This document shows positions 1-26,072 of a stretch of DNA of 26,072 nucleotides, one piece after another. This DNA comes from a virus: positions 1 to 26,072 of IMG/VR virus record IMGVR_UViG_3300045790_002265; one strand, 5' to 3'. Position numbers and translations under genes: made by a program. The stretch's first letter is position 1. The number at the start of each line of letters is the position of its first letter. The notes beneath the pieces were generated by a model. It was given only the letters and a program-made list of their open reading frames with translations, was not told the DNA's origin and made no database searches.

Positions 1-40
1 TATTTGTGCATCTGTACATTGACTGTCTTGTTGCATGGTC

Positions 41-126
41 GCGGGCGTGGTGGAATGGTAGACACACCAGACTTAAAATCTGTTGGGCGTATGCCCGTGG
101 GGGTTCGAGTCCCCCCGCCCGCACCA
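41..126 (+). tRNA. tRNA-Leu (anticodon TAA), apparent integration target
   Basis: An 86-nt cloverleaf can be folded. The acceptor strand GCGGGCG (41-47) pairs with CGCCCGC (116-122), followed by the encoded ACCA end (123-126). The anticodon loop CTTAAAA (72-78) carries TAA at 74-76, reading leucine UUA codons. The long variable region is typical of tRNA-Leu, and the T arm is GGGGG-TTCGAGT-CCCCC. An integrase gene starts about 170 bases downstream, which is the usual arrangement when a phage inserts at a tRNA 3' end and restores it. Confidence 0.96.
96..126 (+). other. probable attL core (3' end of tRNA-Leu)
   Basis: Tyrosine integrases commonly recombine at the T arm and 3' end of tRNA genes, and phage genes begin right after this tRNA. 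The exact core cannot be delimited because the matching attR copy lies outside the window; a direct repeat of this segment at the other prophage end would define it. Inferred from context only. Confidence 0.5.
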
Positions 127-144
127 CTAATTTCCGATCAGAAA

Positions 145-232
145 GACATTTGTCAGTAAAATAAGGACTTTTCTTGGACCTTAATCTCGATGTTCTACAA
201 ATGTCTTGATTTGTCCGCCCGTTTAGACAAAT
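145..232. repeat. candidate integrase arm-type sites (ATTTGTC/GACAAAT repeats)
   Basis: Four copies of an ATTTGTC-like motif occur in 88 bp: GACATTTGTC at 145-154, its partner ACAAATGTC at 197-205 (a perfect 9-bp inverted repeat with 145-153), ATTTGTC at 209-215 and GACAAAT at 226-232 (a perfect 7-bp inverted repeat). Short repeats in both orientations between the attachment core and int are what arm-binding sites of a tyrosine integrase look like. Operators for int would be the alternative. Confidence 0.45.
174..201 (+). promoter_or_regulatory. candidate int promoter
   Basis: TTGGAC (174-179) and TACAAA (196-201) are separated by 16 bp and resemble -35/-10 elements. Transcription would start near 208, downstream of the ATG at 190. 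That supports the GTG at 295 rather than the ATG at 190 as the start of int. The -10 box overlaps one of the arm-type repeats, so integrase could repress its own promoter. Sequence match only. Confidence 0.35.
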
Positions 233-246
233 CATCCCCCACAGAT

Positions 247-288
247 CCCCCAGCGTGGGGGCGGGTTTTCCCCCATGTTGGGGGCGGG
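247..288 (+). repeat. two 19-bp near-identical GC-rich palindromic repeats before int
   Basis: The units at 247-265 and 270-288 both read CCCCCA-NNN-TGGGGGCGGG and differ only in the three middle bases. Each forms a hairpin CCCCCA/TGGGGG and they start 23 bp apart. The second lies immediately before the GTG start of int (295), and its G-run is also the likely ribosome binding site. It could be a protein-binding site or an mRNA structure that limits int translation. Confidence 0.7.
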
Positions 289-294
289 GGTAGA

Positions 295-1263
295 GTGGCA
301 AGTTTTTCCAGACTATCAAGTGGCAAGTGGCGTGCGCAGATCGATCGCAAGGGTAAGCGATTGTCGGCGTCATTTGAATCGAAGCAAGCGGCTAAAGATT
401 GGGCCGCGCACCAAGAATATCTCATACTTCATCCGGTAGACGTAGGTTCGGTGACCTCTTTAGGGGATGTTTTCAACAGGTATGGGCGGGAGGTCTCGCC
501 GCTTCGCAAAGGCGAACGTTGGGAAGTCATCCGATTGGACCGGCTGGCGCGCGATAAGATTGCTCTGATAAAGATGGCGGATCTGCAGGCGTCAGATCTC
601 GCGGATTGGCGGGATCGGCGATTGAAAGAGGTTAAGCCTGCCTCGGTGGCGCGTGAAATGAATTTGATCGGGGCTGTTTTGACTGTCGCGCGTAAGGAAT
701 GGGGGCTTTTGACGGGCAACCCGATGGCCGATGTGCGAAAGCCAAAGAAGCCGCCGCCGCGCGATCGTATTGCGACTGATCGGGAACTTGAGGCTTTGGC
801 CATTTCGGCAGGCAGTGATCTGACAAAGTCCACGGCGCGGGTTTTTCATGCGTTCTTATTTGCTTGTGAAACGGCCATGCGCGCGGGGGAAATTGTTGGT
901 CTGACTTGGCATCACGTCGATCTGGATCGTCAGGTCGCGCACTTGCCTGAGACAAAAAATGGTCATTCGCGCGATGTGCCTTTGTCGAAAGAGGCGATAC
1001 GGTTGTTGCGCGATCTTCCTCATGCAGACCCTGTGTTCGATTTGGATAGTGCTCAAACAGACGCCTTGTGGCGTAAGCTGCGAGATCGAGCGGCTGTCGT
1101 TGATCTGCGCTTTCATGACAGCAGGCGGACAGCAACGACGCGTTTGGCGAAAAAGCTAGATGTGCTGGAGCTTGCTAAAATGACGGGTCACAGGGACTTA
1201 GCCATTTTGCTGAACACGTATTACAAACAGGACGCGTCGCAGGTGGCTAAGAAGCTGGATTGA
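295..1263 (+). CDS. int: phage tyrosine integrase
   Basis: This site-specific recombinase would insert and excise the phage genome at the tRNA-Leu. From GTG 295 the protein has 322 residues and starts VASFSRLSSGKWRAQI, a usual beginning for phage integrases; an in-frame ATG at 190 would add 35 low-complexity residues made by the GC-rich repeats. An N-terminal SAM-like/core-binding part (about 50-150) precedes the catalytic domain. The catalytic residues are visible: R196 in AMRAGEI, K221 in TKNGHSR, H274 and R277 in FHDSRR, H299 in GHRD, and the tyrosine in LNTYYK (309/310). The reading frame is intact. Its 3' end overlaps by 17 bp the 3' end of the opposing excisionase-like gene. Confidence 0.93.
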   Translation: MASFSRLSSGKWRAQIDRKGKRLSASFESKQAAKDWAAHQEYLILHPVDVGSVTSLGDVFNRYGREVSPLRKGERWEVIRLDRLARDKIALIKMADLQASDLADWRDRRLKEVKPASVAREMNLIGAVLTVARKEWGLLTGNPMADVRKPKKPPPRDRIATDRELEALAISAGSDLTKSTARVFHAFLFACETAMRAGEIVGLTWHHVDLDRQVAHLPETKNGHSRDVPLSKEAIRLLRDLPHADPVFDLDSAQTDALWRKLRDRAAVVDLRFHDSRRTATTRLAKKLDVLELAKMTGHRDLAILLNTYYKQDASQVAKKLD

Positions 1264-1585
1264 TTGCGTCGAGTGCCTCACGCGGAATGCCTTGCGGGGT
1301 GCGCTGTAGTTCGCCGCGTGCAATCTTGCGTGTGATTGTGCGCGTGCTGACACCCAATTCTTGGGCCGCTTGCGCAGGCGTGTAAAAGGCTGGGCGGCGC
1401 TCTTGCATGAGTTTGCCAATAAGTGTGAGCGCTTTGTCGAGCTTTTCGTTTAATTCGGTGATGCCCAATGCATCTGCGGCTGGATTGCTCATTTGGTTAC
1501 TCTGTTCAGTTTGCGATTTCTGTATCGATTGCCTGTCCCGCACCGGTAGGGTGGGTTTAGCTAGGTTGCGGTTAGTTTTTCCCAT
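1247..1585 (-). CDS. helix-turn-helix protein, candidate excisionase (Xis)
   Basis: The C-terminal half (about 67-108) reads YTPAQAAQELGVSTRTITRK, then a short wing and IPREALDAI. This is the winged MerR/excisionase-type helix-turn-helix, preceded by a short predicted coiled coil (ELNEKLDKALTLIGKLMQE). It is the last gene of the leftward operon and sits tail to tail with int, the expected place for a directionality factor. The start is uncertain. ATG 1585 overlaps the previous gene by 14 bp and gives 112 residues; ATG 1492 (MSNPAADALG) gives 81 and looks more like a natural N-terminus. Excisionase function is inferred from fold and position; a plain regulator is possible. Confidence 0.7.
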   Translation of the reverse strand: MGKTNRNLAKPTLPVRDRQSIQKSQTEQSNQMSNPAADALGITELNEKLDKALTLIGKLMQERRPAFYTPAQAAQELGVSTRTITRKIARGELQRTPQGIPREALDAINPAS

Positions 1586-1841
1586 TCTTCCGACGCATGC
1601 GGCGGATGCAGCGGTTCATGATCCGCTGTCGTTCTGAGATCAGATCGTCCAGGCTTTCTTTGCGGCGATTTATGCGTCCGTGCAGTTTGGCTAGGTGCCG
1701 AATTTCAATCTCGTTTGCAAAGTGAAGCCACGCGGATCGAGGCCCGAAAGGCACAGGTTTCGCGATATTCTGAGCGCTGATTTTCGGCTTGTGTACAGTG
1801 GGTGCCGCTGTACAGGCGTGAAGGGGTTCAGGTGCTAACAT
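1572..1841 (-). CDS. small basic hypothetical phage protein
   Basis: This 89-residue protein is rich in Arg and Lys, with a strongly basic C-terminus (RQRIMNRCIRRMRRKNGKN) suggesting nucleic-acid contact. An AAGGA ribosome site lies 7 nt before the ATG. It begins 12 bp after the previous gene and overlaps the next one by 14 bp, so it belongs to the leftward operon. I do not recognise the family. The reading frame is supported by operon packing and by the ribosome site. Confidence 0.6.
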   Translation of the reverse strand: MLAPEPLHACTAAPTVHKPKISAQNIAKPVPFGPRSAWLHFANEIEIRHLAKLHGRINRRKESLDDLISERQRIMNRCIRRMRRKNGKN

Positions 1842-1853
1842 TTGCAGATCCTT

Positions 1854-2117
1854 TCACCGGGTCGGTGCTGCGATGCGTCCGGCCCATGCGTCAAATGTTG
1901 TGCGCAGGGCTGCGAAGTTTGATTGGGCTGCCGTGTCTGTGTTGAGCTCACGGCGGCTTTCGATTTTGCATGTGTCGCGCAGGTATTGGGCGGCGGCACT
2001 GGCGCAGAATTGAGTTTCAGGAAACCCGCTTCGGATGGCTGCAAACTTTTGAAACTGCGGATCATTGCACAGGATGCCAGCCTGTTGCGCAGGGTGCATT
2101 CGATTGAAACGTGTCAT
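1854..2117 (-). CDS. small hypothetical phage protein
   Basis: This is an 87-residue protein starting MTRFNRMHPAQQAGILCNDP. Its start codon shares the ATGA (2114-2117) with the stop of the preceding gene. The pattern HPAQQAGILCNDPQFQKFAA, then AAQYLRDTCKIESRRELN, resembles small conserved proteins of early regions in proteobacterial phages, as I remember them; I cannot name a function. The frame stays open further upstream, but that extension lies over the neighbouring gene and is ignored. Confidence 0.65.
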   Translation of the reverse strand: MTRFNRMHPAQQAGILCNDPQFQKFAAIRSGFPETQFCASAAAQYLRDTCKIESRRELNTDTAAQSNFAALRTTFDAWAGRIAAPTR

Positions 2118-2422
2118 GCGTTTTCGTCGCTGTTGGCGATATCCAGCAATACATCCACAAAGCTGGGCTGATCTGCGGGGCATTTGCTGGCGATGTCTTT
2201 GCCGCGCAATTCGTTGCGGATCTCGATACGGGTGCGCCATTTGCGCGAAGCTGTCAGAGACTGGCGATAGGTTTCGCGGGCATAGGCAGGCGTGCCGCCA
2301 GTGTTGACCTGCTTTGGCCACCATTTGGATTTGGGGCCAATGAATATCGCGTCTTGTGGCGTTTCGTTTTTGTATTTGACGCAAACGCGGCGCGGGCGAT
2401 TGATTTTGGTGTCCATGTTCAT
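2114..2422 (-). CDS. DUF4326-like protein with degenerate motifs
   Basis: The 102-residue sequence follows the layout of the DUF4326 family: an N-terminal RRVCVKYKNETPQDAIFIG strand region, a middle YRQSL helix, and a C-terminal ELRGKD...DVLLDIAN block. In family members I remember, the last block carries a CWC...PCHADV type motif and the N-terminal part a GKWGNPW motif. Here these read SKC...PSFVDV and SKWWPKQ, so most of the conserved Cys/His and Gly/Asn positions are missing. The start at 2422 is chosen because it forms an ATGA with the stop of the preceding gene. Function of the family is unknown. Confidence 0.7.
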   Translation of the reverse strand: MNMDTKINRPRRVCVKYKNETPQDAIFIGPKSKWWPKQVNTGGTPAYARETYRQSLTASRKWRTRIEIRNELRGKDIASKCPADQPSFVDVLLDIANSDENA

Positions 2423-2628
2423 GCGCGCGCTTCCACGCATTCAAAGGCTTGGCCCTGCGCGGCCAATGTCGCAACTGCCGAGCATAGGTTTGCCGTGCCT
2501 GTTTTGCGAATGATGTTGGCTTTGTGATATTTGAAAGCTGATGTGCTTACACCCAAACGATGGGCCGCGACTTTTTCAGGTTGCGTCAGCAATGGCACTG
2601 CGCGTTGTTCTGCTGGCGTAAATGTCAT
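2419..2628 (-). CDS. stand-alone LuxR/GerE-type helix-turn-helix protein
   Basis: This 69-residue protein is almost entirely one DNA-binding domain: FTPAEQRAVPLLTQPEKVAA, HRLGVSTSAFKYHKANIIRKTG and a C-terminal SAVATLAAQG helix. It matches the GerE pattern (helix, turn, recognition helix, K.H..NI..K.G). No receiver or ligand-binding domain is present. The start is set at ATG 2628, which overlaps the upstream stop as ATGA; the downstream gene is joined the same way. It probably regulates phage or host transcription; the target is unknown. Confidence 0.75.
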   Translation of the reverse strand: MTFTPAEQRAVPLLTQPEKVAAHRLGVSTSAFKYHKANIIRKTGTANLCSAVATLAAQGQAFECVEARA

Positions 2629-2867
2629 GCTGTGCCGCCTTGTTTTGCCACTTGGATATTGGCGGCGCGCAACCATAGGCCGTGGGCGTTGTTTTCTGAG
2701 TTGGCAAGTACGCGGATGCCGTGCAGGTCAATCATGAACGTGTTGCCAGCTTGGGCTTGATAACTGCCGCCGCATTCGAGAGTTTCTGCAACAAAGGTGT
2801 CATGTTTGGTTGCGAAATCGCTTTGAGGATCGATGCGGTCGAGCAGGTTTTGAATGGGGGTGTTCAT
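2625..2867 (-). CDS. small hypothetical phage protein
   Basis: This is an 80-residue protein beginning MNTPIQNLLDRIDPQSDF. ATG 2867 shares an ATGA with the stop of the preceding gene, which fixes the start. The C-terminal half (FMIDLHGIRVLANSENNAHG) looks like a small beta-rich fold. There are no membrane segments or known motifs. It is the third gene of the leftward operon, function unknown. Confidence 0.65.
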   Translation of the reverse strand: MNTPIQNLLDRIDPQSDFATKHDTFVAETLECGGSYQAQAGNTFMIDLHGIRVLANSENNAHGLWLRAANIQVAKQGGTA

Positions 2868-3115
2868 GCGATGCCCTCGAGTTGAGCTAAGTGGAAGAAC
2901 ACCGAATTTACGATTTTCGGTGAGGCGTTGATGATTTCGAGGAGTTCCCCGTGAAAGAGATCTGGGCTTTCGGGCGGTTCCGATACGTCGAGACCGCAAA
3001 CCCAAGTGTGGGTGAGATCGACTTGGCGACCTGCGATTTTAAAGGATATGCTGAGGCCCTTAAATTCCTTCGCTGCGGTCTGGCAGCTTGCACATAATTC
3101 TGGCAAGGCGATCAT
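2864..3115 (-). CDS. small hypothetical phage protein with CxxC
   Basis: This is an 83-residue protein starting MIALPELCASCQTAAKEFKG. A CASC pair near the N-terminus and a third Cys at WVCGLDV could bind metal but do not form a recognised zinc finger. The start at 3115 is fixed by an ATGA overlap with the upstream gene, and the stop overlaps the next start likewise. It is the second gene of the operon, function unknown. Confidence 0.65.
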   Translation of the reverse strand: MIALPELCASCQTAAKEFKGLSISFKIAGRQVDLTHTWVCGLDVSEPPESPDLFHGELLEIINASPKIVNSVFFHLAQLEGIA

Positions 3116-3369
3116 GCTGTGCCCTCAACCGATGAGAGCGCGGACAGGATCAAACGCTTGGAATCGACGGTTTCGCCACGCGCCTCTTTGAGGGTGCGAA
3201 AGGCCAATGCGCGGCGCAGGGCGGGGTGGTTTTGCGGCGTGTCGACGATGATCTGCGCGTGATCGATGCGCAGTGGATCGAGGCCGAAGATTAGTGTGCC
3301 TAAAAAATACGGGCAGTCAGGCGCTTTGGCGCCTTTTGTCGAAAAGTCTTTGTGTTGAAGTTTTGACAT
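3112..3369 (-). CDS. small hypothetical phage protein, first gene of the leftward operon
   Basis: This is an 85-residue protein beginning MSKLQHKDFSTKGAKAPDCP. The frame is open further upstream, but ATG 3369 has a good ribosome site (GGAGAG, about 5 nt before) and lies about 55 nt after the predicted start of the leftward promoter. Its stop overlaps the next start as ATGA. No domain is recognised. In lambda this position is held by N; the sequence lacks the Arg-rich N-terminus of N proteins, so no such role is claimed. Confidence 0.65.
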   Translation of the reverse strand: MSKLQHKDFSTKGAKAPDCPYFLGTLIFGLDPLRIDHAQIIVDTPQNHPALRRALAFRTLKEARGETVDSKRLILSALSSVEGTA

Positions 3370-3431
3370 TGGTCTCTCCATCGTGAAATTCCGCGATCTG
3401 CCTGTGGCGTCTTCTGCGGTTGATGGTGAGA

Positions 3432-3484
3432 TTGGTAGTCCGATTTTTCCGTACTGTAAAGCATTTTGTCCGAAATAGTCGGAC
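3432..3484 (-). promoter_or_regulatory. leftward early promoter with two operators (OL/PL equivalent)
   Basis: On the minus strand TTTACA (3460-3455) and TACCAA (3437-3432) are spaced exactly 17 bp, and that spacer (3438-3454) is a 17-bp operator, GTCCGA-TTTTT-CCGTAC read on +. A second, perfect operator GTCCGA-AATAG-TCGGAC occupies 3468-3484, 30 bp away. The same two kinds of site occur on the other side of the repressor gene. This should drive the eight-gene leftward operon and be silent in the lysogen. Sequence-based; not tested. Confidence 0.75.
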
Positions 3485-3640
3485 GTATAATTGTTGCAAC
3501 GAAACCCCTTGCGCGGTATCGTTCGGAACAAAAAAAGAACAAATCATTTTAGATTAGCGAGTTAAGCATGATTCTAATTTTGAGAATTTTAAGAAAAATA
3601 GGATTCAACTGTAACTGGCTGATCTCACCGACTGTCGCAC
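3485..3640. other. A+T-rich non-coding stretch between repressor gene and OL
   Basis: About 155 bp without a credible gene. A TATAAT hexamer (3486-3491, + strand) directly follows the perfect operator but lacks a good -35. A GTTC...GAAC element with an A-run lies at 3521-3540. No proper terminator for the repressor transcript is seen, so some repressor transcription may read into the leftward operon. Confidence 0.5.
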
Positions 3641-3943
3641 TTAAGCGGCGAGAGCGGTTTCTAAGGCGAGCTGCACATCACCAGGAAGATGATTGAAGTC
3701 ACCATTGAAGACATAATTGAAATCAATTCGATGGTTTACATATAGGAAACGAATAGTTGAAATAGCAGGTTTTCCTAGTTTTTCTTGTGTATTGTACGTT
3801 GTCTTAGAAATACCTAAGGCTTTTGCAAAATCGGTTTGCTTCACAAAGCCCGCAGCTATGCGTGCAGCCTTTATCCGTACTGCGACCGCTTCTGCTGTCC
3901 CGTCATCTTTTCTGAAAAGTAGGTTTTTTGCACTGATATCCAT
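3641..3943 (-). CDS. short helix-turn-helix phage repressor (CI-like)
   Basis: This 100-residue protein has an XRE-type helix-turn-helix at about 23-70: VRIKAARIAAGFVKQTDFAK, ALGISKTTYNTQEKLGK and PAISTIRFLYVNHRIDF. It lies between two operator pairs and divergent from a Cro-like gene, the position of lambda cI. The C-terminal tail is only about 25 residues, so there is no LexA/CI-type self-cleaving peptidase domain. No ribosome site precedes the ATG, and a -10-like TATAAA (3957-3952) ends 8 nt before it, suggesting a leaderless or nearly leaderless mRNA. An operator (3962-3978) overlaps the -35 region, so it probably controls its own synthesis. Confidence 0.85.
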   Translation of the reverse strand: MDISAKNLLFRKDDGTAEAVAVRIKAARIAAGFVKQTDFAKALGISKTTYNTQEKLGKPAISTIRFLYVNHRIDFNYVFNGDFNHLPGDVQLALETALAA

Positions 3944-3951
3944 GGGCTCAT

Positions 3952-4026
3952 TTATACCTTGGTCCGAAAAAATCGAACAGAAGTTAGTGTAATATTATTG
4001 ACAGTCCGAAATATCCGTACTTAATG
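3952..4026. promoter_or_regulatory. divergent repressor/Cro promoters with two operators (OR equivalent)
   Basis: Rightward, TTGACA (3998-4003) and TTAATG (4021-4026) are spaced exactly 17 bp by operator GTCCGA-AATAT-CCGTAC (4004-4020). Leftward, TATAAA (3957-3952, minus) is a good -10 for the repressor, with operator GTCCGA-AAAAA-TCGAAC (3962-3978) just upstream. Both sites share the half-site GTCCGA with the OL pair. Occupation of 4004-4020 would block the rightward promoter sterically. Confidence 0.78.
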
Positions 4027-4032
4027 TGCGGC

Positions 4033-4266
4033 ATGATGGAAAATGATGTTCGCAGCTTAATTACGAATTTGGATGGCTACAAAGCTGTAGCCGTTAGGCT
4101 TGGAAAGCGACCAACTACAGTACACACGCACATGCAGGCGGGGGTGCTTCCGGCCGCTTGGTATTGTGCCTTGTGCGACTTGTCCGTTGAGATTGGTCAA
4201 ACTCCTCCGCCACGTTCTTTGTTTTCGTTCGTGTCTTTGCTGCCAAGTTCTGAGGAGGTCGCGTGA
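4033..4266 (+). CDS. Cro-like DNA-binding protein
   Basis: This 77-residue protein starts MMENDVRSLITNLDGYKAVA and continues VRLGKRPTTVHTHMQAGVLP, then AAWYCALCDL. It is a short helix-turn-helix of the Cro/YdaS kind common at the head of rightward early operons in alphaproteobacterial prophages. The rightward promoter's -10 ends at 4026, so an ATG at 4024 would be upstream of the transcript; 4033 (or 4036) fits a start at the very 5' end of a leaderless mRNA, and no ribosome site is present. It likely competes with the repressor for the 17-bp operators. Confidence 0.75.
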   Translation: MMENDVRSLITNLDGYKAVAVRLGKRPTTVHTHMQAGVLPAAWYCALCDLSVEIGQTPPPRSLFSFVSLLPSSEEVA

Positions 4267-4277
4267 TGCTGTTCGGA

Positions 4278-4610
4278 TCATCCTATAATCAAAGTATAGG
4301 CAAGATAACTGCAGGCCCCGAAACCGAGCATGTGAAGAAGTGCGCCCATGGTTGTCCATTTCCATGCAGGGGCCGTGACTTGGCCGCGCCCAACGTAGAC
4401 GGTGACTTTTTCTGTCTTGCATTCGGTATGCCCGAAGCCAAAGCCGATCATAATCAGACCGATGGACATCGCGAGTCGCGGATCGGTGGGGATGGGCGTC
4501 AAGAGCGTGGCTGCGACGATGACAAGTCCGAAAAGTCCCATAACTGCATACCATTTATTCGAGATTGCTTGCGCAACGCCATTCAGGGCGTTGTCGAGTG
4601 GAGATTCCAT
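4278..4610 (-). CDS. small inner-membrane protein, moron-like
   Basis: This 110-residue protein has three hydrophobic stretches: about 20-40 (WYAVMGLFGLVIVAATLLTP), 46-60 (LAMSIGLIMIGFGFG) and 88-109 (MGALLHMLGFGACSYLAYTL), with a polar loop between the last two. A strong ribosome site (AAAGGAA) precedes the ATG by about 6 nt. It is encoded against the rightward early transcript, 11 bp from the end of the Cro-like gene, so it needs its own promoter. This is typical of lysogen-expressed cargo such as superinfection-exclusion proteins. That role is inference from position and topology only. Confidence 0.72.
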   Translation of the reverse strand: MESPLDNALNGVAQAISNKWYAVMGLFGLVIVAATLLTPIPTDPRLAMSIGLIMIGFGFGHTECKTEKVTVYVGRGQVTAPAWKWTTMGALLHMLGFGACSYLAYTLIIG

Positions 4611-4644
4611 GCGCTTTTCCTTTCAAAATTGTGGCGTGTGGTTC

Positions 4645-4677
4645 GGTCTGTTGGGGCGTTTGGGGCCCTGACAGACC
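4645..4677. repeat. 7-bp dyad between divergent early genes
   Basis: GGTCTGT (4645-4651) and ACAGACC (4671-4677) form a perfect inverted repeat around a GC-rich centre. It lies between the ATG of the leftward membrane protein gene and the ATG of the small rightward gene at 4683. It may be an operator for one of them, or an RNA hairpin just before the latter; there is no T-run, so it is not a terminator. Confidence 0.4.
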
Positions 4678-4682
4678 AAGAT

Positions 4683-4820
4683 ATGAAAACTTTGGCGATA
4701 AAAATCCAGATGTTTGATCGGCATATTACATGTCCTTACGCTGTGCTTGAGTTGCCAGCAGGTGTGCGCCTTGAGCGTTTAGCGCCCTTGGCAGATGAGA
4801 GTGGTGCGCCCCATGGATGA
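4683..4820 (+). CDS. 45-residue hypothetical phage protein
   Basis: Starts MKTLAIKIQMFDRHITCPYA and ends VRLERLAPLADESGAPHG. The frame is open upstream to 4263, but that part is antisense to the membrane protein gene. The 45-residue version is favoured because it begins just after the divergent gene's regulatory segment and its stop overlaps the next ATG by 8 bp (ATGGATGA). The ribosome site is weak. Function unknown; a small beta-strand-rich protein is suggested. Confidence 0.5.
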   Translation: MKTLAIKIQMFDRHITCPYAVLELPAGVRLERLAPLADESGAPHG

Positions 4821-5214
4821 GCGCGTTTTGTTTGATCAGTCTATGCCGGCTTGTTCGGAAACATCTTGGTCAAAAACGGACGAAATCCGCCCGAAATTGG
4901 AAAGATCTTTCCAAATCAACCGCGTCAGCCTGCAGGAGGTGTCGCGATCTCGATTCGCTGATTTGCTGCGGGTTGCATTTCCGGCGCCCACGGACGCTGG
5001 CATTTGTCGCAAGGCGGCTGATGCGCTTGGGTATTCTGAGCGGACGGTCAAGAATTGGTTGCATGAGGAAAATTCGCCGCCGTTTGATGTGGTTTTCGCG
5101 ATTGGCTGTTTCGTCGGAGTTTTTCAAGTGATGGAAGTCATCACCCAAGGTCAAAGTCGTTCAAGCATGCTTGGTCTGATCGCGCGGGGGGCTGGCCGTG
5201 TTTTTGGGCATTGA
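4813..5214 (+). CDS. helix-turn-helix regulatory protein
   Basis: From ATG 4813 (MDERVLFDQSM) the protein has 133 residues. The central part FADLLRVAFPAP, then ICRKAADALGYSERTVKNWL and HEENSPPFDVVFAIG, is a helix-turn-helix in which YSERTVKNWL is the likely recognition helix. Its position after the Cro-like gene suggests an early regulator, perhaps a CII-like factor, but no similarity to CII itself can be claimed. An alternative start at 4795 would add six residues. It overlaps the next gene by 17 bp. Confidence 0.7.
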   Translation: MDERVLFDQSMPACSETSWSKTDEIRPKLERSFQINRVSLQEVSRSRFADLLRVAFPAPTDAGICRKAADALGYSERTVKNWLHEENSPPFDVVFAIGCFVGVFQVMEVITQGQSRSSMLGLIARGAGRVFGH

Positions 5215-5572
5215 TTTTCAGGGCATCGCCGCTTTCATCGGGCATGAAATCAGTCGCCTGATGATGTCGGATGCCAGTGCTGCCAGCGTAGATTTGCTTG
5301 TATCGAAACCCGGCTTGTGGGCGCGCAATTCGTTGATCCACTGGGCGGCGGGCTTTGTGGCGTATTTCGGGAAGGTGTATTTTCCGAAAACGATATTGCC
5401 GCTTAATTTGTTTTTTTTCGCTTATGTGCTTTTGCAGATCGTGCAGCTTTGGTCGCCTGGGGCGTTGTGGTTGCTGATTGTCGATGGGCTTTGTGATGTT
5501 TTGATCGTCACCTGCGGATACTGCATGGCGTGGATGATTGCGCTGCGTGACTTGCCACGGGGGCGCACTTGA
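5198..5572 (+). CDS. small membrane protein
   Basis: This 124-residue protein (GTG start, GGGGG upstream) has an amphipathic N-terminal half and two strongly hydrophobic segments near 67-90 (LPLNLFFFAYVLLQIVQLW) and 92-113 (ALWLLIVDGLCDVLIVTCGY). A run of eight T at 5411-5418 codes for Phe and could be slippage-prone. It overlaps the previous gene by 17 bp and the next by one base (TGATG). It is in the early region rather than next to lysis genes, so holin is not claimed. Function unknown. Confidence 0.65.
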   Translation: MFLGIDFQGIAAFIGHEISRLMMSDASAASVDLLVSKPGLWARNSLIHWAAGFVAYFGKVYFPKTILPLNLFFFAYVLLQIVQLWSPGALWLLIVDGLCDVLIVTCGYCMAWMIALRDLPRGRT

Positions 5573-5748
5573 TGGGCCTCTTTTCTTCACAGTTTTGGAA
5601 TTTCGGCCGTCTCCTCCCCCTTGAGGCCGAAATAGGGCGCGGGCTTTGTGGGCGAGGCTCGCGCCCGTTGTTTATAAGTTCGCGTTGTGTCTGTGGGGCT
5701 GCACAGGCGGGTGATTGTCCGGCCTGTGCGCATGGTGGCCTGTCATGA
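5572..5748 (+). CDS. 58-residue Cys-rich peptide
   Basis: An open frame from ATG 5572 to TGA 5748 encodes MGLFSSQFWNFGRLL..., ending in RCVCGAAQAGDCPACAHGGL. The CxC...CPAC pattern (four Cys in a 13-residue span) could bind zinc. It is joined to both neighbours: its ATG overlaps the previous stop (TGATG) and its stop overlaps the methyltransferase ATG (ATGA). This double coupling is the main argument that it is translated. Function unknown. Confidence 0.55.
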   Translation: MGLFSSQFWNFGRLLPLEAEIGRGLCGRGSRPLFISSRCVCGAAQAGDCPACAHGGLS

Positions 5749-6449
5749 GTATCCGCCGCGATATCACGATCGGCAATGCGCGGATGATCCTTGGGGATTG
5801 TCGCGAGGTGCTGCCAGAATTGCGCGGCGTGGCGGACATGCTGTTTTGCGATGTGGCCTATAAGCTGACATCGGGCGGCAACGCGCATCAGTCGATGGGC
5901 GGTCTGTTTGCGGCAGAGAATTACGCCAACGATGGCCTGCTGATGGACGTGCCGCCTTGGCATGATTTGGGCGGGCCGTTTTATCGCGCCTGCAAAGACA
6001 ATGCCGACGCCTATATCATGACCAACGATAAGAACCTGTTTCGGGCTGGCGCGGCATTCGAGGGCGCAGGCTGGAAATTCCACAATTTGCTGGTGTGGGA
6101 CAAGATCCGCGCCACGCGCAATCGCTGGTACATGAAAAACCTCGAGTTCACCACTTACTGGTGGAAGGGCAAGGCCGATCCGCTGGGGATCAATGATTGC
6201 GGCTCAAAACAGAGTTTTCAGCTGAACGCCCCAAAAGAGACAGCGCATCCGACAGAAAAACCCGTCGCGCTGTGTAAACACTACATTCTCAATTCGACGC
6301 ACCAAGGCGATGTGGTGCTTGACCCGATGATGGGGGCAGGTGCTGCGATTGTGGCTGCGGTCCAAAATGGTCGCCATGCGATCGGGATCGAGCTCGATGA
6401 GCAATGGTTTGAAGTGGCCTGTGCGCGGGTCAGAAAGGCTTTGCAATGA
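5745..6449 (+). CDS. DNA N6-adenine/N4-cytosine methyltransferase (beta-class order)
   Basis: This 234-residue protein of the N6_N4_Mtase family would transfer methyl groups from S-adenosylmethionine to DNA. The catalytic motif IV position reads DVAY (36-39) instead of the usual DPPY; the SAM-binding motif I is LDPMMGAGAA (192-201); HPTEKPVAL (168-176) precedes it as usual in this family. The order IV before I is the beta arrangement. It probably marks phage DNA against restriction or affects regulation. ATG 5745 is set by the ATGA overlap with the Cys-rich peptide gene, and the next gene also starts on an ATGA. Confidence 0.88.
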   Translation: MSIRRDITIGNARMILGDCREVLPELRGVADMLFCDVAYKLTSGGNAHQSMGGLFAAENYANDGLLMDVPPWHDLGGPFYRACKDNADAYIMTNDKNLFRAGAAFEGAGWKFHNLLVWDKIRATRNRWYMKNLEFTTYWWKGKADPLGINDCGSKQSFQLNAPKETAHPTEKPVALCKHYILNSTHQGDVVLDPMMGAGAAIVAAVQNGRHAIGIELDEQWFEVACARVRKALQ

Positions 6450-6817
6450 CATTTGAAGAGCAACTCAGAACCTGCGCGCGGGTCGCGGCACAGGGGCGGC
6501 ATGTCGCCTTTATTGTCGGTCGCGCGGCGGATGAACGTTTTGCGCGGGATCGCTGCGGGGCGCTGACGCCAGCACATGCCGTGCGGCGCGGGGCGCTGAT
6601 TTACTGCACCGGCGTGATGCGATTTGTGCAGGCCAGCGGGGCCAGTTTTGTGTTGAAGGGCTTTAGCGGGTTTGTGGTTTTGGATGCACGGCTTGAGCTT
6701 TCAAATGGCATGATGCGCGAGTTGCGCGATCTGCAAGACGCCTGCGCGATGCTGTTTCCTGACGGGGAATTCGAGCGGCTGGCGCAGATCGATGTTGAGA
6801 CAGGGGCTGCGCCATGA
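6446..6817 (+). CDS. hypothetical phage protein
   Basis: This 123-residue protein starts MTFEEQLRTCARVAAQGRHV. The first half (VAFIVGRAADERFARDRC) and the later VLKGFSGFVVLDARLEL segment suggest an alpha/beta fold; there are no transmembrane or catalytic motifs that I can identify. It is coupled by ATGA overlaps both to the methyltransferase and to the replication protein gene, so it may serve early DNA metabolism. Family not recognised. Confidence 0.7.
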   Translation: MTFEEQLRTCARVAAQGRHVAFIVGRAADERFARDRCGALTPAHAVRRGALIYCTGVMRFVQASGASFVLKGFSGFVVLDARLELSNGMMRELRDLQDACAMLFPDGEFERLAQIDVETGAAP

Positions 6818-7440
6818 ATGCCTTTCAAGTTGTCGGCGGTACATCCGGTTCGGAGCTGCCTTTATATCCCTACGGTGCTGAGCATCGTCTCGACAGCCAT
6901 TTCTTTGTCGCTTGGGAACGCAGGCGATGGCTCAATTCTGGGATGCGCTTGCAAGGCACGCCAGAGTGCCGCGCGCTCTACCTCGATTTGATTTGGATCT
7001 CTTACGATCAGGCGCCGGTTGGTACCTTGCCGACAGATCCTGCTATTCTGGCCAAGATCCTGATGGTGGATCGCGGTCATTTTGAGGCCCTGTGCAAGCT
7101 GCCGTTTGGTCCGCTGCACAATTGGGTGCAATGCGAATGTGATGGCGGCGAGGTCCGCTTGATGCACAGTCAGGTTTTGCGCACGCTCAATGAGGCGATG
7201 TCGCGGCGCGAAGACAATCGCGCCAAGAATGAGGCGGCCAACGCCGCCAAGCGGTTGCAACGCCTGCGATCCACACTGGCAGGCTATGACGCTAAGCTGG
7301 TCGAGAATGATGCCGCTGTGCGCTGGATTGATGAGTATTTGGTTAAGCAAGGCGTGGCCTATCGCACCTCAAGCGTCGTTGAGGAGGCCTTGCGGTCCTG
7401 GTCCGATCACATGCTCGATCTTGGCATGCGGCGACCGTAA
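6814..7440 (+). CDS. probable phage replication protein (DUF1376-like)
   Basis: This 208-residue protein shows the pattern of DUF1376-type phage replication/initiation proteins: an N-terminal winged-helix-like region (LDSHFFVAWERRRWLNSG..., CRALYLDLIWISYDQAPVG, LPTDPAILAKIL) at about 30-115. A charged helix follows (SRREDNRAKNEAANAAKRLQ), and then an unrelated C-terminal part. The stop is directly followed by the helically phased repeat array at 7454-7525 and a DnaA box, so it is the natural candidate initiator binding there, as lambda O does at its origin. No helicase motifs are present. The assignment rests on pattern memory and context. Confidence 0.6.
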   Translation: MNAFQVVGGTSGSELPLYPYGAEHRLDSHFFVAWERRRWLNSGMRLQGTPECRALYLDLIWISYDQAPVGTLPTDPAILAKILMVDRGHFEALCKLPFGPLHNWVQCECDGGEVRLMHSQVLRTLNEAMSRREDNRAKNEAANAAKRLQRLRSTLAGYDAKLVENDAAVRWIDEYLVKQGVAYRTSSVVEEALRSWSDHMLDLGMRRP

Positions 7441-7453
7441 TTCCTTAAATTCA

Positions 7454-7525
7454 AACTGTCCCGAAAGTGTCCTGAGGACAGTTCAAGACAGTCTCAGACA
7501 GTCTTCGGACAGTTTCGAAGTGTCC
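7454..7525. repeat. seven helically phased 8-bp iterons
   Basis: Octamers of the GGACAGTT family start at 7454, 7465, 7476, 7486, 7496, 7507 and 7518, so steps are 11, 11, 10, 10, 11 and 11 bp, one DNA turn each. The forms are AACTGTCC, AAGTGTCC, GGACAGTT, AGACAGTC, AGACAGTC, GGACAGTT and AAGTGTCC. The first two and the last are inverted relative to the middle four, making dyads such as AAGTGTCC-TGA-GGACAGTT. All copies face the same side of the helix. Confidence 0.88.
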
Positions 7526-7639
7526 TCTACGATAGGGATAGAGACAAAGACAAAGAAAAAGAAATTGGCAGTTGCGCTCCATTTGAGGCGCAGAGGCTGT
7601 GGATAAGTCGGAATTGCTGAGAAAAGGGTGGGTGTCAAA
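7454..7639. other. candidate phage replication origin
   Basis: The non-coding 200 bp between the replication gene and the next gene contains, in order, the iteron array, a purine-rich A+T-rich run (about 7531-7566, GATAGGGATAGAGACAAAG...) and a perfect DnaA box TGTGGATAA at 7598-7606. Iterons, an easily melted segment and a DnaA box beside an initiator-type gene is the standard make-up of an origin. Replication activity itself is inferred. Confidence 0.65.
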
Positions 7640-8212
7640 ATGAACAGTGCAGAACAAGCGGCAGGCGAAAAGCGTGTGAGAGAACAGTTGGTCATGCCGC
7701 TGTTGCGGCGCGGGCTGGTGAAGCCGTCCAGCCTGACGAAAGATCAGTTCGAGGACATGGTGCAAGATCTCTGCGCGCGGCTGGCTTACATGAGCGACGT
7801 GAACTTGGCGGCGCTGGAAGAACAGGCGGCGGCCAGCCCGAGTGGCAAAGACCACGACCGCTTTCCGATCGCAAACAAGATGCTGGAATGGGCGGCGGTG
7901 ATCCAGCGCCCTGATGAAAGCAACTCGCCTTTGATCCGCGCGGTGTTCGCGCATGAGTTGGGCAAGGGCGCTGTGCGCGATGATTGGGCGCCAGAGTTGC
8001 TGGTGGACCTGCGCAAGTCGCGGCGCTGGCCGACCGAGTTCGCTTTGAAACGCATTTTGGAAAGCGCCAAAGGAGCGAGGGATCGCCAACGCAGCATCGA
8101 GCGAAAGCTGGCGCGGGCTGAACCTGTGTCTGATCTGGACGCTGGCTGGCGTGACAAGCGGATCGCGGCGATGCGCAAATGCGAAGGCCTTGCGGCGATT
8201 GAGACGTCTTGA
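7640..8212 (+). CDS. hypothetical early phage protein
   Basis: From ATG 7640 (MNSAEQAAGEKRVREQLV) the protein has 190 residues; a GTG at 7628 would add four. It is mostly helical and charged, with no Cys cluster, membrane segment or Walker motif. Segments such as LTKDQFEDMVQDLCARLAYM and RWPTEFALKRILESAKGARD recall helical phage replication accessory proteins, but I cannot name a family. It lies just right of the candidate origin and just before the candidate late regulator. Confidence 0.65.
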   Translation: MNSAEQAAGEKRVREQLVMPLLRRGLVKPSSLTKDQFEDMVQDLCARLAYMSDVNLAALEEQAAASPSGKDHDRFPIANKMLEWAAVIQRPDESNSPLIRAVFAHELGKGAVRDDWAPELLVDLRKSRRWPTEFALKRILESAKGARDRQRSIERKLARAEPVSDLDAGWRDKRIAAMRKCEGLAAIETS

Positions 8213-8274
8213 TCGAGCAAATTCAGAAGGCGAGGCGGCATAGAATGGGCCCGATAATAGGCAGAGGTGGCGAG

Positions 8275-9012
8275 ATGTTGATGGATAAAGCTGTGATCAT
8301 GGTGGGCGCGGACGGTCGGGCGCGGTTGGACGATGAGAAGGCGCGTATCGCCAAGGTGAGGGCTTCGGGCAAGGTGCCTGCGCAATGCGGGCCGGAAATA
8401 CCGGATGCGCCAGCACGCGGGCCGGTGCGTGTCAGCGATCCTGTAGAGTTGGTGCCTGGGGGAAATGGTAAGTTTCAACCGTCTGGCCATTTTGGTCGGT
8501 CACGTTTACAGCGGTCTGATGTGTTTGATGTGATGGACGCCAAGGCGCGCGCGGCATTCACGCGGATAAAGTCCAAGGATCGCAGCGCTGTGTTTGAAGC
8601 GCCGTTCAATGCGGGTCAGGTGTCGATCGCACGGCACTATGTTGGTTTGCATGAAAGTCTTGAGGGAGGCGGTCTTGGTGGCTCGGCTTACGGTGATCGG
8701 GTGTCGGGCGGTGGTGGCGGTCTCGATGCTGTAGATTTGCGACTGGCTGTGCGTCGTGAGTTCGATGCGCTTGAACGCAAGGTCGGTGGTGGCGTGGCGA
8801 TGCCGCTTCGAAAGATTCGCCCGTCGCAGCGCGCGGGTGGTCGGGATTGCGTTGCTATAAATGACTTGGCGGCGCTGCGTTTGATTTGTTTGGCAGATAA
8901 GTCGCTGGGTGAAGTTTTGGCTCATTTTGGTTGGTCGAAAAGCACGCGGAACAGGGATGCGCTTAGGGGGGCTGTGCGTGCGTCTTTGGACCGAATGCAG
9001 GGCTACCGATAG
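8275..9012 (+). CDS. candidate late-gene regulator / antitermination-type phage protein
   Basis: From ATG 8275 (245 residues) the protein has a glycine-rich middle (GGGLGGSAYGDRVSGGGGG) and a C-terminal helix-turn-helix-like end: LAALRLICLADKSLGEVL, AHFGWSKSTRNRDALRGAV, RASLDRMQGYR. This end recalls a family seen before the packaging genes in Rhodobacterales prophages (DUF6456-like, from memory). The frame is open back to TTG 8209, which would overlap the previous stop, and another ATG is at 8245; 8275 has the best ribosome site (GAGG, 7 nt). A promoter and a terminator follow immediately, so it occupies the place of lambda Q. The role is inferred from position. Confidence 0.6.
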   Translation: MLMDKAVIMVGADGRARLDDEKARIAKVRASGKVPAQCGPEIPDAPARGPVRVSDPVELVPGGNGKFQPSGHFGRSRLQRSDVFDVMDAKARAAFTRIKSKDRSAVFEAPFNAGQVSIARHYVGLHESLEGGGLGGSAYGDRVSGGGGGLDAVDLRLAVRREFDALERKVGGGVAMPLRKIRPSQRAGGRDCVAINDLAALRLICLADKSLGEVLAHFGWSKSTRNRDALRGAVRASLDRMQGYR

Positions 9013-9027
9013 TCTGCTTGAAAATAG

Positions 9028-9060
9028 GTATTGACGTATTGGTCTGCACAATACTACAAA
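9028..9060 (+). promoter_or_regulatory. candidate late promoter with overlapping repeats
   Basis: TTGACG (9031-9036) and TACAAA (9055-9060) are 18 bp apart. GTATTG occurs at 9028-9033 and 9036-9041 with the inverse CAATAC at 9049-9054; the inner pair makes a 19-bp palindrome with a 7-bp centre inside the spacer. A transcript would begin near 9067. The repeats suggest a protein that controls or loads at this promoter. Confidence 0.55.
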
Positions 9061-9087
9061 AGCATCATCATCACTAAATGCGTCCAG

Positions 9088-9120
9088 CGCCCACCGATAA
9101 ACGGTTGGGCGTTTTTGTTT
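9088..9120 (+). terminator. strong rho-independent terminator in the late leader
   Basis: CGCCCACCG (9088-9096), loop ATAAA, then CGGTTGGGCG (9102-9111) form a GC-rich hairpin with one bulge, directly followed by TTTTTGTTT (9112-9120). It could end early transcription, and it would also stop transcripts from the promoter at 9031 after about 50 nt. Genes 9162 onward have no other clear promoter, so some read-through mechanism is implied. Confidence 0.85.
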
Positions 9121-9161
9121 GCGGTGTATCCTTCATTCATTTTCACGCGAGGTTTCGGTTT

Positions 9162-9527
9162 ATGGGCCGTCTCAAGTCGTTGCAGCCTCGGCTGCCGTTG
9201 CTGGCTGATAATGCCCCAATGCGATTGGACGCGGACGCTACCGCCGAGCAAGCGCGATCTGCGCGTGAACCGTGGCGTCCACTGTATCGCTCAAAGCGTT
9301 GGAAGGCCTTGCGCCAAGTTGTGCTGAAACGTGCAGGCTGGCGCTGTGAACAAACTGGCGTGCTGTTGATCGGCAAAGACCCAGCGCCGAACTCGCCCGT
9401 GATAGACCACAAGATCCCGCATCATGGCGATCTTGAGTTGTTCTGGGACGAAAGCAATCTGCAAGCTGTGTCGCGTGCCTACCATGACGGCGAAAAGAAA
9501 CGCTTGGAGCGTCGCGGTTTGGTTTGA
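9162..9527 (+). CDS. HNH endonuclease of the packaging module
   Basis: From ATG 9162 (MGRLKSLQPRLPLLADN) the protein has 121 residues. The core is PLYRSKRWKALRQVVLKRAG (40-59), then C62, then VIDHKIPHHGD (80-90) and WDESNLQAVSRAYHDGEKK (95-113). H83, N99 and H108 make up the HNH triad. The usual second Cys of the first zinc knuckle is absent (CEQTG). In HK97-like phages such nucleases act with terminase at cos. An in-frame ATG at 9078 lies inside the terminator hairpin and is not used; GAGG stands 9 nt before 9162. Confidence 0.9.
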   Translation: MGRLKSLQPRLPLLADNAPMRLDADATAEQARSAREPWRPLYRSKRWKALRQVVLKRAGWRCEQTGVLLIGKDPAPNSPVIDHKIPHHGDLELFWDESNLQAVSRAYHDGEKKRLERRGLV

Positions 9528-9604
9528 ACAGGCGGGGGGTGGGTCAAAAGTCATACGGGCACGGGCTCCGCACCCACGTCCCCTCATTCGGAGTTTTTTT
9601 TCCC
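9528..9604. other. intergenic segment, candidate cos region
   Basis: This 77-bp gap lies between HNH and terminase genes in an otherwise overlapping gene string. It holds an imperfect dyad, GGGTGGGT (9537-9544) against ACCCACGTCCCC (9572-9583), and a T-run (9593-9600) just before the terminase ribosome site. Cos sites of HNH-encoding phages often lie near these genes. There is no direct proof here. Confidence 0.25.
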
Positions 9605-10072
9605 ATGGATAACGATTTTTCCGAGGATAAGCCTCAGTTTGACCTGTTTGGGAATTTGATTGAACCGCTGCGGGATCGTCGCGGGCGTCCATCGTTTTCA
9701 AAAAGTAAGGAAAATCAAGACTTTGTGACCGTGCGTTCAGCTGCAGGTTGGACACAAGAAAATATATCAGAGGCGCTGGGGTGCGATTTGAAGACAATGC
9801 GCAAACATTTTTCCCTAGAGCTTCAAGCCGGCGCTTTAATTCTTGAGGGGCTGCAGCTCGATGTTTTGATGCAGCGGACAAGACAGGGGCATGTGCCATC
9901 GATCAAAGAGCTGCGCGCCATCACTGAGAAAGGCCGCTTGCGTCGTCATCCGGCTCCGACAAAAGAACCAAAGGCTGATGTTCCTGGCAAGAAAGAGCAA
10001 CGCATCCGCGATGCCCAGCATCCATCGGGGTCTTGGGGCGAAGTGCTAAACACCAAAGGTGATGTGCACTGA
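9605..10072 (+). CDS. terS: terminase small subunit
   Basis: This 155-residue protein starts MDNDFSEDKPQFDLFGNL. After RRGRPSFSKSKENQDFVTV an HTH appears: AAGWTQENISEALGCDLKTM (about 47-66), followed by RKHFSLELQAGALILEGLQL. This arrangement, with the GRP..F and a DNA-binding N-terminal domain, is seen in terminase small subunits, which recognise the packaging site and recruit the large subunit. The C-terminus is basic and Lys-rich, perhaps contacting TerL. The stop overlaps the TerL start (TGATG). Confidence 0.75.
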   Translation: MDNDFSEDKPQFDLFGNLIEPLRDRRGRPSFSKSKENQDFVTVRSAAGWTQENISEALGCDLKTMRKHFSLELQAGALILEGLQLDVLMQRTRQGHVPSIKELRAITEKGRLRRHPAPTKEPKADVPGKKEQRIRDAQHPSGSWGEVLNTKGDVH

Positions 10073-11784
10073 TGCCATTTGATTTCGCCTGTCCAGATTG
10101 GGAAGAGCGCCTACAGCGGGGCGAAACACCGATCGCGGATTTGCCGATCGATGAAGAGGCCGGTGAAGAAGCTGTGCGCATTTTCAACCATCTGCGCCTG
10201 CCTGATGTGATTGGAAACCCGCCTTTGCGTGAAGCTGCAGGGGACTGGATCCGCGATATCGTGCGGATGGTGTTCGGATCGATGCTGACATCTGCTGATG
10301 GGTATTTGTCGCGCAAGGTGGGCGAGGTGTTCATCTTGGTGCCCAAAAAGAATTCTAAAACGACGAGCTCGGCGGGGATCGCGCTGACCTTCATGCTTTT
10401 GAACAAGCGACCAAAGGCGGACATGCTTATCATCGGGCCAACGCAAAAGATTGCGGATGTCGCGTTTGAGCAAGCCAAGGGAATGATTGAGGCCGATCCG
10501 GAAGGCTATCTGCGGGATCGCTTTCATGTCCAAGACCACAAGAAAACAATTGTCGATCGCATTAATGGCACGCGGTTGATGGTGCGGACCTTTGGGATGG
10601 ATGTTCTGACTGGTGCCAAACCGATCTTTTGCTTGATTGATGAAATCCATGTTCTGGGCTCGGTGCATTATGCGGCAGATGTGATCCGACAAATTCGCGG
10701 CGGGATGCTTCCGTTTCCCGAAAGCCTGCTGGTGATGATCACGACGCAAAGCGATCATTCTCCGGCTGGGGTGTTTAAGACAGAATTGCAATATGCGCGC
10801 GGCGTGCGTGATGGGTCCATTACTGAGAGCGTAAAACTGCTTGCGGTACTTTATGAGTTTCCCGAGGCGGTTCAGACCGACAAGAAACAACCATGGCTCA
10901 ATCCTGATCTGTGGCATTTGGTGACGCCAAACTTGGGCAAATCCATTTCTATCGAGGCGCTGCGAGAAGGGTTTGAGCGCGCCAAAGCGGACGGCATGGG
11001 TGAGGTTATTGCTTGGGCCACGCAACATCTTAACGTGCAGGTTGGCATGGCTTTGCATGTCGACCGTTGGATCGGCGCAGATCACTGGCCAGCTGCCGGA
11101 GACAAAAGCATTTCGTTCGAACGGATCTTGGATGAGTGCGAAGTGGCCTGTGCTGGCATCGATGGCGGTGGCCTTGATGATTTGTTTGCGCTGTCCATCA
11201 TTGGGCGGCACCGCGAGACAAAACGCTGGATGCATTGGGCGCATGCCTGGGCACATCCGGAGGTATTCGAGCTGCGCAAAGATATTGCGCCGCGTCTGTT
11301 GGCAATGGCGGATATGGGCGATCTCACGCAGTGCGAGGATCCAACGCAAGACATCGATGAGGCTTGTGATTGGATCATGCGGGTGCATGATGCGCGGCTT
11401 TTTCCCGAAGCTGCAGCTGTCGGACTTGATCCATTTGGCGTCGCAGCCTTGATCGATGCGTTGATTGGCGCAGGGATCGGCGAAGATCAATTGGCCTCAA
11501 TTCCTCAAGGGGCGCGGTTGAGCCAAGCGACCTGGGGGCTCGAGCGCAAACTGAAAGATGGGACATTTGTGCATGGCGCCCAAGAGCTGATGACCTTTTC
11601 TGTGGGCAACGCCATTGCTGAGCAACGCGGCAACGCGGTTTTGATTACCAAACAAACAGCGGGAAAAGCCAAAATCGATCCGTTGGTCGCAACCTTAAAC
11701 GCTGTCACTTTGATGGCAAGAAACCCGAAAGTATCACGCCGATCAATTGAATCGATGCTTTCCCGTCCGGTGATGAACATATGA
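10072..11784 (+). CDS. terL: terminase large subunit
   Basis: This 570-residue packaging ATPase/nuclease is HK97-like. A Walker A-like segment VPKKNSKTT is at 90-98 and the Walker B with catalytic Glu, FCLIDE, at 186-191. The C-terminal nuclease domain starts near 360 with CAGIDGGGLDDLFALSIIG, and AVGLDPFGV provides a second acidic position. Length and order are normal for the family. It pumps DNA through the portal and cuts concatemers. It starts on a TGATG overlap with terS and ends on an ATGA overlap with the portal gene. Confidence 0.95.
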   Translation: MPFDFACPDWEERLQRGETPIADLPIDEEAGEEAVRIFNHLRLPDVIGNPPLREAAGDWIRDIVRMVFGSMLTSADGYLSRKVGEVFILVPKKNSKTTSSAGIALTFMLLNKRPKADMLIIGPTQKIADVAFEQAKGMIEADPEGYLRDRFHVQDHKKTIVDRINGTRLMVRTFGMDVLTGAKPIFCLIDEIHVLGSVHYAADVIRQIRGGMLPFPESLLVMITTQSDHSPAGVFKTELQYARGVRDGSITESVKLLAVLYEFPEAVQTDKKQPWLNPDLWHLVTPNLGKSISIEALREGFERAKADGMGEVIAWATQHLNVQVGMALHVDRWIGADHWPAAGDKSISFERILDECEVACAGIDGGGLDDLFALSIIGRHRETKRWMHWAHAWAHPEVFELRKDIAPRLLAMADMGDLTQCEDPTQDIDEACDWIMRVHDARLFPEAAAVGLDPFGVAALIDALIGAGIGEDQLASIPQGARLSQATWGLERKLKDGTFVHGAQELMTFSVGNAIAEQRGNAVLITKQTAGKAKIDPLVATLNAVTLMARNPKVSRRSIESMLSRPVMNI

Positions 11785-13001
11785 AACTTATGCGAGCGAT
11801 TACCTCTGCGGCGCGTGCGGCAAAGGCAGAAATTTGGTCGCCGTCTGGTGGATTGTCTGGCGTTGGCTTGCGATCATCTGTGCATGCGTCGCCTGCTGGC
11901 CAAACGGTGACAGCAACCACGGCCATGAAAATATCAGCGGCCTTTGATTGCACCCGCAAGACATCGCAGGTTGTTGCGGGGCTGCCGTTGCATCAGTTTC
12001 AAAAAGAGCGATCGGGATCTCGGGCGCGTATCGAGGATGATCTGTCTGATATTTTGACCATTTCGCCCAATAGCGAACAAACGGCATTTGAGTTTATTGA
12101 GGGACTGATTTCTCAGCTGTGCTTGCAGGGCAATGCCTATGCGGAAAAGCTCTTTATAGGCTCGCGCTTGGTGGGGTTGCGCCCTCTGTTTGGGGTAAAG
12201 CCGCGTCGTGTCAGTTCTGGTGCGCTGGTCTATGATTTTTTGGATCGCGGCAAACGTGTGACTTTGCCAGCTGAGCGCGTGTTTCATGTGCGTGGCTTTG
12301 GATCTGGTGATGGTGTGGGCTTGTCGCCGATACAGTTTGGGGCCCGCTCAATGGGGGCCGCTCTTGCTGCAGATGAAATGGCCGGCGCGGTTTTGGGCAA
12401 TGGCATGCACCTATCAGGGTTTATTCAAACCGACGGCGAGCTGTCCTCGGATCAACGCGATCAACTGGAAGAATTGCTCGCAACCTATTCCGGCTCAAGC
12501 AAGGCTGGGAAAGTCATGGCGCTTGAGGCTGGCTTGAAATGGCAAAGCGCCCAAATGTCGCCTGAGGATGCGCAGCTTTTGGACACGCGGCGCTTTGGTG
12601 TTGAGGACGTCTGTCGTTGGTTTGGTGTGCCGCCTGTTGTTGTCGGTCATGCGGGGCAGGGTCAAACAATGTGGGGCTCGGGCGTTGAGGCGATCATGCT
12701 GTCTTGGCTGACGCTTGGGGTGAATCCGCTGCTCACGCGGATTGAAAGCCGGATTCAAAAAGATCTTATTCCGCTCGGCCAACGCCGCACGCGCTCATTT
12801 GAATTTAAACGCGAAGCGATGATTCAGATGGACAGTGAAGCCAAAGGTAATTTGCTCACAAAACTACGCTTCTCAGGCGTCATGTCGGGCGACGAAGGCC
12901 GCGATGTGATGAACTTGCCGCGCCGTGGCGGTGCTGCGGATGAATTGGTTGTGCAGTCTTCAATGGTGCCCGTCTCGGTCTTGGGAAAGGACGAAAAATA
13001 A
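11781..13001 (+). CDS. portal protein (HK97 family)
   Basis: This 406-residue protein has the hallmarks of HK97-type portals: TTAMKISAAFDCTRKTSQVV near the N-terminus, LLCLQGNAYAEKLF-like middle (SQLCLQGNAYAEKLFIGSRL), EVFHVRG-type loop (AERVFHVRGFGSGDGVGLSP), and the C-terminal RRFGVEDVCRWFGVPPVVVG block. Twelve copies would form the ring through which DNA enters the capsid. It overlaps terL by 4 bp and the protease gene by one base. Confidence 0.95.
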   Translation: MKLMRAITSAARAAKAEIWSPSGGLSGVGLRSSVHASPAGQTVTATTAMKISAAFDCTRKTSQVVAGLPLHQFQKERSGSRARIEDDLSDILTISPNSEQTAFEFIEGLISQLCLQGNAYAEKLFIGSRLVGLRPLFGVKPRRVSSGALVYDFLDRGKRVTLPAERVFHVRGFGSGDGVGLSPIQFGARSMGAALAADEMAGAVLGNGMHLSGFIQTDGELSSDQRDQLEELLATYSGSSKAGKVMALEAGLKWQSAQMSPEDAQLLDTRRFGVEDVCRWFGVPPVVVGHAGQGQTMWGSGVEAIMLSWLTLGVNPLLTRIESRIQKDLIPLGQRRTRSFEFKREAMIQMDSEAKGNLLTKLRFSGVMSGDEGRDVMNLPRRGGAADELVVQSSMVPVSVLGKDEK

Positions 13002-13852
13002 TGTCAAAGAAATCAATTAATCCTGTCGCAAGGGTGCCGAATGTGCGTTCCGATATGAGCGCCAAAGCTCTTGGGGCATGGAATGCGGATCTTAAATACG
13101 TGCAGGCGTCTGAGAATGAGGCGACGATTTCAATTCTGGAACCGATCGGCCAAGACTTTTGGGGCGATGGGGTGACGGCAAAACGCATCGCTGCGGCCTT
13201 GCGCTCAATCGGCGAGCGCGATGTGACTGTCGTGATCAATTCGCCTGGTGGGGATGTCTTTGATGGCTTGTCGATTTATGGCCTCTTGGCGGATCACAAA
13301 GGCAAGGTCACGGTCAAAATTCTGGGGCTTGCCGCGTCTGCAGCTTCGATCATTGCGATGGCCGGAGATGAAATCCAGATCATGCGATCGGGTTTTTTGA
13401 TGATCCACAATGCTTGGGTGATGGTTGCTGGTGATCGGGCTGTGATGCAAGAAACGATCAACTTTCTTGAGCCGATCGATCAAGCGCTGCGCGATGTTTA
13501 TGCCGTTCGCACAGGCATTGAAGCGGGCGAATTGCAAAGTATGATGGACCGCGAAACATGGCTTGCGGGATCTACCGCTGTTGATCGCGGCTTCGCTGAT
13601 GGGTTGCTCGGCGGGGAACAAATCGACGCGGATGCGCAGGCTGAGACGCGGCTCTCGCCACAAGCTGCTAAACGTCGGACTGAGCTTTTGCTGTCGCGTG
13701 CGGGATGTTCTCGCACAGAAGGCCGCGCCTTGTTGGCACAAATTAGAAATTCGGGCACGCAAGACGCTGCCCATGATGGCATGCACGACGCTGCCGTCGT
13801 CAACGGGATCAGCGACATCGTTTCTGATCTTTCAAACTTCAAAATCTCATAA
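13001..13852 (+). CDS. ClpP-like prohead protease
   Basis: This 283-residue serine protease of the ClpP/S14 type is used by many HK97-fold phages to trim the capsid's delta domain. INSPGGDVFDGLSIYGLL (80-97) is the oxyanion-side glycine motif; the nucleophile is Ser113 in GLAASAAS, the His is H136 in MIHNAW, and the likely Asp is D183 in MMDRETW, before AVDRGFADGLL. The last 70 residues are a tail beyond the protease fold. It starts on a TAATG overlap with the portal gene and lies directly before the capsid gene. Confidence 0.93.
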   Translation: MSKKSINPVARVPNVRSDMSAKALGAWNADLKYVQASENEATISILEPIGQDFWGDGVTAKRIAAALRSIGERDVTVVINSPGGDVFDGLSIYGLLADHKGKVTVKILGLAASAASIIAMAGDEIQIMRSGFLMIHNAWVMVAGDRAVMQETINFLEPIDQALRDVYAVRTGIEAGELQSMMDRETWLAGSTAVDRGFADGLLGGEQIDADAQAETRLSPQAAKRRTELLLSRAGCSRTEGRALLAQIRNSGTQDAAHDGMHDAAVVNGISDIVSDLSNFKIS

Positions 13853-13865
13853 CGAGGATCCTACG

Positions 13866-15173
13866 ATGAAACATTTTCGTAAGACCGTGGCAATCAATGT
13901 CATGGCACTGATGGCGGCTGCGCCGGCCACTGTTTTGGCGGTGCGTGCCGATGCGTCCAACGAGTTGGCCGGATTGCGCAACGACATCACAGGACAGTTG
14001 ACGCGCATTCAAAACGAGCTGATGCCTGTGGCGCAGAATGCGCTTGATGAGGCCAAGCGTTCTGGCCAAGTCTCGGATGAAACCAAGGCGGCAGCAGACA
14101 AGGCGTTGGCGCAACAAACGGCACTGTCGGCATCTCTTGACGCAATCAACGGGACCATCGAAGGGGTGCAGGGTCAAGTTGCTGAAATGGGGCAAATCCT
14201 TGCTGAAAACCGTTCGGGCCTGAACCGTGGTCAAGTGATGACGCTTGGCCGGTCGCTTGTTGAAAATGACGAATTCAAAGCCTTCGTTGATGCGGGGGCA
14301 TCTGGATCCAAAAGCATCACCATCAACAATGCGATCACGACATCAACGGCGGGGGGCTTGTTGGATCAAGCGCCTGTGGATCCTGATGTGGGGGAACTTG
14401 GACGCCGGACATTCAATGTCCTGTCGCTCTTTGGGCGCGGTGCAACCGAGACATCTCCGGTGCCGTTTACGCGTCAAACTGTGCGTGACAACCAAGCGGG
14501 CATGGTGGGCGAGGGCGTTGCTGCCCCTGAATCAGATTACGAATGGGTGCGTGATGAAGCGCCTGTGCGTAAGATTTCTCATGTGGTGCATGTCACTGAA
14601 GAAATGATGGCAGACTCGTCGCTGATGCAAAGTGAGCTCGATGGCGAGATGATCTACGGTCTCGAAGAAAAGCGTGAGTTTCAGTTGATTGCCGGCAATG
14701 GCGTTGGCGAAAACCTCAAAGGCACAGCCTCTTGGGCCACTGATTTCGTCGCCGCGGCAGGCCTGCCTAATACCACGCGTATTGATCGCTTGCGCTTGGG
14801 GCTGCTGCAGCTCGCATTGGCGGGTGTCTTTGGCACAGGCATTTTGCTCAATGACACGGATTGGGCCGCCATTGAATTGCTCAAAGATGACAACGGCCAG
14901 TTCATCTATGGCAACCCGAGCCAAGGCACTGTGCCGCGTCTTTGGTCTAAACCGGTTGTGCAAACACTGGCTCTGTCTGCAGGGGAATGGCAAGTCGGCG
15001 ATTTTTCTCGCGCTGCAAAATACTATGAGCGCAAAGGGGCCGAAATCCTGTTCTCAACCGAGCATGGCACAAACTTCGTCGATGGCATGATCACAGCCAA
15101 AGGCACATTGCGTGCAGCCTTTGCCGACAAACGCCGCCACGCGATCGTGCAGGGCAACTTCACCTTCGCATAA
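13866..15173 (+). CDS. major capsid protein (HK97 fold)
   Basis: This 435-residue protein has an N-terminal helical/coiled-coil delta region (about 30-120: ASNELAGLRNDITGQLTRIQ ...) and then the mature HK97-type capsid domain (SLVENDEFKAFVDAG, PVPFTRQTVRDNQAGMVGEG, VVHVTEEMMADSSLMQSELD, AAFADKRRHAIVQGNFTFA). The delta part should act as scaffold and be removed by the upstream protease. The first 30 residues (MKHFRKTVAINVMALMAAAP...) look unexpectedly like a signal peptide. ATG 13866 has a good GAGGA site; the frame is open further upstream only over the protease gene. Confidence 0.95.
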   Translation: MKHFRKTVAINVMALMAAAPATVLAVRADASNELAGLRNDITGQLTRIQNELMPVAQNALDEAKRSGQVSDETKAAADKALAQQTALSASLDAINGTIEGVQGQVAEMGQILAENRSGLNRGQVMTLGRSLVENDEFKAFVDAGASGSKSITINNAITTSTAGGLLDQAPVDPDVGELGRRTFNVLSLFGRGATETSPVPFTRQTVRDNQAGMVGEGVAAPESDYEWVRDEAPVRKISHVVHVTEEMMADSSLMQSELDGEMIYGLEEKREFQLIAGNGVGENLKGTASWATDFVAAAGLPNTTRIDRLRLGLLQLALAGVFGTGILLNDTDWAAIELLKDDNGQFIYGNPSQGTVPRLWSKPVVQTLALSAGEWQVGDFSRAAKYYERKGAEILFSTEHGTNFVDGMITAKGTLRAAFADKRRHAIVQGNFTFA

Positions 15174-15190
15174 CGGTCAAACTTGGCGAC

Positions 15191-15219
15191 ATCGGGCGGG
15201 TTTTCTGCCCGATTTTTCT
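15191..15219 (+). terminator. intrinsic terminator/attenuator after the capsid gene
   Basis: ATCGGGC (15191-15197) and GCCCGAT (15207-15213) form a perfect 7-bp stem with a 9-nt loop, followed by TTTTTC. It sits 18 bp after the capsid stop and before the next ribosome site. Since the tail genes lack another visible promoter, it most likely reduces rather than stops transcription, giving more capsid mRNA. Confidence 0.75.
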
Positions 15220-15238
15220 CAAAAATATGGAGGCTATT

Positions 15239-15514
15239 ATGGCTGCTAAAGTGAAATTTGCGGTGCGTGCAACGCGCGACACTGCTGTTGGACTGTTGCG
15301 TCCGGGCATTTTGTTCGGGTTTGAACCAAGCGCTGCGGTGACTGAGACGATTAAAGCGCTGCAAAGTGAGAAGAACTTTGTCACAGAGGCGGTTTTTAAA
15401 GGCGAAAGCGTTGAGCCAGATCCACTGGATGCAGCGTTCTCTGCAGCATCTAAAAGCACGGATCAGAACGCTGCCGACAAAGCCGCATCATCCAGCAAAG
15501 ATGCGAGCAAATAA
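15239..15514 (+). CDS. small hypothetical head protein
   Basis: This is a 91-residue protein starting MAAKVKFAVRATRDTAVGLL with a strong GGAGG site 7 nt upstream. The first 60 residues are probably folded; the last 30 (FSAASKSTDQNAADKAASSS) are Ala/Ser/Lys-rich and likely disordered. It occupies the place between capsid and head-tail connector where decoration or minor head proteins are often found. No family recognised. It ends one codon before the next gene starts (TAA-ATG). Confidence 0.75.
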   Translation: MAAKVKFAVRATRDTAVGLLRPGILFGFEPSAAVTETIKALQSEKNFVTEAVFKGESVEPDPLDAAFSAASKSTDQNAADKAASSSKDASK

Positions 15515-15799
15515 ATGTCCCTTATCCCCCTCAATGACCTGCTCGTTTACGTCAATGCTGCGGATTTCGAGGGGGATAATTCTGTCTTGCAGTCCATCCT
15601 CAATGCCAGCGAAGACCGTATCGCAGCCTATTTGGGCGTTAGCTTTATCGATGACTTTGCCAGTGAATTGCCTGAGCCAGTGGCCCAAGGCATTAAGATG
15701 CTGGCCTATATTTTGTATGACGCTGCAGACACAATCGAAGACAACAGACTGCCGTCTAGCGTGCGCATGATGGTTGACCCGTTTCGGGTGATCTCATGA
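15515..15799 (+). CDS. head-tail connector protein (gp6-like)
   Basis: This is a 94-residue protein, MSLIPLNDLLVYVNAADFEG, then LQSILNASEDRIAAYLGVSF, then PEPVAQGIKMLAYILYDAAD. The all-helical pattern with a first helix carrying hydrophobic LLVYVN and a later A..LA...Y..R-type end is that of HK97 gp6/Phage_connect_1 adaptors, which form a ring under the portal. It overlaps the next gene by 4 bp. Confidence 0.8.
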   Translation: MSLIPLNDLLVYVNAADFEGDNSVLQSILNASEDRIAAYLGVSFIDDFASELPEPVAQGIKMLAYILYDAADTIEDNRLPSSVRMMVDPFRVIS

Positions 15800-16146
15800 G
15801 GGCGCGCAGCAGACCCAATTGCGCGGTCTCTTTTCAGCGATTTGACGCTTCACTTCGCAATGCACTGAATGAGGTGATTGGCGGGTACGTGGAAACCTAT
15901 GCAACCAACGCCTATCGATATGATTTGTCAGATCGTGAGAAAGAACTGGCAGGTCATACTGGGCGCTTGCGTGTCGCTAAATTTATCTTTCGTGCATGTG
16001 CCGAAACCAAAGCCGTCGACCTCTCAGATCGGATTGTTGCTAGCGGCCTAGATTGGGAAATTTCGGGGTTTCGCGACCTGCCCGATGCGGGACGGGGGCG
16101 GGTTGAGTTTACAGCCATCGCAGAGGTCAATCGTCATGAAAACTAA
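15796..16146 (+). CDS. probable head closure / head-tail adaptor protein
   Basis: This 116-residue protein begins MRARSRPNCAVSFQRFDASL. A beta-rich C-terminal half (GLDWEISGFRDLPDAGRGRV, EFTAIAEVN) matches the strand pattern of phage head-closure proteins (SPP1 gp16/HK97 adaptor type), and its position between the connector and the gp10-type protein is the usual one. Sequence similarity is weak, so the assignment depends mainly on gene order. It overlaps the following gene by 11 bp. Confidence 0.6.
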   Translation: MRARSRPNCAVSFQRFDASLRNALNEVIGGYVETYATNAYRYDLSDREKELAGHTGRLRVAKFIFRACAETKAVDLSDRIVASGLDWEISGFRDLPDAGRGRVEFTAIAEVNRHEN

Positions 16147-16582
16147 AGTTGAGGGCTTCAAAGAGCTTGAAGTCGCGCTTGGTGAGCTGAAGCAGAGTGC
16201 GGCGCGCGGTGTTGCGCGCAAGGTTCTTCGCAAAGCGGGCGATCCATTCATGGCCGCTTGGCGCACTGCCATGCCCGAGGGCGAAGGAAAGCTGCGCGAA
16301 GACCTCAAAATGGGCGGTCGGTTGACGCGGGTTCAGGCGCGCGCTGCGCGTAAGGGACGTAAGAAATCTGAGGTGCTTGTCTATATCGGCGTTGCAGATC
16401 CTGCAGGCCAGCAAACAGAATTTGGCAATGCGCATCAAGCCGCACAGCCACATGGCCGCCCGACGTGGGAGGCATATAAAATACGTGTTTTGGAAGCGAT
16501 CTCGAACATGTTGGGGCAAGAGATCTACCGCGCCATAAGTCGCGCCAGAAAACGTGCCGAGCGCGCGGCGGCAAAAAAATAA
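16136..16582 (+). CDS. HK97 gp10-like tail-connector protein
   Basis: From ATG 16136 (GAGGT upstream) the protein has 148 residues: MKTKVEGFKELEVALGELKQ, then ARGVARKVLRKAGDPFMAAW, then VYIGVADPAGQQTEFGNAHQ and PTWEAYKIRVLEAISN. The pattern F..L...L..L....AR...R.AL...., then a strand with the EFG...Q..P.P..RPA-like segment, is diagnostic of the HK97 gp10 family of tail completion proteins. The tail end is basic (RARKRAERAAAKK). Confidence 0.9.
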   Translation: MKTKVEGFKELEVALGELKQSAARGVARKVLRKAGDPFMAAWRTAMPEGEGKLREDLKMGGRLTRVQARAARKGRKKSEVLVYIGVADPAGQQTEFGNAHQAAQPHGRPTWEAYKIRVLEAISNMLGQEIYRAISRARKRAERAAAKK

Positions 16583-16983
16583 TGGAAGCCGCTTTGACAT
16601 CAAAATTGCTTGGTAATGCGAGCCTTGCTGCCTTGGTTGGCGGTCGTGTCCATTGGGATGCCCTGCCAAGATCAGTTTCTAAAAGACCCTTTGTCATCCT
16701 GCAGCTCGTCTCGGGTGGCGATGATTACCATATGCGCGGGGTGTCGGCGTTGCGTAATTGGCAGGTTCAGATTGATGCCTGGGGCGAGACAGCTGATCAA
16801 GCAAAAGCGGTTTCTGGCGCGGTTCGGACTGCGCTGTCGGGCTTTAGCGGCACTGTCAATGATGTTGTTTTTGACGGTGTGTTTCTGGTGCGTGAGCGTG
16901 GTGGAAAAGGAACGGCGGCTGATGGCAATGATCTGTCTCGTCGCTCTATGGATTTTGATTTTCACTGGAAAAAGGAAGGCTGA
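16582..16983 (+). CDS. tail completion protein, DUF3168 family
   Basis: This 133-residue protein carries the DUF3168 pattern: an N-terminal LLGNASLAALVGGRVHWDAL helix, then PFVILQLVSGGDDYHMRG, then NWQVQIDAWGETADQAKAVS and RRSMDFDFHWKKEG at the end. Members close the tail at the head side. It starts with a TAATG overlap to the gp10-like gene and lies 2 bp before the tail tube gene. Confidence 0.9.
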   Translation: MEAALTSKLLGNASLAALVGGRVHWDALPRSVSKRPFVILQLVSGGDDYHMRGVSALRNWQVQIDAWGETADQAKAVSGAVRTALSGFSGTVNDVVFDGVFLVRERGGKGTAADGNDLSRRSMDFDFHWKKEG

Positions 16984-16985
16984 AA

Positions 16986-17414
16986 ATGTCTGATACAAAG
17001 AGCAAAATTGGTTTTGGGGTTGTTTTGCAGCGCAGCGATGGCAGCGGTGGCTGGACAGACGTTGGTGATGAAATCTACAGCGTGAAAGTGCCAAGTGTTT
17101 CAGCTGATACATTCGAGCGCACACATATGAAATCTCTCAATGCGTATCGTGAATTTGGCAAAACCTTGCGCGACGGGGGCGAGGTTTCGGTCTCGATCGC
17201 GTACATTCCCGGTGACTCTGATGTTACTGCCGCGATTGCAGACATCAATTCTGATGAGAATGCAGATTACCGTATTAATTTCTTCGACACACATGCTTGC
17301 GCGTTCAATGCGGTGGCCACGGGGTTCGAGCCCGATGTGCCGATGGAAGAAAAGATGACCTGCACATTAACCTATAAAGTCTCTGGCGAGCCGACCTATG
17401 GGGCAATTACATGA
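16986..17414 (+). CDS. major tail (tube) protein
   Basis: This 142-residue beta-rich protein begins MSDTKSKIGFGVVLQRSDGS, with later GGEVSVSIAYIPGDSDVTAA and EEKMTCTLTYKVSGEPTYGA. Length, strand pattern and position before the tail assembly chaperone match phage tail tube (lambda gpV / TP901-type) proteins, which polymerise around the tape measure. It overlaps the next gene by 4 bp. Confidence 0.85.
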   Translation: MSDTKSKIGFGVVLQRSDGSGGWTDVGDEIYSVKVPSVSADTFERTHMKSLNAYREFGKTLRDGGEVSVSIAYIPGDSDVTAAIADINSDENADYRINFFDTHACAFNAVATGFEPDVPMEEKMTCTLTYKVSGEPTYGAIT

Positions 17415-17875
17415 TGTCTGATCCTCGTGGGCGGGTGCGCGTCGAAACCGAAGACGCAATTTATCATTTAGAGTTCACCCCAAATGGACTGTGCGCCTTT
17501 GAGGCGATTGACCCCGAAGGGCGCGGTATATTTGAGGCCTTGGCTCCCTTTCTAGAGGTGGCTGAATTAAACGCTGACACTGATGTGCTCAAAGAACGCA
17601 AAGCTCTTAAGGCTCTCAAATCACTGCGCAACACAGACTTGCGGGCTTTGTTTTGGGCGGGCCTACAAGAACATCATGAAGCTGACATTCTAACGCCAAA
17701 GGATGCGGGCAAAGTGATGCATGCCGCCAATGCAAAAGGCCAAGATCAAGGCGTTGCAATGGCGCTTTGTTTTGAAGCCATCATGCAGGCATTTCCGGAT
17801 GCAAAACCTGATGGATCCGAAGCTTCAGCTGATGAGGTTGCGGGCTCTGAGGGAAAGGTAAAAGCGGCGGTATAG
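17411..17875 (+). CDS. tail assembly chaperone, zero-frame product (gpG-like)
   Basis: This 154-residue protein lies between the tube protein and tape measure genes. It begins MMSDPRGRVRVETEDAIYHL and contains LRNTDLRALFWAGLQEHHEA, a pattern of GTA/phage tail assembly chaperones that hold the tape measure protein during tube assembly. The end (SEASADEVAGSEGKVKAAV) is low in complexity and contains the slippery sequence, so it makes both the short form and, by -1 slippage, a longer form. An alternative ATG two bases down (17414) would remove one residue. Confidence 0.85.
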   Translation: MMSDPRGRVRVETEDAIYHLEFTPNGLCAFEAIDPEGRGIFEALAPFLEVAELNADTDVLKERKALKALKSLRNTDLRALFWAGLQEHHEADILTPKDAGKVMHAANAKGQDQGVAMALCFEAIMQAFPDAKPDGSEASADEVAGSEGKVKAAV

Positions 17876-18189
17876 ATTGGCCGTCGCTTTTAGAGACTTG
17901 GGTGGCGGGTGGCCAAGATCCTGAACGGTTTTGGCATACGACATTGAGGCTGCAGGATATAATTTTGCGTGGCGTGCAAAAGATAACCGAGCGCGAAAGG
18001 GATATCGCTCGGTTTGGAGCATTCCAAGCGGGCAGCTTGGTTCATATCGCCCTGCATGATCCGAAGCATTTTCCCACTTTCGAAAAATACTGGGGCCTTA
18101 AGCCTCGTGAGCGGCGTCAGGCGCCTGAACAAATGCGCGCCATGATGATCGCCTTTACGGCGGCAAATGGTGGAAAGGTTAACCTATGA
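17411..18189 (+). CDS. tail assembly chaperone, -1 frameshift fusion (gpGT-like)
   Basis: After 149 zero-frame codons, slippage at 17851-17857 continues with 110 codons in the -1 frame, GKSGGIDWPSLLETWVAGGQ, then DPERFWHTTLRLQDIILRGV and so on, for about 259 residues. The -1 part on its own could start only at a GTG (17902) with no good ribosome site. It is the equivalent of the T domain, which recruits the tube protein to the tape measure. Its C-terminus (FTAANGGKVNL) overlaps the tape measure start by 4 bp. Confidence 0.85.
17851..17891 (+). promoter_or_regulatory. programmed -1 ribosomal frameshift signal
   Basis: The heptamer G-GGA-AAG (17851-17857) stands in the zero frame as X-XXY-YYZ, the same slippery sequence as in lambda G/T. 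Downstream AAAAGCGGCGG (17860-17870) pairs with CCGTCGCTTTT (17881-17891) as an 11-bp stem with one G-U pair. Its GC core begins 6 nt after the heptamer, and the loop contains the zero-frame stop TAG (17873-17875). The -1 frame is open from 17851 to the stop at 18189. Confidence 0.92.
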
Positions 18190-20099
18190 AAGCTTTGATC
18201 GGCGCTTTGCGCGTCACTCTAGGTTTAGACAGTGCCGCCTTTGAAAGTGGTGCTGCGAAAGCTGAAACGCGTGCTGCAGGCTTGCGCAAAAAAATGGTGT
18301 CTGTTGGCAGTGGATTGCAAACGGCTGGCAAGCGCATGTCCATCGGGATGACACTGCCAATTGTTGCCATGGCAAAGCAAGCAATGGAGGCTCAAAAAGT
18401 CCAAGAACGGGCTGAGGCTGCGGTTAAAGCGTCTTTGGCCTCAATGGGGGACGCTGCTGGTTTCAATCTTGAGCAGCTCAAGAAAATGGCAAGCGAGATG
18501 CAAGCTGGGTCGCTGTATGGCGATGAAGATATCTTGCAAAAAGTGACGGCAAACTTACTCACTTTCGGCAATATTTCTGGCGATGTATTTACCAGATCGT
18601 CTCAGCTCGCCTTAGATCTGTCGGCGCGCTTAGGAACAGATTTGCAAGGGTCTGCGGTTATGTTGGGCAAGGCGCTCAATGATCCTGTTGCGGGCTTGTC
18701 GGCTTTGTCTCGGGTTGGTGTTTCTTTTACGGAGCAGCAAAAAGAACAGATTAAAGCCATGGTTGCCGCTGGCGATGCAGCCGGCGCGCAGGCGTTGATG
18801 CTTGATGAGCTGGAAAAACAGTATGCTGGCCAAGCTCAAGCTTTGGCGTCAACAGACAGTGGCAAGATCGCGCAGGCGACGATGGCCATTGGCGATGCGT
18901 TTGAAAAAATCGGAGCGATTGTTTTGCCGATCGTAGCGGAAATGGCGCTCAAGGTGAAAGCATGGGCAGAGCGGTTTCAAGAATTGTCGCCTTCCGTCCA
19001 AACCATGATCGTAAAAGGGGCAGCGCTTGCAGCAGCTATTGGGCCAGTTGTGGCAATCCTTGGTGGTATTCTCACGGCTGCAGCGCCGCTTGCGGGGGTG
19101 ATCGCCGCTTTGGCATCGCCGTTTGGCCTTGTGGCCATAGCCGTCGGGGCTGCAGCGGTTCTCATTTACAAACATTGGGATGAAATCAAAGCCTTCGTTG
19201 TGAAAGGCGTTGAGGTCATGGGGCAGGCACTGGATCGCCTTGTGAGTTTTTACAAGACCTTGCCTGACAAAGTGATCGTAGCGATCGGAACCCTGGGGGT
19301 AAAAATCGTTGAGTTTCTCGGCAGCATTTCTGGCTTGATTATGGAAAAGGCAACATCTATCGGCGCTGACATCGTGAGCGGGTTGAAAGAAGGCGTGAGC
19401 GGCAAATGGAATGGCTTTAAAGGCTGGTTCGGCGGACTGATGGGGGGCGTCGAAGATGAGGCGCGAGACGTCATGGATACACATTCACCATCGCGCGTGT
19501 TCAAGAGAATTGGGGGCGATATCATGGATGGTTTGCGTCTTGGGATCTCTGATGGCGAAGGCGGTGTGGTCGGAACGCTGTCTGGGGCAATGGAGCGCCT
19601 GGGGCTTTCGACCGACGAAACCTTTGGCAAAATGGGGGCATGGCTCGGCAAGATGATCTCGGGCGCAATCACGTTAAAAGAAACTTTGGCAAATGCACTT
19701 TCGAAAGCGGCCGATGCACAGCGACAGAGTGCAATTACAGGTATAGGTGATGCGATTGGAGGCGGCTGGGGTGCTGCGTTGACTGGGTTTGCTGGCTCTC
19801 TCATGGGGTTTAAGGATGGTGGATCGTTTCAAGTTGGAGGGTCTGGTGGCATTGACAGCCAATTGGTCGCTTTTAAAGCTTCGCCTGATGAGCGGGTCAC
19901 TGTTACTCGACCAGATCAATCCGTAGCCTCTAACAGCGGCACGCAAGAAATACGCGTCATTGGCGGCGATCTAACCTTGACGGATGGCGGGCAGATCATG
20001 GCGCGGGTTCAAGTTTTGGCCGGACAGTCGGTCGACCAAGCCGTTTCTGTTGTGTCCTCAAAAATGCGCAGCACCAAATCGTTCGGTCAGCCGGCATGA
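18186..20099 (+). CDS. tail tape measure protein
   Basis: This 637-residue protein sets tail length. It begins with MKALIGALRVTLGLDSAAFE, has long Ala/Gln/Lys-rich helices, a glycine/alanine-rich hydrophobic region (about 277-328, AAALAAAIGPVVAILGGILT ...), and the C-terminal HSPSRVFKRIGGDIMDGL (about 431-448) found in many tape measures. At the usual 1.5 A per residue this predicts a tail near 95 nm, an inference from the family rule. It overlaps the chaperone gene and the next gene by 4 bp each. Confidence 0.95.
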   Translation: MKALIGALRVTLGLDSAAFESGAAKAETRAAGLRKKMVSVGSGLQTAGKRMSIGMTLPIVAMAKQAMEAQKVQERAEAAVKASLASMGDAAGFNLEQLKKMASEMQAGSLYGDEDILQKVTANLLTFGNISGDVFTRSSQLALDLSARLGTDLQGSAVMLGKALNDPVAGLSALSRVGVSFTEQQKEQIKAMVAAGDAAGAQALMLDELEKQYAGQAQALASTDSGKIAQATMAIGDAFEKIGAIVLPIVAEMALKVKAWAERFQELSPSVQTMIVKGAALAAAIGPVVAILGGILTAAAPLAGVIAALASPFGLVAIAVGAAAVLIYKHWDEIKAFVVKGVEVMGQALDRLVSFYKTLPDKVIVAIGTLGVKIVEFLGSISGLIMEKATSIGADIVSGLKEGVSGKWNGFKGWFGGLMGGVEDEARDVMDTHSPSRVFKRIGGDIMDGLRLGISDGEGGVVGTLSGAMERLGLSTDETFGKMGAWLGKMISGAITLKETLANALSKAADAQRQSAITGIGDAIGGGWGAALTGFAGSLMGFKDGGSFQVGGSGGIDSQLVAFKASPDERVTVTRPDQSVASNSGTQEIRVIGGDLTLTDGGQIMARVQVLAGQSVDQAVSVVSSKMRSTKSFGQPA

Positions 20100-20851
20100 C
20101 GGATGTAATTGCATGGCCTCCGTTTGGGATTACCAAGTGGGAACTGGCTGAACTTCATCCGCAATCGCGGTCTGTCGGTTTGATTGGGGGACGGGCGCGC
20201 ACATCGTCTGCCCTGCGATCACGTCGCGTTGCCAAAGCAAGTGTGCGCGGTATTGGTCCAGACAAGGCCGGTGCGGGATATGTGCGCATGCTCAACCGTC
20301 TTTGGGGTGGCGCGCCACGATTGGTGCGGGTCACGTGCCTGCCGACGTTGTGGTTTCGCGCGAAGGGCAATCTTGATCTGCGCAATACGGTTTTGGAATG
20401 GTCGGCTGGCAATGATAATCTGCTTTGGAGTGTGGATGCTGACGATCTGAATTGGCTGTATGGCAGCTATCCTTTGCAGGGTGTGCCGATGACGGACGGG
20501 CCGTGGTATGGGCTCGAGGTCACAGGTTTACCGCCAAACACTTTGGTTGCGCGGCCGTCTGATGTGATCAAGGTCGGTGTCGAAAGTTCGGACCTTCAAA
20601 CTGCCTATTGTTTGTCCGTCGTGTGGTCCGATCCTGACGGTGTGGCGGTCATTCGTACCGATCGCGCAGAGGCGTTCACGGCCTCGGGTGTTGTCAGCAT
20701 TGGCGACGCGGAGGTGATCACATTTGAAACCGTTGAGGTGCCGCGGGCTGTGCAAGGGCTGGGGGCTGATTTTGAATATGCTTGGGAGTTTCGCGAAGTG
20801 TTCGAGGATGAATATTCCGATGGGTTCACGGTGGTTGATCCATGGAGTTGA
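20096..20851 (+). CDS. distal tail protein (position of gp12/Dit-type)
   Basis: This is a 251-residue beta-rich protein, MTDVIAWPPFGITKWELAEL, with NLLWSVDADDLNWLYGSYPL in the middle and EDEYSDGFTVVDPWS at the end. The order tape measure, this gene, DUF2163-like protein, cysteine-protease-like protein and gpJ-like protein matches the distal tail module of rhodobacterial phages and gene transfer agents, where the first gene encodes a distal tail/hub component. Its sequence family is not recognised with certainty. It overlaps the next gene by 10 bp. Confidence 0.6.
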   Translation: MTDVIAWPPFGITKWELAELHPQSRSVGLIGGRARTSSALRSRRVAKASVRGIGPDKAGAGYVRMLNRLWGGAPRLVRVTCLPTLWFRAKGNLDLRNTVLEWSAGNDNLLWSVDADDLNWLYGSYPLQGVPMTDGPWYGLEVTGLPPNTLVARPSDVIKVGVESSDLQTAYCLSVVWSDPDGVAVIRTDRAEAFTASGVVSIGDAEVITFETVEVPRAVQGLGADFEYAWEFREVFEDEYSDGFTVVDPWS

Positions 20852-21423
20852 GGCGGGGCGCATCCCTTGACATGTTGGCCACGATGGCGGGGCATTTTTG
20901 CCCGGTGTTGCTCATCGAGGCGGATTGGCCGGATGGCATGGTGCGCTTGCACACGGGCACGGGCGATTTGAATTGGGGCGGCGAGGTGTGGCAGGGATCG
21001 TCTTGGCTGGTGCAGTTTCAAGCGCCGGAAGAAGCGGGCGGCTTAGCAACATCTGAGGCGTCGATCAAGGTCGCCGCCTCGATCGAAGACATCTTGGCTG
21101 AGCGCGGCAAGGTGATCCGCAATCGAATGGTCAAAGTGTGGTTTGCCACAACAACAACGCCTGGGGGGAATATCTTGCAAGATGATCCGGTGGATTTCTT
21201 CGCGGGTTATTTTGACAGCCGGACGGGATCTTTGGCGCGTGCCGGAGAAAACCTGTCGCACGACATGATCTTGGGGCTTGGCATCGGACCAAGTGCGCGG
21301 GCATCGGCCTCGATCACGCACAGCTATGAGGATCAAGTGTCCAAATATCCGCAAGATACGGCAGGGCGTCACGTGCAAAATGCGATCAATCGGGTGTTCA
21401 ACGCACAACAATGGCCTGAGTGA
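20842..21423 (+). CDS. tail hub protein, DUF2163-like
   Basis: This is a 193-residue beta-rich protein starting MELRRGASLDMLATMAGHFC. GDLNWGGEVWQGSSWLV resembles the loop of DUF2163/distal tail proteins (W.G..W.G), and VDFFAGYFDSRTG corresponds to the strand that follows. The family includes hub components of siphophage and gene-transfer-agent baseplates. It lies between the distal tail gene and a DUF6950/NlpC-like gene, as in those clusters. Assignment by pattern and order. Confidence 0.65.
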   Translation: MELRRGASLDMLATMAGHFCPVLLIEADWPDGMVRLHTGTGDLNWGGEVWQGSSWLVQFQAPEEAGGLATSEASIKVAASIEDILAERGKVIRNRMVKVWFATTTTPGGNILQDDPVDFFAGYFDSRTGSLARAGENLSHDMILGLGIGPSARASASITHSYEDQVSKYPQDTAGRHVQNAINRVFNAQQWPE

Positions 21424-21833
21424 TAATGGCGAGAGTGATCACGCCTGAGCGCGTCTTTGCTGTTGCGCGCCGCCATCTGTCCAAACCGTTTGAGTGGCGG
21501 GCAGGGCGCGATTGCACCGCTGCATGTGTTGTCTTTGAAGCGCTGCATGGCGTGGATCCTTTGACGCGTTTTGATCAGGCATACACCTCTGCGGTTGAGG
21601 CCCGTCTGATCTTAAAACGTGCCGGCGGATATCTGGCGTGGTGCCGGTCAACTTTTGACATCGAGGAAACTGAGACTCCTCAACCGAGTGATCTGGTTTT
21701 GATCCAAAGCGCGGGGCCACTTGGGGCGGCGCTTTCAATTTGCATTCAATCTGGCGAGTACGCCGCAAAGACGGAGACTGGCATGATCATTGTACGCTCT
21801 AAAGTGTTGGGGGCTTGGCGATGCCATTCATAG
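21420..21833 (+). CDS. NlpC/P60-superfamily-like tail protein (DUF6950-like)
   Basis: This 137-residue protein (GTG 21420 overlapping the previous stop; ATG 21426 gives 135) has LSKPFEWRAGRDCTAACVVF, the PF.WG..DC motif of DUF6950/NlpC-type tail peptidases, with the Cys in GRDC. Such proteins sit between the hub and gpJ and may cut peptidoglycan during entry. The later part where a GHVG-type histidine is expected reads AALSICIQSG without His, so it may be inactive. Its 3' end overlaps the next gene by 13 bp. Confidence 0.7.
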   Translation: MIMARVITPERVFAVARRHLSKPFEWRAGRDCTAACVVFEALHGVDPLTRFDQAYTSAVEARLILKRAGGYLAWCRSTFDIEETETPQPSDLVLIQSAGPLGAALSICIQSGEYAAKTETGMIIVRSKVLGAWRCHS

Positions 21834-24115
21834 TCGCGGCTGTAAATGCCATTGGTGCATCGATCGTCAGTGGGGCTTTGGCTTTGGGGATCGGCTACGG
21901 GGGCGCGTTGGCGATTTCTAGCGCTGTTTTGAAAATCGCGGGCTCGTATCTTTTGAACCTTGCGGCGAGTGCGCTCATGGGGCGTGCGCCATCGGCTCAA
22001 GATGTGGGGCGGGAATTGGCGCAAGCGACCACAAGCCCTGCGTATCGGTTTGTATATGGCGAATGCCGCGCCACAGGCACGCCTGCGGGAACGCCGATCA
22101 AAGGCGATTTTATTTATGGCGTTTGGATCTTGAACTCGCGTGTGTCGGAGCTCTCTGATTTTGATCTCTACCTCGACAAGCGCCATGTGAAACTTACGGG
22201 GGATGCCTTTGATTTTGACGGCCCAGGGGCAACCGCGACAGACGCTCCTTTCGAAAACCATGTGACAGCATGGGTTGGACGCGGCGATCAAATCGCGCCG
22301 CCTACGGTGTTCACTGAAGATGCTGCTTTTGTGAGCTCAGAAGAGGCCGCTGCCAGTGAAGAAGAGGCCGCGGTCAGTGAAGATGAGGCGAATTCTGACC
22401 TAAGTGGGTCGTTAGGGGGTGTGTTCCCTGATATTCCAGACACGGTTGTGGAGGCGGCAGAGCATCTTTGGAAAACAACCGATGGGTGGCGCGGTCTGAC
22501 GGTTATTTTCTTACGGCTTAAAGCGGGGAGCAGTGGGAGCCGTGCTGAGCGTTGGCCGTCAGCGCCGCCTTTGGTCGAAGTTGAGGGCAAGTGGTCGAGG
22601 GTTTATGACCCGCGCGATGCAGCTCAGTCCGAGCATGACGCGGCAACGTGGATGTGGTCTGATACCCATGCGCTGTGCGTGCGGGATGCTTTGACGCAAA
22701 ACCCGATCCGGCAATATCGGTCTGATCAGCTGCACAGCTCGTTTTTTGATGCGGCATCTGAGTGTGATGAGATCATATCGCTCAAGTCCGGAGGCCAAGA
22801 GGCGCGGTATGCCTGTGCTGGCACTGTGCGCTTGGCCGAGGGCGAAATTGAGGATTTACTGGTGCCCATGATGGTCTCTGCTGCGGCGGACTTCATTCGT
22901 GTGGGTGGCAAGCTGGGATACGCCTCGGGGGTCTACCGCGCGCCTACGGTGCGGTTGGATTACCTTTTGGGCGATGGGTTCCAGTTTCCAGACATGGTGC
23001 CGGGCGATCAGCTGGTGAACCAATTGCGCGTGTCCTATCTGTCATCTTCGCGCGGATATCAGACTGCCGATTTGCAACCTTGGGATATTCCTGGCGCACT
23101 TGAAGCAGATGGTGGTTTGGCGGCGGTCAAAACATTGGATCTGCCTTTTTGTGCCTCGGCCACGCAAGCCATGCGGGTGCGTAAAATCATCGGCCTGCGG
23201 TTGCGCCGGCAAGAAAAGATTATCGGCGGCACGCTGCCGCCTGAAGCCTTTGATTTGATTGGCGGGGCAACGGCTGAGATTGCTTTGCCGAGCCCCTATC
23301 ATGCGTTGGATGGGGTGTATGAAATCGGCTCAATTCATCCGGGGCTTGATCCCATTGGGGAAAGCGGCGAGGTCGCGATGCGACTGCCCGCGTCTTTGAC
23401 GAAACACTCGGCTGAAATATATGCGTGGAACCCGTCTGTGGATGAAGAAGACATCTTTGATGAATTCTACGACGATACGCGCACGGGCATTTTGCCGCCC
23501 GGAGAGATCAGCATCACGACAGGTGAGGCGGTCAATCAGAACATCGGTGGCACGATTATCCCGCGCATTTTGTTCGCGGTCGCTCCGTCATTGTCGACGG
23601 GCGTGTCCAGCTATGAATGGGAATATCGCCAAGACGGCGGCGATTACACCACGGGTGGCTACATCGATGGCGAAGTGCGCGATGGCTCGGATAATGTCTT
23701 TGGATTTTTGACGGGCGTCTCGGGACAACTCTATGATTTGCGTGTGCGTGCCTTGGCGGCCGGCGCGCATTCTGATTGGGTTGAAATCAGTGGCATCACA
23801 CCTGTGGTGGCGCTTGATCTCGATCTGCCAATTGATGGCGCGGCCAGTGGCGGCGTTGGCGAAATCACGATCACGTTCACAACCCCCAATGACGCTGATT
23901 TTAAAGCGATCGAGTTTTATGGCGCCGATACGGACAATGGTGCGGCTGCGAGCCTGCTTGGATCGGCAATTTACACGTCACCCAATACCCTCGTTAGCGT
24001 CACTGAAATCGACTTGGCAGCATCCACCACGCGTTTCTACTTTGCCCGCTCACGGGGTGATTACGCGAGCGCTTCAGCACTGACAGCAAGCGTCACAGCA
24101 ACAACAGACCCATAA
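21821..24115 (+). CDS. tail tip / host specificity protein (gpJ-like)
   Basis: From ATG 21821 (GGGGG upstream) the protein has 764 residues. The N-terminal 55 residues are hydrophobic and Gly/Ala-rich (MPFIVAAVNAIGASIVSGAL ...), as in lambda gpJ. Then comes PAYRFVYGECRATGTPAGTP, seen in tail proteins of this type. An acidic heptapeptide repeat (about 172-192) follows, then a hub-like core, and two fibronectin-III-like domains near the C-terminus (about 565-660 and 665-764). It probably forms the central fibre contacting the host. A TTG six bases upstream is a weaker alternative start. Confidence 0.82.
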   Translation: MPFIVAAVNAIGASIVSGALALGIGYGGALAISSAVLKIAGSYLLNLAASALMGRAPSAQDVGRELAQATTSPAYRFVYGECRATGTPAGTPIKGDFIYGVWILNSRVSELSDFDLYLDKRHVKLTGDAFDFDGPGATATDAPFENHVTAWVGRGDQIAPPTVFTEDAAFVSSEEAAASEEEAAVSEDEANSDLSGSLGGVFPDIPDTVVEAAEHLWKTTDGWRGLTVIFLRLKAGSSGSRAERWPSAPPLVEVEGKWSRVYDPRDAAQSEHDAATWMWSDTHALCVRDALTQNPIRQYRSDQLHSSFFDAASECDEIISLKSGGQEARYACAGTVRLAEGEIEDLLVPMMVSAAADFIRVGGKLGYASGVYRAPTVRLDYLLGDGFQFPDMVPGDQLVNQLRVSYLSSSRGYQTADLQPWDIPGALEADGGLAAVKTLDLPFCASATQAMRVRKIIGLRLRRQEKIIGGTLPPEAFDLIGGATAEIALPSPYHALDGVYEIGSIHPGLDPIGESGEVAMRLPASLTKHSAEIYAWNPSVDEEDIFDEFYDDTRTGILPPGEISITTGEAVNQNIGGTIIPRILFAVAPSLSTGVSSYEWEYRQDGGDYTTGGYIDGEVRDGSDNVFGFLTGVSGQLYDLRVRALAAGAHSDWVEISGITPVVALDLDLPIDGAASGGVGEITITFTTPNDADFKAIEFYGADTDNGAAASLLGSAIYTSPNTLVSVTEIDLAASTTRFYFARSRGDYASASALTASVTATTDP
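22334..22396 (+). repeat. three 21-bp in-frame tandem repeats in the tail tip gene
   Basis: Units begin at 22334, 22355 and 22376 and encode SSEEAAA, SEEEAAV and SEDEANS. The first two share most bases. Because the unit is a multiple of three, copy-number changes by slippage would keep the frame and alter an acidic loop of the protein. Repeat is seen directly; variability is inferred. Confidence 0.8.
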
Positions 24116-24130
24116 TTATTGGAGGCAGAT

Positions 24131-26072
24131 ATGCCAGCACCAAAACTATCCGTCACCGTGTCCGGTGGCGGGCCAAAAATCGCGCGCCTTAAAGACTTGG
24201 AAGACGGCGTGAATGCAGGATTTAACGAGCTGTTCGTGCAATCGATAGATCTTTTGGTTGGGTCTTTCGCGCCTAGCTACCTTTTGAAGAGTGCGGAGGC
24301 AGTTGTTTCATCGGATTCTGTGACCAAGTCAGTCCGGCATACACCTGATGCGACGCGGGGTTTTGGCCGTTTGTTTGGAGTTGTTCTGCTTGATCTCGGC
24401 GGCGAAGGTGCGGGAACAGTTTTGTCGAGAAATCGACTGCAATTAAGAACCGCAGGGGGGTCTTATGCAACAAAGAATTTTGTTGAATACGGCACAACGG
24501 ACGAGGGCCTAACGGCGTTCTATATTGAGTGGGATCGCACGGGCCTAGAGGCTATTCAGTGGGTTGAGTATCAAATTCAAAGCGCCTCCGGATATACGAA
24601 CTCCCTGCACGAAATTTACCTTTGTGAGAACACGCTTCCGAACGTGAGCCACCTTCGGATCGATGCGGCTATTGCTGCCCAAAACACAACTTATGTCGAA
24701 GAAATGCTTGTTTCGTCAAATCGCAAGTCTGCAAGTTTGGTCGAAATTTCTGGGTCAGGCGTGCAAACGGAAGGCTTTGTCTCACAAACAGCGATCACCG
24801 ATCAGATTGAAAGGTTGTCAGGCGTGATGCGTCTGACGGTCACAGGCGGCACATATCCAACAACGGCGGCATCAAGTACAGGTGCCGGAATCGTTCAGCT
24901 AAAAGTTGAAGTTCTGGATGGGGCTTTAAATGCAATTACAAGCATTTTCCCGCGCCGGATTGGAAGCTCCGATCTGTGGTATTTTCGCGACGTTGAGATT
25001 GCCGATGGGGTGCAAGTCTCACTAAAGGTGAATGTTTCAGGCGTCCCGACAGGGGCGACGAATTATGAGCTGAGTGATATTGTTATCGTGGCCGGAGGGA
25101 TACCGCTTCCAGACAGGGCTGCTGATGGAATCACCGAAGCCGAAGTGGGGGTGATTGCCACCAACAAAGCTGCTGAAGCAATTGGGGCGCTTGGTAATGT
25201 GGACGCTTTCCCAAGAAACGGTATTGAGGCTATTAAGCGCGCCGCGATATCGGTTGTTGACCTTGTTATGCTATCAAACTCTCACGGAAAGTTTGGCGGT
25301 GAAGGCCTTGCGAAAGCGCTGTCCTGCCGCCTTTCGGAGCAGTTCGGGGCGTGGGCGACTCCGTTGGATCAGTTTAGCGGGGTCAATGGTACCTCAGCAT
25401 ATGGCCACAGCGCGGATCTAGGTGTTGAGGCGTTAGATGCTGTTTCTGTGTCATATGTCGCAGATGGCGATACCGTGGCAGGATCAAACACAGGTGGCGC
25501 TTTCTTTGCGCCGGTCCCTGCCCTTAAAAGGTCGCCACTGGACCCAACACACGCGTTGCGCGTTCACTACGGTTATGCGGGTTTTGCCACTGGATCGGGT
25601 GACTTTTCGATACGAATGCGCTTGGAAGAGTCTCCGTGGACAACAATCTTGACGGAAACAGGCATGAGTACGTCTGACACAGTTGACACGTTTAAGATCG
25701 GCGCATTGGATATTGCCTCTGACGCTGAACGGACTGGCGCAAATTATGCCGTAAGGTTCAATCCTTCTGGCCAAACGATCACAGGTCCGTTCCTGAACTA
25801 CTTCTTGCGTGTTGAGGATACAGAGGCCAGTTCCGGCGTTTGTACCCACGTGACCTATGCTGCGGGCGGGGAAAGTGCGGCTGACATCGCGAACGCCGTT
25901 TTGGCAAAAGATGACGCTGCCGAGATCAACTTTTTCGCTGAGATTAGGCGTCTCCAAATTCTGCGAGGTCAAACGCCAAACGTGGTTGTCTGGATGAACG
26001 AGGGTCACAATCAACGCAACGAGACAATCGCATCCGTCGGGCGGCGCGCGATCACTGATCCTGATAGCCCTT
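24131..26072 (+). CDS. tail fibre/receptor-binding protein with SGNH-hydrolase-like domain, cut by window end
   Basis: An open frame from ATG 24131 (GGAGG just before) runs without stop to the window end, at least 647 residues. The N-terminus (MPAPKLSVTVSGGGPKIARL) is likely the attachment part. Beta-rich stretches follow to about 340, then a helix and VVDLVMLSNSHGKFGGEG (S384 in SNSHG), resembling the nucleophile block of SGNH/GDSL esterases, although GDS is replaced by SNSH. VVVWMNEGHNQRNE near 619-632 fits block III (GxN, N627). The last block (DxxH) would be beyond the edge. A roughly 200-residue beta insertion separates the two blocks. It could deacetylate host surface polysaccharide; this is inference. 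Confidence 0.7.
   Translation, partial: MPAPKLSVTVSGGGPKIARLKDLEDGVNAGFNELFVQSIDLLVGSFAPSYLLKSAEAVVSSDSVTKSVRHTPDATRGFGRLFGVVLLDLGGEGAGTVLSRNRLQLRTAGGSYATKNFVEYGTTDEGLTAFYIEWDRTGLEAIQWVEYQIQSASGYTNSLHEIYLCENTLPNVSHLRIDAAIAAQNTTYVEEMLVSSNRKSASLVEISGSGVQTEGFVSQTAITDQIERLSGVMRLTVTGGTYPTTAASSTGAGIVQLKVEVLDGALNAITSIFPRRIGSSDLWYFRDVEIADGVQVSLKVNVSGVPTGATNYELSDIVIVAGGIPLPDRAADGITEAEVGVIATNKAAEAIGALGNVDAFPRNGIEAIKRAAISVVDLVMLSNSHGKFGGEGLAKALSCRLSEQFGAWATPLDQFSGVNGTSAYGHSADLGVEALDAVSVSYVADGDTVAGSNTGGAFFAPVPALKRSPLDPTHALRVHYGYAGFATGSGDFSIRMRLEESPWTTILTETGMSTSDTVDTFKIGALDIASDAERTGANYAVRFNPSGQTITGPFLNYFLRVEDTEASSGVCTHVTYAAGGESAADIANAVLAKDDAAEINFFAEIRRLQILRGQTPNVVVWMNEGHNQRNETIASVGRRAITDPDSP

Follow-up and report, generated by a model that had tools for sequence, protein, structure and literature searches.

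The window, which is the whole stretch of DNA analysed here, covers an IMG/VR virus record from end to end (26,072 bases). On the basis of its integrase (190-1263), terminase, portal, head protease, tape measure and tail fibre genes, the record represents a temperate siphophage. The region of interest lies between two co-directional genes, the first of which encodes a predicted replication initiator; it contains an octamer array, a purine tract and a DnaA box (Table 1). An initiator protein with 100% amino acid identity to that in the window is encoded in a Pacificibacter marinus contig (L083). An N6/N4 DNA methyltransferase gene is located at 5715-6449, two genes upstream of the initiator.

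Table 1. Features at and near the octamer array. Iteron sequences are quoted on the unit strand.
Feature	Position	Strand	Sequence	Remark
Predicted initiator gene	6814..7440	+		208 aa; predicted remote DUF1376/YdaU member (PHROGs, hhalign, fold search)
Iteron 1	7454..7461	-	GGACAGTT	
Iteron 2	7465..7472	-	GGACACTT	
Iteron 3	7476..7483	+	GGACAGTT	
Iteron 4	7486..7493	+	AGACAGTC	
Iteron 5	7496..7503	+	AGACAGTC	
Iteron 6	7507..7514	+	GGACAGTT	
Iteron 7	7518..7525	-	GGACACTT	
Purine tract	7531..7564	+	GATAGGGATAGAGACAAAGACAAAGAAAAAGAAA	presumed unwinding region
Perfect DnaA box	7598..7606	-	TTATCCACA (TGTGGATAA on the + strand)	72 bp past the array
Downstream co-conserved gene	7640..8212	+		190 aa from ATG 7640; GTG 7628 also possible
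Terminase large subunit gene	10072-11784			2.6 kb downstream of the array

The array at 7454-7525 consists of seven octamers of the GGACAGTT family, of which the first two are inverted, the next four direct and the last inverted. Direct reading bore out to the base what a preliminary description of this DNA had claimed, namely seven octamers in mixed orientation at 10-11 bp steps; the centre-to-centre steps are 11, 11, 10, 10, 11 and 11 bp. The placement of all octamers on one face of the helix was likewise confirmed, with a phase vector R of 0.975 at 10.5 bp per turn, and R of at least 0.95 arose in 0.14% of draws from a random-gap null. In the 187-nt intergenic gap, the counts of the top 6-, 7- and 8-mers exceeded those in all 500 dinucleotide shuffles. 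GACA[GC]T cores occur seven times in the array and at most once in every other 80-nt interval of the record, and the same 80-nt scan found no second octamer cluster in the 26 kb. An ORF of 138 aa (7190-7606) overlaps the initiator gene in a different frame and terminates within the DnaA box. The transcript of the region is predicted to fold a little more stably than shuffled versions (z = -2.65), as might be expected if the repeats acted as RNA, in a hairpin, antitermination or mRNA control element. This reading is very improbable: the inverted units give hairpins for free, an Rfam search finds nothing, a 10-11 bp pitch is a feature of duplex DNA, and some relatives carry same-direction, non-pairing copies (e.g., ten at 11 bp in locus L131, described below).

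The 6814-7440 protein matches 'replication protein' in PHROGs (E = 1.9e-4), in agreement with the earlier statement that the array directly follows a replication-type gene. The window protein has no hit at the gathering score of Pfam PF07120 (30.1 bits), and weak matches to Pfam DUF1376 were found in 13 of 68 relatives (best E = 0.0024). In hhalign comparisons, the initiator family aligned with a profile of 20 DUF1376 domains at 97% probability (E = 1.2e-10) and with the single DUF1376 members L150 and L144 at E = 6.7e-9 and 1.9e-6, while YdaU alone gave only E = 0.013. The AlphaFold model of the initiator (pLDDT 91.7) was used for fold searches, and eight of the ten top matches in BFVD are named DUF1376 (best E = 7e-7). 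These profile and model comparisons identify the protein as a predicted remote member of the DUF1376/YdaU family. The PDB fold search with the model gave no significant match, and comparing the initiator profile with PDB sequences gave no match at all. Comparison with lambda O gave an hhalign probability of 0.2%, no O-type C-terminal domain was seen in the initiator, and the Pfam search of the window had no hit to a Rep_3-type initiator.

The weak PDB fold matches include MarR-type folds, TubR and staphylococcal RepA (5kbj, 4pta, E ~0.3). Winged-helix proteins are often regulators, and the array, sitting between two co-directional genes, could be an operator through which a phage regulator controls the downstream gene or operon with no involvement in replication. 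The PHROGs match and the YdaU kinship indicate replication, however, the purine tract and DnaA box suit an origin better, and a weak scan of 6700-7900 found no sigma-70-like promoter; we consider an operator improbable. The TubR match recalls partition centromeres such as those of parC/tubC systems, in which phased repeats are bound by an adaptor protein, and centromeres typically contain phased 10-12 bp repeats. That the array is a centromere is nevertheless highly unlikely, as the initiator is kin to DUF1376, the record encodes an integrase and so belongs to an integrating phage, and no ParA, ParM or TubZ partner was found among the neighbouring genes scanned.

The protein encoded at 7640-8212 belongs to a family that is conserved in alignment and is all-helical in a confident structure model. 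It has no database match, and searching the PDB for its fold gave no significant hit. Comparison with lambda P and YdaV detected no similarity to either, and no helicase loader was recognised in this way. The product is a possible helicase-recruiting partner.

Homologues of the 6814-7440 protein were retrieved from 80 viral loci, 43 genome loci and phage Psul1. The same module lies directly after the initiator homologue in about 120 related loci. Nearly all loci with a readable downstream region share the plan of array, purine tract, usually a DnaA box, and a co-directional gene, and the array begins after the initiator stop codon or just across it. Judged from these loci, the array is one version of a widespread arrangement and not peculiar to the window phage. 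Removal of near-copies left 70 loci, which were assigned to four unit classes: class A (GGACAGTT, 52 of 70 loci), class B (TCACGGAA, 3), class C (GGAAGGAA, 13) and class D (CGGAACAGT, 2); the word lists of the classes were made by eye, so these counts are descriptive. The unit sequence varies by clade, and the 10-11 bp pitch is constant. Among the 312 steps between neighbours in class A, 212 are 10 or 11 bp, and 25 others are overlapping matches on the two strands of one site. The flanks of the class A core carry weaker information, the core itself being imposed by the search pattern. Past the initiator stop codon of the relatives, stop codons number 63, 63 and 63 in the three frames, showing no frame bias, which fits the earlier view that the array has no coding role. 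The idea that the array is a relic of the C-terminal tail of the protein, by comparison with ordinary DUF1376 genes, is unsupported because of these equal counts.

Several relatives show further arrangements. In two Rhodobacter-type loci (L098 and L099), array and tract occur twice in tandem, ~190-200 bp apart, at about 1-300 nt past the initiator stop codon. Split arrays follow the initiator stop codon in L026, L029, L032, L035, L041, L046, L047 and L109, with ~40-55 bp between the first iteron cluster and one or two inverted iterons beside the tract. The gap in L046 contains a perfect IHF consensus (TATCAACGGCTTA). An IHF site as a feature of split arrays was not convincing, with this one perfect and six one-mismatch sites among the 70 loci. 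Psul1 (MK291443), a complete related phage, also has the module, and its array is likewise the densest cluster. This phage is an inducible Paracoccus phage in which the authors recognised no replication protein (PMC6536676). The annotation of Psul1 (L153) also lists, at 2507-3661, a gene for the DNA polymerase III beta subunit (sliding clamp), seemingly an unusual one for a phage of 38 kb.

The purine tract that had been reported beside the array is present and follows a six-base step (GATAGG GATAGA GACAAA GACAAA GAAAAA GAAA). Among the 70 loci, the purine maximum exceeds the 95th percentile of the controls in 98.6%. The tract step differs by class, being six-base in class A (mean z 2.28) and five-base in the three loci of class B (3.67); in classes C and D the same is seen more faintly (z 1.46 and 1.63). 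The tract rhythm goes with the iteron class, which hints at sequence-specific reading of the tract. The perfect DnaA box, previously placed about 70 bp on, was found at the position given in Table 1. Of the 70 relatives, 49 have an exact box, where 0.0004 would be expected per 330 nt, and in 16 the box is absent or degenerate (at least two mismatches). The box is less universal than the array and may therefore be accessory. Between the tract and the box, 7565-7597 contains a possible short hairpin (TTGCGCTC...GAGGCGCAG); a stem in this position is seen in many relatives but is not significant (mean z -0.67 vs -0.29 in controls).

The co-variation of repeats and protein was examined in the relatives. 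On a tree of 69 initiator proteins, the unit class changes three times, the minimum possible, compared with a mean of 17.0 when shuffled; the unit type thus follows the initiator clade, in line with the check proposed in the preliminary description. Physical linkage by itself would produce part of this coupling, which gives the recombinants their weight. The recombinant evidence comprises two cases. Between L082 (class D) and L122 (class C), a stretch of 663 nt that starts just before the DnaA box and runs through the downstream gene is 97% identical, whereas the initiator genes of the two loci share ~67% identity and the arrays are unrelated. In L074 (class B) and L059 (class A), the sequence across the DnaA box agrees at 57 of 57 nt, and the arrays differ. 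From these recombinants, the exchange units are the initiator gene with array and tract on one side and the DnaA box with the downstream gene on the other, with a module boundary between tract and box. Residues E35-R36-R37 occur in every class A member and in no other class; they are candidate specificity residues, although any clade marker would look alike. A packaging (pac/cos) site recognised by the terminase would be in keeping with the terminase large subunit gene 2.6 kb downstream. The position of the array behind the initiator gene in every class, and its co-variation with that gene, argue against this reading, as do the arrays inside ordinary DUF1376 genes described below, and we give a packaging site very little credence.

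To extend the comparison to the wider family, 24 ordinary DUF1376 genes from 299 Pseudomonadota genomes were examined over the 400 nt after the domain. Of the 24 genes, 9 have a repeat cluster stronger than in every shuffle, compared with 2 of 116 control blocks taken from those loci (Fisher p = 1.3e-6); the other 15 genes did not pass this test. In the nine arrays, 40 of 53 steps are helically phased. These arrays lie mostly within the coding region, just after the domain, a placement that recalls the iterons in lambda O and also speaks against an operator. Behind many of them comes a short periodic tract (CCAGAA, GACAGT or GGGAGA repeats, identified by eye). In L131 (reverse complement), ten ACGCCCGT-like copies are located 283-390 nt past the DUF1376 domain, inside the gene, all in the same direction and at steps of exactly 11 bp. 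Two host genomes of relatives were searched for PF07120 without a hit. In E. coli YdaU, residues 173-285 match the C-terminal region of lambda-O-type replication proteins, among them replication protein O of Gifsy-1. In one example, DUF1376/YdaU, with function unassigned, lies beside a recognised helicase loader (PMC7760358). No assigned function for DUF1376/YdaU was found in the open-licence literature; earlier work may exist elsewhere.

Because the layout is kept in about 120 related viruses, the region is very probably a replication start site, and the neighbouring gene very probably makes the starter protein. It is highly likely that 7454-7606 is a lambda-like replication origin bound by the 6814-7440 protein, in a phage whose hosts are, with similarly high confidence, Rhodobacteraceae/Roseobacteraceae. 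The origin reading, already put forward in the preliminary description, is supported by the conserved architecture with an iteron sequence that changes with the initiator clade, and also by the DUF1376 kinship and the arrays in ordinary DUF1376 genes. In the proposed mechanism, the initiator would bind the octamers with one binding domain per turn on one helix face, and protein and array would form a compact O-some-like nucleoprotein complex. If lambda O and iteron plasmids are a guide, this complex may strain the adjacent purine tract and cause melting, after which the initiator and/or DnaA would hold one opened strand. Host DnaA at 7598-7606, perhaps with the 7640-8212 protein, may help to recruit the host helicase. 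For the family as a whole, we favour with moderate confidence the view that the DUF1376/YdaU domain is an iteron-binding initiator domain, with short, helically phased origins in or just after its gene in numerous Pseudomonadota phages and prophages, a tract whose sequence and step (five or six bases) match the iteron type, and an opened strand that is read sequence-specifically.

Among known systems, the module resembles lambda O/ori-lambda and other lambdoid origins in that iterons lie within or beside the initiator gene, with an asymmetric A/purine-rich tract behind them, and in that origin specificity goes with the initiator. The O gene of lambda contains four iterons of 18 bp at steps of 20, 24 and 23 bp, whereas the window has seven octamers in mixed orientation at 10-11 bp steps past the stop codon, together with a DnaA box; the shorter unit and tighter phasing previously remarked on are therefore real. 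No relationship between the window initiator and lambda O was detectable. In lambda, the AT-rich origin DNA is bound by O in single-stranded form, and the tract with two iterons is enough for unwinding (PMC7466680). The Rac prophage holds an active origin, oriJ (PMC3945230). The ydaU gene of E. coli Rac belongs to the same N-terminal family by remote homology. Inspection by eye shows three GTTCAAACA-type repeats together with a six-base A-rich tract inside the gene, directly behind the domain; the ydaU array is barely above shuffles (1 of 60 as good). YdaU differs in its extra lambda-O-like C-terminal part.

Iteron plasmids (RK2, F, P1 and pSC101) share the combination of iteron array, unwinding tract and DnaA box. 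Their units are about 17-22 bp and mostly direct, and Rep_3-type initiators bind them; the window has mixed-orientation octamers and no Rep_3-type initiator. SaPI and PLE satellite origins similarly have short iterons adjoining a satellite-encoded initiator but use other initiator families (SaPI Rep, RepA_N), with weak fold similarity to staphylococcal RepA.

What is new here is very probably a variation on the lambda-like plan, with the origin carried by the initiator gene itself. This suggests a function for DUF1376, a domain that Pfam lists without one and that occurs in phages of many bacteria, and gives a rule for finding origins, namely to seek phased octamers directly after the DUF1376 domain. 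It also supplies the inducible phage Psul1 with the replication module that it had seemed to lack (PMC6536676). With the natural unit variants and their matched proteins, together with the recombinants, the recognition of iterons by the initiator and the part played by the tract can be tested directly.
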